The notes under the pieces are model-generated. The model did not search any database, was not told the origin of the DNA, and saw only the letters and a list, made by a program, of their open reading frames with translations. 64,000 nt of DNA from Opeltia flavorubescens (Eukaryota; Ascomycota; Lecanoromycetes; Teloschistales; Teloschistaceae), in NCBI GenBank assembly GCA_000442125.1, contig KE546980.1, forward strand, positions 1,302,001 to 1,366,000, written 5' to 3'. Positions 1-64,000 of this stretch are shown piece after piece. Position numbers and translations under genes: made by a program. Position 1 is the stretch's first letter. Each line of letters begins with the position of its first letter.

Positions 1-476
1 ATAAGTCTGCAGACCCAGGGCTGCTGCGATGGTCAGCTATGGGTCACATTGCACGTTGGGGTTGCATGGTGACTGTACTCCGTAAAAACTACTTCGGTTG
101 AAAACGGTGTCAAGAACGGTTAAAAATAGCAAATCGATATGCATGGGACCTCGGTACGTCATTTGGCGACGGTTATTGGCGAAATACGGACAGATTGTAT
201 CGCAATTTTCGTTTTTCATCAACACGACGTTCCTAAACAATTTCTGCCCTTCTCCCCTTGTTGACTCTTCATATCCTCTCATTCGTTTTCCTAATGACTT
301 GTCATGTATAGCGGCCATTGCCCTATCACAGTCGCTACACTTAGCTTTCTTTGTCCTTTCCGACGTCCGTCCACCGCCTGATCTTAATAACATCTATCGT
401 CTACTCTCTCCAATCCTCAGCTACCGACTGATCACATTATCAAGTTTGATCGTACGAGAAGTACACCCATCGCAAG
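1..476. other. 5' flank of the CSC1-like gene
   Basis: Non-coding as far as I can see. Pyrimidine-rich tracts between about 240 and 420 fit a fungal promoter and 5' leader. Open frames here on both strands have no recognisable protein character and end before or inside the first exon of the next gene. Confidence 0.5.
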
Positions 477-3400
477 ATGGCTGGCCCTGGGGACTCAGAC
501 TTTAAAGTCGACTGCGATACCTTGAAAGGCGCGGATCAGCTTCTGTGTCGTCTTCAAGACCCTTACAGTGAAAATGCAAGTGTTTAGATTCTCAATCATG
601 CGGTGTCTGTATGCTTACTCATGATTCAACAGGCTCGCGCTGGTGCATTCTGGGCTTCCCTCGCTACATCGATAGCATTCATGCTTTTAATCACAATCAC
701 CTTTTCCCTCATGCGACCACGCAACACAATCGTTTACGCTCCCAAGGTCAAATATGCAGATGAGAAACACATGCCACCTAAGATCGGGAAGGGGCTGCTC
801 GATTGGGTGAGACCGGTATTGGGGGCAAAAGAGGCGTTGTTGGTAGAAAAAACCGGACTGGATGCTGCAATATTTCTCCGCTTCACGAGGATGCTGAGGA
901 ATATTTTTCTTGTTCTAAGCATCATCGGTGTCGCCGTCATCCTACCCACTAACGTCATTTCCGCCGACAAGAAAGCCATCGAACAGGTGACAAAGGGCAA
1001 AGCAAGCTTTTTCGTCACCATGACCCCCCAATACGTCAGCCGCAACCACAAATCTTCCCTTTGGGTTCATGTCATCAGTGTATGGGTCATTGACCTGGTG
1101 GTCGCTTTTTTCTTGTGGCAGAATTACGGCGCCATTGTCCGGTTGAGGAGACAGTACTTCGATAGCCCGGAGTATTTGATGAGCTTACATTCACGTACAC
1201 TCATGGTCACGGATATTCCACCAGCAGATCGAACGGATGAAGGGATTCTGAGACTTGTGGATCAAGTCGAGCATACTGCAGGACTTCCCAGAGCTGCCAT
1301 CGGACGCAATGTCAAAGAATTACCTGATATGATTGAAGAATACGACGAAGCGGTGCGTGAGCTAGAATCGGTGCTGGCCAAATATCTAAAGAACCCCGAT
1401 AATTTGCCTGCCAAGCGGCCAACAATGCGCGCCTCAAAGAAATATCGAGCAAACAATGGTGGAGATAAGGTGGATTCAATCGATTATCTCACGGGCCGCA
1501 TCCGTGAGTTGGAGATCGAAATCAATCACGTTCGTGAATCAGTCGACAAGCGAAATGCAATGCCGTTTGGATTCGCGAGCTATGAACGTATTGAAGACGC
1601 GCACACCGTTGCCTATGCTGCGCAGAAAAAGCATCCTCAAGGCACTACTATTCGTTTGGCACCGCGGCCAAGCGACATCATCTGGCAGAATCTTCCCCTC
1701 TCCAAAAGTCAGCGTCGGTGGAGGCGGATTTGGAATAACTTTTGGATCGCTATTCTGACCCTTGTCTGGACCGCCCCCAACGCTCTGATCGCCATCTTCC
1801 TCGCGAATCTGGGAAACCTTGCTTCAATCTGGCCGGGATTCCGACACACGTATCAAAACAACCCGAAATTCTGGTCTGCGGTTCAGGGTATTGCGTCCCC
1901 TGCATTGACATCGTTAATTTACCTGATCCTTCCGATTATCTTCCGAAGACTGTCCATTCGAGGCGGAGACACGACGAAAACCTCCAGGGAACGTCACGTC
2001 GCGACAAAACTTTACAACTTTTTCGTCTTCAATAACTTGATCATCTTCTCCGTATTCTCGGTTGTTTACAGTTTCGTTGTGATTGTCATTGAAAAAAGTA
2101 AGGAGGAGGATGCTTGGAAGGCTATCATCGAGGGCGCTTTCTTCTGGAGATTACTATTGGGACTGGGTAAAGAGTCGTATTTCTGGGTCATATGGCTCCT
2201 TCAACGACAACTTGGTGCCGCCGCAGATCTAGCGCAGATGATCAACCTGGTCTGGGTTTGGTTCTGCAGGACATTCATGGCTCCGACGCCGAGGCAGGAG
2301 ATTGAATGGACTGCTCCTCCGCCGTTTGATTACGCTGTGTACTACAACTATTTCCTCTTTTACGCTACGGTGGCTCTTTGTTTTTCGACGCTGCAGCCTC
2401 TGGTGCTACCTATTACGGCGTTGTACTTTGGTATTGACTATTGGCTGAAGAAATACCTCCTCCTCTACGTCCTTATTACGAAAAATGAATCTGGTGGACA
2501 GCATTGGCGTTTCCTCTTCAACCGCATCATTTTCGCAACTTGTCTTGCGAATATCGTCATGGGCCTTGTTATCCGCGGTGCAGGCGAAGGCTGGTTCAAA
2601 GTCTACTTCATGGTTCCCCCCGGCCTTTTAATGCTGGGAGTCAAATACTACTGTGCGAAAACCTTTGACGCGCAAATATCTTACTACACGAAAGCTACAC
2701 TTAAAGACCCGGAATTGCTAGCGGAACCGGGGAAGAAGGTTAGGAAGAATGATCGGATTGCGAGTCGCTTTGGGCATCCGGCGCTGCAGAAACCGCTCAT
2801 GACGCCTATGGTGCATGCGAAAGCCCGTCACGTTCTTTCCCAAGTCTATCGTGGGAGGTTGGATGAGCCTAGCGATTCTACATCCTCCACCTCTACTACA
2901 ACTAAACAAGGATACTCAGACATCGCCCTCGATCCCATGTCCCACACCCAACCGGGCAAAACCGCACATTTCGCCCCCATCCCCCATCATCATCCCCAAA
3001 AACAGAATCTAGAAAGAAACATGTTCGAAGTCGTCCCCGAATCCCGCCTCGATTTCCAGCATTTCATGAACCGAGCCGAGTTCGCGGATGTGATGGGCGG
3101 GAATGGAGAGCTTTATGGGAGGCCGGATGATCTTGTTAGTGAGAGGAGTGGTACACCGAGGAGTTTTTTGGGGAGGATGGGGAGTGGGAGTTCGAGGGCT
3201 ACTTCTTCTAGGGGGGAGAGTCCTGCGGGTGAGAAACGGGAGAGGGAGAGATCTGCGTCTACGGGGCATCGGAGGGTGGGGAGTGGTAGCCCGAGCCCTT
3301 ATAGAGGGGGAGAGGGGGATGTTCATCCCGCTTACAGAGACCATCATGGTTCTCAGGGCGACCTTGGTAGTGGAAGGGGTAGGGGGATGTATGCACATGG

Positions 3401-3590
3401 TAGTAATGAGAGCGAGAGCGGGCTTTTGAGAAGTGGGCAAGGGATGGGGACTTCTACGCCCGAAGAAGGTGAAGGGAGAGAGACTTACGGCCTGGATAGG
3501 TGGAGGACGGGGGGGAGTGGGTATGTTGGTCTACCGGCCAGAGAGGACGATGGCGTTACGGGGTATGATTATTATAGGGGACGGCGGTGA
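477..3590 (+). CDS. CSC1/OSCA-family (DUF221) calcium-permeable channel-like membrane protein
   Basis: Predicted hyperosmolality-gated cation channel or phosphate-transporter-like protein (CSC1/OSCA/TMEM63, RSN1_7TM) of the plasma or endomembrane. Exon 1 is 477-575 and exon 2 is 633-3590, giving about 1018 aa. The first intron fits best as GC-AG: the donor GCAAGT at 576 keeps phase 0, while the GT at 580 would break the frame. An N-terminal helix precedes the family-typical VYAPKVKYAD stretch. A cytoplasmic loop with the YFDSPEYL and MVTDIPP motifs follows, then about eight to nine hydrophobic segments between codons 380 and 740. The hydrophilic tail (about 800-1018) is Ser/Gly/Arg-rich and probably disordered. 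Family is certain from these motifs; ion selectivity is inferred from the family only. Confidence 0.9.
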
Positions 3591-4285
3591 TTTGATTTCT
3601 ATGGAGGTTTTTTGTGAGGCATTGCATTGGGTTGCGAGGTGGGAGGGTTTTATGGAAATGAATATGAAATACTTTGATGATAATGGATGTTAGATGATGA
3701 GGCGGGCGTTTGGTAGCCCCGTTGGGTTTTGGAGGCGGAGGTTTCTGTGAAGTGTCGTTCTTCAAACACGGAAAATTCAAAAGTCCATTTTCTGTTCTGG
3801 AATTCTATTCCCTGATTAGTTTTGTGTTTATCTCGATGTCAATGCTAACGCTGCGACTGGAGACCACTTCCGTCTGCCTATCCGTCAAAAGCGCCATCAT
3901 ATTTCTCCGACTAGGGTGGTTTTTGATTTATATGCGCTGTTGAAGTTTTCGGGTTTGATAACTTTATTAACTTTGCCTAAGTATTTATTTTTCGAGGTTT
4001 GCTGAGCGAGTATGTGTGACTAGGAGGAAGTTACTGGATTTGTCACTGACGCTCATACCTCCAGTAGCCGTCCCCCCTTTTTTCATTGTAGTGATTGAGG
4101 CTCAATGGCTTTTGCTTTGGTAGCCTCTCTTGGCTGACTCTCGAATTCAGCGCCGAGGAGTTGCGGAGGTTCCCCATAGTTCCACTGTCTAGAGAGTGAA
4201 TTTAGCATGTCGAAGTGCTGAATTGTGGTCACAGCGGCTGGCTGCTTAATCTGGAGACGATCCATATGCTCCAACGGAAGCTGTC
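3591..4285. other. 3' flank of the CSC1-like gene
   Basis: Transcript end and spacer. No supported gene. A 63-codon minus-strand frame at 4083-4274 has no recognisable features. Confidence 0.4.
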
Positions 4286-4757
4286 ATGACGGCTGATGAT
4301 ACTTCCGTCTCGAAGCTCTATCGGAGGTTGGGTGATTTTAGGATGCTGGCTTCGAAGGTGGTGGGGAGGGACGCTTTGTCGAGGATGAAGAATGCCATTG
4401 CGGGTCGGGTAATGTGTATTTCCTCTTGAAGGAACCTTATCTTCGTAGCTGTGCGATACACCTGGCCAACATTCCAGGGAGCTACTGCTCTCTCGTTATC
4501 GTTCTCTCGTACGACATGACACTGTCATTCCCACTCGATCCTTGCAAGAACAGATCAACTCCGGCAAGCCGTATCTGCTTTCGTCTGCATTCATTGCTGG
4601 CTTGGTGAAGAGGCGATCCAGGTTTGTACCTCACGTTGCCAAGATCATGTCCAATGACCGTAGGGCCTCCTCTTCACTTAGTTTCTCAAGATTGTGTGAT
4701 CTTCCAGGTGTCCCAACGTCGGAAGGAAACAGTGTTTGTACTACTTTCATAATCTGA
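4286..4757 (+). CDS. possible small two-exon gene, convergent with the next gene
   Basis: Not recognised, low confidence. Exon 1 (4286-4408) encodes 41 residues that look protein-like, with an amphipathic stretch around LYRRLGDFRMLASKVVGRDA. A donor GTAATG at 4409 and an acceptor TAG at 4448 would join it in phase to a frame open to 4757 that contains RELLLSRYRSLVRHD and LQEQINSGKPYLLSS. The implied intron is only 40 nt, which is short for an ascomycete. The last 127 nt overlap the 3' end of the minus-strand gene at 4631. It could equally be a remnant of a larger gene. Confidence 0.3.
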
Positions 4758-5959
4758 GCAGCCTCTTTGATCGAATTTTGCCTCAGAAGAACTTCGATGG
4801 CACTCAAGGCAATACGAACGACTGCGATCCGCACCTTGCTGCTGAGTTTGGTCTCTGATACTTGAAGACCAGCAATCAGTTGAGTCACGGCTGGCTTATT
4901 GGGTTTTTGAGGATGAAGCAGCTGGAGTAGAGCCTTGAAAAGGCTGGATTGGCCGGGAGAGGCCCACGACTCAATGGTAAGATCAAAGTTATCAATGACA
5001 GTGGTTTCCAGGCTAGTTTTTGCATCCTCGGCTGCCCATTTTGTGATGAGATAGTCACCTGCCGGAAGATTGTTCATATACATGGTTGTGAATGAAGCAT
5101 CTGGCATCGACAAGCGCAAAGCTCTAAAATTCGTCAAGAATAATTGCATCGCGGATTGAATGCCTTGGCCGTAGTCGGTTTCGGATCGGACAAGGTGTTT
5201 TACCATTGTGCCGATGTCCTTATGAAGCGAAGTCCAAGCCTCGTGAGTTGGAGTCCGAGATACAGAAACGGTGCGAGATCGCTGAAGCCAATCCCATATT
5301 GGCTTGTATAGACCTTCAAGGACAAGGAAGGGCATTAGCTGAGCAACAAAGTCTCGATCCCTGAGAAAGTCCAACGTGTCGTACTGGCCCGACGACCATA
5401 TCCAGTTCACCATGACAGATCCAATTCCTGAAGACTTCATATTATCTTTGACATCGGTGGATGCAGACATGAGAGCCTTCTTGGTCTGGCTATCAAGGGC
5501 GAATTTTGCCGATTTCATGTTTGCTGTTCCAGTTGCCACCTGCTGTTCGAAATATGTAATGGGCTCCTTGGCCGCAAACATGAACTCTCGGACAGAAATA
5601 GCATCTTGACTGTTTCTGGCGCTTTTTGTAGGAATCGAGGGATATCGTGTCTTTTTATTGCCGAAGAGGGGACTCTTCAGTAGAGCATTGAAATGGTTAT
5701 CCGGAGAGTGCTCGGAATCAGCCAATCCTGGAGGATGTTGACGATCGAAATTCCGCTTAAAGGATTCGTTAAGCAAGCTCAACAGCTTTTGGGATTCACG
5801 ATGATTCAATGGAAGGGGTTGGTGTAGCTTCGAAGTTAATAGCTTCCAGCTATTGCTCAAGGCTTGCTTCATGACGTTATCTGTTGTTGTTCCTAGCCCA
5901 GGGTTTTGTCTTTCGACGTGAGTCAACAGGCGAGAACAATATAAGCCTCCCCGTGCCAC
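4631..5959 (-). CDS. conserved hypothetical protein, possibly mitochondrial
   Basis: A continuous 442-codon frame on the minus strand, mostly alpha-helical and without a domain I can name. The first 40 residues are Arg/Ser/Leu-rich (GGLYCSRLLTHVERQ), like a mitochondrial presequence. The middle contains a hydrophobic patch QLMPFLVLEGLYKPIWDWLQ. The C-terminus is a run of helices ending LEKLSEEEALRSLDMILAT. The codon at 5959 is GTG, and the frame stays open upstream to about 5985, so the true start is either a short unseen 5' exon or the first in-frame ATG at 5872. It is divergent from DEF1 across a 374-bp spacer, which may hold a shared promoter. Confidence 0.7.
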   Translation of the reverse strand: MARGGLYCSRLLTHVERQNPGLGTTTDNVMKQALSNSWKLLTSKLHQPLPLNHRESQKLLSLLNESFKRNFDRQHPPGLADSEHSPDNHFNALLKSPLFGNKKTRYPSIPTKSARNSQDAISVREFMFAAKEPITYFEQQVATGTANMKSAKFALDSQTKKALMSASTDVKDNMKSSGIGSVMVNWIWSSGQYDTLDFLRDRDFVAQLMPFLVLEGLYKPIWDWLQRSRTVSVSRTPTHEAWTSLHKDIGTMVKHLVRSETDYGQGIQSAMQLFLTNFRALRLSMPDASFTTMYMNNLPAGDYLITKWAAEDAKTSLETTVIDNFDLTIESWASPGQSSLFKALLQLLHPQKPNKPAVTQLIAGLQVSETKLSSKVRIAVVRIALSAIEVLLRQNSIKEAAQIMKVVQTLFPSDVGTPGRSHNLEKLSEEEALRSLDMILAT

Positions 5960-6333
5960 ATGACGAACCAGTGATTGTCAATACGCTTCACATAATGATG
6001 GGAGTAAGATAATAATAGAATCGGCGGTGATGAAGAGTGCGGAGACATGAATGAGCCGCGATAGGGCTTAGCGCCCGCCCGATGAATTTACTCCATGATT
6101 CGCGTTACAGGAGTTGAGTTCTGACACACTCTGCTTCATTCTATCTATGTGAGCCTCATTCTCCTCTTCTTTTCTTTCTTATTTCCTGCCGACGAACGTA
6201 AAATCACTTCTATCCAACATCTCCATTCTGTTACTTACCCTGCTGGATGCCGACCTGAGCTCAAATATTACTTTACAAAGCCCTTCCACAAGCTGTCTCC
6301 GTTGCTAGCCTCCTCTTCACCTTGAGCCAATCC
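5960..6333. promoter_or_regulatory. bidirectional promoter region (hypothetical gene / DEF1)
   Basis: This 374-bp spacer separates two divergent genes. It has long CT-rich tracts (about 6140-6200 and 6285-6330) upstream of DEF1, typical of fungal promoters and 5' leaders. No specific operator is recognisable. Confidence 0.45.
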
Positions 6334-9300
6334 ATGTCTGAAGTTCGATCAAGACCTTCGGGTCTTCGTGGCCGGGGCTCTGCTCGTGGAGGTCGAGGTG
6401 GACACAACTCTCGGGGACCCCGTGGATCAAATCGCCCAACCAATGGCGACATGCCCGAACCATCTTCGGATCCAAATCTTGAAGAGGAGGGGGAATTAGG
6501 AGAATTAAAGCGGAAGTACTCTTCGAAACTGTCCACGATCAAGGAAATGTTTCCAGATTGGACAGACGAAGATATTGTCTTTGCCCTGCAGGAGACCGAG
6601 GGCAATCTTGAAGCTACCATTGAACGCATATCAGAAGGTACACTTCTTCAGTCCCAGTACGAGAACTTAATTGCTGACCAATTTTCACCAAAGGCAACAT
6701 CTCGCAATGGGGAGAGGTCAAGAAGAAGAACAAGGAGCGCTCACAGCCAAAAGCGAAAGATGCTGCTATTCCTTCCACCGACGTATCAATGACTTCAAAT
6801 CGTGGTGGACGAGGAAGAGGTGGTCCTGAGGGTTCGCGCGCACGTGGACGTGGCTCTGAGAGAGGACGAGGCGCTGGTCGCGGTGGGCGGGGTGCTTCTT
6901 CAACTAATGGACCGCGAGAATCGGCTCACGACAAAGGAGTGTTAGATAGCGGGCCTGTGGGTGACTGGAGTAATGCTGTCACAAATGATGGCGCTGCAAG
7001 TACTCCCAGCCAAGGGCCCGAAGTTGACGGTGCGGCCATGGATTCGTCTTGGGAGAACATCAATCCCTCGGAAGTGACTGCTGCACCGGGTCTGGAGCCG
7101 GCAAGACCTAGCTTGAAACCTGATGGAACTCGGAGCTGGGCAAGCATGTTCAATAAGCCAACGCCCGCGCCGGTCACCCATAAACCCTCTAAAGAATTGC
7201 CGACTGAGGAGGCTCTTCCTGAACCGCCTGTTTCCCAATCTCATGAGGCCGAGGAAACAGATATGGCTGGTCTACCACCTCCGATACAAACCGAAAATAT
7301 AAACCCGAATATCCCAAATACCCCTCCACCACCTAGCCTGGTATCGTCAGAGGCGGCTGTTGATCTTACCCCCCCGAAAGATCCCTTAACAGAAACCAAC
7401 CTTGAGCAAGTGTTGGATACTTCGGGGCCAGCAAATACAGGGACGGCAGCTAGCACAGTCGCTAGCACTGTGGACAACCGTATTGGTATGGGCACACCTA
7501 TGCAATCATCTGCACAACCTTCGACCAACAGACCTCCTCTTGGCGGTTACGCCACGTCAGCATACAAGGCAACTGGCATGCCTGGTCGGTCAGCGAGCTA
7601 TCAACGAAAAATTCTTGAACAGCGTGAAGCTGTTGTCATGCCGGGCAAACATGCGGTGGACCGTGCAGCAGTCCAGTTTGGTAGCATGGGTCTAAATGGA
7701 AGCAATGAAGACCTTGATGTGGATGACGACCGAGAAGAACCAGAGACACGAGCACAACCTCCTCAACATTCTCCGATCGCTCCTAAAGCTACACTGCCCC
7801 CTGGCCAGCTTCCCCCAGCATTGGCAGATGAATCTTTGCCTACACCACGACAAGCTCCGGGGCTCCCTCCTCCGAATCAGCAAGCTTTGCAGCAAGCCAT
7901 GCAGCCCTCTAATGCTGATCAAGGTTCATTGCAGCAGTCGAATCCATCGATTTCACAATACAATCAATTTACAGGCCGATTTGCATCGCAGCCAACTCCT
8001 CAAGAGCCATCTGCGCCGGCTCCAAAGCCTTACGAGCCTTTTGGTTCGCAAATACAGCAACCGCAACATTCATATGATGGCTATCCTGCTGTATCTCAGG
8101 GTCAGCCACCATCTCAACAAACGCCTACTCACCTGGGTGGGCTTTCCTCTGCTCCTCACGACCCGTCATCATACTACACGTCAGACCAGAGAGCGTACCA
8201 AAATTACTACTCCAATTATGGGCAGCAGTCGCAGCAGAACCCGCAAGACCAGAATCGAACATCAAGTGCTTATGGGACATCTGCTGCCGAACAAAGCACC
8301 CAACACGCGACGAGCCAAGCTCAGCAGCAACCTCTTGGCCGCTATGCACAGCCAAACGATCCTCAAACTAGTGGCAGCTCCACGCCTAATCCCACTCTGC
8401 CAGGTCAAAGCCAGCAGAACCAAGCAGCTCATATGCTTCATCAGCAGCAACAGCCGCAAGGGCAAAGTGGTGGACAGCATGGCGGATATCCATACGGGCA
8501 TCCTTATTATCCGAACGCTTATTATCAGCCATATATGAATCAAGTAAGTAATCATGCATACGGGCGCGACAGGCCAATGTTCGACGATGTCCGTCGATAT
8601 GATGAACAATTTCTTACACACACCCCCCAGTTCGGATATGGCGCTAGTCAAGGCGGATATGGAGGACCGTTCGCAGGCGGTGCTGGAAAACAAGGCATGT
8701 ATGGGCAACCACATCAAGGATATGGCATGTCCCCGCAGACATCTTACGATCACCATACCTCTTCGCCCGCCAACCCTGGTGGCTTCGGTCAACAGCAGCA
8801 ACAGCACTCGGCTCCGGGGCGGGAGAGCGCTGCAAGCACAAGTATGTCGAGTTACAACCGTACTGGATCAACTCAACCTTCAGAGCATCAGCAACAGTAT
8901 CCCGGAGGTAGCTCTGGCGGCTACGGTGGTATGTCAGATCCTTTTGGCCGTTCTGGGAGTGGCTTCCAAGGACAAAGCCACGGGCTTGGACAACAACAAC
9001 CCGGCCCACATGGTAGTAATGATGATACTCTTCGCGGATTCGGCGACCCGTCGAAACTATCAGGAGGCCCCAGTCCGGCTCCAGGGGCTCGTCCTGGATC
9101 GGCGGTTAACAATCTGCAAGGACAGACAGGATTACCACCAGGGCAGAGTCAAAATCAGCAGGCTTACGCCGGTTACCCAGGAAACCTAAGCCACCAGATG
9201 CATGGACAGCAAGGCTCGCAATATGGAGGCGGTCCTGGAGCATTAGGTGGACATCACCAATCTGCAGGTCAAGGTCATCAAAGCAGCGGATACGGCGGCG

Positions 9301-9374
9301 GTTATGGTGCCGGGTTTGGAAACAGCTATTATGGAAGTAATCGTGGAGGTTGGGGAGGTAATTACGGGCATTGA
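6334..9374 (+). CDS. DEF1: RNA polymerase II degradation factor DEF1 (CUE domain, Gln-rich tail)
   Basis: DEF1 recruits the Elongin-Cullin ligase to stalled RNA polymerase II after its CUE domain binds ubiquitin. Exon 1 is 6334-6637. The intron 6638-6693 (GTACAC...AAG) joins in phase and restores the sequence ISEGNISQWGEVKKK. The N-terminus is an RG-rich stretch, followed by a CUE domain at about residues 50-100 (KLSTIKEMFPDWTDEDIVFA, then LQETEGNLEATIERI). A second RGG-rich patch and a long Gln/Pro/Gly/Ser-rich low-complexity region complete about 994 aa. I chose ATG 6334; the frame continues upstream only through TTG. A canonical GTAAGT at 8544 with CAG at 8630 bounds an in-frame 87-nt segment that may be an optional intron. 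Confidence 0.93.
8544..8630 (+). other. in-frame optional intron (exitron-like) inside DEF1
   Basis: The segment starts GTAAGT and ends CCCCCAG, is 87 nt (29 codons), sits in phase 0 and holds no stop. Splicing would join YMNQ to FGYGASQGGYGG; retention adds a charged segment containing RDRPMFDDVRRYDEQ, unlike the surrounding Gln/Gly/Tyr-rich sequence. Whether it is spliced cannot be decided from sequence alone. Confidence 0.55.
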
Positions 9375-10370
9375 AGAATTTGAACACAGATTACTTTGAA
9401 AGATTGAAGAGGGGCTTTGACGGAAAGGATGCTTGTCCCTTTTTAGCATGCCACTGCGTATGATGGAACACTTTTTTTTCCCTTTGGGTTGGACTGTCTC
9501 TTCTCTCACATGCGGAAAACAAGAAAAAGAAAATTGATTAGTGTCTACATAGGCAAAAGGGATGGTGCACAGCGATACCCGAAAACGGCTTCAAATGAGG
9601 CTATTGGGTTCTCTCTTGCGCGAAAGAGGAACATTGTGTATTCTTAGGAGATTGAGAGAGCTGTAGAAGCTCGAGGAAGATTCAGAATTATTGATCGTAT
9701 TCGTATTGAGATGCGCCCTGAACACTGATACAAATGGCTGGTGATTAAATATTGGTTGAACAATTGTGAACAGTTTATGCTGGTATCTTAATTGACCAAC
9801 TGCTTACACATGGACAAAGCTTTCAAAACAGTACAATTCTGCACATCATGAAGTGATAATCCGTACGAAACCTATCTAATCCGGGTTAATACGCTTTTCT
9901 TGAGTACAGCCCATGTGATGCCGGCTCAGCTTCCGCTCACAATTTCTGTCTACAAATCATCTTGAAAATTTAAGCTCAGCAGCTCTTTCATTCAAGAAGA
10001 AGCTTGGATCAATGAAGTAGTCAGCAAGAAAAACCTCCTTCCTCTGCAAAAGAACAATGAATTATTACTGTTGTCGTACATTCGGAAGATGCATTTACCT
10101 GATGAACATTAGCGTGGAATGAGTGATTGCCAATCAAGTCATCAGCGCGACGGAACCCTGCCCCGTGTTTTTGGTGGCTTTTTCGCGCAACCTCAACTTC
10201 CATTCACCCTCTTCTTTTCTATTGATTTAATAATTATTAAATCGAATCCATCATCCATCCTTTTTTCTTTTCCATCGCCATCTTCAGTGTGGTCGCCTTT
10301 TATTGAGGCTTTTTTCACTGGGCATCAAACGCGTCCTTGCATTTATTGACGAGATTGTTGGTTATTGAAC
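9375..10370. other. intergenic spacer, DEF1 3' flank and Tudor/AT-hook gene 5' flank
   Basis: AT-rich with no supported gene. A CT/T-rich tract at 10200-10320, just before ATG 10371, looks like a promoter or leader. Nothing else is recognisable. Confidence 0.45.
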
Positions 10371-11333
10371 ATGGCGGACTCGGAGGTACCTCAGGTTGGT
10401 GATCAAGGTAAGTCCAAGTCGCGACTCTGAATACTTTGGCAAGCATCTTCAATGAGCTTGCCGAATGTCATTTCTACATTGTACTAGCAAGAAGCACCGC
10501 TCCGTTCGTCTAATCCATCTTCGTGATCATTCCACTCTACGAGTAAATTTTGGAGATGAGAATATCCACGCTTACATTTGATTGCAGTCTCATGGGCCTA
10601 TGGTGGAGGTCGTCCTGGAGGCGAGGTTGCCGAGAAGAAAGATGAGGGCGAGATCGCCATCCAATCCAAACGTGGCAATACAATCAAGCGCAACGCCGAA
10701 CCCGACAACCCAGCCGTTCACGTGTCCCGTCCAGGCAACGATGTCGTCAAGCGCCAGAGTGAGCTCGATGTAGAGGAGAAGGGCGAGGGAGGAGGCGAAG
10801 CCACCACCGACGATAACGCTACAGCCGACGAAAAGCCCGAAGGTGGTCTAGGAGTCCCAGCCACCAACGGTGACCAAAAAGAGAAGAGCAAAAGCCCCGC
10901 GCCCAAGAAAACCCCCGCGACCAAGAAATCTCCCGCTACTGCTAAGGAAAAGTCTCCGGCCGTGAGCAAGAAGCGCAAAGCCGCCGAGGAAGAGAAGCCT
11001 GATGAAGACGCAGAGGAAGAGGCTTCCATCGGGGAAGAGCCTCCAGCCAAGAAAGCACGCGGTCGTCCCAAGGGTACCGGTACCCCTAAAGCTGCTGCTA
11101 CTGCTCCCCCAGCAGCTAAAGAGAAGAAAACCCCTGGTCGGAAAGCGGGTGCGCCGAAGAAGGCTGATGCACCAAAGGAATCTCTTGGAGAAGAGGAGCC
11201 GTCGAAGAAGGGACGAGGACGTCCTAAGGGAAGTGGTGGCGCTGGAGCTGGAGCGAAGAAGGAGAAGAAGAAGGCACCTGCTAAGGCTGTCAATGGGACT
11301 GTGGGGTCTAGGACAAGGAGCACGAAGAAGTGA
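10371..11333 (+). CDS. HVA1/DUF2945 Tudor-like domain protein with AT-hook-like C-terminus
   Basis: Exon 1 is only 37 nt (10371-10407). A 180-nt intron (GTAAGT...TTGCAG, 10408-10587) follows, and exon 2 runs 10588-11333, giving about 260 aa. Splicing gives GDQVSWAYGGGRPGGEV, then KRGNTIKRNAEPDNPAVHV and GNDVVKRQSEL, which is the hypervirulence-associated Tudor-like fold (DUF2945). The rest is Lys/Ala/Pro/Glu-rich with two AT-hook-like cores, KKARGRPKGTG and KKGRGRPKGSG. I infer a nuclear DNA- or chromatin-associated protein. The N-terminal domain only becomes complete after splicing. Confidence 0.85.
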
Positions 11334-12691
11334 GTGGATGGATGAATGGATGGATGGAGAGGGTGATGTGATCATAACAGTTTTTTCGCGGGAGTTGGGT
11401 GCGAGACGTGTGAGCTTTGTGAAAGAGGTCATTCTGGGCCTCGAGCCGAGGGCTATGAGCCAGGGCCATATCTGCCTTCTGCACTCTGCCATTCTTATGC
11501 AGAAAGGCTAGTATCACTCATCCTGCTCCATTATGATAAGGCATGGGTGAGCATTATGTATATTATTCTTAGCTAGGTTGGTCTGCTACTCGGGAAAAAA
11601 GCAAAGACGCAGTACAGGGCAATGGCAATGAGCGTTTTTAGTCCATGATATTCTCGTGTCCGCTCGATTTTTTTTCTCGGCTGCCTCGAACTTATAAGTC
11701 CAACTCAGATGGAGCCACACAAGACCATTGTGCATTTCAATCTCCTGTCACTGTCACCGTTATATGTACTACACATCTCTTGTCACGTATTATAAATCGA
11801 TCATCGAAGCAGGGGCAGGGATATCGACATCCTACGGCTTTTGAATCCTGCACTTATTATGCAGACTCTGTGTTAATGTATGCGCTAAGAAGATGTGAAT
11901 TTAATTGTATACATATTCTAGCATGATATAATGATTTGGAGCACATGGAACTCTAATAGAACTTCTCGGAACATCAATAACCTTCCATCGTTAGTCGCTC
12001 AATTCTACATTCGGAGGAGAAGTCTGGAGACATTGTGGTCACGGATGATTTCTTCGTTGGAAAGGACGCTCAAGCCTACATAACGGACGGTTTTTTCGTC
12101 CTTCGCTTGGCGGCTGAAGGAAGGGGAATCTGCGAGGGACGCCGCTGCAGCTGAGAATTTCACTCAAACATCTAACCAATGGAGCTGTTGCGGACTTGTG
12201 ATGAATATCAGCTGTGAATGAGGCGCAGGATCTTCAATCCTCAGAATCACTTCTAGAGACTTATGTCGGATGTCGCATTGCTTCGTCACTTGGTATTCTA
12301 TCGCAGCAATGATATGGTGTTTTGGCGAAAGCCCAAGATACTGTGAGATTGTTCACAAGGCTGCGGGTAGAATAAGGCATTTTGCATTGGTATGAAACAG
12401 ATTTGTTACATCTGACGTTGCCCACAATGCGTGTATCCAGCTTTACGGACGGCTAAATTTGGCATGGCAAGCGACCGCCCGTCAAGAGGTACGATCAACA
12501 TGGCACCAATGGCATGGGCCAATTTCCTCCAGCTAAGCATCGGAGGCTTTTATGTGCTTACCAAAATAAGCATGGCTAAGACACTTTGAAGGGTCATTGT
12601 TCGTCCCGCTTGACAGGGCCAGACTCAGCCTCAAAGGATCCCGATCCCAGTTTCAGCACGATTTCCCTACTATAGGGCCAGCTGGGCCGCA
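11334..12691. other. 1.36-kb intergenic spacer
   Basis: A short GGAT-type run near 11330-11360 follows the stop codon. The rest shows no protein-like frame, no tRNA cloverleaf and no long repeat that I can see by eye. Confidence 0.45.
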
Positions 12692-15600
12692 ATGTTGACA
12701 AGCTGGATGTTCCTGTTGCTTTGTTCGCTCTCTGCAAGGAGCTCTCCTGAAGGTCAATTAGACACTGGGTGATGGATATGACCGGCACTCGTCGTGAACA
12801 TGTCGAAACAATAACATCACCAGAATTTACCGACACTGCTGCATGTCGCTGTGCTTTTCGACCGGTTGATGAGGAAGCTGGCATCGACTCGGAGAATACT
12901 CAAGCTTGGCGATGTATACGACAGGTCAGACAGGATATCTACAGAGGATCATCTGGGAAATGGTACCTTTCACTTCGTCGAAAAACCCAGCCAGTGGAAG
13001 GTTATTCACTTCCAGATACCACGACTTGGTTCACAGCAAGTCGGGTCGAAGACAGACCGATTCAACTACGCTCACCCGATTCGACTCAACTCGACCCCTT
13101 CGATGAGCAATGCACTGGTCTTTTGGGGAACCAAAAAGAGTCTGTGCTAGACGAGAGCTCCAGATCACTCCTGGTACAAAGACAAGACTCAGATTCCAGC
13201 GAACGACCACCGACGTGTTATGGAGGTTCTCGAGCAGTCGCCATAACCATTCAAAAGCCTGATTCCTGGGAGAAGGAAGGTTGCTTGCCAGGTTTTCTAT
13301 GTGAGTGCATCCCCTTTCCCAAACCAACCTGAAAACTAACACAATGCAATCGTGGGAAGGCCAAAACAATACGATCGACCAGTTGCCTGAATACTGTCCT
13401 CCATTAGTAACCTGCCAAAATGCTAGGCTTTCTGGAGGTGGCTGTCCACCACAAGGCATGCTCGAGCCCGTCGTCTGTCCAAAAGGTTACTATTGTCCAC
13501 ATGGTGGCCGATCCCAGCTCAAATGTCCATCTGGGCATTACTGTTCGCTGGGCGCTTACAAAGCATCACCGTGTAGCCCAGGCGCATCATGTCCGGAAGG
13601 AACAGATAGAAACATGTCTTTCCTACCTCCAGGTCTGATATTGGCTATCGATGTTCTCATTTTGGCGATAATGTTCGGCTTCAGAATACGGAATAATCTT
13701 AAGAACAAGTCAAAAACCAGTTCCAAAAGTACACGTTTCTCGCGTTTCAACAGGACTGCAAGCTTCTTCGACAAGTCTCAGAATTCCAAAAAATATCAGT
13801 CGTTACAGGACGATGACATTGCTCTCGAATCTCGTATTACACATGTCCAACGAACAGATACCGGATTTGGAGGCAATTTTACACCAGTCGAGGGGCCAAG
13901 TGCTGATGATGAGCTCATATCTGATATCGACCTGTTCATCCAGTCAATGTCAAAATGCATTGGGACTGAGAAGTTCGGGCTCTCGTTTGAATTCTCCGAC
14001 CTTAAATTCCAACCAAAGAAAGCAAGCAAACCTATCTTATCCGAGGTTACGGGAAAGATTGATCGGGGTTCACTTTGGGGCGTTATGGGAGCTTCAGGTG
14101 CCGGAAAATCAACATTCGTCAACGTTCTCATGGGCAAGCAAGCGTACACCGGTGGCGTGACAAAGATCAATGGGGTCGCGGGTGATATCAAGAAGTATAA
14201 NAAAATCATTGGATACGTACCTCAAGATGACATTGTCCTGCCGGAGCTTACAGTCCGAGAAAATATCCTGCACTCTGCTCGCATACGCTTACCTTCGAAC
14301 TGGGGAGAGAGTCAAATTCAAAAACATGTCGACACCTTGATCTCATGCCTTCAGCTAGCCCACGTCAAAGACAGTCTCGTTGGCAGCGCTGCGAAACCGG
14401 TCATCTCAGGAGGCCAGCGGAAGCGCGTTAGCATTGGTATTGAATTAGCTGCAGCTCCGATGGCCCTATTCCTCGATGAACCGACAAGTGGCCTTGACGC
14501 CACCTCCGCCTCTTCAATCATGATGACCCTCAAAGAACTCTCACGTCTCAACATCACCGTCATAACAATCATCCACCAACCTCGTACTGAGATCTTCGAA
14601 TCCCTAGATTCCCTCATGCTCTTTGGTAAAGGCCGCGTCATCTACCAAGGTCCCGAACAAGATGTCCAAGCCTATTTCGAAGACCTCGGTTTCCGTTTCC
14701 CCCAATCTGCAAACCCGGCCGATACAATCATGGATATCATCGCCGGACAAGGCCACCTTTACAAACCCGCCGGCGACAGCGGTATTTGGCCCCTCATTCA
14801 CAATTGGAAACGGATGCAAGAATCTAGGACTCCGCGTCCGGATAGCAGTCTCAGCACCCACTCTACGCCATCCCTCGCCCAATTTCCCAATTCCGGTAAC
14901 CCTCGGCACCTCAGTGCAAACAGCATGGCCACTCTCACCAGCAATAACAGCAGCAAAACTCAAAAAACAGCTGAAGCACTCTCCTTACGCCGCAGCATTA
15001 AATCCCGCGGTGCCCCCTTCCATAAGCAAATCTACCACTGTTTCCTCCGCTCCCTTCTCCAACAGTACCGCCTCCGCTCCTCCCTGTTCTTCGAGATTGG
15101 CGTCTCTGCACTCGGAGGCTTCCTAATTGGCCTCGCGCAATTCAAAGCCGAGGGACAGAACTTCCGTGGTTTCTACCACCAACCTTACACCATTCTCTCC
15201 TCCTCCATTGATTATAGCGCCGTTCCGCAAATGGCACTGCTGGTGGGCATAGCCATCGGACTGATTGCGAGCAGTCCTGGCGTTAAGATCTTCGGGGAAG
15301 AGAAGTTGGTGTATTGGCGGGAAGCCAACGCGGGGCATAATCGTCTTGCTTATTACATTGGGAAGGTGTTGAGTACGTTTCCAAGAATGGTACTAGCGTG
15401 TATACACTTCACGGCTACGTTTATGCTCCTCTCTACGCCGAGGATTAGTTGGGCGGAATCTTTCCTCGCGAATCTTCTCTACTTCTATACTATTTACGGT
15501 CTTGCTAGTATCCTCTCTATGCTTACGAGAAGGGAAGATGGCCCGTTACTCGCCGTCATGGCCTCCCTAATCGTCGGTGTGCTCAACGGTATGAGCCCCA

Positions 15601-15857
15601 ACCTCACAACCGTGGGCGAGTGGCATATGACATGGTTCTGGCGCGCTCTACCGGGGACTTGGCTTGCGGAAGCTTATTTCGAGAAAAATGTCTCTCCGTT
15701 GGGGTATCTTTATGGGGTTCAGGATGCGAGTGATGCGACGGGGTATCGGTTGGGGAAGTTTGGGTGGGATGTTTGCGTGCTGGGGATTATTGGGAGTGTT
15801 TATCGGGTCTTGGCGTTTGGGCTTATGAGGGTTGTTAATCAGAGGGGGAAGGGGTAG
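12692..15857 (+). CDS. ABCG (White/ADP1-type) half transporter with cysteine-rich luminal head; 5' part frame-interrupted
   Basis: The 3' part is secure: exon 13360-15857, joined in phase to the frame ending at 13300 by the intron 13301-13359 (GTGAGT, ACTAAC branch). It has a Cys-rich segment (CPPQGM, CPKGYYCPHGG, CPSGHYCSLGAY), one helix, then the ATPase with Walker A GASGAGKST, signature ISGGQRKRVSIG, Walker B ALFLDEPTSGLD, and a C-terminal ABC2 membrane domain. At 12692 a signal-peptide-like start (MLTSWMFLLLCSLSA) is in the same frame as a coding-looking stretch up to 13137 (FNYAHPIRLNSTPSMSNA). The secure frame takes over there, one base out of register, at an A5 run. That means a sequencing indel or a real frameshift. 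The first intron is unresolved; its donor may be 12769. An N lies at 14201. Substrate unknown. Confidence 0.85.
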
Positions 15858-16749
15858 GGAGGGGACGGAGATGAAAGTGGGTTGGGTGTAGGGATTGGGG
15901 AGATGATTGAAGACTTGATGAGATGGATTGGGAATACATATAGGAAAAAGATCCTTTCACATTCACAGAATTTTCTCCTGTGATATATGTGAGTGTATCC
16001 ACCCATGAAACGAACACCCCAGCAGATGAACAGTGATACTTCAAGCTTTCCCGAGTAGAAGATTGTCCTTGTCAAGATGCCTCTTACCATTCTGTACCAG
16101 TCTTCGTGAACTGAACGTTGAGACCTCGGCACTTAGGACTGGCCATGACTCTCCCGTCTGCCTTCCCTTTCGCCTACAACGCGAGCTCGGCGAGGCGGAG
16201 CGACTTGGCCAAGGAAGCCAAGAAGCTTGGCTATCTTGGCACAGCGGAATTCTTACTTTCCGCCACTCTTCATCCTCTCCTCACTCTCTCGCAACGGCCA
16301 CAAAGACCGAGGGAATCGCACACCATCAGCATCTTGGCACTGAGCCAAGATGCTTGGATATGCTTCTAGAAATTCTTCCAATAATGCGTATGCCGGTAGG
16401 TGAAGTCCTTGTTGTCCCCCACCAATAATACGGCTCGTCATGATCATATCTGCTTTCCATTGACAAACTTGCATGTAACCGCGTACTTAGATATGTCTTC
16501 CATGTGTCTTGGCTTGACCTCGTGCGATGATGATAGAAAACATCATGCTTGGCAATAAGGCACAATGGGAGAATAGACATCCGGCGAAGAATATATAAGT
16601 ATCCTTCTTCCCCTTGGCAGTGTACTATTCTCTCTCTAGATCCACAAGTCTTTCTTTCAGACGGGCGTCTTAGAACACTAAGAACCTTATTTCCTCTTTC
16701 AACTTTCCATTCATCCATTCTGTATACATTGTACTTTGAACATTCTACC
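15858..16749. other. ABC 3' flank and ENA promoter region
   Basis: This 892-bp spacer is non-coding as far as I can judge. Its 3' half holds the PacC-type cluster described separately. A TATA-like ATATATAAG lies at 16590-16598, about 150 bp before ATG 16750, followed by a CT-rich leader. Confidence 0.5.
16204..16618 (+). promoter_or_regulatory. cluster of ten PacC-type GCCAAG hexamers upstream of ENA
   Basis: GCCAAG or its reverse complement CTTGGC begins at 16204, 16208, 16217, 16226, 16235, 16333, 16344, 16508, 16548 and 16613. The first two overlap as the palindrome CTTGGCCAAG. The pair at 16333/16344 lies inside a perfect inverted repeat with 11-bp arms and a 5-bp loop (16328-16354). GCCARG is the published consensus of the alkaline-pH regulator PacC, and fungal ENA genes are known alkaline- and salt-induced targets. 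About 0.2 such hexamers would be expected by chance in 415 bp. Confidence 0.8.
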
Positions 16750-19700
16750 ATGTTTTCTTCGTCTAAAGGGTACACCACCCAGGAGTACCCTAAACATCCT
16801 TTCACTTTATCCAATGAAGAAGTTCTTGGCCATGTCCAAACAAATGATCAGACTGGACTCGATCCTATCAAGGCTCAGGAGTTGCAGAGGACATACGGAC
16901 CAAATAAATTGGAAGGCGAAGGCACGGTAGAATGGTACAGGGTCCTGCTGAAACAAGTCAGCAATGCCATGATACTTGTAAGGATCGCTTAGCTGTATTT
17001 TCATGCTTCGTTGCTAATAGGGGATATAGGTTCTGGTGCTCGCCATGGCATTATCCTATGGGGTTACTGATTACATTGAAGGTGGCGTCATCACAGCCGT
17101 CATCGTTCTCAATGTTGCAATCGGATTCTATCAAGAATTTCAAGCGGAGAAGAAGATGGTATGTGTCAAAGAGACATCGGCCTTTTTTCAGATTTGTTGA
17201 CCTGGACATCTAGGATTCGCTGCGAGCTCTGTCATCTCCGTCGGCCGCGGTCATTCGTGACGGGCACATTATCACCATTCCTTCTGGAGAGGTAGTTCCC
17301 GGTGATATCGTTCAAATCAAAACGGGCGATACAATACCGGCGGACCTTCGCCTTATCGAAGCTATGAATCTTGAGTGCGATGAAAAGATTTTGACCGGAG
17401 AAGCTGTCCCCGTGGCCAAGGATATCAAAGTTGATTTTTCGACCAGCACCGAATTCGATACTGGTGTCGGTGATCGATTGAACATGGCGTATTCCTCGTC
17501 GACTGTCACTAAAGGTCGAGGTAAAGGTATCGTTGTATTCACTGGGATGTTTACGGAGATTGGAAGGATTGCACAGTCAATGCAAGGCAAGAAACGTAAA
17601 GCAAATCGCTCACTCTCACGGAAGAAGGGAGGTAACCTTCAACCTGCCAAGGGTGTCTTGTTACGGATCTGGGACGGGGTTGGCCAATTTCTCGGACTGA
17701 CTGTCGGGACGCCGCTTCAGCGAAAGCTCAGCAAACTTGCTTATGTGCTGTTTGGCTGTGCCATCCTCTTGGCTATCATTGTATTCGGCGTCAACAAATT
17801 CAATGTCACTAACGAAGTTGCTATCTACGCCATCTCGACCGGTAGGTACAATCTTTACTAAGGATACCAAAGGCTAATTCTTGTCTAGGTATTGCCATCA
17901 TCCCAGAATCCCTCATTGCGGTCTTGACTATCACCATGGTTGTTGGTATGACCCAAATGCGAAAGCGTCGAGTCGTCATCCGCCAACTTAGTGCCCTCGA
18001 AGCACTTGGAGGAGTGACAAATATCTGCTCCGATAAGACAGGGACATTGACACAAGGTCAAATGGTAACCCGCAAAGCCTGGTTACCCGGAGTCGGAATG
18101 TATACTGTGCATGACGCTGAAGACGCTGCCGACCCTACCAAGGGTAATGTTACCTTAGGCCCATCCCCCAAGCCTGAGACGCCAAAGAATCCAGAAAAAC
18201 CTCATCAGTTCTCGCCTGACCGCAACGCTCGCAAGGCTCTCGAAAAAGACTCCCTTGAAGAGGGCCCAGAATCATCTCCGAATGATAATCAGGCTCCAGA
18301 AGTCACACCGTCTCTTACGGAATTTCTCCAATCGACAGCGCTTTGTAACCTTGCACGAATCCGCTTCGACGAGCAAAAGAAAGAATGGCAGGCCATTGGT
18401 GATCCGACTGAAATAGCTCTTCAAGTATTCACCCACCGCTTTCAGCTCGGCAAGAAGGTCTTGGAGGAAGAGCAGGGTTGGACGCAGGTTGCTGAATACC
18501 CATTCGATAGTTCCATCAAGCGAATGTCCGTCGTCTATCGCAAAGGCGTGGATGAGAATGTTCACATCTTCACAAAAGGCGCCGTTGAAAGGATCATCGA
18601 TCTCTGCACCAGTATCGGCACAGGCACGAACCAGCGCCCAGTTACGCCAGAAGTCAAAGATGAAGTCCTGGGTCAAATGGACTTGCTAGCAGCCCAAGGC
18701 CTCCGCGTCATGGCCATCGCCCAACGCCAATCCCCTTCGTACACCTCCGAGACCCCACGAGAAGCAATCGAAGACTCCCTCACTCTTCTAGGCCTCGCAG
18801 GGCTCTACGACCCGCCCCGGCTCGAAACCGCCGCTGCCGTCCGCGAATGTACAACCGCTGGCATCAAAGTCCATATGCTAACGGGCGACCACCCATCCAC
18901 CGCCCGCGCCATAGCAAAAGAAGTTGGCATTCTCCCCCGTAATTCCGCCTCCCTATCCCCAGGAGTCTCAGCTTCTCTCGTCAAAACAGCCTCGGAATTC
19001 GACTCCCTCACCGATAAGGAAATTGATGCCCTTCCCACCCTCCCCCTCGTCATCGCTCGCTGCGCTCCGAGCACAAAAACTCGTATGATCGCCTCCCTCC
19101 ACCGCCGCCGCGCCTTCTGCGCCATGACCGGCGACGGCGTAAACGATGCCCCGTCCCTCCAATCCGCAGACGTAGGCATAGCTATGGGTCTGACCGGCTC
19201 AGACGTCGCAAAGGGCGCCGCGGATATCGTTCTCACGGATGATAATTTCGCGTCTATTGTCGCCGCTATTGAAGAGGGCAGGAGAATGTTCGATAATATA
19301 CAGAAATTCATACTGCATTTGTTGACGAGTAATATCGCCGAGGTTGTACTGTTGATTGTGGGTCTGGGGTTTCAGGATGAGATGGGGTTTTCGGTTTTTC
19401 CGCTGAGTCCGTTGCAGATTCTTTGGATTAATATGCTCACATCCTCCTTCCCTGCCTTTGGACTCGGGAGGGAGAGGGCGAGTGGGGATGTTATGCGCCG
19501 TCCTCCTCATGATACGAAGAGAGGGGTTTTTTCAAAGGAAATCATCGTTGATATGACCGTCTACGGGCTCATAATGGGTACTTGTACCCTACTGACATTC
19601 GTCATCATCGTCTACAGTCCTACTGGCAATGGGGAGTTGGGAAGTGATTGCAACCGCGGCTTTAATGATAGTTGTGGCACTGTGTTTCGTGCGAGGGCGG

Positions 19701-20173
19701 CTGTGTTTGCGGAGTTGACGTGGTTGATCTTGATATCGGCTTGGGAATTCAAATCTCTACGCAGAAGTCTGTTCAACTTGGATCCTGTTACACGTGAGGG
19801 AGGGAGGAGTAGATTCCCATTTTGGACCGACATTTATCACAACAACCGCTTCCTCTTCTTCGCCGTGCTTCTCGGCGCTCTTTCCGTCTTCCCAGCTGTC
19901 TATATACCCGGCTTGAACACTAAGGTCTTCAAACATACGGGTATTACATGGGAGTGGGCTCTTGCGGTGGGGGGCGTGCTGGTTTTTGTAGCGGGGGTGG
20001 AGGCGTGGAAGGCTTGTAAACGGCGATGGGGATGGCTGGAGCAGAGGAGAAATGGGGATGGAGAGGGAGAGGAGGGTCTGGGCTTTCGTCAGGGGTTTCT
20101 GAGTTTTGCGAAGAGTTTGAGTTGGGGGAGGAGTGAGGCTAGCGGGGACATGGGAGGAGGGGAGAAGGTGTGA
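16750..20173 (+). CDS. ENA1: ENA-type (P-type IID) Na+/K+-exporting ATPase
   Basis: Plasma-membrane sodium and potassium efflux pump for salt and alkaline tolerance. Exons are 16750-16977, 17030-17158, 17214-17841 and 17889-20173; the introns of 52, 55 and 47 nt all join in phase, giving 1089 aa, a normal ENA length. Motifs in order: YGPNKLEGEG at the N-terminus, ALSYGVTDYIEGGVITAVI (helices 1-2), the actuator LTGEAVPV, the helix-4 motif IPESL, the phosphorylation site CSDKTGTLT (Asp about 377), the hinge TGDGVNDAPSL, and six C-terminal helices. The acidic extension and C-terminal tail are variable. The upstream PacC cluster predicts alkaline induction. Confidence 0.96.
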
Positions 20174-20846
20174 AAATTTTTCTCGATAACTGCTTTTTTT
20201 TCCTTTGGTGTTGGGTGTATATTTACAGTAAGGGATCCTATAGTATTCTATTTTTCATCTTCACTCGCGTTTCATGACTCACAAACTGCAACGGAATAAT
20301 TTCCTATCATCCAGCCTCCAAACACCCTACAGTGGCCCAGCCATGTCACGTGGCTATTAATCATCGTTCTGAAACACCACCGAAGTCCCGAAACACCTCC
20401 TATATCCAAGCGCCCAAGCCTAGAGCCTCAACCACCATACATCGCCTCCCATATCACCAGTCAAAGTAGAATCAGATGACTCTCAAACGCGTCAGCCTCA
20501 ATAATCTTGGCTGGATCTATGTCCTCGAGTCGATACAAAAGCTTACGAAGCTGTTGACAGTATAAGAGTAAATATCCCATGAGCTGGCTAGGCACATAAA
20601 CAAAGCCTCGGCATTCATGCGTTATGCGTAGGAGTCTCCCATAATCTATTCCAGCAATTCCTCCGTCTCCAACTTCACTGTCTTCTTATTTTCTATCTTC
20701 TTTATTCACTTCATTCTTTTCACCTGTTTCTTTCGAGCTTTTTCTAACGGACGCCTGGTGCGCACTGTTGTTCTTGACTTGATTTCGGTTTCCTCCCATT
20801 TCGTCATCGTCTCTATATCTCCCACCAATCTTCTCTCTTCCCTACC
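20174..20846. other. intergenic spacer, ENA 3' flank and secreted-protein promoter
   Basis: No supported gene. A CT-rich tract at 20640-20840 directly precedes the ATG of the next gene and is probably its promoter and leader. Confidence 0.45.
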
Positions 20847-21863
20847 ATGCGCCTCCCCCAAACCCCCCACCACCTTCTCCTCATTCTCCTCCCCTTCCTC
20901 CCCGCATTCGTCCTATCCCAAGGCACCGTAACCCTCAACCTCGCCACAACCGCCGACGAAACATCCACCACCCTAAGCGTCCCCTTCAACAAGCTCTTCT
21001 CCTCCATTACCCAAAAAGGTGTATCCATACAAGTCAGCGCAGGCTCCAACGTCCCAATCCCGGACTCAAACATCCTATGCCAATGTTTCAGCGACACAGC
21101 GGGCACGCAGCCCCTAGGAGCGACTTTCGACAACGTATTCCCAGGCGTAGAGTTTTCGACAGAGCCGGTGAAGATAGGAGCGGTGTTGTGTAGCGATAAG
21201 CAGGGCTTAGCTACCAAAATGGGAGATTCTGGGGCGGGAGCAGGAGGAGCTGGGTCGGGGGGTAATGGGAATGGGAACGAAGCGCAATCTTCTCCGGCTG
21301 AGGTTACGACATCTACGTCTGTATCGGCAGCGCAGGGGCAAATAACGACACAACCCGCTTCACTACCACCACCGACAACTACTACATCTCCTCCTCCGCC
21401 ACCACCGAGTACAACGACGGCCGCAACCTCCCCCCTTGCAACATCCACCGCCTCCCTAAATCCCAACCCCAACCCCAATATCAATGCCTCCCCTCCCTCC
21501 ACCAATAACAACAACAACTCCCCAACAGCATCCCTCCGCTTCTCCCTCTCCACCAACCCTTCCGACGACAGCAGCACACAAATCTCCATCCCCATCAACA
21601 ATTCCATATTCCCTCTCACCAGTCCCTTGAACAAAAACGCAAAGGGCGTGACAGTGAGCGGGATATCTCCGCCCTCGTTTGGAAGCGCGGGGAAGTTGGT
21701 GTGTCAGGTTTTTGCGGATAAAGGGGCAAAGATGCCGGTGGGGGAGGGGTTTGGGGTCGATGATGAGAGGGTCCTTGGAGAGGAAGGAGGAGTGGGGAGT
21801 GTGGGGTGTGCGATGGTGGGGGGAGGGGAGTTTGGCGGGGTGGTGGGGTTGGTTGGGATGTAA
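20847..21863 (+). CDS. secreted two-domain protein of unknown function
   Basis: Single exon, 338 aa. A signal peptide (HHLLLILLPFLPAFVLSQ) ends near residue 25. Domain 1 (about 26-120) is a Thr/Ser-rich beta-type sequence with a NILCQCFSDTAGTQPLG segment. A Ser/Thr/Pro/Asn linker (about 125-225) with PPPPPP and repeated NPN follows. Domain 2 (about 226-338) repeats the pattern of domain 1, with KLVCQVFADKGAKMPVG in the matching place. I infer an internal duplication and a cell-wall or extracellular protein, possibly an effector-like one. No GPI signal is obvious. The coding strand changes from strongly C-rich to strongly G-rich along the gene. It converges on the bL9m gene. Confidence 0.8.
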   Translation: MRLPQTPHHLLLILLPFLPAFVLSQGTVTLNLATTADETSTTLSVPFNKLFSSITQKGVSIQVSAGSNVPIPDSNILCQCFSDTAGTQPLGATFDNVFPGVEFSTEPVKIGAVLCSDKQGLATKMGDSGAGAGGAGSGGNGNGNEAQSSPAEVTTSTSVSAAQGQITTQPASLPPPTTTTSPPPPPPSTTTAATSPLATSTASLNPNPNPNINASPPSTNNNNNSPTASLRFSLSTNPSDDSSTQISIPINNSIFPLTSPLNKNAKGVTVSGISPPSFGSAGKLVCQVFADKGAKMPVGEGFGVDDERVLGEEGGVGSVGCAMVGGGEFGGVVGLVGM

Positions 21864-22047
21864 GTGTGGTGTATAACAATGGGGGATGAGACTGGAAGGG
21901 GAAGGGAAGGGTGGATGGATGTGATACATACCTAGATACACATTTTGCCCTATATATATAACATGCAGGCGTAACACAAATCTCAGTAATCAAACAATAG
22001 AGCAACTTTCTCATCGATTTTGCAAATTTCTCCTCCAGTATCCAGAT

Positions 22048-22977
22048 CTACGATTCCTCTTCCTGCGCCCTGATACTCACCACCCTCCTCACCGGCTCGA
22101 CACCTTTCAGTCGTATCTCGATCTTATATTCCCCCAGAGCTTTAATTCGATATTCATCCCCATCCAAGTCCCCATCGAACTCTTCTTCCTCCATGATCGA
22201 AATATCCTCCGGCCCTAAGACAACTCTCGCGCCCTCCTCGTCTTCCGCCAACACAGCCTTGATCGAATCCACCATATCTGCAACGCTTACGGATCCAAAG
22301 ATCCTCGTAGCCTCGGGTGTTGTTGTTGCTGGCGCGTCTTGTTCCTGCGGTATCTGCTCCCCTCCCCCTCCAATTGCATTGATGGAGCTCCCGACGGGTT
22401 CTCTTGGCTGCTCTGCTTCCAGCTTAGGATTCCCTATAGGAACTCTGTAAAACACCAATTCTTTCGGTACGAGTCTTTCCAGTAAATCGGCCGCTCGTTT
22501 AACGTTGAGGAGCTTCATCCTCACATCCACGGCTGTCTGATAGGCTTTTTCGGGCTTGATGTTATCTCTATTCGCGCTCTCATTGTTTCCGAAGTTGAAG
22601 TCTCGTTCTGTGAGGATGTCCTTTTGATTGATGGTGCGGAGCTGTGCGGCGGTTACGTATTCGGCTTTGCGTTGGGGGTAGTAGATGTTGCGCATTCGGC
22701 CCGGGGCGATTGGGATTATGGAGCCTATGTGGTGGATCTTTGTCAATTACACTGATTTGTGAGAAGGGTTTTTAGGTTGAGGGCTCTTACCTTTACGTCC
22801 ATAGCCCCGGATGTCTTCGAGCAGCCGGACTTTGACGACATGGGGTTGCCGCAACTTCTTCTTCCCTCGTGTTTGGAAATGTGGTAGGAAGGCTTTGCTT
22901 GAGGTTTGGACACCGGCGAGTTGGCGCAGGTGTCCGAGGCATTGGGTGCTTATTGTAGGCTTCAGGATGGTATTCAT
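22048..22977 (-). CDS. MRPL50: mitochondrial ribosomal protein bL9m
   Basis: Large-subunit mitoribosomal protein. Exon 1 (22791-22977) and exon 2 (22048-22724) are joined in phase by a 66-nt intron (GTAAGA...ATAG), giving 287 aa. An Arg/Ser/Gln-rich presequence precedes the mature part. The L9 N-terminal signature VKVRLLEDIRGYGRKG spans the splice site and continues SIIPIAPGRMRNIYYPQ. A long fungal C-terminal extension includes an acidic EEEEFDGDLDGDE tract. I took the ATG at 22977 because it gives a compact presequence; the frame is open further upstream. Divergent from UBP16. Confidence 0.93.
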
Positions 22978-23209
22978 GGTATGGGGATATCGAAGCTGTT
23001 GCAAACATGGGACAGTGAGATACGACTTTACAAGAAGCGCATTGATTATGTAAGCATGTCTTTCAATGCGGTAATGGATTTGAAGACGACATACGACTCT
23101 CACCAGTCGAAAGATCCCCTGTGCAATAAACACCTCTTGCTTCGGCTTGCGACATTCTCCGCAGTTTGGTAAGATGGCTTATAGGTGACACAAATCAGGG
23201 TAGGCAGGC
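22978..23209. promoter_or_regulatory. shared divergent promoter, bL9m / UBP16
   Basis: Only 232 bp separate the two start codons, so the transcripts must share or abut promoters. I see no named operator. Confidence 0.5.
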
Positions 23210-25045
23210 ATGCCCGACAAACCCCTCACAGTCCTCACATATGCCGCCAGTGCATCTCTTGCTGCAGTCGCCCTCGTCTACCTCTTCAACCCTAATCAGC
23301 TGATTAACGGCGATTCGCTTCCAAAATCCGCCACTGGCCGCAAGAAAGGTATCGTCGGACTCGTCAATCCAGCTAACGACTGCTTCATAAATTCCGTTCT
23401 GCAATCTCTCGTCGGCCTCGGTGATCTTAGGTTATTCCTCATTCGTGAGGTATATCGGAGGGAGCTCGGCGATGGAGAAATATACACGGCGGTACCTGAG
23501 AAGGATGCGCAAGGGAAAGAGGTCAATACTTCCAAGTTCGTCAGCCTACAGTGTGGCGAGGTGACACGGGGTCTGAAAACCATACTGGACCAATTGAATG
23601 AAAGGCCAATCTACAAGAAGAGCATTTCTGCGCAGAGCTTTATCGCGGTGCTTGAGCATGCCTTCGGCCTCAGGATCAGTCGGGCGCAGCAGGATGCACA
23701 AGAACTTCTCCAGATTGTCGCTGAACGATTGAGCGAAGAGTACTATGCTGCAAAGCAAGCACGACAGAGGCACAAGGAAAGTCTGCAAAGAGATGGCGGA
23801 ACGAATATACAATCTCCTGAGTCAGGAGACGAAGCAAAGTCGGAAGGACAGAGCTTGGACCCTTCAGCTATTGCTACCCAATTGCTCACGCCAAACGCAA
23901 CGTCCGACAAGAGCAAAGAAGATATAGAAGAGGGTTTCCCTCTGCAAGGTCAGACTGAAGCACGAGTCGAATGTCAACATTGCCATTTCATCCCAAAACC
24001 AACTCCAACCAACTTCGTCATGCTGAATCTAATGGTCCCACAAAAAGGGACAGCTACCTTGAATGAATGTTTTGACGCACATTTCAAGACCGAATACATC
24101 GATGACTATAAATGCGATAGATGCCGCTTAGACCACGCTATAGAGACCCTCGAAGAAGAGTTAGAATTTGCAAGATCCAATGAGCAGAAGGAAATCATTC
24201 AGATCAAGATCAGACGAGTGCGGAAAGCGCTCGATGCAGATCCAGAGAAACCCCCAGAGCATGTTCGACTGCCTGACATTCAACACGCACCGAAGAGAAA
24301 AGTCGCACGACATGTTCAGATCACTACATTTCCCAAAATTCTCGTCATTCATCTGTCCAGATCAATGTACGACCCTGGAAGCTATTCTCAAAAGAACTCT
24401 GCCAAGCTTTCTTTTCCTGAAGAGCTACCGATTGGTGGTATTTTGAATAGGAGGAATTACAAGCTCCTGGGTCTGGTGACTCACAGGGGGACCCACAACA
24501 GTGGCCATTACGAGACATTTCGCCGACAGCATGTGCCATTGAGAGCACATGCCAAACACTCGAACAACGCTCCTGCGACGCCGGATGCCCTAAGTCAGTC
24601 AAGTCCTCAACCTTCCGGAGAGTCTGCATCGAACACGAAAAGCAAAGAAGAAAGTTCAACTCCCATCGAACGCTCTTCCCTTTCCGCCAACAACTCTCCC
24701 ACGACTTCCACCGAAACATCGTCCCCTCCATCAACGCGACCTTCTTCTAGCACACCACCTCAACCACCACCACCACCACCACAGACCGATAAAACATCCC
24801 CACAAATCCCCACTCCAGACGCAGACCCAACATCCATCCTCTCCCCTCCCCCAGCCACAAAACCCACCCCTCCAGCCTTCGCCCGATACTCCGCCTCGCT
24901 AGACCTTTCGCGCTTCCGACGGAAGAAGAAAGCGAGCGATCGATGGTGGCGCATCAGCGACGAGAAGATCAAGGAGTGTAGTACGGCTGAAGTCTTGGAT
25001 ATGCAGAAGGATGTGTATATGCTGTTTTATGAGATGGAGAGGTAG
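23210..25045 (+). CDS. UBP16: ubiquitin-specific protease, Ubp16-like
   Basis: Deubiquitinase, likely anchored in the mitochondrial outer membrane as in yeast. Single exon, 611 aa. An N-terminal helix (VLTYAASASLAAVALVYLF) precedes the Cys box GLVNPANDCFINSVLQSL (catalytic Cys about 58). Two CxxC pairs (ECQHCH and KCDRCR) form the zinc finger of the fingers subdomain. The His box LVTHRGTHNSGHYETF (His about 432) is intact. A Ser/Pro/Thr-rich insert (about 450-575) separates it from the conserved end WWRISDEKIKECS. All catalytic landmarks are present. Confidence 0.95.
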   Translation: MPDKPLTVLTYAASASLAAVALVYLFNPNQLINGDSLPKSATGRKKGIVGLVNPANDCFINSVLQSLVGLGDLRLFLIREVYRRELGDGEIYTAVPEKDAQGKEVNTSKFVSLQCGEVTRGLKTILDQLNERPIYKKSISAQSFIAVLEHAFGLRISRAQQDAQELLQIVAERLSEEYYAAKQARQRHKESLQRDGGTNIQSPESGDEAKSEGQSLDPSAIATQLLTPNATSDKSKEDIEEGFPLQGQTEARVECQHCHFIPKPTPTNFVMLNLMVPQKGTATLNECFDAHFKTEYIDDYKCDRCRLDHAIETLEEELEFARSNEQKEIIQIKIRRVRKALDADPEKPPEHVRLPDIQHAPKRKVARHVQITTFPKILVIHLSRSMYDPGSYSQKNSAKLSFPEELPIGGILNRRNYKLLGLVTHRGTHNSGHYETFRRQHVPLRAHAKHSNNAPATPDALSQSSPQPSGESASNTKSKEESSTPIERSSLSANNSPTTSTETSSPPSTRPSSSTPPQPPPPPPQTDKTSPQIPTPDADPTSILSPPPATKPTPPAFARYSASLDLSRFRRKKKASDRWWRISDEKIKECSTAEVLDMQKDVYMLFYEMER

Positions 25046-25231
25046 TGTTTATCTCACTCTGGGCTTACCCATTGCGTTTTCTACATTTGTTTTTGCGATG
25101 GGTAATCGTAGAGAGGACTCTTTTTTATGTCTATATAATCTATTTAATATATTACTTGTTTGGATGTGTTATATTTCCGCTTAATAGTGATCTTAGCTTG
25201 GGTGTATCTTTCCTCTATTTGGCTATGTTTT

Positions 25232-25506
25232 TCATATGATTGTGTTGTTTTCCCCAAGGTCGGCCAGAATGGTCATGGCTTCCTGTACTACGTGTGGATC
25301 AATCATTTCGTTAGGTGAGGTGTCTTGTGTTTTGCTGTCTAGGATTTCATCAATCCTTTCTTTTTATCCTTTAAAGAGTCCTGCCTTCAGTCCAATACGT
25401 CCCCCATTTCCCCTCCACCTCCCCTGTACCCCATTTCCATATCTCCTATTCTTCCAAATCCACGCCGTGTACCCGAACGTTGTATGGGATTTCCTTGAGC
25501 ATTCAT
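25232..25506 (-). CDS. possible small gene or gene end, low confidence
   Basis: Not recognised. A minus-strand stretch beginning MNAQGNPIQRSGTRRGFGRI follows a splice-acceptor-like CCACAG preceded by a CACTAAT branch. A second stretch ending ILADLGENNTII reaches a stop at 25232. An intron starting GTACAG, with its acceptor before ATTGATGAAATCC, would join them in phase. The start, splice and existence of this gene are all inference. It converges with UBP16. Confidence 0.25.
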
Positions 25507-26059
25507 ATCTTGATAGCTGTTTTTCTGTGGGTGGTGTGACAGGGGCGAATTAGTGAGTGATCTCTTTTCAAAATTTCTTTGATTTCTCCGGAGCGATTGT
25601 CGTGAGGGGGTCTGTATAGGGGCCTATTCACAAAAGCAACCCAAATGCCTGTGCATGTACGAATTTGTTTGTTTGGTTGGTGATGAGTATGGTGATAATA
25701 TGTCGGCCTTGGATTACGGTAAGCTTGAAATTAAAACTTAGTTATTTCATATTGTATGTGGATTTTTTTTTCAATGCTTGGTTTGATTTTTTTTGAGTGG
25801 GCTATTATTTACGAATTGTTACGAAATTTTTGTCTGAGGGAGAGACTGAGCTTGTGATACTTTTTCACCGGAAGAGATTATTTCTGTGATTATTAATGGC
25901 TCATCTAACTACAAACGCGGACGCCAATAACTCCATCACATCCATTACCAGCCGGACTTATCACCAAAATGAAAATCTTGCTCCTATACTGTCCCAAAAT
26001 ATAGGGTCGATATTTCAGTCTCATACCTGCCTAAAATTTCCTTTCTCCGACCGATCGGC
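25507..26059. other. AT-rich spacer
   Basis: T-rich runs (25768-25800) and no supported gene. A plus-strand ATGTCGGCCTTGG at about 25700 followed by GTAAGC resembles a first exon, but no second exon can be found. Confidence 0.35.
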
Positions 26060-26841
26060 TCAACGACTACGACCACGACCTCCGCGCCCCATATGAGCAC
26101 CGCCGCCAGCACCTGTTGTCCTATGAGGCGTCTCATCCGACCCCTCCTCTGCCCCGTTGGCAGGCTGAACAGTATCAGCGCCGCCCGAGTCTACGATATC
26201 AAGCAGGAAAAAGGTCAGCGAAGCCAATTCTGGAGAACAAACTGATCACAGGATTGAGGAGCGAGAGGGGGGGAAAAGGGGGAAAACGGCGCAGGGGCCA
26301 ACAACTCACCACTCGATTCCGAAGAACTACTCTGCCCACTCGCCGTATCGCCCGCCGGGTCCGGCGCCGTATGAATCTGGTTCGCCGTCCCTTGACTATC
26401 CTGTGGCAAACCATGAAGCGGACTTGTGTCGTAGGACGGGTCATTCGACGCCACGCTGCTGCGTTGGGATGAATCCGCGCTCGAGTCTGTGCTTCCGTCG
26501 GTGGTGCTTCCATCGGTGGTGGAGCCGCCGGTGGGGTGGTTGACGCTACTGGCGTCGCCGCTATGGCCGCCGTTGTTGCCGACTGTTGTGTCGCTGGCGT
26601 CGTCGACGCTCCAGGTTCCCGGAGTGCTTGAGGAGGCGGAATCGCCGGGTAGTGGGGCGGTCAATTGGTTGGAGCCGGCGACGCCTTCGGAGTTGCCGAA
26701 GGAATCGCCCGTTACGGGGCGAGCGAAGGCGTAGGTGTGGAGGTAGGCTAGGAGGAGGAGGTAGGGTGCTGGAAATCATTGTTAGGGATGTTGGGGAGGA
26801 GGACTGCCAAATGGAGATCCCTAGTACGTACTGATTTGCAT
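26060..26841 (-). CDS. small secreted Ser/Thr/Asp-rich protein, three exons
   Basis: Exon 1 is only 10 nt (26832-26841). Exon 2 is 26310-26768 and exon 3 is 26060-26190. Introns of 63 nt (GTACGT...TTCCAG) and 119 nt (GTGAGT...CGTAG) join in phase, giving 199 aa. Splicing creates a clean signal peptide, MQITPYLLLLAYLHTYAFA, which no single frame shows. The mature part is Ser/Thr/Asp/Gly-rich with repeated GSTTD units, and the tail is Gly/Arg-rich (MGRGGRGRSR). No cysteine pattern or known domain. Cell-wall-like or effector-like function is only a guess. Confidence 0.75.
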
Positions 26842-28733
26842 TTTGAAGGGTTTTTTTTCCTTTGGGCTTTTTTGTTGGAGAGCTGAAGGAGATTATCTTG
26901 AGAAAATTGTATGTTGAAGAGGGGAAGTGTGATCTTAGAGCTAGACTGATGATGTGATTCTCCTATGAAGAAGGCTGCTTTGGTAGAAGCGATTGATACT
27001 GTGTGTCTGAGACTTATCTTCGAAAGGAATATTCTTTACTCGACTTTATATCTTTTCGTGGAGTCACTTGAATACTATTCTTCCTGCATTTCTCCCCCCA
27101 TAGAAGCGTACTGAAACCGCCGATTGCTTCAACAACTCCGATTTTCCAGCATCTTCGGGTCCAGGCTCGTTATCTGACCTCGATGACATCTGAAGATTAT
27201 GGCTCGAGACGCGGAAACGACTGGCCTCAAACATCTAGAAGTGTAAGTTTCCAAGATCTTCCAGTTAAGGCTCGTCATCAAACCTTGATGACGTCCAAAG
27301 TGGATACCTCGAGACGCGGAAATGGCTGGTATCAAACATCTTGACGTTTGATATGATGAGTATCTTACTGTCGTTACCCGGAAGTGGAAATAAAGGCGGA
27401 TCGGGCCTTGATAGGGTATAGAGCTCAGGAGACAGGCCAGCGATCTTCAGAGTCTGCAACAACAATTAACCCATGCTCTTTGTTTCGTGGCTTGATGGGG
27501 TGAAGGTTTTGATTCACGTTTGTTGGCCAAGTGCTCGTTATCGGGGTCTGGCCCGTGTACTGATGACATCTTAGGTACTTGTGAAGATTGGAGATAATTG
27601 ATGTTTTGACGGTATTATATACCTACATGACGTATATCGTTAGCTTTGTAGTCTAGTAGCATCTGATACAGGATAAGCGAGAATGCCCACAATTCCAGAT
27701 CGCAGCGGTTCTATCTGGTCTTTAGGACAAGGATATATGTTCCAGGTCGTTTTGATTGCCGAATCCCAGTCCTGAACAGCGGTGCATTAGGTCGGCGACA
27801 GCAGCCGAGACCAAAACTCAAATGTTCTTTGGTGAGTGTTTTCTTTCGACAAGCCCATACAGCGCGGTTGCATTTTCATGCCGAGGTTGATAAGTAGGGG
27901 AAATCTAAAGAGCCATGGTATACGTCTATGACATGGTCTTGACCAAGTCCAAAACCAAAAGAGAGAATGGTCATGTCATTGTGGAAGGTTCAATTATGGT
28001 TAAGAAGCACGGACTTTCTGCGGAGAGTTTTTTGGAGCGATTAAGATTGTGAAACTGGAGGTATGATGTGGTTACCCATGTGGCGTTTCATGACCGCGGC
28101 AGACGTTGGGTTGCCACATAGAATCTGTCCCGAGCTTTTTCGACTTCGTGCGACGTCTATCTCCCGCTGTGGGGCGATGAACTTATGTATCCAGCATTCT
28201 AGTTGTGTTTCGATGCTGTCATGTAGAAAGAAGCAGCAATTACAGAGCAGTATGATGATATCAGCGAAACAAGCAGCACGTTTATCACACCACACAGACC
28301 AAGACTAAGTTCTGTAGTCAATTCTTCCCGTTCATTTGCGACGTCGTGTTGGACGCACGACGGCATGTGCATGTCTGATCAGCGCTGTCGTCAGATCGAG
28401 GAAACAATATACAATGGTGCTAAAACAGATTCTGAGACGATCTACTGGAGAGTTTTATTCTCAGGATGATGTCGCTAGAACATGGGTTTTGACAGGGGTG
28501 AGAAATAACCATCTTTGTGGAAGGGTGATCAGATGATGAGCGAATACCGTACGGTTTCTGATCCATCACAGAAATCCAAGACTCAGCCTTCTCGTTCCCC
28601 GAGATGAAGAGGGGTCTTGCGCGCTGGAGGTCAGGATAGGATGATTGACTGATAGGTGGTAAAGGTCTCAAGAAGCAAAGCAGGTGTGCGGAAATAATCG
28701 CTTTTTATCGATCGAGCTCTTTTAATCATTCTG
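26842..28733. other. 1.9-kb gene-poor spacer with a tandem duplication
   Basis: No supported gene. A 105-bp tandem repeat (described separately) lies at 27136-27345. Frames at 28041-28308 on both strands lack protein character. Confidence 0.45.
27136..27345. repeat. two tandem copies of a 105-bp unit, diverged
   Basis: CTCGAGACGCGGAAA occurs at 27203 and again at 27308, exactly 105 bp apart. Flanking blocks also match: a copy of GGCTCGTYATC, a copy of CYTYGATGAC, and CTGG(C/T)(C/A)TCAAACATCT. Because 105 is divisible by three, the minus strand keeps a repeated reading frame (SASRxIxFxxHxGxxTSLxxKxLE) across both units. I see no flanking transposon. Confidence 0.7.
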
Positions 28734-29573
28734 CTAATTAATACTAATATGAATGACGTCTGATAAGAAAGTGATAAGATCTCGATAGGATATATCTAGT
28801 CCAAAAGGCACGCACAGGTCGTGCTTTTCTGTCGCAAAACCCGAGATCAATGATCTTTCGGATGCCGACTTATGATTGCTTTTGGAATAGCCATGCTTGA
28901 CGACCCATTCCCCAAGTCCTTCCACTCTCTTTTTGTATGGTGACTGGGTTTGTTTCGCCGTTTTGGCCGTGGCCAATATCAAGTACAAACCCCGGATATT
29001 TGACGCTACGTATGCTAGCCATTTTTCATTAGTTATACAAAATTCGAGTTGAAAGCTACTGGGTGGAAAATGGAGCCCATACGTTACCAACTTCCCCGGG
29101 TCTAAGCTGTTCATGCCAGTGTCTAGCAACCAGAGCGCCTCAAAGGGGCAGTGATTCAGTTTTTCCGCAGGTGGCATTAAATCGAAAGCTCCTATAACGC
29201 TTTCCTCCGAGTCTATATCTGGGTTTGATTAGTCGACGCGGAAATATTAGGTAACTTGCTTAGGTCTTACTATCCGCGGTCAGAAGCCAACCGCCAGAGA
29301 GACACTCAATGAACCAAGTCTCACTTCCGGATCTCTTGCGGATTATCCACAGTTGAGTGTTTTTATACGGGATGTGAGCACTATTATAGATAAGTGAGAG
29401 TATAAATAAGAACGGGAAGATATCAGCGTTATAGGGTTGACTTACACACATTCAATCAATTTCACGTGTTCTGGCGAAAGGCTGTCAGATAGACTGAGAG
29501 AGGTGAAAGATTCCCTGTTGAGGATAGCATATAATCCTTCGCCATCAAAGCCGGACCACTTGTTCCAGTCCAT
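28734..29573 (-). CDS. orphan three-exon gene, function unknown
   Basis: Exons are 29446-29573, 29271-29380 and 28734-29218. Introns of 65 nt (GTAAGT...AATAG) and 52 nt (GTAAGA...CCCAG) join in phase, giving 240 aa. It starts MDWNKWSGFDGEGLYAILNR. The middle (LWIIRKRSGSETWFIECLSG, GWLLTAD) alternates strands and short helices; there is no signal peptide or membrane helix. I do not recognise a family. The three perfect phase joins and coding-like sequence are the only evidence that it is real. Confidence 0.7.
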
Positions 29574-29908
29574 GGCGAAAGATGTGTATAGGGTCTGGAT
29601 TGGTAATTGATTGTGTTTTGTAAGTCAGAACGTTGTTATTCAGTTCTTGCATGAAGTTGAAAGATATAATGAGCATGGTAGCGATGACGTGGGGTATCAC
29701 AATCAAGGCGAAGTGAATATTAGATTCACTCAGCGGTGAATGTGGTAATATGCGAGTCAGAAGTGGTCCGAGCTGAAATTGTGACTTGGGAAGAATGCCA
29801 AAAAGACTTTAAAAGATGTTGGCAATCAGATTGCAGATTGGTTTTGAGTAGGTGTTGGGAACCTGCCGCATAGATACGAACCTCTCAAGATCCTTTTTTG
29901 ATAGAGAG

Positions 29909-31764
29909 TCAGCTCTGGCCATCCTCCCCATGATCATCAAACGGCCAGTGATTTTGGATCTCGTCCCTCTCCAGATCCGTGTCTGCTGCCTCCAATACTT
30001 CTGACTTGAATTTCTGGTCGAGCTCCTTTGCTTCATCGTACCGATCCAAAGGCACCCATCCCTCAATGTTGATACCGATCCGACGACGGGCGATCTCTAC
30101 ATTGGTGTTTGTATCTTTTTGTTCGCTGTCAAGGTGCAAACACTCTTCAACTTCCTTTGGTGAATAGGTGAATGGACAAGACGGGACTGTGCCCTCTTTA
30201 TCTGATGTTAGCTCCGGCCATACTTTCATCGCCTGAACCAGATCCGCTTTGAGAGTCACGTTGTCTCCTTCCCATGGGGTACCAGCATGTTGGAAAAGCT
30301 TCTGCCTCAACACAACATGCTCGAGTCGCATAGCATTCCAATGCTCTTCGTTTAATTTGGCGGTGTAGCTCACATAAAAGAAATGTAATTGTCGCCGACG
30401 ATACGTTTCTCTGGCCTCATCTTGCGCTTGTGGGTTAAGTTCTGCAAAATTGTCGGGAAGCCGCGGTACTACAAGGTCCTCTGATTCTTCGTCTCCGTAG
30501 TTTTGGAGTTCGTTGGGTATCCCTGCGTGTAAGAATAGAGGAAGCACAGAGGTGTGCTGCCAGTCAATGATTCCAACAATCTCCATAGAGTCTGAAACGA
30601 AGATATTGTTTGGCTGAAGATCTGGGTGCCGGATGATTGGTCGATTCAGGTTTGCATCCTGAGGCATGAGGTATTCAGCAATATGCAAGTATCTGGAAAG
30701 GTTCTCAATGTGGCCTGCGGGAGATACTTTCTTGTAGGCATAGAGTTCTCTATGTAGAGGCTCATACGGAAACCTAGGCTTGGCACATTGTTTCATCCAG
30801 GTCAGCTCCCTTCGGCCGACGGCCCTTAGAATATCTTTGCAATCGCTGTCTACTCGAGAATTAGACGCGGCAAACATTCATGTTGGAATAACTCACATGG
30901 GCCTCGATCAATTGGCAAATTTGCGCGTTCCTGATACCACCATCGGTAATGAGCATGTGGCCCGATGCAGAATTCACCGATGTCGCCTTTCGCAGCGATG
31001 TCAATACTCTGAGTCTTGGAATCTAGATCCTGTTTATGATAGATACTTCCATAAGCGGGAAGTTTGATGGAGAATAGCAAAGTCTCCATTTGAACAATTT
31101 GCGAGACAATTTTCATCCTTTCCTGGGGAATGAGGTCAAGCCATATCTCGCTAAGCTCTCTTCCTTGAACTTTCTCCATGAGTATGTATTCGGATCCTAC
31201 TGGATTGTGCGGTGAAGCCGAATAGTCGTATATCTTGGGCACGGGCAAGCCATGGGATCGCAGGAATGTCATCGTTGCGACTTCGCTCGGAATTGCATAA
31301 TGTTTGGGACCGGTTGATGGGTAAGGAAGTCTGGCAATGACTCGGGATCCATCGTGCGTAGTGACCTCGAAGATCCTATTGAAGCCTCCCTCTGCGAGCT
31401 TACGGAAAGTAGCGACGTCTTCTGGAGAGCGGCCAATTGATGTGGCTGCCGCTTTGATAAGTTCTTCGACGTTCAATTTGAGATATCGCTCTCGAAGTCG
31501 AAGATCCTCATTGTACCTGTATTTTGCAATTTATCAGTGCTCAATTCCTTGAAAAGATAGTTTCATATCTTACAGCCAACGCCCAGAGGTATATGTGAAC
31601 AGGTCTCCATCTTCGCTTTCTCCGTATATCCTCCGCCTCTGAGCCGTAAAATTGGGGGAATGTATAATTGATCTAGCACACTGGATGTATTGAATTGGAT
31701 GGGTGGCATCTTGCCAGGAGAATAAACGTCTAAAGGTAGACTTCAGTAGCAAGATATATCGCAT
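29909..31764 (-). CDS. AIM9: AIM9-like phosphotransferase (APH/choline-kinase fold), likely mitochondrial
   Basis: Exons are 31574-31764, 30897-31516 and 29909-30849; introns of 57 and 47 nt join in phase, giving 583 aa. The N-terminus is a basic presequence (LLKSTFRRLFSW). The family hallmark FTYTSGRWLYNEDLRLRERY spans the first splice site. Then FRKLAEGGFNRIFEVTT is the nucleotide-binding loop. The catalytic loop HPDLQPNNIFV with VGIIDWQ downstream is the Brenner-like HxDxxxxN plus metal-binding Asp. Fungal members are AIM9/FMP29-type mitochondrial proteins of unclear substrate. Confidence 0.92.
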
Positions 31765-32463
31765 ACGGGAGTACGTAGTATGCTGTTAGATTGAGTGAGT
31801 GACATGAAATGAGCTTTCCCATAGAACCAAATTAAGATCTTCCTTTAAGAGTGTCCGAGAAGATAGGCCGCTCAGTGTTCAACTATGGATTGCCTCACGT
31901 TCATGCTCCTTCCTCTGTGCAACATTATGACACTCGAGTATGCGGCGAACGCCTAAGATTTTCTTAGACATAATCTCTGCCTGTTTTCGATGACCTCAAT
32001 TTTGTCTTAAGTAATAACGCCAAGCCACTAGTAATACGGGAACACAAGAAAACGCATTGAAATGTATCATAGCCATCCTTTCGAGCAATCAGATTTCCTC
32101 GTTGCGAAGGTAGGCGAACTAGTTGCGGACATTAGTGAACTTGAATCATCGATACGACGATTGAACACTCGTCTCAGGGCAAAGTATCTTCGGATGAAAG
32201 TGATGAAAGCTGAGCGAACACATGATTTTTGATTGTGTATACATACTGCTTAGTGCATCTGGAAGAATCTACCCTATGGACTTTATCCATGATGACAAAG
32301 TTGATATATGCGCGATTTCGTTGATCCGTAACATTCGAATATTATGAACATAATTATTAGCATTCGAAATTGACACTACAGACTTCATCCACAATTGACA
32401 TTATGTAATGGATGAATGTACTCGCTTTCAGAGCCTGTCAACATCCCAGTGCTGTCTCATTAC
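31765..32463. other. intergenic spacer
   Basis: AT-rich with no supported gene. Frames are short and lack protein character. Confidence 0.45.
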
Positions 32464-33314
32464 TCAAGGATTCGCCGGCCCAATAAGCACATTATCAATA
32501 TAAACAGCCCCCAACCCATCATGCAGCGGGTACTACTCAAATCTCAGATTCACCAACCCCGAGGTCGCTGTGAAGTCCACCGCCCGACCCACCTAGTTGC
32601 TGTACGTAACACAATCATCCGCCGTATCCACCGTATCCACAACCTGCCCATCTAATAACACATGCAAGCGCCGATTGCACCCGTTGACCCTCACCCGGTA
32701 GGTTAAGGCGTAGAAATTCCCCGCCATAAGAGGGACATCCTGGCTTATACTCGAAGGAGGACCGTCTGTAGCAAGAGGTCCTTCCTGTAGCATGTAGTAG
32801 CACGTGGAGGAATCGTCGCCGGCGCTATAAAGACGCCCTTCATTTTATTTAGCGGTGTAGTTCATCCAAGGCGCAATTCCGCATTCAAATCCGCCGTTCT
32901 TGACAAGGTTGATGGCTGGAGTTGGGGCACAGCTGGCGGTCGATGTCGTAGTTGAAGTTGGGAGACCGGGGTTACAGGAGCAGGCGGAGCTGTACTTGGC
33001 TCGATCGTTTCTACAGGCGGCGGTAGCTTTGGCTGGGAATCCAGTGGACTGGATATTAATGGTGGTGGTGTATGTGGCGCAGAAGGATGACTGAGAGCTA
33101 TAGACTGCTGGGCTGTTGGTAGGGAAGAGGGCCCGGTAACAGCTAGATCGTTTTTGAGTCAGCGAATTTTCATAAATTCTTTGGAGCCTTCAAGCCAAGA
33201 TATATGGGGGAAGGGGGAAGACAGCTTGTCTTTATTGCACCCTGCTGCATTGACAAGTCCTATGGCGCTGAGATAGCAGAGACAGAGTGCAAGACCAATA
33301 CCGAGCTGGAACAT
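32464..33314 (-). pseudogene. decayed secreted carbohydrate-binding-like protein
   Basis: Exon 1 (33223-33314) encodes a signal peptide, MFQLGIGLALCLCYLSAIGL. A probable intron (33143-33222) leads to a Cys-rich segment (LCYRALFPTNSP, CRNDRAKYSSACSCNPG) and the typical fungal linker NLVKNGGFECGIAPW, which begins a CBM4/9- or CBM35-like beta sandwich. The frame continues to 32464 with recognisable sequence (GNFYALTYRVRV, AVYIDNVLIG) but is cut by three stops: TAA at 32845-32847, TAG at 32593-32595 and TAG at 32533-32535. No frameshift is needed between them. All three could come from CAA or CAG by C-to-T change. A host gene, not a mobile element. Confidence 0.8.
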
Positions 33315-33875
33315 TGTGATTCAATCTGAAGCGCGTTCTATCGTAGTATGATATTTATTCCCCAATGCTGTCGAGTACAGCTTTCGAGGCGAAGTTGTAG
33401 GACATGCAGCAACAGCTGAAAATTATACTCCAAGCCTTCACGACCCATCATTCTTAATGACCATAAATTTCGAAGAAAGTATAATTTGGGCATCGAATAC
33501 GTCTGCGACCGCGTCGATAGATCCAAATAGAGGAACAGGTAGCGAATCGGTGGCGCACGGCTTACCTTTAATTGGCAGGATTCCTCAACGATGACCGATT
33601 TGGCCATCATAATATGCGAATCCTATTCGAGGAACGCCACCGCGACTACAATTATAGCGCCATATTCCATCAACGACCCGCCTGTGACTTACTTCTCGTC
33701 TCGGTCTGGCCGTTTTCGCATTCCTATATGGGACCGAGGATTTTGATTCATCAGGATCCTCTTGTCTTTAGGCACTAAGATACATAAATCGATGAGTATG
33801 TATGCATACTTCTTTTCAAGACATACACGCCCTAGTTACACAGCCCGCTTATCCGAAGTACTAAAAAAAAATCAG
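33315..33875. other. intergenic spacer
   Basis: No supported gene. Short frames on both strands show no recognisable motif. Confidence 0.4.
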
Positions 33876-34375
33876 CTACACTGTTCTATTTGCCTTTGCT
33901 GATAGTAGCTCCGCAGTATATGTACCCCGTGCAACCTCGAGCCCATCAACTTTTGTGCTAATCTCGAACTCCCGTAAATCTTTTTGATGTAACACTTCTC
34001 CCATAGCCGCTACCATTGAGTCACTAGTTTTTCCGAGAACCCGGCTGGTGTAGAGGNTTTCCATGCTATAGAAGCATTATAGCTAGGGAAGCGCGCCGAA
34101 AACTCCTGCAATTGCCAGAGGTTTTTGGGCCAAGGAGTCTCTGAGATGAGTGCTGCAATGGTAGCCATGAAGATATTGTCCTGCCCTAAGAGATTGTCGC
34201 TGAACGTGTAATCGAAACCTAAATGATCGCTGCGAGCAGTCACGGCGGCACCGACCGCCTTCTCACCGCCCGATGATAATCCGCCCGCATCCGGGACGAC
34301 GACTCGCATATACTTGCTCAGCTCCTGTTTGATAGCAGCGGAAAACTGGCTGGACTGAACTATAAGGACGAAGTA
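33876..34375 (-). pseudogene. frame-interrupted orphan gene fragment
   Basis: Not recognised. A minus-strand frame with coding-like sequence (YFVLIVQSSQFSAAIKQELS, then RSDHLGFDYTFSDNLLGQDN and ISETPWPKNLW) runs to the ambiguous base at 34057. Just there the coding-like sequence moves to another frame (VLGKTSDSMVAAMGEVLHQK) and stops at 33876. The N makes an assembly indel a real possibility. No start or upstream exon is visible; an in-frame stop lies just upstream of 34375. Confidence 0.45.
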
Positions 34376-35481
34376 TGATATTCTATGCTGATTTTGTCGT
34401 AGTTATATGTGTATTTGTTTACCGTAGTCTGCATTTTAGTTAAGAAGTACAGGCGAGCAGCTTCCCTGAAAACCAGCCTCGTTGAAATGTATAATTTTAC
34501 AAGGCTGCGAAATCTGCCGAACACTCGTCACACTGGTCTAGAGTATCAAACGCTTACTTGGCATTCCCCTTGGAAACATCATCTGTGTGAGGGCTAAGTG
34601 GGGACTACCGCCGCATTGGTATTAATCGTGTCGAGTTATGCGAATTGAACAGTCCATGTACACGATTTTATGCTTGGATCGCAAAAGATTGAGAAGAGGT
34701 CAAACACTCCGGCTTTCCAACATCAGGGACTTTATGCTAGAACATGAACTCCAAAGCAGCTACTGGGACGTTTGACCCCACAGATTTGAATGGTAGACTT
34801 GATAATGCCTACGAATGGCTTAGTGCATCGGAAGTAGGTTCTTCGGTGAAAATGCCAAGCCTCCAAATTCCCAACTGAAATTAGTCGCGATTTTCCTCGT
34901 CTGCCTGACTCATGATTGCAGCTGAAGCCTGGCTACGTCTCGAGGGCCGTTAAAGTTCTCTAGGTAGCATCCAAGCACCGAAAAGCATGGTTAGTATGGA
35001 ACATGAGCGGTCCTCGGGCAATGCGTTTTGGCTTGGTATTGAATTACGTTCTTGATTGATCGGAATTCCTCGCGACAATTAAAGTACCTTGTCATGAGTC
35101 TCAATCTTTGAGACCTCTGGAGCACAGAGATATTGGAGAAAGAAGGTCTTATTTGATGGGTGGTCCCTACTAGGCTGAAATGCCTTGCTGGAAGCTGCAG
35201 GACCTGTCGTATGAGCTCATCATGCATAATTTCAAGGAAGCCTGGGCAAATCTCGAGGCTGACACACGAAGTATCAATCTCACTTTTGAACGCGCCAAAA
35301 ATCCGTATTTCCCTCAAAATTTATGTCATGGCAGAGAAGTTGTTTCGTGATGTCTTACTAACGTTCTTTTGCTATGGGCGGTGTTCTCTAGTAGTCCTAT
35401 GATCTCAAGTCTCGAGGATTTGAGTTTCTTCTCTAAATCCCGCTTCTATTCGTAAGACTCTCCGTCGTAGGAACATCGTCA
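34376..35481. other. 1.1-kb spacer upstream of the NACHT-ankyrin gene
   Basis: No supported gene. A 108-codon minus-strand frame at 34991-35317 lacks an ATG start and any family motif. Confidence 0.4.
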
Positions 35482-38400
35482 ATGGATATATCAGCCAGCA
35501 TTATTACCTTGATCGGTGCAGTGAATGAGGTTGTCACCATCTGTTACAACTACGTAGCGGCCACTAGAGGTGCACCATGGGCACTCTCAAAGATGATAGA
35601 TGAGCTTAATAACCTTCGACGAGTGCTCGAGTCGATCGAAAGATTTTATAGAGACACGGATGATGACGACCAAGGTACTGCCTCACGCTTAGGGTCTATT
35701 AGGGAGCTTTGTGACGCACAAACTGGTTCGATAGCGAAAGAACTCGATAGTCTCATGCAAAAATTGCGTCACCCAAAATGGGCCGGTCTAGATGGATCAA
35801 AACGACAAGCTATGATGAAAACCTTGACCTGGCCATTGAAAGAAGGCGAAGCAAAAAAGACCTTGCAGAATATCGAACGAATGAAGAGCACCTTGGAGTT
35901 GGCCTTAACAGTCGATCTAATGCAAGTATGATCCACCTCAAAAGTCGGCGAATTCTGAACAAACTATTAGTGAAACCCAGAAAGCAGAGCTTAAGACTCT
36001 GAAGAAGTCCGTCAGATCCTTGCGTGATGGTACGTAAGCTGGCATGTCAGATTCTAACCATACTAAACTACACGGCAGATGATCATTATCAGAGGATATT
36101 GAGATGGCTCTCTGCACCGGATCCCTCTACTAATCTGAATGCTGCTCTCAAAAGAAGGCATACTGGTACTGGGAAGTGGTTGCTAGAGAACCAGATCTAC
36201 AAAAATTGGAAGGCGGCTCGAGGTTCTTTCCTCTGGCTGCATGGGATGCCCGGCTGTGGTATTGCCCAAGATTGTCCAATGAGAACATGCTGAATAAGTA
36301 GCGTCTGACTGCATACAATAGGAAAATCCATTCTTAGCTCAACGATCATAGAAGACCTGCGTCAGGAGATGTCTCAGCCGGATAAGATTGTCATGTACTT
36401 TTATTTTGACTTCAACGACATCTCCAAACAACACGTTGACAAAATGCTGCGTTCTCTGGTAGTTCAACTGTCATGTACATGTCCACATGTTCCGGAGCCA
36501 CTTGCAATTTTGTACAAATCGTGCAACAAGGGCTCTGTGCAACCTTATACAAATGATATTGTGGAAGTTTTACAAGCACTCCTCAAACAATACCATCAAG
36601 TCTATATAGTGCTGGACGCCTTGGATGAGTGCGAAAGCCGATCAGAGCTTCTTGATTGGATGGGACGACTATTCAAGCAAAATTCAGATCGGCTGAGCCT
36701 GATCATAACCAGCAGAAAGATCAAAGATCTAGACGATTTTGTCGCCAAGGAATCTGGACCAGAGAACAGCTTTTCTATTCCAGACCAGAGTGTCAATGAA
36801 GACATCTGTTTGTTTGTTAAAGAAATCCTTCACTCAGATCAAAGATTCAGAAGATGGCATAGACAGCCGGAGGTATTAGAAGAGATTGAAGAGAGGTTGA
36901 TCAACCAAGCGGGGGGAATGTAAGAATACTCACCATCTCTAGTGCATGCTGATGACTTACACATCTTTCATTACACAGGTTTCGTTGGGCAGCTTGCCAG
37001 CTTGACGCGCTGAGTGGTTGTCGAAGCCTTAACAAACTTCGTCGAGCACTCAACTCTTTGCCAATCACACTTGACGAAACGTATGAACGTATCTTATGCA
37101 ATATCGATCCGATCTTCAAGGTGGAAGCTCTTCATGTATTGCAGTGGTTGGTATATGCAATGAGACCACTTACTCTGGTAGAAGTAGCGGAACTTGTTGC
37201 TTTCGACGTTGAGCATGAGCCAAGATTTGACCCTACAAATCGTTTTGCAGATATTGAAGAAGTTCTGGACTTGTGCTCAAGTCTGACGCTCTGTACCATG
37301 TCTGACGGCGCTGGTAATGCCGACAGCTACCAACACAATAATAGCAGTATTCTTAATTCTAAGGGAAGGGTACCGTTCGTTAGGCTTGCCCATTTCTCGG
37401 TCAAGGAGTACCTAACTTCAAACCGTATCGGGCAAGGACCAGCAGCATACTTCAGTGTCGACGAAGAACTATCACATCTAAGGCTTGCAGAAACATGTCT
37501 TTCTTGCCTGCTGCTGTACGAAGATGACCCTCCTATTGGTACAAAGGCGTTTTCAACCAAATTTCCTATCGCTAAATACGCTGCTGAACATTGGCTGAGC
37601 CATTTCAAGAAGGCAAATGGTATACTGAAAGAGCACCATTACGAGTACGCATCAAAACTTTTCTCAGGCGAACATGTAGTACGGAATTGGATAGGTCTTT
37701 ACGATATCGATCGTGAAACCGGCCAGATGCACTCATTCAGAATACCACAAGGATCCACACTCTATTATGCAGTACTCACTGGATCATATGCTCTTGTAGC
37801 GGTCGTCTTACAGAAGTTCAATGACTATGAAAGAGAAAAGACACATGACAATAGACGCTCTACATTTGTGACCGATGATCATCGCTGGGTTCCATGTAGT
37901 CGCTCTGACCAGGCTGCATGCATCAATCAGACCGGAGGATCGTTGCATACTCCTCTAATATTAGCTTCATGGTATGGTTTGCCGAAGATCGTCGAGCTGC
38001 TTCTGACATATGGCGCCAATCCTAACATCTACACACAAGTGATGCTAGACTCCTTGTTTTCTTTTAACGCTACAAGATCCGCACTAGCAGCTGCGGTGCA
38101 TGACGGCAGGATCGACATAGCAAAATGTCTGCTAGATCATGGCGCCGACATCCATGAGGGGTTACCTTGCTCTTTAACGGCAAGCAATCATGCAATCGAC
38201 TATGGCACTGCTTTAAAATATATATGCTTGGACCAAATCGAAGGATTACAAGGGCAGAGAATGCACCAAATATCCAATGACCAAAAAGTTCCTAGACGGA
38301 TCTTTGAAAAGGTGCGGCTCGGCTTGTTATCACGACCCCAATCTCTCGCCGAATTTGATACCGAATCAATCGGGGGATTCTCTGTTCCTCTATTGTTTGA

Positions 38401-38821
38401 AGCTGTACACAACGGTGACATTGATATGGTCAGCCTCCTCCTCGACTACGGCGCCTTGATTGATCACAGGAACGGGTTTCACCGCAATACAGCTCTAATC
38501 GAAGCTGCTGCGCGGGGCAACGACATGATGGTAGAGTTGCTACTGGACAGGGGCGCTTCAATCAACGAGACGGACATTTTCGGGAACACTGCCTTGGCTT
38601 GTGCCTTCAACGCTGGCAAGGGAAGTACAGCTGCCATACTTATGGGAAAAGGAGCTGAATATCCTTGTTGGGCGCTCCCGGTTGGCGACTTCTACGTCGA
38701 TAATACCTGCATAGATGTACTACATCCAGAAAGTGATGAGGAGTGCAACGAGGAAGATCAAGTACTCTCAGGGAGAGGCGGGGTGATGTTCGCAAAAAAT
38801 GTGTCTGTAGCATGGCGTTGA
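35482..38821 (+). CDS. NACHT-ankyrin STAND receptor (fungal NLR-like)
   Basis: Five exons: 35482-35925, 35981-36029, 36079-36258, 36322-36919 and 36979-38821. All joins keep phase, giving 1037 aa. The N-terminal about 165 residues are a helical STAND effector/adaptor region (MDISASIITLIGAVNEVVTI), most like Helo_like_N. NACHT follows: Walker A GMPGCGKS (about 220-227) is split by the third intron, then Walker B YIVLDALDECES and SLIITSRK. The post-NACHT helical/winged-helix region contains LPITLDETYERIL. The C-terminal half holds five to six ankyrin repeats (HTPLILASWYGLPKIVELLL, YGANPNIY, GNTALACAFNAGK). Such proteins act in non-self recognition and programmed cell death. The architecture looks intact. 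Confidence 0.93.
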
Positions 38822-39838
38822 CGGCAGGCCTGGCGAACATTGATAACTATGGCATATAACCTCTTCTCGAAGACGGAGAAGCGACAAGGATATGAGCATA
38901 CGCTCACGATGAATTGCACTGTGATAGATCGGTGATGGTGAATACAAAAGTCGATAAAGATAGTCTGGATCTTGCATCCGCTGTCTATTTGATTCGTAAT
39001 CACAAATAAAGACGGTTTCAGCCGGCGCGAAAAAAATCGGCAATTGTCACATGTGCTACCCGTTGAGTCGAAAAAAGGCAAGAAGTCGAACCTACGACCA
39101 AGGTGAGGCTAGGACTTCGAAGCTTATTTAGTCACGATGTACATTTTGTGGAGATTCGGGATGACTCGAATAATGGTGTGGCGTTGTACGCTGATATTGG
39201 GCATGAGAATCTTTGCTTTCAGCGCTATCGTCATATTCACGAGTTCTCTTCTCTACCTTGTGCCTCATGGACAGGTTTTCGCCATCGGTATCACTAAGAT
39301 GACATCCATGTAACATTCGCTGTGCCTGGTCTTCAAGAGGCGCGAGAAATATTGTATCGGCTCCTTGAATCATCACCGGATGCAACTGCTCCAATGGTAT
39401 GGTAGAGCTTGGCCAATGTCAAAAGCCTTCGTTGGATTTGAAATCAATGTTACACTTAACTGTAATTCCGGTGGTTTACAAGGCACCCACGGAATTCTCA
39501 CCTCAGCGCCAAGAGACATATCGTCCAACAACGTCACATGGGAGCCTGATACCAGACGCTTGCACTCTACTTGACTAACAATCTCATAGGCTTCGAGCTT
39601 CCTAGCTTAGATAGCTACTGTAACGGCGATCCGCAACACACCGATCTTTTTGCCTTGCCAAGATCTGCTCTACCGAAGTATAAGAATGCACATAAAACCC
39701 GTGTGATTTTCGGAATACCACTCTTTCAGAACGGCAATCACTCTGTTCTCCATCTCGAATCACGATACCCGTTCTTGAAAATCATCTTCGGGGAACTAAC
39801 AGCAACTAAGATACCGATCAACCCAGACCTCAGCACAC
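38822..39838. other. 1-kb spacer between NACHT-ankyrin and repeat-protein genes
   Basis: No supported gene. The minus-strand frame 39128-39394 and plus-strand frames 39365-39972 read partly protein-like but lack starts, splice partners or motifs. Confidence 0.4.
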
Positions 39839-40633
39839 ATGTCATCCCTCGACAGATTATACTTCATCAAAACACTCCAGACCACGTCCGGAAAGATCGA
39901 AGTCCATATCGCTGTAAATCAGGACAACTACGGTACGATAGACCACTTCGTCACACCACTCTCACCCAGTGATGCCCCCAATGGCAGACTCATCGTCGAC
40001 ACCGACGTATACTACCTTAAAGCAGCAATTCCCCCACCCGGTACGATCCAGCTGAACCGCCTGGCCTACAACAACTATTCCCAATTCGATATCCGCGCTG
40101 CTGCCACTCCATTCAGCCCTAGCGATGCAGCCAATGGATTCTTCACTATTGATGATGAGAGCATTTATTTCATCAAGATGAGGAATACAGCATCGGGTTT
40201 TGTGGAGGTCTTCATAGCACGTAAATTCGACGACAACACCTGGCCGAAGGTACATCTTCATCTTGAGACTGCGTTCAAGGTGGATGAAGTGTTGGATGGC
40301 TATCTTACGATTCACGCTGGGGATTTGTATTACATCAAGACACGCAATACGAAGAGTGGTGTGGTTGAGCTACATCGAGCGGACTTCCGGTACGCTTACA
40401 CCGATATCAAGATTTACAATACCATGTTTACGACTTCCGACGATCGCAATGGGATCTGGGAGGTGAATAATGATGGCTCGCTTTATTTTATCATGACGAA
40501 GAATACGAGGAGTGGAAGGGTTGAGGTTCATATCAACATGTTCGCTGGGACAAGGAGGTCGAAGGAGTATCATTTCGCGACGGCTTTTGATGTGGCTGAT
40601 GCGGGGAATGGGATTTGGAGTATTCATGGTTAA
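39839..40633 (+). CDS. five-repeat protein, candidate five-bladed propeller or lectin
   Basis: Single exon, 264 aa, no signal peptide or membrane helix. Almost the whole protein is five repeats of about 50-54 residues, starting near residues 4, 54, 105, 159 and 211. The pattern is LYFIKTxNTxSGxVEVHIA, then a variable Tyr-rich part, then a T-x-F-x-x-x-D-x-x-NG-x-W/F-x-I/V end. Repeat 2 is the most diverged in its first strand. Five repeats of this length resemble the layout of tachylectin-2-type propellers (five 47-residue repeats), but I see no direct sequence match. Cytosolic sugar- or ligand-binding is inference. It lies 1 kb downstream of the NACHT-ankyrin gene, same strand. Confidence 0.8.
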   Translation: MSSLDRLYFIKTLQTTSGKIEVHIAVNQDNYGTIDHFVTPLSPSDAPNGRLIVDTDVYYLKAAIPPPGTIQLNRLAYNNYSQFDIRAAATPFSPSDAANGFFTIDDESIYFIKMRNTASGFVEVFIARKFDDNTWPKVHLHLETAFKVDEVLDGYLTIHAGDLYYIKTRNTKSGVVELHRADFRYAYTDIKIYNTMFTTSDDRNGIWEVNNDGSLYFIMTKNTRSGRVEVHINMFAGTRRSKEYHFATAFDVADAGNGIWSIHG

Positions 40634-41538
40634 GTTGATGTTGTTTGTGTCATTTATCGCCGCTTCTGTTTCGGTATGGATTGAAACGCAAGGCACTCAT
40701 GATTGAAGTATGTTTTCGGGAGTCGGAGGCTTATTTTCATTCATTGGTATTAGTCTGCGAATGTTTTCTCAACTCTCGTCTACTCAATGTTTTCGTACCT
40801 TGCCGATGTTTGACACCAAGTGGATGTATGACTACTCAATACTCGCCGCTTTCGCGACTCAAAACCTTTCATATTACTTTCCACGCTATTTATGCAAAAA
40901 GTATTTATTAATACACTTTGATTGTCATCGTCTACCTGCTGCATTCTACAGGCAATAATACTGCATGGTGATTTTCGTTTCATATTATTACCGATATATG
41001 TGAACTGCTAGATCTTGTGCTACGATGATTTTGAAAAGGTCCCGCGAGGTGATCTTTGTGTTGATCGTTTATTATTCATTACTTCCAATCCATGATGCGT
41101 TCTTATTCCCTGACTTCGTACTACCTGGTCGGATTATTGGACGCGCCCCACGAATGTATCTAGTCTCTGTCTCGATGTCTTCGGTGATGCAGCATTCAAT
41201 GTTCCTTCGAAATCGTTCCCTGTGATCCATGAAGTCCGACTCTAAGGATGTCCTCGGATATTCCTCAGCCTTGTGGCAGATCGACATCGAAGTCGCAGCC
41301 CATAATTGGAACGGTCAAATTACCATAAACGCCAAGTATCGCGAGCACGCAATACATTGCTGGATTTGGACTGGGGTCAGCGGATAGAATCACCCACTAA
41401 TCACGATCTCGTATCTATATACACGCTGTGGCGATATGCGCATGGCGGCAATGATATACTGCGACATGTCTAATCACGGACCTCAACAAACATGTCCCAA
41501 ACACAATCGAAGCTCCTCAGACAAATCCATATCTCGAA
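40634..41538. other. 0.9-kb spacer
   Basis: AT-rich at the 5' side, no supported gene. The last about 100 bp are the probable leader of the secreted gene. Confidence 0.4.
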
Positions 41539-42727
41539 ATGAGATGTCTCTCCCTCGCATCCTTGGCGCTTCTCCTCCCTTCAACATGGGCACTCACACT
41601 ACCATCCCCAAATCCCGATCTTAAGCCCACAATCCAGTAAGCCCATCCCACCCTCTCCTTCCAAACCCTTCCACTAACCAACCCTCCCACTTCTGCTCTC
41701 ACATCAAAGCAGATCCCACCACCTAATCAAACCCAAAGACCCCCCAAACTTCAAAGTCCTAATCCACCTCCTCGACCTCGACCCTTCCGCCGCCCTTCCC
41801 CCTACATCCGTCTACCTCGCCTCCATCCCCCTCCTCGCAGACTGGGCCTCTAATGGCTGGACCCACACATATCCGCCCCGCGGCCCTACACAAGGGAAAG
41901 ACGGCTACGGGTTAAGGATAGAATGGCGATGTATCGCCTACGCGAGTGATAAGAACCAACTAGAGACAAGGCATTTAGTGCTGGGGATGTTGCATTTCCT
42001 GAACCAGATGCGCAAGAGTGGGTTTTGGCCGGGGAATGCGGCGGTGTTGGTGGGGAGGGAGGGGGTGGGGTATTTGGAGGTTATGAAGATGAGAGCTGGG
42101 GCGGGTGGGGGGGTTGATGATACTTCCGAAAGCAGTAAACGTAATAGCAGCAGCACTACTCCGTCTTCGCCGGCGCAGAAGGATATGGAGGTTGAGGCTG
42201 CAAGACGTATCCCCGACCCCCTCAACCCCTCCCTAACAATAATCTACACAATCACATCCTCCCGCCCCCTCTCCTGCCCCAACCTCTTCAGCACAATCCT
42301 CTACGCCATCGCCACCGCTGCGCAGGGCGCTAATGACGAACTCTGCCAAGACCTCGCCGGGTATAACGAGCAGAGGGACACGCTCTTCCAGATCCAAGGA
42401 TGGAAAGTTGATTTTTGGAAGCAGGGGTTGGATTATGGATTACTGAGGAGGGGGTTGGTTTTGCTTGCGGAGAGGTTGGGGGAGAGGGTTGCTAGTGGGG
42501 TGGGGTGCGCGGAGGTGGGGTGGAGGTGGGAGTGNNNNNNNNNNNNNNNNNNNNNNNNNNNNNNNNNNNTGGGGGGGTTAGGGGTAGTGATCTTTAGGAG
42601 GAGGAGGGGGGAAGAAGGGGGAAGGGGGATGGGGGGAATATGCCAATTGAAAGGGGTTGTCTGTAGTGTGTGTGGGATTCGAAATCTGAGATTAAGATAT
42701 ATATCTGTTTCCTTAATTGATACCTGA
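41539..42727 (+). CDS. secreted protein of unknown function, interrupted by an assembly gap
   Basis: Exon 1 (41539-41636) encodes a signal peptide, MRCLSLASLALLLPSTWA. A 76-nt intron (GTAAGC...AAGCAG, 41637-41712) joins in phase to an exon that runs into 35 Ns (42535-42569). The 3' end is therefore unsure; the frame is nominally open to 42727 if the gap size is true. Mature sequence includes VLIHLLDLDPSA, a GYGLRIEWRCIAYASDKNQL segment and GMLHFLNQMRKSG, followed by a Ser-rich insert and a helical end. No known family. Strong C-rich to G-rich switching along the coding strand. Confidence 0.7.
42535..42569. other. assembly gap of 35 N
   Basis: Run of N inside the 3' part of the secreted-protein gene, flanked by G-rich sequence on both sides (GGGGTGGGG-like), which may have defeated sequencing. 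True length unknown. Confidence 0.99.
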
Positions 42728-43163
42728 GAGCTTTGATTTCCATAAAGCCTTCTCCTTAGTCGGGATAATCGTTGCTCGAATTTAGAAGAAGCTAAAGGAT
42801 TTTTGTGTCACGGATACGTGCTTGGGGAGGGTCCAATGACGTCATATCCCTATCATTGGCCTCAAGCAACGCGAGGTTCGTAGATCAAATGCCTTCTCGA
42901 TTCAAGAAAAACAAGGACCACCTTCGCGTGCACCGATCGACAACCCCAAGGATAGTAAATAAACGACTCTAGAAGATATTCTCGAAGAGAGGTTTCATCC
43001 AATCGCGACTCCTCTTCTCAATTCCGGGGACAGTGGTGAAAGGGACAAAGAATAAAAAAAGCAAGACCAAACATTCCTCATGAAAATTTGATATGCTTCA
43101 TCCGGAGAAGGAAGGAAAATAAATAGGACAAAGTTACCCTCATACTTTCCCTGTAGTCACAAG
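42728..43163. other. spacer before the IMPACT-family gene
   Basis: 436 bp without a supported gene; probable terminator and promoter functions only. Confidence 0.4.
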
Positions 43164-44096
43164 ATGTCACACAAACGCCCCCATTCCCCCTCCCCTTCCC
43201 CCTCACAATCTGACATCTACATCTCCCCACCCCTAACATCCCGCTCCTCAACATTCATCGCGCATTTCTCCCCCTCCCTCTCACCCGCAACCCTCCGCTC
43301 CCACCCTTCCCTCGCAACAGCAACGCACCGTATGTTCGCTTGGCGGTACCCTAGTACCCAAACATCCATCCACCCGGGCAAAAAGCAATCTAGGCCATAT
43401 TACGCAACCGGGCATGACGACGACGGAGAAAAGTTTGGGGGAAAGACATTAGAAAAGGTATTGATTGAAGAGGATGTAGTGGGAGCAGTAGTGGTAGCGA
43501 GGTGGTTTGGGGGTGTGATGTTAGGCCCTGCACGTTTCGAGATGATGAGGAGTGTGGCGAAAGACGCTGTGGGACAGTATAAAAAAACCTCGCATTACAA
43601 CAACACTAATAACCATCATCGCGGAGGAGAAGGGAAGAGGGCGAAGCTTGACAGCACGATAGCAAATGAATCAGGCATGGTAAGGAGGAAAGACGTCTTA
43701 GTTAAACTCTTGAGGGAGAGGGATTCCAGTATTTCTATCTTGAGGGGGTTGTTGGCGGAGAAGAAGGGTGTGGTGGGAGGGCAGGAACGTCCGAAGACGG
43801 GTTTTGTGGCGGGGGTGAGGGAGGTGGGGTACGAGGGTATGGAATTGAAAGTGCTGGAGAGGTTGGAGCAGGTGAGGGATAAGACTATTGGATGGATATT
43901 GAAGGAGATTGAGAAGGTTGAGGGAGTTGAGAGGGAGGGGAGGGAAATAGTTGTGGAGGCAGCGGAGGGAAGATTGATATCTGACGGTGCTAAGTTGGTT
44001 GCGGATACTAGTGCGATGGTTGTGAATGGAGAGAAAGGCCAGGATACTGGGGAAGAGACCCCGTTTCAATCAACGAAAACGCAGAAATCACCCTGA
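43164..44096 (+). CDS. IMPACT/YIH1-type (UPF0029) domain protein
   Basis: Single exon, 310 aa. The IMPACT fold covers about residues 28-130: SSTFIAHFSP, then ATHRMFAWRYPS, a DDDGEKFGGKTLEKVL segment and the family hallmark VVVARWFGGVMLGPARFEMM. The remaining about 180 residues are a fungal-specific helical tail with KDVLVKLLRERDSSISILRG and coiled-coil character. YIH1/IMPACT proteins bind GCN1 and dampen GCN2 signalling; short fungal members like this one lack the RWD domain, so that role is not assured. C-rich at the 5' end and G-rich at the 3' end of the coding strand. Confidence 0.88.
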   Translation: MSHKRPHSPSPSPSQSDIYISPPLTSRSSTFIAHFSPSLSPATLRSHPSLATATHRMFAWRYPSTQTSIHPGKKQSRPYYATGHDDDGEKFGGKTLEKVLIEEDVVGAVVVARWFGGVMLGPARFEMMRSVAKDAVGQYKKTSHYNNTNNHHRGGEGKRAKLDSTIANESGMVRRKDVLVKLLRERDSSISILRGLLAEKKGVVGGQERPKTGFVAGVREVGYEGMELKVLERLEQVRDKTIGWILKEIEKVEGVEREGREIVVEAAEGRLISDGAKLVADTSAMVVNGEKGQDTGEETPFQSTKTQKSP

Positions 44097-44354
44097 TTTC
44101 TAGTGTCGGTCCACTACAATACAGATGCTGGCACTTTACAACCGGGATATCTTCCCACCATTCGTCTGGGCGGGTTCGAATTCTCGATGATTACTCACAG
44201 TAACCAATATCGATTTCGGAAAAGCCTGAAGTCATATACCGAAAGCCTAGTAGAAGAGGAATACGAAACAACGCTCACAATATTTGCGCCGGAAGAATTA
44301 CCTACATCAACCTTATCACGGATACCTCTACGCTTCATACGTTCTGAGAAATTC
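44097..44354. other. convergent 3' spacer
   Basis: 258 bp between the ends of the IMPACT-family gene and the P450 gene. Nothing recognisable; no reductase domain is encoded here. Confidence 0.5.
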
Positions 44355-45780
44355 CTACTTCACCCTCTCCTTCACCTTGACATCGAAACCCACCGGCCTC
44401 AGATTAAACCACCCATCCTGCTTCAACTTATACCCCGGATCCGCCATCTCGAAATCCACCTCCCTCAACAAAGTGACAAGTGTAATCATATTCCACATCC
44501 AAGCATAGTTCCTCCCGTAACAAACCCTCTTCCCGTTACCGAACCATTTCTTCGCTCCCTCTGGCAATTTGTCAAAGGCTTCGCCGACCATCCGCTCGGG
44601 CTTGAAGGCTTCCGGCTCTTCGAAAACGGCGGGGTCGCGGTTCACGCCGTGGAGCACGATGATCATGGTTTGCTTTGCGGGGACTTGGTATTTGCCTCCT
44701 GCTAAGAGGACAGGTCCTTTACTGTCTGGGAGAGGTTCGATGTTGAAACCTGGGGCTGCAGCGCAGAGGCGCAATGTTTCTCGCACGATACCGGCGCAGT
44801 AGGGGAGGCTGTCGATATGTGCGTTGGTAAACTCTGCGTCGCCGATAACGGAATCGATTTCCTCCCTGGCTTTGGTGATGCAGCCTGGGTTTTGCAGCAA
44901 ATAGTAGATAGCACTTGCGATGACGCAGGGCGCTGTGCTGGAACCGATGGGCATGGTGACGATCTCATCGATGATCTGTTGCTCGTCTAGCCCTTTTCCC
45001 GTCTCAGGGTCTTTCGCATTCATCATTGTGTAGAGCATGTCTTTCCTATCGGTGGGGTTGGCGCGCCGGTATTCAAGACATTCGGTGGCGTATTGGCGCA
45101 TTGCCTTGCAGTCTTTCTGGAACTTAGATTGGTGGAGGAGCCAGTTCAGGATTTTTGGGCGAGTGGGACGTTTGATTGCTTCGGAGGTGGCTCCATCCAT
45201 GGCTTTGATCATGGGACTTTCTGGTCCGGAGATATTGTTCAATTTCCGACCGTAGAAACAGAGGGTTGTGGTTTCTATGTCCAGTCGATTTAGCTCTCCG
45301 ATGGCAGATACAGAGGTTCCGCTGCTCATGTTTCGCCATTTCGCAGTCAATTCAGCGGCACAGTCTCGTACTTCAGTGAAGTGGTCTGCGACTGCCGTGG
45401 GTGTGACTTGCGGAGCCAAGATGCGATGATGGACGCCCCAGATGGGCTCGTTCTCAAAGGCAGTGAAGAGTGATGCGTGCACGGCATTTCGAATTTCTAC
45501 GATAGGGCCACCGACGTATTTGCGGAAGCGCTTTTCATCGCAGAGCTCCTCGCACAGAGCAACACTTCCTACGAAGACGATCTGCTGGCCTAAGACTGAG
45601 ATTTTGAAGATTTCGCCTGATGCATGATGAGCGCTCGACAGAGACCACGACTCCAAGAAAGAGACACCGACCGTACTTCTCCCACAATTTCTGTAGCGAT
45701 ACCCACGTATTAGCGGGATTTACATCAGTCACATTACCCAGCAAAGGAACTCCAGGTGGTTTTGGAATGGGTGTCGACAT
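44355..45780 (-). CDS. cytochrome P450, CYP505-like heme domain without reductase
   Basis: Exon 1 (45672-45780) and exon 2 (44355-45616) are joined in phase by a 55-nt intron (donor GTCGGT, weak), giving 456 aa. It starts MSTPIPKPPGVPLLGNV, like fused P450BM3/P450foxy proteins, and keeps family blocks FVGSVALCEELCDEKRFRKY and VGGPIVEIRNAVH. ExxR (RETLR) and the heme loop WFGNGKRVCYGR (Cys ligand) are intact. The end ADPGYKLKQDGWFNLRPV matches the end of a BM3 heme domain and a stop follows at once, so no FMN/FAD reductase is attached. The I-helix reads MPIGSSTAPC, without the usual acidic-Thr pair. It would need a separate reductase; activity is uncertain. Confidence 0.92.
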
Positions 45781-46610
45781 CTTTGTTTCTGGACTTGAAG
45801 AAGTTCAAGACGGATGTGTTTGTTGACACGAGCTTTGGCAAAGTGGAGAAACATCTTGCAGGCGGTGGGGTTGGCGATATGCATGAACGATCATTGGTCA
45901 ATGGTAGCTATCGGAAATGCTCGGTATGGATGATGTTTGATTCGATGATCCGAAATAGGTCTGTACATGATGCTAGCGTCTTCGCTAACGCTTTAGATCT
46001 GAAGATCGACGATATCGAACATGGGTATGGTCTACGGGTTGGGCCGAACGAGGAAAGACTCTTGTTCTCATGTGACGCCTCGAACGCAGTAATAATCACT
46101 GTAACCATCAATTGAAAGCAAAAAGATGAAAGCTAGATAGTATGAGATAAAACGTTAGAAATACACGGAAGAGTGTTCCGTGCATCGAAGCGAACGTCAT
46201 GGCTTTCTTTGGTTGGCTCATTCTTCTAGCGCCATGTCAAGAAGCGCCACGGTGGCGATTGCATTATCTCTTTCGTGCTTAGTATGGCGCTGATATATCA
46301 AAAATTTGTTTTCAATGTGCTGGATCTGTGAGTGATTCCAGTCGAAAGAGACATTTCGGGGATGACAATATCGCAAGTTATGGACAGTGTAAAAGATCAA
46401 TTACGCCACAGTACCATATGCACATTCATTTGGTAATTCAGATAATTTATACAGAATTGAGGTGTCGATATACGAAGCATTAGCCTTTTATTCAGAGCTT
46501 GGAACTCAAAGGACAGTTTTTGAGGAGAAAAGCACTCGACCACAACATAGGAAACCTCACTCGTTCTACACTCCTTTAACGTTCACGATGAGCGGCCATG
46601 ATCTCCTCGT
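45781..46610. other. 0.8-kb spacer between P450 and GH25 genes
   Basis: No supported gene. Frames at 45756-46115 are not protein-like. Confidence 0.45.
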
Positions 46611-47376
46611 TCACCCAGTCGCCAACTTCTTCAAATTGGTCAACGCACCATTGAAGATATCGCTATCACCACCGTAGGTGTAACTATCCGCATTCTGCCA
46701 AATAGTCTGATACGGCCAACCACCAGGAATAGTACCAGGTCCAGAAGAACTATACCTCGCCAAGACGAGTGGACAAGTCGTGTGGAAAGCAGCGCTGTTG
46801 CCCGTGCAGGTGGTCCACCAATCATTGGTGCTGTAGATCATGGGGTACCGAGATGTTTTACTATGGTAAGTGTTGACGAAATCCTGGATCCAGCTGACCA
46901 TGGAGCTCTGCGAAAGCCCGTAGCATGTCGCTCCTGATGGATTGTATTCGATGTCGAGCATGCCGGGGAGTGTGATGCCGTCTCCGGACCAGCCTCCTCC
47001 GTGGGCGATGAAGAAGTTGGCCTGAGTTGCGCCGGAGCCTGAATTTGGATGGGCGAAGTGGTAGCCACCGCGGATCAGGCCCGCAGCTGTTGCGCCGTTG
47101 TAATGCGACGAGAAAGACGGGTCGGTGTACGTAGTACCTTCGGTTGCCTACAGGAGGAGTCTTGATTCAGAAGCTGATGTAGTTCCCAGGGGAGAAAGTT
47201 ACCTTGATAATCACGAAGCGAGCGCCGCTGCTGTATGCTCCCTTGAAATTGACACTCGTTTGGTAGTGGGATATGTCGAAGCCTTGGACGGTGGCACGCT
47301 TCTCGAGGGTATCGGCAGGCGCTGCGAATGTTGTTTGGCATATCGCCAAACTTGCGGCAAGAAAATTGAGCTTCAT
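46611..47376 (-). CDS. secreted GH25 muramidase (Chalaropsis-type lysozyme)
   Basis: N,O-diacetylmuramidase expected to cleave bacterial peptidoglycan. Exon 1 (47203-47376) and exon 2 (46611-47147) are joined in phase 0 by a 55-nt intron (GTAACT...CTGTAG), giving 236 aa. A signal peptide (MKLNFLAASLAICQTTFA) is followed by a short propeptide ending in a KR processing site. The catalytic domain starts GFDISHYQTSVNFKGAY, continues RGGYHFAHPNSGSG, and carries the DxE motif LDIEYNP. The end includes YPMIYSTNDWWTT and WQNADSYTYGGDSDIFNG. All active-site acids are present. I took ATG 47376; another in-frame ATG lies 9 nt upstream. GH25 in fungi is generally regarded as bacterial in origin. Confidence 0.95.
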
Positions 47377-48953
47377 GATCGGCAACGATCTTTGTTGCAG
47401 CCTCTGAGAAGAGAAAATTACTTGATATTAAGGTATAGCAGAGACTCGAGGTCGGTGATCAAAGAAAAGGCTGTCAATTCCACTTGTACTTATAGTACGT
47501 CCCTGAATGATGATCTCCCGCCATTGACATACAAAGTACTCGCACCGGAGACGATCACGTACCGGCGGACTCCTTCTGCGAGCGATGATCGACGTGCGTC
47601 ATTTTATCCAAGCCATTACAGAGCGTTGGTCCGTTGTTTCATGATGAATTAGCCCCCAAACGGCAGCTCTCAAGGTCGTCAGACAGTCTAAGCTTGGCAC
47701 GTGGTTGCATTCGTGAGCTTTGCTGACAGTCTTGTAGCCACACTAGGCAAGTGTTTTTGAAGCCCGTGCGACGCGACAATGATTGATTGGATAAGTGGTA
47801 TTTAGGATGGTGGATCAGGGAGGTTAAGATAAGGTGCTGGCCGTTGCCCGTGCCGCTGCTAGGAAGGTTCGTGCCGATCACCCCTGCAGCAAGCTTGAGT
47901 ACCTTGCGGAAGGTGGTCCCACCAGCTTGTTCCCCTCGTTTATCCTTTCCAAACAAAGGTGTACTTGCCGAGTCTTGCCGGGGTGATATTGTGATCATCG
48001 ATGGAGTAGGAAGCATTGCGCAAGTCGGGCGTGGAATATATCAACCCTCCCCACCTCATTGAACCGTTTCAATGCGATTAATCAGCTGAAAACTAGCTTA
48101 GTTCTGACCTCGGTAGGTATGTGTGCGCGTAGTGAATGATCTCTCCTCAAGCTATGACTCTGCGCCGCTGTTTTGCTGTTCATGTGGTGGCTTGATTTCC
48201 CCAGGAGGACTGCCCGTACGTAATTGATGGAAGATAAGATGGTACATCTTAGCGATAAGGTCTCTAATAAAACCTAAGGCTGGTGGGATCGGAAGAGATG
48301 GACCATCGGACGTAGTCCAGCTATTGTTGAGAGGGAAGTGTCTCGAAATTTTGGTTTTTCACCGAGGATCAACAGATAAACCAGCAAGTCAGGCCAGTAA
48401 GCTATGCTTTCTTCCTTTTACCATCTCGATGACTCCTCCATCCGTGGCATACTTCTTTGTGAGATGTCATAATCTCTTCCATCTCCTAGCCTTCAGTGCG
48501 TGCAAGCGCTCCCTAAGTGTGGTGAGATGAGGCATTCGCTGGGCGATCTTATCTAAGTATCCTATACTGGGGCATGTAGGACAATGTCAGGCATTCATGC
48601 ACACTGGCGTAGAACAATGTCGCACACACGAGTAAGTTCTTGTGATTAGCTGCAAGAGTAGGTTTGGCTTCTCTCATCTTGGACGGTTTTTCGGCGCGTC
48701 AGCGATGCCTGTAAGTCCGTCTCTGGCGTGAGGTCTTCAGACTTCTGAAGCTCAGGCAACCTGTCTCCTTGGCAATTGATGTCATGNTCGCCCGAGTTCC
48801 GGAGTTGAGGTATCAGCATTTCGGGTTGCTGCATGATTCTCTTTGACCCCTCCCTCAGTTGCTCTTTCCTACATTACAAAACTTTCGACCACTTGCATCC
48901 ACTTATGACCAGTCTTCTACTGCCTGTAATGATTCTCATCTGACGTTAAAATC
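47377..48953. other. 1.6-kb spacer upstream of the HET gene
   Basis: No supported gene. Frames at 47639-48062 on both strands and the short frame around the N at 48787 lack motifs. Confidence 0.45.
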
Positions 48954-51237
48954 ATGGCTGGAAGGCTTGAATTGTATCAATACACGTTGCCGTTGATTGG
49001 TAAGACTGCAGTTGAGCATATTGAACAAGGCTGAGCCCGATATAGCACCAGATGCAATGCTGCTCTGTCTGTTTTGTAGGAAACGTGGTCATGTTGCTGG
49101 ACAGTGTTTGAAAAGACCGATTCATAATGAAGGATCTTCCTGGTTCATTTCTAAAGAACGAAAATCGATGTCATTTGACCAAGGCCTAGAACCACAAAAG
49201 AGATTATGTCGATGATGTAGAGACCTAGATTTGGTCTCATGGCTTGCAAAAAAACCACTCTTCGACCGCCTTGAGGATCTGCGCAAATTGAAAAACGATC
49301 CAAGACTATTCCGAGGACTAGGCCTCGTTAGCAACATTGTTCTGAGGGATGACTGTGGGCTCTGCCGATGCCTCGTCTCAATAATCGATACGCCATATCT
49401 AATGACTCAGGAAGTCCGACTGATATTGTCTTGGTCCATTTTCAGGCTGGACCCAGATATGGTCATAGATACTGATCAGAAGCGAGCCAGTGCTAAGGCT
49501 ATCCATGCCATCCTGGAACCTCCAGAACGTTTCACCGAACCGGACAATTATATTGCTATCGTTTGCGATGGTCTTTGTCTTGCAACACAGCCAGACTTTC
49601 CAGACAAGATATTGAATGCTAGGTCATCCTTTTCTCAGCCTTACTTTCGCAAATTACGAAAGTGGCTCTCGATATGCAAGAGATTACATAATCTTACATG
49701 TAGTATCAAATTGTCGCCATCCCTTGCGTCCATCCTTCTCATTGATGTTAGCGCTCGGCGCATCGTCCCGTTCTCCTCTCGCACTAAGATCTACTTAGCA
49801 TTGAGTTACAAATGGGGCAACGCAAAACCAAATTTCCCTGGTTCCGGGTGTGCTGGTATTGTTCTGGGAAGGCTGTCTAGAACTATCGAAGATTCTATAC
49901 ACTTTGTGAAAGAGTTGGGCCAAAGATATCTCTGGGTTGATGCTGTCTGCATTGATCAAAACGACGAGGCTCAAAAATTGCAACAGATAAGTATCATGAG
50001 CGATATTTACGAAGGCGCCTATGCCACAATCGTCGCCCTTTCTGGTGACTCGGCTGAAGCTGGTCTACCAAAATTTGGGGAAAGCAGAGAATGTTATGAA
50101 CAGGCAAGCTGTTCAGTCAACAGTACGCAGCTGGCGGGATTGGGACCGCCTCTTTTTCCTCTCACGAATTTCCTTCCCTGGGGTCAGAGGTCATGGACTT
50201 ATCAAGAGGCAATATTAAGCACGAGATGTATCTATATTAGCGAATACCCTACTTACTTCGAATACAATGCGACAAGGTTCTGCGAAGTGGTTGATGATGC
50301 GTCATCGGTTGTACAGCTTCCTGACCAAAGATTTTCTCCAATCGAGAACGCCCACTCGATGCTCCGAATCCCTCGGCTAGGGTCTACGGTTTCGGCCAAC
50401 AACAGATTTGATTCATATATGCAGCATGTTGGTGCTTATGTTGGTCGATCTATGACGAATCAATCAGATGCGCTTCATGCCTTTTCTGGAATTCTTCGAT
50501 CCTTAGAGAAGACATCTTATACGAAAGGAATGTTTTGGGCTCTTCCGTGCGAAGATATGAACAAGGCGCTGCTATGGACCCGACTTAAAGGACAACCTAG
50601 GACCGAGAACTTTCCTAAATGGAGTTGGTTAAGCTGGCAAGAGGCAGCGTTCGCCTGGGGACTCCCTGATCTGCATCGTTGTCCATTTGATATTACCATA
50701 TGGAGAAAGTCCTTGTCTGGACTTGAACCCATCTTCCATGAAGCCTACGAAGACATGAAAACTCAACACCGCGAGCTGTTCCCCAAGGACCCTTTCTTGG
50801 AAGCATACTATTTAGAAGATTCGGTTTGCCTTGAAAGAATGACGAATATCAATTACGATTTCGCCGATCAATTAATTTGTGTAGAGAGCTTCACCCTACG
50901 ATTTTCGATCCGAAACTTAGCTTCAGGAAGAATTGATGAACAAGCTTTATGGGCTGATTTCCGTCTAGTCGTAAATGACACTTCCCTCGGCATCCAAATC
51001 AGTAAGCATGATCCTGTCTTAAAACATTTACTTGCAGAAGGAGAACAACTCTTCTTGTTGCTCGAAAGAGGAATAGTGGATCTCACAGATAAATCGGTGT
51101 TCTACCACTTGTTACTACTGAAACCGCTAAATGGCCTTTTCGAACGAGTCACCGCAATTACATTAATGGTACCAAGACGAAGATTATGGGTCTTGAAGTC
51201 GTTGAACCTCGCTCGGAGGAGAGTCATTCTATGTTGA
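48954..51237 (+). CDS. heterokaryon-incompatibility (HET) domain protein
   Basis: The body is one continuous frame to 51237. It has no ATG at its 5' edge (TTG at 49231; first in-frame ATG 49402). An upstream exon 48954-48999 starting MAGRLELYQYTLP, with donor GTAAGA and an acceptor at 49222, joins in phase and gives 686 aa; this is my preferred start but is not certain. The HET domain shows YLALSYKWG, LSRTIEDSIHFVKELGQRYL, WVDAVCIDQND and QISIMSDIYEGAYATIVAL, then LPWGQRSWTYQEAILS. The N-terminal about 200 residues have no known domain. HET proteins mediate allorecognition cell death in ascomycetes. Confidence 0.87.
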
Positions 51238-52740
51238 CGGACGCTTGGGAAACAATATATATACCCTTGCAAATCGGTGCTCAACTTTAGGAAGGCAAGA
51301 AATCACCGACTTCCATAGATACCAGAACATCTCATGATATAGCCCTGATGACAGAAACCCATCACCCCGTGGTCTTGGAATTGGACATAAATATTCCACT
51401 CTAGCCAGAGATACCAGACTATATCTATGTCTACCAAGACATCTCAGAAAGGGAGACTTAACGAATTTTGGCAATAACGCTACTTCTGGGAAGAATCATC
51501 AGACCCACTGCGCACGAATTCTTACTCCAGAGCAGAAGAGGAGACTTTGACATGATATCCCACCAGCACACAAAATATCGATTTCCTGGACCACTCTTGA
51601 AAGGCGGCCGTTTTTCGTCCCCTTTCTTTTTGAAGCAATTTTCAATTAACACAGAAGCTCTCATGTCGATTTTTTTACCTTTCGATAGTGCACATCTCAA
51701 TTTGATCGAGTAAATCGCATTCATTTCTCAAGCCAAAATTGAGATCTCCTCCTAGTGAGTAGCGCACGAATGTCGATGCCCATGAAAAACATGTTAGCAA
51801 TACTGGACATTACCCAAGAGCCATCGATTTACGAGAAACGGCAGAGCTCGATCCACGATCAAATGAGCCCTGGATTGAGAATGAATGAAGTGGAAATTCT
51901 GTACTTGTTCAGATCATGGACAATCTTACGATACATCTTGGGAACTCAACCTTACAATCATTCTTCAAATACTTGCACGTGCGTCTCAGATCTTCCATCC
52001 TATGTGGCGTTTCAGCGTGTCTACGACGCAAGCTTTCAAACTTTTTTCTCAATCGTGGTCTGAATTCCCTCAACTGTCTTCAGTAATGATCTCTATTTGA
52101 ATGCTATGAAAGTCGTCAGATGAACATAGACTAAACGTATCAGATCATAAAATGGAATGTCGATGATAATCTTTCCACCAAGGCACGATTGTTGTGTAAA
52201 GCATACATCTTTTTTAAGAGTTCAACTAGGAGCAATAGACACTACATGAAATTCTGCCTTTCCATCACCGTCCTAACTTAACCTGCGAGTATGGATTGCG
52301 TGGAATATCATATATTTCACTCTCCTCTCTACTTGCTCAATTCTTCACTCATGGTCTTATTAGAGCAAAGGTAGTGACCGACTCCTTCAACGACAACCTC
52401 AACCAGAGCCAGCTTGCCCGTCATATTTCTTCGAACGGTCCTCACTCTTTGACCATAGTAAATCTTTGCCCACGCGTAGCTCCTAGGACATTGCATAATC
52501 CTAATTTGCCTAATTTGACTCGTTAGAAGACGGGTGACACCGCAAGCCAGAAACGCCACGATCTATGGGGTAGGCCTAGAGGGTATCCGCTGGCCTTAGT
52601 ATTCGCAGCTGTTCCTTCCCTTACCCCCGAAACGGCTGATATTGTGGCGCTGCACGTACCAGAGGCTATGCCGAGTTTCGCATGATTTGCGGCATGATAT
52701 GTATCGTGGAAATTCCAGGAACGGATGACCCCCAGGTCTT
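51238..52740. other. 1.5-kb spacer
   Basis: No supported gene. The 52523-52765 minus-strand frame overlaps the end of the next gene and looks like a shadow. Confidence 0.45.
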
Positions 52741-53418
52741 TCACTTCAAAGGCAGCGCCGGCCAATCCGCATCACTTGTCTTTTCCATAGCAGACGGACC
52801 CTTCTGCTCCTCCTCCTCCGACAACTCATAAATATGCTTCAACCTCCAATACCCCCTATCATACAAATACAACCCCAACCCCGTCACCATCCCCGTCGAG
52901 CCAGCAAAGCTCCCCCGCACTTCCTCCAGCGTCTTCTCTACAACATCCTTATCATCAACCTTATTCTGTATCGTATAATGCGCCCTGAAACTCTGATCCT
53001 GTTTACTCAAAAATGAACTCCATTGTCCCTTCAGCCTTCGAAATATCTCCCCGGCGGGCTTCACATCGGCTTCTAAGCCTACGCCGTGGGATAGGAGAAA
53101 CGGTTTCCCGGTGGTTATTGCGAAGGGGTGGTATTGGAGGACGAGATCTTGGATGCTGGTCTGGATTTTGGGGAGTTCGGAGCCGGGGAGGGCGCGGAAG
53201 AGGGCGATGTGCGCGGAGAGCTTGTTTAGGTGGGTGGGGAAATATTGGTTTCGAAGGGCTGTAATGGTTTTGTGGTGGGTTGGGGAGGTGTGGAGGGCGA
53301 GGATGTAGGTTGAGGTTTCTGGGTGGGCGGTTTGAGGGATGTGGTCTGCGTGGCGGGTGTAGGTGTTTGCTGTGTAGGGACCGGTGTTGGATGTGGTGGG
53401 GGAGCTGGATTGTGCCAT
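52741..53418 (-). CDS. 2H phosphoesterase (2'-5' RNA ligase / cyclic phosphodiesterase superfamily)
   Basis: Single exon, 225 aa from the ATG at 53418; a second ATG at 53478 would add 20 residues. The N-terminal region is Ser/Thr/Pro-rich. The two His motifs are LSAHIALFRALPG (H-x-A, a departure from the usual H-x-T/S) and FRAHYTIQNKV (H-x-T). Sequence between them (IQDLVLQYHPFAI, GVGLEADV) fits the bilobal 2H fold. Family proteins hydrolyse cyclic or 2'-5' phosphodiesters or ligate RNA; the changed first motif leaves activity open. It is divergent from the F-box gene across 316 bp. C-rich 5' and G-rich 3' on the coding strand. Confidence 0.82.
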   Translation of the reverse strand: MAQSSSPTTSNTGPYTANTYTRHADHIPQTAHPETSTYILALHTSPTHHKTITALRNQYFPTHLNKLSAHIALFRALPGSELPKIQTSIQDLVLQYHPFAITTGKPFLLSHGVGLEADVKPAGEIFRRLKGQWSSFLSKQDQSFRAHYTIQNKVDDKDVVEKTLEEVRGSFAGSTGMVTGLGLYLYDRGYWRLKHIYELSEEEEQKGPSAMEKTSDADWPALPLK

Positions 53419-53734
53419 ATAATTGTACCAGCGGAGGTACTGCTGTGTTCTGCGTGGACACAATGGTTTCTTGACCATTGGCAGGTCACGAAATGGGGTT
53501 GTCCAAACACCACCAGATCAAACGTAGAATTGATCATGACGTAGATCTCTGCTTGTTTGCACGTGCTACCCCTGCGCGTTCTGCCAAGCAATCCAAACCG
53601 TGGTAGCGTGTCAATGTCTTGGCACGCACGTCCGAAGTCATCTTGTGAATTGAGTGGCTGATCCCATAAAACACGTGCTTTCGATAGAGAATCGTAGACG
53701 ATGATGTCTCATTGTTGTTGACACTCAAACCAAG

Positions 53735-55204
53735 ATGGTCCCAAGGAAACGGAACGTTGAGTCATCCGACAACTCAGGAGATCTACCCAGAAGACGCAGC
53801 CAGAGGATCAAAACGATAGCCAGTCAAAGAGCCTTCACTTTCAGAAGTCGGACACCGTATCTTCCACCCGAGATCATTAGCCTTGTTGCCGGGTATCTTG
53901 ACAAAGCAGATCTGAAAATCCTCCGGCTGGTTTCAAAAGCATGGTACGGAGCAGTGACGCCTCAGCTGTTCGACCGCGTCTTTGTCTCGCCTCGCACGGT
54001 AGATCTTGACGTGTTCGAGAAAATCACCAGTAACCCTTTCCTTGCAGCATCCGTCAAGGGCCTGATTTATGATGTGTCAACGTTCTTCCGAGACACCCAA
54101 GCCAGCTATCTTAACACATTTTGCTCTCTGACTGGTATTCTTCTTGATAGGTATAACCACAACCCACAAGTCTTTAGGCCTCCTAGGCAAGTCCGGAGAA
54201 TGGTCGACGCTTATCGGCGTCAAGATCCCTATTTGTACCCAAAGTTCGGAAACGATGCAATCGTGACCTCGAGTTATGCGAAATGGCAAAAGCTTGCAGA
54301 GGAAGAGTCCAAACATCTCAATGGTCCCTTTCAAGCTAGCCTCATGCAGGGATTGAGCAAGCTATCAAATCTGCGAGACGTTATAATGGACGACAACATG
54401 TGGGGCCAGGCTTTCCGTCTACTTCCTCCACCTGAATACTCCCATGGAACTGTTTCTTCGTTCACATCACCTCTTCAAGGCTCCCCGCTCCTTCGTCAAT
54501 GGAAACCTTTCCAACCTCTTCCAGCAGTAGTAGCATCAGATGACAAGATGAGCAAATCTGATCATTTTAAGACCTTGGTTGATGCGCTTTTCCAATCGAA
54601 AAGGAACGTCAAGATGTTCCAATTCCTTCCTCTGTCAGGCGAAGGGCTCTCTCACGACAAAGTCTTGACTCACTGTTATGAGAGCAAGGAGTACCCGAGC
54701 CGAATAATGAGCTGTTTCTGGTCGCTCGAGATCCTGGACTTGAAAATTACGCCTTGGGGTCTTCACGGCACTCCCGGGGCACGGAGTAATCCCGTCCTTG
54801 GATTCCTACCTGTTCTCTTAAGCCGTATGACCGGTCTCAAGCGACTCTTCTTGGACTTGACGTCAGCAGAGGATCACATAAACCCGCCTTCGCTTTTCGA
54901 TAGGGTGGAGGCTTGCTTTACGTATGATGACGTCTTTCTGCGAACTGGAAAATGGCCCTGCCTGACGGTACTTCAGCTCACGGGTATTGCTATGAGGTAC
55001 AAAGATCTGGTCTACCTCATCCACCATCAGATTCATGAGCACGCGTGGCTGGAATTGAATAGCATTACTCTACTAGACGGGGATCCCTATGACGTTTCTG
55101 ACATCTTTGAAGGCAAACCTTTCAATTCTATACATTTCGGAGATACCCATACACGGTACAACAGCGGGCAGGAATTGCCGTTTATTGATGTGGATTACCG
55201 CTAA
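53735..55204 (+). CDS. F-box protein
   Basis: Single exon, 489 aa. A basic N-terminus (PRRRSQRIKTIASQR) precedes an F-box at about residues 40-80: YLPPEIISLVAGYLDKADLK, then LRLVSKAWYGAVTPQLFDRV. The rest is a long fungal-type region with leucine-rich hydrophobic periodicity (LKRLFLDLTSAED, WPCLTVLQLTGIA) that may be irregular LRR. Expected to act as an SCF ubiquitin-ligase substrate adaptor; the substrate is unknown. Many fungal F-box genes of this type are lineage-specific. Confidence 0.88.
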   Translation: MVPRKRNVESSDNSGDLPRRRSQRIKTIASQRAFTFRSRTPYLPPEIISLVAGYLDKADLKILRLVSKAWYGAVTPQLFDRVFVSPRTVDLDVFEKITSNPFLAASVKGLIYDVSTFFRDTQASYLNTFCSLTGILLDRYNHNPQVFRPPRQVRRMVDAYRRQDPYLYPKFGNDAIVTSSYAKWQKLAEEESKHLNGPFQASLMQGLSKLSNLRDVIMDDNMWGQAFRLLPPPEYSHGTVSSFTSPLQGSPLLRQWKPFQPLPAVVASDDKMSKSDHFKTLVDALFQSKRNVKMFQFLPLSGEGLSHDKVLTHCYESKEYPSRIMSCFWSLEILDLKITPWGLHGTPGARSNPVLGFLPVLLSRMTGLKRLFLDLTSAEDHINPPSLFDRVEACFTYDDVFLRTGKWPCLTVLQLTGIAMRYKDLVYLIHHQIHEHAWLELNSITLLDGDPYDVSDIFEGKPFNSIHFGDTHTRYNSGQELPFIDVDYR

Positions 55205-56437
55205 TGATATGTTTGCTGGAACGTATTCACGTCGGCCGGCCGGTGCGACACTCCATCGTCGAGTCTGTATCTTGAACCTGGTGCAGTTTGTAAGCATGAA
55301 CTCCAAGAGAATGGTTTTCAATTCTATCGAGGAGGAATCTATATTTTTGGAGGCTTGTTGTCGCCATTCAGGAATTTTGGCTCTAAGCATTGCCAATGTA
55401 ATATGCATGTATCATTCTATTTTCTGCCGAATATCCATCGGGTCTTCTTGTCTATTTATCCGTGTACAAAAGTTTACTACCCGGATTGTCAAATTTCGAG
55501 AAATAAAGATGTCATTCGACCTTTCGAATCCGAATCTTTTTCCGAAATTGTACCTTCCTAGATATCTCTGTTCTCGATAAACCCCATGAATGCGGCACTA
55601 CACGTTCATTGCCTAGGGGCTGTTCATCCCAGGATGCGCGGGACACAATTCCCTTATTCATATAAGTCATATTTGGAGCAAAAAAGGACAATGTGGTACT
55701 ACGACTATGAGGTCTGCTTCAGCGATTTTCAATTTGGCATGTCAAGGAGAGACTAGATGCTTGATATCCCTTGCAAACATTGCGCTAACAAGAGCCAGCG
55801 GTTCAGCGAGGGTTCTGGACCCAAAGCCCTGGAGAACGTAGAGAAATTTTAGTCTCTGAAATCATCTATGGGGAAGCCATCCACATTCGATTTCATTGTG
55901 TGCACTGAGTGGCTAGTTTGCATAGGAATAGATGGTTCGCTTATGTCAAGATACTTTCCCATCTCATGTCTTCATTTGCGCCTCTTCCGTGAGTTCGCTC
56001 GTCTGGACACCAACGAATAGGGCTGATGCAAGAATCCCATATCCTCAGATCACGTACACTTTGTAGATTAGGCAGAGTCGGCGTAGCAGATGTCCAAAAC
56101 GGTACAAGCGGCTTGTCAGCCTTTCGTCCCGCCTTGACCACCACCATTTTCCCTTCCTTCCCCCAGTCATTCTTTCTGTCATTCAGGCGGACATTAAATT
56201 ATCGATAGGATGGTCTAGCTAAGATGCACTGAAAAACAAGCCTACAGCATCTGCACTCCACACTGGCGTAATAGCAGTTTTACAAATGGTTTGTCTATAA
56301 GAAAACGAGGCTGTTGCCGGGCAGTAGCCTCATCATCGGCGACAACGACAGCTATGAGTTAGGAACTTGATCAGAATCTACAGAATCAGGCCATAACTTC
56401 CCTGCCCGTGTTTGCTCTCCGATACATCCTCGTGGAA
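55205..56437. other. 1.2-kb spacer
   Basis: The continuation of the F-box region (55205-55580) is open in another frame but has no protein character. Nothing else is recognisable. Confidence 0.4.
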
Positions 56438-58219
56438 ATGTCGTTCGGTTTCTCACTCGGCGACTTCCTAGCTACTGCGCGTCTCATCAACGACATCATC
56501 GATGCCCTCCGGACCTCATCGATCTCCGAGTTCAATGAGCTGACAGTGGAACTCGAGAAGGTCCAACGCGCTCTTTATGAGATTGAGCATCTGGAGTCGT
56601 CACCTGGGCACGAAGCCGNCATCAATAGCATCAAGATCGCAGCGCTCTTGTGCAAACATCCCTTGGATGAATTTGCCATCAAGCTGAAGAAGTATCAATG
56701 CTTGGGATCAGTCGCTTCATCAAGAAGAGAACAAATGAGGAAGTGGAAGCTGAAACTTCAGTGGGGTTTGACGATGGAGGAAGAGGTTCAGCGGATACGA
56801 ACCATTCTCAGTGCGCACATGGCGAGTCTCAACGTGCGTCTGAGCACTCAAGGACTGTAGGTTGTCGAGGTTGTAGTGTCGTATACACTACCAGTGGCTG
56901 AGACTCATGTGCTTAGAACATCGAATTCAAGTTCTGCCCGCGAAATAGCGGCCATTGACGAGAAAGTAACCCAGTCCCGAGCGGCGATTCTGGATGTCGG
57001 CAGAGACGTACAATCACAGGAACGCTCGATTCAACAAAACAGCTCGTACCTGCAGAGCATTATCCGTATGGTGCAAAAGTATGTTGACCATCTGGACTCC
57101 CACGATCGGATCATGCTGACGCGTGAGTAGCTGCATGTTGCCACAAATGGCTGCTCTCATGGCTATAGCAAATCAGATCTGGGTAACGAATATGCAAATC
57201 ATGAACTTACTCACCCGGCTTCAAGATGCGCGAATTGCGCCTGATACGGGATTTACCTACTTCCAGACGCCCTGCAAATTTGAAGATGCCTTTGGCCGCG
57301 TCATTCCTGTGCCAGCAGAATACGACCTCAAGGTACCTTTTTGTTCCCTTTTTCCTTCACAGAGACTAATGATGGATAGATGTTGAGAGGGATAATATCA
57401 GCCCGCTTCAGCAGTGGACCTGGCTCTACAAAGATGTTGGCTGAAGAGTATGAGGTTTTCGATGCCTCTGATACTTCCCAGGTCTTCTCCGAGTCTGGTT
57501 TGTTTTCATTCGTCCCAGGTATGAAGCTTACAATGGCCTTTGTGATTGGTCGCTACTGTGGCCAAGCACTGGCAGATTGTCCGAGACCTGGATGCAAAGG
57601 CCGAACGTTCAATAAGATGCGCTCTGGAGGTCAGACCTGTTCGATTTGTGGCCTATGGTTTGATATCTCCAAACGCTCGCTGCCAAGGCCTTTTCGATTG
57701 CAATTCACAGAGGATAATTTCCAGAGAATTCGGACGGAGAGGAAGTGGAATAAGAACGTTATCATTCATCCCTTAGATCTAGCTAACTTGACGTTTGATT
57801 CACCCCCGGAATCTTGGATTGAAAAAGGGATCGAACGACTCTCTACTCAATTGATCCCGGACGAAATCAAAGGGACTCGCCGAGAAACACTGCAAGACAA
57901 TGTGGCGTCATCGATCGAAAGCGTCCACGGTGACCCAGACTATCCAGGGAATTTCGAGACTGTGGCTGCACAAGCTATCAAGCAAACATGCGAAGAATTA
58001 TATCTCACCGTTGATGAGCTTAAGAATCTAGCCGCCAATGACTTTGAGCCAGGTACACTCGGGATTGACTCTTTACTATCATTCTCAATCACCTCGCGCC
58101 TGAGAGGACTTGGTATCAATTCACCGAGACCGGGGGACGGATTATATCTGGAATCTTTCGTCAAGGATTTTGTCAATGAGTATTCTTATTGCTTTAAAGA
58201 GATCTCTGATGGAGAATGA
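56438..58219 (+). CDS. ubiquitin-like domain / zinc-site / acyl-carrier-like fusion protein, with one in-frame stop
   Basis: Exons 56438-57122, 57169-57332 and 57380-58219; introns of 46 nt (GTGAGT...CTATAG) and 47 nt (GTACCT...GATAG) join in phase, 562 codons. The N-terminus MSFGFSLGDFLATARLIND and coiled region match fungal STAND-like ULD proteins. A ubiquitin-like domain follows (FEDAFGRVIPVPAEYDLK, ISARFSSGPGST, FVPGMKLTMAFVIG), then a CPRPGC...CSIC zinc site. The last about 85 residues look like a PKS-type acyl carrier: an ELYLTVDELKNL helix, then the phosphopantetheine motif LGIDSLLSFSITSRLRGLGI (Ser about 514). A TAG at 56858 interrupts codon 141 and an N lies at 56619. The stop could be nonsense, an error, or spliced out by a weaker 66-nt intron, 56811-56876. 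Confidence 0.7.
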
Positions 58220-58850
58220 TTGTCAGGTCGGCATACTGACTCAGTCGAAGAATCTGTCAGCAAAGCCTAAATCTATGAATACCTAGGGTAGAACGATGGT
58301 TCATCAGAAGCTATAGGCAGGGTCAATTCTCACGATGGACTTCTACGTGGAATGCTCATCTCTTTGTTGAGATCGAAACATCCATCAAATCATTCGGGGC
58401 TTCCAGGAGAGAATCCAATTCGCTAATTATGGTGTGAAACAACATTGGCTCACGTTAGAACAATCAGCCAATAACAATTCGCATCAGTACATGCCGGCTA
58501 TCTCCACATCATCAATGTTAAGTCGCAATGTGCGAAAGCAAGGAATCAAATTTAGTCACTTGAAATCATCACTAAATCCTCAAATGTCTCTTGCCAATTG
58601 GTGGATCATTCATGCTACACATACTAATGTTCCGAATCAATCTTATCTTTCGAAGCGGGTCAATGCACATCATCGCGTTTGTTCTCTTTATTTTAGGAAC
58701 TGTCGGACCCCACGAATGTTTGTTTATGTACTAAAGTCAATGGGAATCTTTATAATTTTTTCTTCTACATACTTTCTTCTCGCTGGAATCATTCCTTGAA
58801 GATCTACAAATACCTTGTTGTCGTACCAATAGCTATTTCCCACCTTCGCC
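58220..58850. other. 0.6-kb spacer
   Basis: AT-rich, no supported gene; probable promoter of the BTB gene at its 3' side. Confidence 0.4.
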
Positions 58851-59528
58851 ATGGAACTCATTGAAGGTCCGCCCTTATCGGGGCCCAGCGTCTTTGAAAC
58901 CTCCTCGCCAAAATCTTCCAGCCAAGTCATCATCCTCCAAGTCGGAGAGCAGAAATTCTACACAACAAAAGCAACATTGGAAGGATCCAAGATGCTCAAA
59001 GCCATGGTCTCCCATCGCTGGAACGCCAGCAAAGACGGCGAGAAGACATTCTTCCTTGACGCAGACCCCGAAGCCTTCAAACATATCCTTTGCTTCCTCC
59101 GCCACGGCGTCTACCCTCTCTGCTACAACAGTGCCTCAGGTCACGATTACTACCTCTACACTGTCATCTACAAACTTGCAGACTACCTCCAAATCACCGA
59201 ACTAGCCGCCTGGCTGCACGGAAAGAAGTACCTGGAAGCCATCAAAGTCACTACTAGGGCAAGCGTCTCGGAGGGTGAGGACGCTCTATTCGCCACCGAT
59301 GAATCCAATGTCAAGATGCAGTACCATCCGTCATGGAGAATCGTCAAGAAATATGTCTGCCCGAGGGGAATCCGCAACCACTACGATAACCCTCAAGGTT
59401 GTGGGAAGGCGTGTCGGGCCGCCCTGGGGGATGAAGATGATGAGTACGAGGATTGTACTGTGCTGTCGATCTTGTCTGTTGCGGAGAAAGTGTTTTATGA
59501 TCAGAAGCTTTGTACACATGGAGACTGA
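58851..59528 (+). CDS. BTB/POZ (KCTD/T1-like) domain protein
   Basis: Single exon, 225 aa. The BTB fold spans about residues 24-125: VIILQVGEQKFYTTKATLEG, SKMLKAMV, a KTFFLDADPEAFKHILCFLR segment and HGVYPLCYN, then YKLADYLQITELAAWLHGKKY. This is the potassium-channel tetramerisation (T1/KCTD) subtype. The C-terminal part (PSWRIVKKYVCPRGI, GCGKACRAAL) is Cys-containing and acidic and not a known domain. Such proteins are often Cullin-3 adaptors. A diverged inverted copy of the BTB part lies at 61177-61510. Confidence 0.85.
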   Translation: MELIEGPPLSGPSVFETSSPKSSSQVIILQVGEQKFYTTKATLEGSKMLKAMVSHRWNASKDGEKTFFLDADPEAFKHILCFLRHGVYPLCYNSASGHDYYLYTVIYKLADYLQITELAAWLHGKKYLEAIKVTTRASVSEGEDALFATDESNVKMQYHPSWRIVKKYVCPRGIRNHYDNPQGCGKACRAALGDEDDEYEDCTVLSILSVAEKVFYDQKLCTHGD

Positions 59529-61176
59529 GGATTTGGAGACGAGGAGGTCAATTCCTGATGATAAAGAGAAGGACTGGGATCTCGCTATTTCTGATTGACA
59601 AATCATGTTCCACCACTCGATGTGCATGAGAGTAGGACGAGATCTTCAAAGCCTTGGGATTCATCATCATCATTCTGCATTCAGAATTCGAAAATAGACT
59701 TCTTTCCTCTCGTCTTCAGAATCCACTTTACTTTCATTCTTTTCATCAAAGCTCCACTTTCCCCATCACTCATGCAGATGCAATAATCCAAATCCCCAAG
59801 ACCCCATCCACAATATCTTGTACACCCATTTTCTATATCATTTCAGCATCAAACACTTGCATGCTTCAAATTCCACCCCCAAATTCCCTCGAAAATACCT
59901 AAAAGTCTGGAATATATCATTTCACCATTCAAAACAGATATGCACCGACAAACCGCTCAAATCTCAAACCTTGCTCCTGCCCCATCCCCCCATGGAGTAG
60001 ATGAGAAGTTTCTCCAAGTGATGAAAACCGCCAGACATGGAAATGAAAATGTAAGAGGTTATGGCTACTAAATATTCATGGAGGGTTTGGATGGATGATG
60101 GGATTTTTGTGATAAGCGCTTCGTGGAATTCGATAATTACTATCATTCCCAGAAGTTACGATCTCCTATTATATCCTTTCAACATTTTCATGACATGTCG
60201 GCAATGGGAAAGAGTTTCGATTTGATGGAGATGGGTGGTACGTCTTCATCATGCGATGGAAATATAGGGGGATTGTAGTCACGCCGAGTAGTATACTCCG
60301 GAGGAAGCATTGAAGGTGTTAGCTATGATCGGGCTGGATCGACATGGTTTATTTTCCTCTTGCGGAGAAATATCTGTGACTGTAGAAGGGGACTGATTAT
60401 AAGTTTCAGGATAGGATAGAGTGGCGTGGCTACGAAATCATAAGGAGATTGGTAGGAAAGAGATGGGGAGCGTTGATGGAATGGGAGGAGGTAGGGCAGA
60501 GAATGATAGGTGTGATCTTTGAAAGAATTCATTCGTACACCATGTCCAACTCCCATGAGGGGACTGAATTAATGTTGTTCATGAAGATGAGACTACTCCT
60601 CGGCGCACGATACATGTCTCTCCTCGGAGCCGGGGATTTAGCTGTAGTAGTAGTAGTATTTTCAGACGAGCAAGCGGGTGGAAGAGGTGAGTATATGGTC
60701 TAGATCTGGTGAGTACGAGTTGCATGCCTTGTTCGAGGCAGGTTATTTTTCTATATACCCTTTTCCAATTATTTCAGTGTACACGCCTTCTCGTCATAGA
60801 CCACCCTCATAACCATACTCCACCCTTCCCTCTCAACACCAAAGCCGTGAACATCACTTCCTCCACCGTCCTAAAATTGAGGAAACATATCCGGGGGGCC
60901 GTCGAAGCCCGGACAGCCCATACAGTTTTCATCCCTCTGATGATGATCCGGAGAACCTCGAAAGAACAGAGGAAGCTATATCAACTCCACCGCAGTCTTG
61001 AACTCCATCTGAGATATCATCAGTAAAACAGAAACGCCAATACAAATATTCTCGTTCCTTGTACCGTCTGACATGTTTGCATGTAGGGTTGTACTAGATT
61101 TGGGCGTCGGGTGGGTGACGTCGTATAGTGTCGGGGTAGTGGTGTGGTTTTCTTTGAGTGCGGATGTTGCTTGAGA
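59529..61176. other. 1.6-kb spacer between the inverted BTB copies
   Basis: No supported gene. Frames at 60449-61026 have low complexity or no recognisable character. Confidence 0.4.
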
Positions 61177-61510
61177 TTATCTTTGATGGGTTCGAGGTGA
61201 TTTGACCGAGTTCTTGGGGCCGGTTTTGATTAGTCTGTGCATGTATGGATGATTGGGGAGTTGTGGAATGCTGTTGGAGAGGGTGTAAATATGTGTGGCG
61301 GATATTGGATAGCAGAGGGGAGAGACGAGAGTATGGAGGAAGCGGAGGATGGAATCAAGAATTTCTAGAGCCACGTCCGGGTAGCAAACGCGTCCGTCGG
61401 CTGGCTTGTTTTTATTCCATTCCTCGGTTATTAGATGCGTGAGCATGGTCCTACCTGATAGTATTCGTACCATGGTACGAAAGGTCTGATTTTCACTGTG
61501 TAGCACAATA
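61177..61510 (-). pseudogene. diverged BTB domain fragment, inverted paralogue
   Basis: A minus-strand frame aligns without gaps over most of its length to the BTB gene at 58851: IVLHSENQTFRTMVRILSGR against VIILQVGEQKFYTTKATLEG, then MLTHLITEEWNKNKPADGR, EILDSILRFLHTLVSPLCY against the matching KHILCFLRHGVYPLCY. It begins right after an AACAG acceptor-like site and ends after PLCY with unrelated residues and a stop, so the last helix of the fold is missing. Either a broken copy or one exon of a gene with unseen exons. Confidence 0.55.
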
Positions 61511-62757
61511 CTGTTAGAATCTTTACGGGCAAAAGAAGAAGGAAAATTGATTGATACCTATATCAATTATGAGTGATCCTGCTCGGGTTGAAAGACTATA
61601 TCGAGAGTCTGCGATATGGTGAAATATTTGATTGCTTGACTTGTATTTATAACCTTCATATGAGATTGGGAGACGAGGATAGGGAAAGAAAAGGAAAAAA
61701 TATGAATACCACGGCAAGCCTTATATATGGACTTATGAAACGCGAGAGTCGATGAGTCCTATGAACTTCAGATGTTTTTTGGAGAGATATGAAGGTAGAA
61801 AGGAGTGAGGCGAATATATTCCGTCCGTCGGATTTTTTTCCTATCTATCTGCAATATCGTCTCCACCAAGTCGCCATGTATTCTCATTCTATCTCGAAAT
61901 CAAGTCTTGTTCATCACCCCTGAAACTTGTTCTACTTTCTTCCTCTTTGCTCTCATCAGCTCTTCTTCTGACCACATGTGATATTAAAGAAGGTATCGTT
62001 AATTTTCTTAATTTGTTTTTTCTTTGGCTGATATTTGATACCTAGATCGTTGCTTTGGAGCAAAGACCGCCAAAATAATGGGACTAGCTGGATCTTGGTA
62101 TATGGCAGCAGTTTCATCGAGAGCCGATTCTGCTACGTTAGGATTGATATCGTCTACATCCTGTATTAAAGCATGATTTGATTCGGTTAAACTAGTCACA
62201 GATGTGCCTAGGAGCCTTACTAACATACATATGTAAAGTACCCCAAAGTATAGTATATTCCTACTCCGTGCCCCTTGCGGTACGAACCAGGCACAGGATG
62301 ACATCTGGTGAGACTCGTCTTGTAGATCAATACGCATAGGAATTAAAGTAGAAGCTAGAGCACAGGTGGCCGAACCGGTCAAAGCTTTGATTGGTGCGCC
62401 TATGTAAGTTTCTCAGGAGCCGTGGCCCCCACATGTCGACCTCTCGAATTACCCAATCAAAACCTATGCTATGACGTCGGCGTTCCTTCCCGTCTGCAAG
62501 TACATCAATCCGCCCGTGCTGATCATCCATTTGGGGAGGGTGACGCACTTGACGTCTCAACTACGCTGTATTGCAATCAATCTTCTTCCATTCTTTACTC
62601 CTCTACTACCTTCATACCGCTCAATGTGCTCTCATGCGTCGTGAGTACATCTCCAATTTCATGTCGCCTCTTTGAACAGATAATGCATGGTGCATGAGCG
62701 ATTGATGGCCGTTCAATCGCTTCGTCCTTTGCTTTCTCCTTCAACTGAATCCGCTCG
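61511..62757. other. 1.2-kb spacer
   Basis: No supported gene. The 124-codon minus-strand frame at 62008-62382 has no family motif I can name. Confidence 0.4.
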
Positions 62758-64000
62758 ATGACAACGACCGAGACCATGTTGGCTGCAAGGAATAGCAATG
62801 GCGGTGTCGCTACTGGGAGGCTTCCTTATGACCCTCTCGAATATACCGTCTTGTCCGCTTGTACCGCTGTAGCATGGATTTTTTGCCTCGAGTTGATCAT
62901 CGCTGGCACCATCACCATCCGCCCACGCTTGTCCTGCTACTATTGGGCCTTGACCATCTCTTCCGCTGGTTGTATCATTCATGCTCTCGGCTTCGTCCTT
63001 AAATTTCTGGTCGGCACTTCCTGGCTAGTTGATCTCGCTTTCATTGGAATAGGTCTGTCCACCTACCGTTTATCTGCTGTCAACATCAAGATGCTGACTT
63101 CTGCATGACAGGATGGGTGGCCATGGTATCGGGCCAATCCTTCGTCCTCTGGTCACGTCTTAACCTCGTCGTCCGCAGCAAACGCATCCTCAACGCTGTC
63201 CTCGCAGCCATCATCATCGATGGCATCGCTCTACATATACCCACCCTAGTCTTCATCTATGGCGCCAACTCTCCCCAAGGTCGATGGGTCAACAGGTTCA
63301 ATACTATGGAACGCGTTCAGCTCCTCGGCTTCTCCCTTCAAGAATCCATAATCGGCGGCATTTACATATTCGCAACCGCAAAACTCCTAAAAGCCCTCTA
63401 CTACTCCGGCACACGCCGAGCCATGATCCAGCTCATCCTCATAAACTGCATCTGCCTAAGTATGGACCTTGTGCTCATTGGACTGGAATTCAGCGACCGC
63501 TACGTCTCCGAAGCGAGCGTGAAACCACTGATCTACGCAATAAAATTGAAGCTCGAATTTGCGGTCTATAGCCAACTCGTCGGCTTCACCAAAGCTGCTT
63601 TCGAGGATGATGAGATTGAATGCCTTGAGTCGAACGGTCCGAGCGGAATATACCCACCACGGCAGCATTACAACAGCCCAGTGGACTTCCTCAAGAACAT
63701 CCCCAAGATCCTGCAGAAGCCTCCTCCGATTGTTTCGCATCCTACTTTACACACGCATCCCGAGCTGGTTATGAAGGCAACACGGACATTTAGCATGGAT
63801 AAGATTGACAAGGAATGGGATTCATTGGAGTTGGAACTTTCTCCGAGTAATGCAGCGGCCGCATTGACAGCAAATGGGGGCAAGGGATCAGTAGCAGTTC
63901 CCAGGAATACGAAGTCGGCGTCGCAGGGCTCGCCTTGCAATCCCGTCATACCCAATGCTGGGAGGGGTTATAACAAAGATCAGGACAACTACGGACTGAG
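62758..64000 (+). CDS. seven-helix integral membrane protein, incomplete at window end
   Basis: Exon 1 (62758-63052) and exon 2 (63112 to the window edge) are joined in phase by a 59-nt intron (GTCTGT, GCTGAC branch, GACAG). Seven hydrophobic segments are visible: around VLSACTAVAWIFCLELII, GCIIHALGFVLKFLVG, WVAMVSGQSFVLW, VLAAIIIDGIALHIPTLVF, IIGGIYIFATAKLL, IQLILINCICLSMDLVLIG and LEFAVYSQLVGF. A long hydrophilic cytosolic tail (Ser/Asn/Gly-rich) runs off the window. It resembles fungal membrane-protein families such as DUF7703; the assignment is tentative and no ligand is known. The start ATG was chosen as the first in frame before helix 1. Confidence 0.8.

What the first reader, a model, noticed from the sequence alone, without database searches (positions are those of the whole stretch)
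56438..58219. Ubiquitin-like domain, zinc site and acyl-carrier domain in one protein
Seen: one continuous exon (57380-58219) contains the end of a ubiquitin-like domain, a CxxxxC...CxxC site and a C-terminal segment with LGIDSLLSFSITSRLR, matching the phosphopantetheine-attachment motif and helix pattern of PKS acyl carriers. Known: carrier domains normally sit in PKS, NRPS or fatty-acid synthases; fungal ULD proteins resemble STAND adaptors. Inference: a carrier attached to a ubiquitin-like/zinc module could tether an acyl or aminoacyl group to a signalling protein, a combination I do not know from the literature.
Basis: partly seen in the sequence, partly recalled or inferred. Interest (0 to 1): 0.9.

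Follow-up and report, generated by a model that had tools for sequence, protein, structure and literature searches.

The report
Ubiquitin-like fungal protein with carrier-like tail
A fungal protein with a ubiquitin-like domain and a likely zinc site ends in a diverged piece that resembles the carrier domain of polyketide-making enzymes, including the serine that holds the cofactor arm, but whether that piece still works as a carrier is not shown.

Summary
The gene model holds: four exons, 542 residues, with a ubiquitin-like domain (Pfam ULD_2, 1e-07), a C-x4-C...C-x2-C site and, in the same uninterrupted last exon, a C-terminal tail with GIDSLLSFSITSRLR (Ser494, not about 514).

The tail looks derived from the carrier (ACP) of fungal non-reducing polyketide synthases. 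Against the PDB, exon 4's only hit below E 0.2 is the CTB1 ACP (0.0065). A two-ACP profile ranks exon 4 first of 888 window ORFs (4.4e-6; next 1.7); the 60 shown of that profile's 98 PDB matches are all carriers by name.

The likeness is partial: helix II strongly, helix I weakly, helices III-IV not at all. Pfam PP-binding does not hit at E up to 10, whereas two genuine ACPs of this type give 3.3e-13 and 4.8e-15. AlphaFold models without an alignment are too poor to decide the fold.

No relative was found, and no fungal collection could be searched, so conservation is untested. I read it as a carrier-derived module fused to a fungal ULD/zinc protein, more likely a docking or bait surface than a working carrier.

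The parts
56438..56856 (+). Exon 1: N-terminal helical domain (residues 1-139); one ambiguous base N at 56619 gives an unknown residue 61
   Evidence: open frame from an ATG, donor GTAGGT; no Pfam family above cut-off here; likeness to fungal STAND N-terminal domains, and 'helical', are recalled or judged by eye, not tested
56917..57122 (+). Exon 2: linker (about residues 140-208); an alternative in-phase donor at 57079 with acceptor at 57130 is possible
57169..57332 (+). Exon 3: start of the ubiquitin-like domain (ULD_2 begins at residue 242)
57380..58219 (+). Exon 4: end of ULD_2 (to residue 319), zinc-type site, linker and carrier-like tail, one uninterrupted frame
57578..57649 (+). Putative zinc site CPRPGC ... 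CSIC (residues 330-353)
   Evidence: read directly; no Pfam family matched above cut-off
57932..58189 (+). Carrier-like (ACP-like) domain, residues 448-533
   Evidence: phmmer against PDB: CTB1 ACP E 0.0036; NR-PKS ACP HMM E 4.4e-6; hhalign probability 93%; no Pfam PP-binding match
57959..58021 (+). Helix I-like stretch TVAAQAIKQTCEELYLTVDEL, 10 of 21 identical to the CTB1 ACP
58061..58105 (+). Helix II-like motif GIDSLLSFSITSRLR, 11 of 15 identical to CTB1 and 10 of 15 to PksA
58070..58072 (+). Codon of Ser494, the candidate phosphopantetheine attachment site

Best explanation
It is a fungal ULD/zinc protein that has gained, at its C-terminus, a carrier domain descended from the ACP of a non-reducing polyketide synthase. 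Shown: one open exon for ULD end, Cys pairs and tail; a sequence match to NR-PKS ACPs over helices I and II with the attachment serine kept; no match over helices III-IV. Inferred: the tail works mainly as a protein-docking or bait surface. Its ACP-like helix II would be recognised by a partner that normally binds such carriers (a PKS catalytic domain or the cell's phosphopantetheinyl transferase), and the ULD/zinc part would pass the contact on to a signalling or regulatory partner. Phosphopantetheine on Ser494 is possible; loading with an acyl chain is less likely.
For: Exon 4 against PDB: best hit CTB1 ACP, E 0.0065; the next of the 3 hits up to E 1 is an erythroid transcription factor at 0.24. 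Tail alone: CTB1 ACP 0.0036, next 0.31. NR-PKS ACP HMM: exon 4 first of 888 ORFs, 22.4 bits, E 4.4e-6; next 4.4 bits, E 1.7. The same two sequences as a profile against 177,635 PDB sequences: 98 matches up to E 10, of which the best 60 are shown and are all carriers or carrier-bearing enzymes by name, down to 15.2 bits; 38 were not shown. With that HMM, full shuffles reaching the tail's score: 0 of 3000; shuffles of only the part before the motif: 15 of 3000, so helix I adds to the match. Pairwise against CTB1: 70, best of 3000 shuffles 52; against PksA 48, reached by 4 of 3000. hhalign to four PDB ACPs: probability 93%, against 0.1% for the neighbouring linker as control. Tail codon score 0.082: 76 of 177 windows from other window genes score at or below it, 22 of 1218 intergenic windows at or above it. 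Helices in the tail model at 4-7, 20-35, 39-47, 57-71, 81-95 and 97-104; the serine is residue 59 of that model, near the start of 57-71; low confidence.
Against: No Pfam PP-binding match at E up to 10, where CTB1 and PksA ACPs score 4.8e-15 and 3.3e-13. No NCBIfam match at E up to 1. With the 15-residue motif kept and the rest shuffled, 628 of 3000 (four-ACP HMM) and 61 of 3000 (NR-PKS HMM) score as high as the real tail; four genuine ACPs, each left out of its own HMM, gave 0 of 3000. An HMM of the 4hkg and CurA carriers gives the tail only 4.4 bits, reached by 10 of 3000 full shuffles; pairwise against these two the real score is reached by 99 and 163 of 3000 shuffles. The loop phenylalanine that all four reference ACPs share is proline here. 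AlphaFold models are poor (pLDDT 35 and 53); none of the 50 printed of 63 Foldseek matches is a carrier and none reaches E 0.001. No PKS gene was seen among the 20 of 76 ORFs of 130 aa or more that I scanned with Pfam. The docking/bait role has no direct evidence.
Confidence: 0.45

Rival explanations
1. The tail is a working carrier: Ser494 receives 4'-phosphopantetheine from the cell's transferase and is loaded with an acyl, polyketide or aminoacyl group, so that a signalling-type protein carries a thioester.
For: Serine, Asp-Ser-Leu context and helix II are kept (11 of 15 identical to CTB1), and helix I is weakly kept.
Against: Helices III-IV show no likeness (1729 of 3000 downstream shuffles score as high); no Pfam PP-binding; no PKS, NRPS or adenylating gene among the 20 window ORFs scanned with Pfam.
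Confidence: 0.2
2. The match is chance: the tail is an ordinary helical C-terminal extension of a fungal ULD/zinc protein in which one 15-residue helix happens to resemble ACP helix II.
For: Most of the score sits in the 15-residue motif (18.7 bits with it, -0.4 with it masked; 1102 of 5000 motif-kept shuffles score as high). Pfam finds nothing. The whole scan may have covered many windows, so a rare match was more likely to be picked.
Against: Closest to the carriers of fungal NR-PKS, the group expected in a fungus; the helix I region adds (15 of 3000; 15 of 10000 in a pairwise test with CTB1 without the motif); the 60 shown of 98 PDB matches of the profile are carriers.
Confidence: 0.2
3. 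The tail is a decaying leftover of a PKS gene piece captured at the end of the ULD gene, translated but without function.
For: The last third has no likeness left and one loop residue shared by the four reference ACPs is replaced.
Against: The frame is open to the end with codon use like other window genes, and the attachment motif is the best kept part, which decay does not predict.
Confidence: 0.15

Closest known systems
ACP domain of fungal non-reducing polyketide synthases (CTB1 ACP, PDB 6fik; PksA ACP, PDB 2kr5)
   Same: Attachment serine in G-x-D-S-L; 11 of 15 (CTB1) and 10 of 15 (PksA) identical residues over helix II; 10 of 21 over helix I with CTB1
   Different: Four-residue insertion before the loop, loop Phe replaced by Pro, no likeness in helices III-IV, no Pfam PP-binding hit; not inside a PKS
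Fungal proteins with Pfam ULD_2 (PF22893) ubiquitin-like domain
   Same: ULD_2 at residues 242-319, 32.5 bits against a cut-off of 24.5; the Cys-pair site after it is, from memory, usual in this family
   Different: Carrier-like C-terminal tail; I could not search fungal proteomes to see how many members have it
Integrated-decoy domains of fungal NLRs (Sordariales survey, PMC12258605, passages read)
   Same: Extra domains on receptor-type fungal proteins, most of them found in only one to three NLRs, some proposed as bait or sensor
   Different: This protein has no nucleotide-binding domain in Pfam, so it is not an NLR; 'acyl carrier' and 'phosphopantetheine' do not occur in that paper's main text (its supplements were not seen)

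Membership tests
Phosphopantetheine carrier (PF00550, PP-binding) | Match to the family profile above its cut-off | tested here: not met
   no match at E up to 10 for two cuts of the tail; CTB1 and PksA ACPs match at 4.8e-15 and 3.3e-13
Phosphopantetheine carrier (PF00550, PP-binding) | Serine in G-x-D-S-[LI] at the start of helix II | tested here: met
   GIDSL, Ser494; that a helix starts there rests on a low-confidence model
Phosphopantetheine carrier (PF00550, PP-binding) | Four-helix carrier fold | tested here: inconclusive
   single-sequence model, pLDDT 53; no carrier among the 50 printed of 63 matches
Phosphopantetheine carrier (PF00550, PP-binding) | 4'-phosphopantetheine on the serine | not testable with these tools
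   needs mass spectrometry
NR-PKS-type ACP | Closer to NR-PKS ACPs than to other carriers | tested here: met
   CTB1 ACP is the only PDB hit below E 0.2; tail: NR-PKS HMM 24.6 bits, HMM of the 4hkg and CurA carriers 4.4 bits
NR-PKS-type ACP | Sequence likeness over all helices | tested here: not met
   helix I and II only; downstream part gives no signal
NR-PKS-type ACP | Lies within a polyketide synthase | tested here: not met
   same exon as the end of ULD_2; no PKS among the 20 of 76 window ORFs scanned with Pfam
ULD_2 (PF22893) | Match above the curated cut-off | tested here: met
   1e-07, 32.5 bits, cut-off 24.5
Fungal NLR/STAND | NACHT or NB-ARC nucleotide-binding domain | tested here: not met
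   none in Pfam scan of the spliced protein at E up to 1

The most novel reading that the evidence does not exclude
A holo-carrier on a ubiquitin-like/zinc signalling protein: the fungus loads a thioester onto Ser494, so that the state of its polyketide or acyl metabolism is displayed on, or sensed by, a non-enzymatic protein.
Probability: 0.2. Interest if true: 0.85.

Novelty: new variant of a known kind. Interest (0 to 1): 0.5.

Why it matters
Carrier domains are nearly always parts of assembly-line or fatty-acid enzymes, or small free proteins that serve them (general knowledge). A carrier-derived module on a ULD/zinc protein would give a physical link between secondary metabolism and a signalling-type protein in fungi. 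It would also be a simple test case, one serine and one cofactor, for whether such fused domains act as carriers or as bait.

Tried and rejected
Own-genome search: no genome is held for this window. Relatives: none of 4 pattern-matching stretches in viral contigs, no match in plasmids at E up to 1, none of 72 pattern-matching stretches in genome contigs. Within the window no second copy was seen for exon 1 or exon 2 (best other ORFs 0.59 and 0.35); the printout for exons 3-4 was cut off by my script. A repeat search of 55200-59600 found only one two-copy 21-nt family and two imperfect inverted pairs.

Structure: the exon 4 model (pLDDT 35) and the tail model (53) are too poor; Foldseek on the tail gave only weak matches. 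The second aligner was not available.

Other families: PHROGs gave nothing for the tail and one match at E 0.42 for the ULD end/Cys region; NCBIfam gave nothing. Sub-cut-off Pfam matches of the whole protein (WecG-type transferase 0.013, DUF16 0.15, Bestrophin_2 0.16) and of the Cys region (Amnionless 0.042) I take as chance. The linker between Cys site and tail matched only a glycoside hydrolase at E 0.15, so I do not claim that it also comes from a PKS.

Rejected: that the tail is a separate gene. There is no stop and no in-frame ATG between codon 80 of exon 4 and its end. A consensus scan found no intron in exon 4, but it recovered only 1 of the 3 introns that I call elsewhere in the gene, so it is weak. 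In the codon score the Cys-site stretch (57548-57700) does not favour its frame (-0.082 against -0.010 for another); the ULD end, linker and tail do.

Correction made on the way: my first test of the part before the motif included two residues of the CTB1 construct that are probably tag; I repeated it without them (15 of 10000 shuffles score as high, against 2 of 5000 before; a shorter CTB1 piece gave 450 of 10000). The PksA part gave no signal there (1750 of 5000). The part after the motif gave none with either (4605 and 1561 of 5000). One search ended in an error in its last step, which was repeated.

Full report
What is there. The gene lies on the + strand with exons 56438-56856, 56917-57122, 57169-57332 and 57380-58219 and gives 542 residues. 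All three introns have GT...AG ends and join in phase. Intron 2 has a possible in-phase alternative (donor 57079, acceptor 57130; one search lists it, the phase I worked out by hand), which does not touch exon 4. One base is N (56619). Pfam finds ULD_2 at residues 242-319 (1e-07, above its cut-off) and nothing else above cut-off. After it come CPRPGC (330-335) and CSIC (350-353), a linker, and a tail with GIDSLLSFSITSRLR at 491-505.

One protein. Exon 4 is open from its acceptor to the stop at 58219, with no in-frame ATG after codon 80 of the exon, so the tail cannot start on its own without a further exon. Codon use of the tail in its frame (0.082) is like that of other genes in the window: 76 of 177 coding windows score at or below it and 22 of 1218 intergenic windows at or above it. 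The coding set (12 ORFs) and the intergenic stretches were chosen by me, and windows overlap. There is no transcript evidence.

Is the tail a carrier? By Pfam, no: no PP-binding match at E up to 10 for two cuts of the tail, while the ACPs of CTB1 and PksA reach 4.8e-15 and 3.3e-13. By closer relatives, it resembles one. Exon 4 against all PDB sequences has CTB1's ACP as best hit (E 0.0065), the tail alone likewise (0.0036). A profile of the CTB1 and PksA ACPs scores exon 4 at 22.4 bits, E 4.4e-6 among 888 ORFs, next 4.4 bits; one of four PDB ACPs gives 16.8 bits, E 2.7e-4, next 0.73. The two-ACP profile against PDB gives 98 matches up to E 10; the best 60, all that are shown, are carriers or carrier-bearing enzymes by name, and the 60th has 15.2 bits. 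So 22 bits is a score that, in that list, only carriers reach. hhalign against four PDB ACPs gives probability 93% for the tail and 0.1% for the linker next to it. Against the two non-fungal carriers alone (4hkg, CurA) the tail is weak: 4.4 bits, and 99 and 163 of 3000 shuffles do as well pairwise.

Where the likeness sits. Helix II carries most of it: 11 of 15 residues identical to CTB1 and 10 of 15 to PksA. Masking it removes the signal from the four-ACP HMM (18.7 to -0.4 bits), and 1102 of 5000 shuffles that keep it score as high. With the NR-PKS HMM the part before it matters: shuffling only that part reaches the real score in 15 of 3000 cases, shuffling only the part after it in 1729 of 3000. 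Four genuine ACPs, each tested against an HMM without itself, gave 0 of 3000 for motif-kept shuffles. Of the five positions up to the serine that are invariant in the four reference ACPs, four are kept and the loop Phe is Pro; the two later ones (T58, L62) have no secure counterpart. So the tail is either a strongly diverged carrier or, less likely, a helix that resembles one. That the finding was picked by a reader over an unknown number of windows makes chance somewhat more likely than the E-values say.

Fold. Two AlphaFold jobs without an alignment gave pLDDT 35 for exon 4 and 53 for the tail. The longer helices of the tail model fit a carrier in order and place the serine near the start of a helix, but the model is too weak; Foldseek gave no match below E 0.001, and none of the 50 printed of 63 is a carrier. 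The fold is undecided.

Relatives and setting. No relative was found in viral, plasmid or prokaryote collections, as expected for a fungal gene; no fungal collection was at hand. I scanned with Pfam 20 of the 76 window ORFs of 130 aa or more: they include NACHT and ankyrin-repeat frames of an NLR-type gene (35.4-38.8 kb), a P450, a HET-domain gene, an F-box gene and a BTB gene next door, and no PKS or NRPS.

Literature. In ten searches of the open-access library no listed title or start of abstract describes a carrier domain on a ULD or NLR-type fungal protein. Only the top rows were listed where many papers matched (15 of 1,626, 15 of 17, 15 of 69, 12 of 142), and the library lacks most subscription papers. 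I read passages only, of PMC9815663, PMC12258605 and PMC4835503. [quoted passage not shown] A passage of the third lists PP-binding among the families counted in its differentially expressed gene sets and says that 8 of 17 expressed PKS genes are up in all three non-self conditions. Both give a setting in which a carrier-like bait is thinkable; no passage I saw describes one.

How it most likely works. I commit to carrier descent (about 80%) with a docking or bait role as the most likely use (45%), because the kept part is the helix that partners of ACPs bind and that carries the serine (established knowledge of ACPs, recalled, not tested here), while the rest of the carrier sequence is changed. 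A working holo-carrier is about one in five, a decaying remnant about one in seven, chance one in five. The serine should be tested first, because one mass spectrum separates the working carrier from the others.

Noticed in passing
35437-38818: Neighbouring frames of an NLR-type gene: PigL_N-like (0.00014, below the family cut-off), NPHP3_N/NACHT, and ankyrin repeats. From memory PigL_N is named after a gene of a pigment PKS cluster.
   Followed up: no
49216-51234 and 53705-55201: HET-domain gene and F-box gene upstream of the finding: self/non-self and ubiquitin-type genes in the neighbourhood.
   Followed up: no
58833-59525 and about 61177-61557 (- strand): A BTB gene right after the finding; a second, short BTB-like frame lies about 2 kb on, judged by eye only.
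   Followed up: no
46614-47147 (- strand): Glycosyl hydrolase family 25 (lysozyme-type) domain, 4.3e-35.
   Followed up: no
42535-42569: Run of 35 N, probably an assembly gap; single N also at 14201, 34057, 48787 and 56619.
   Followed up: no
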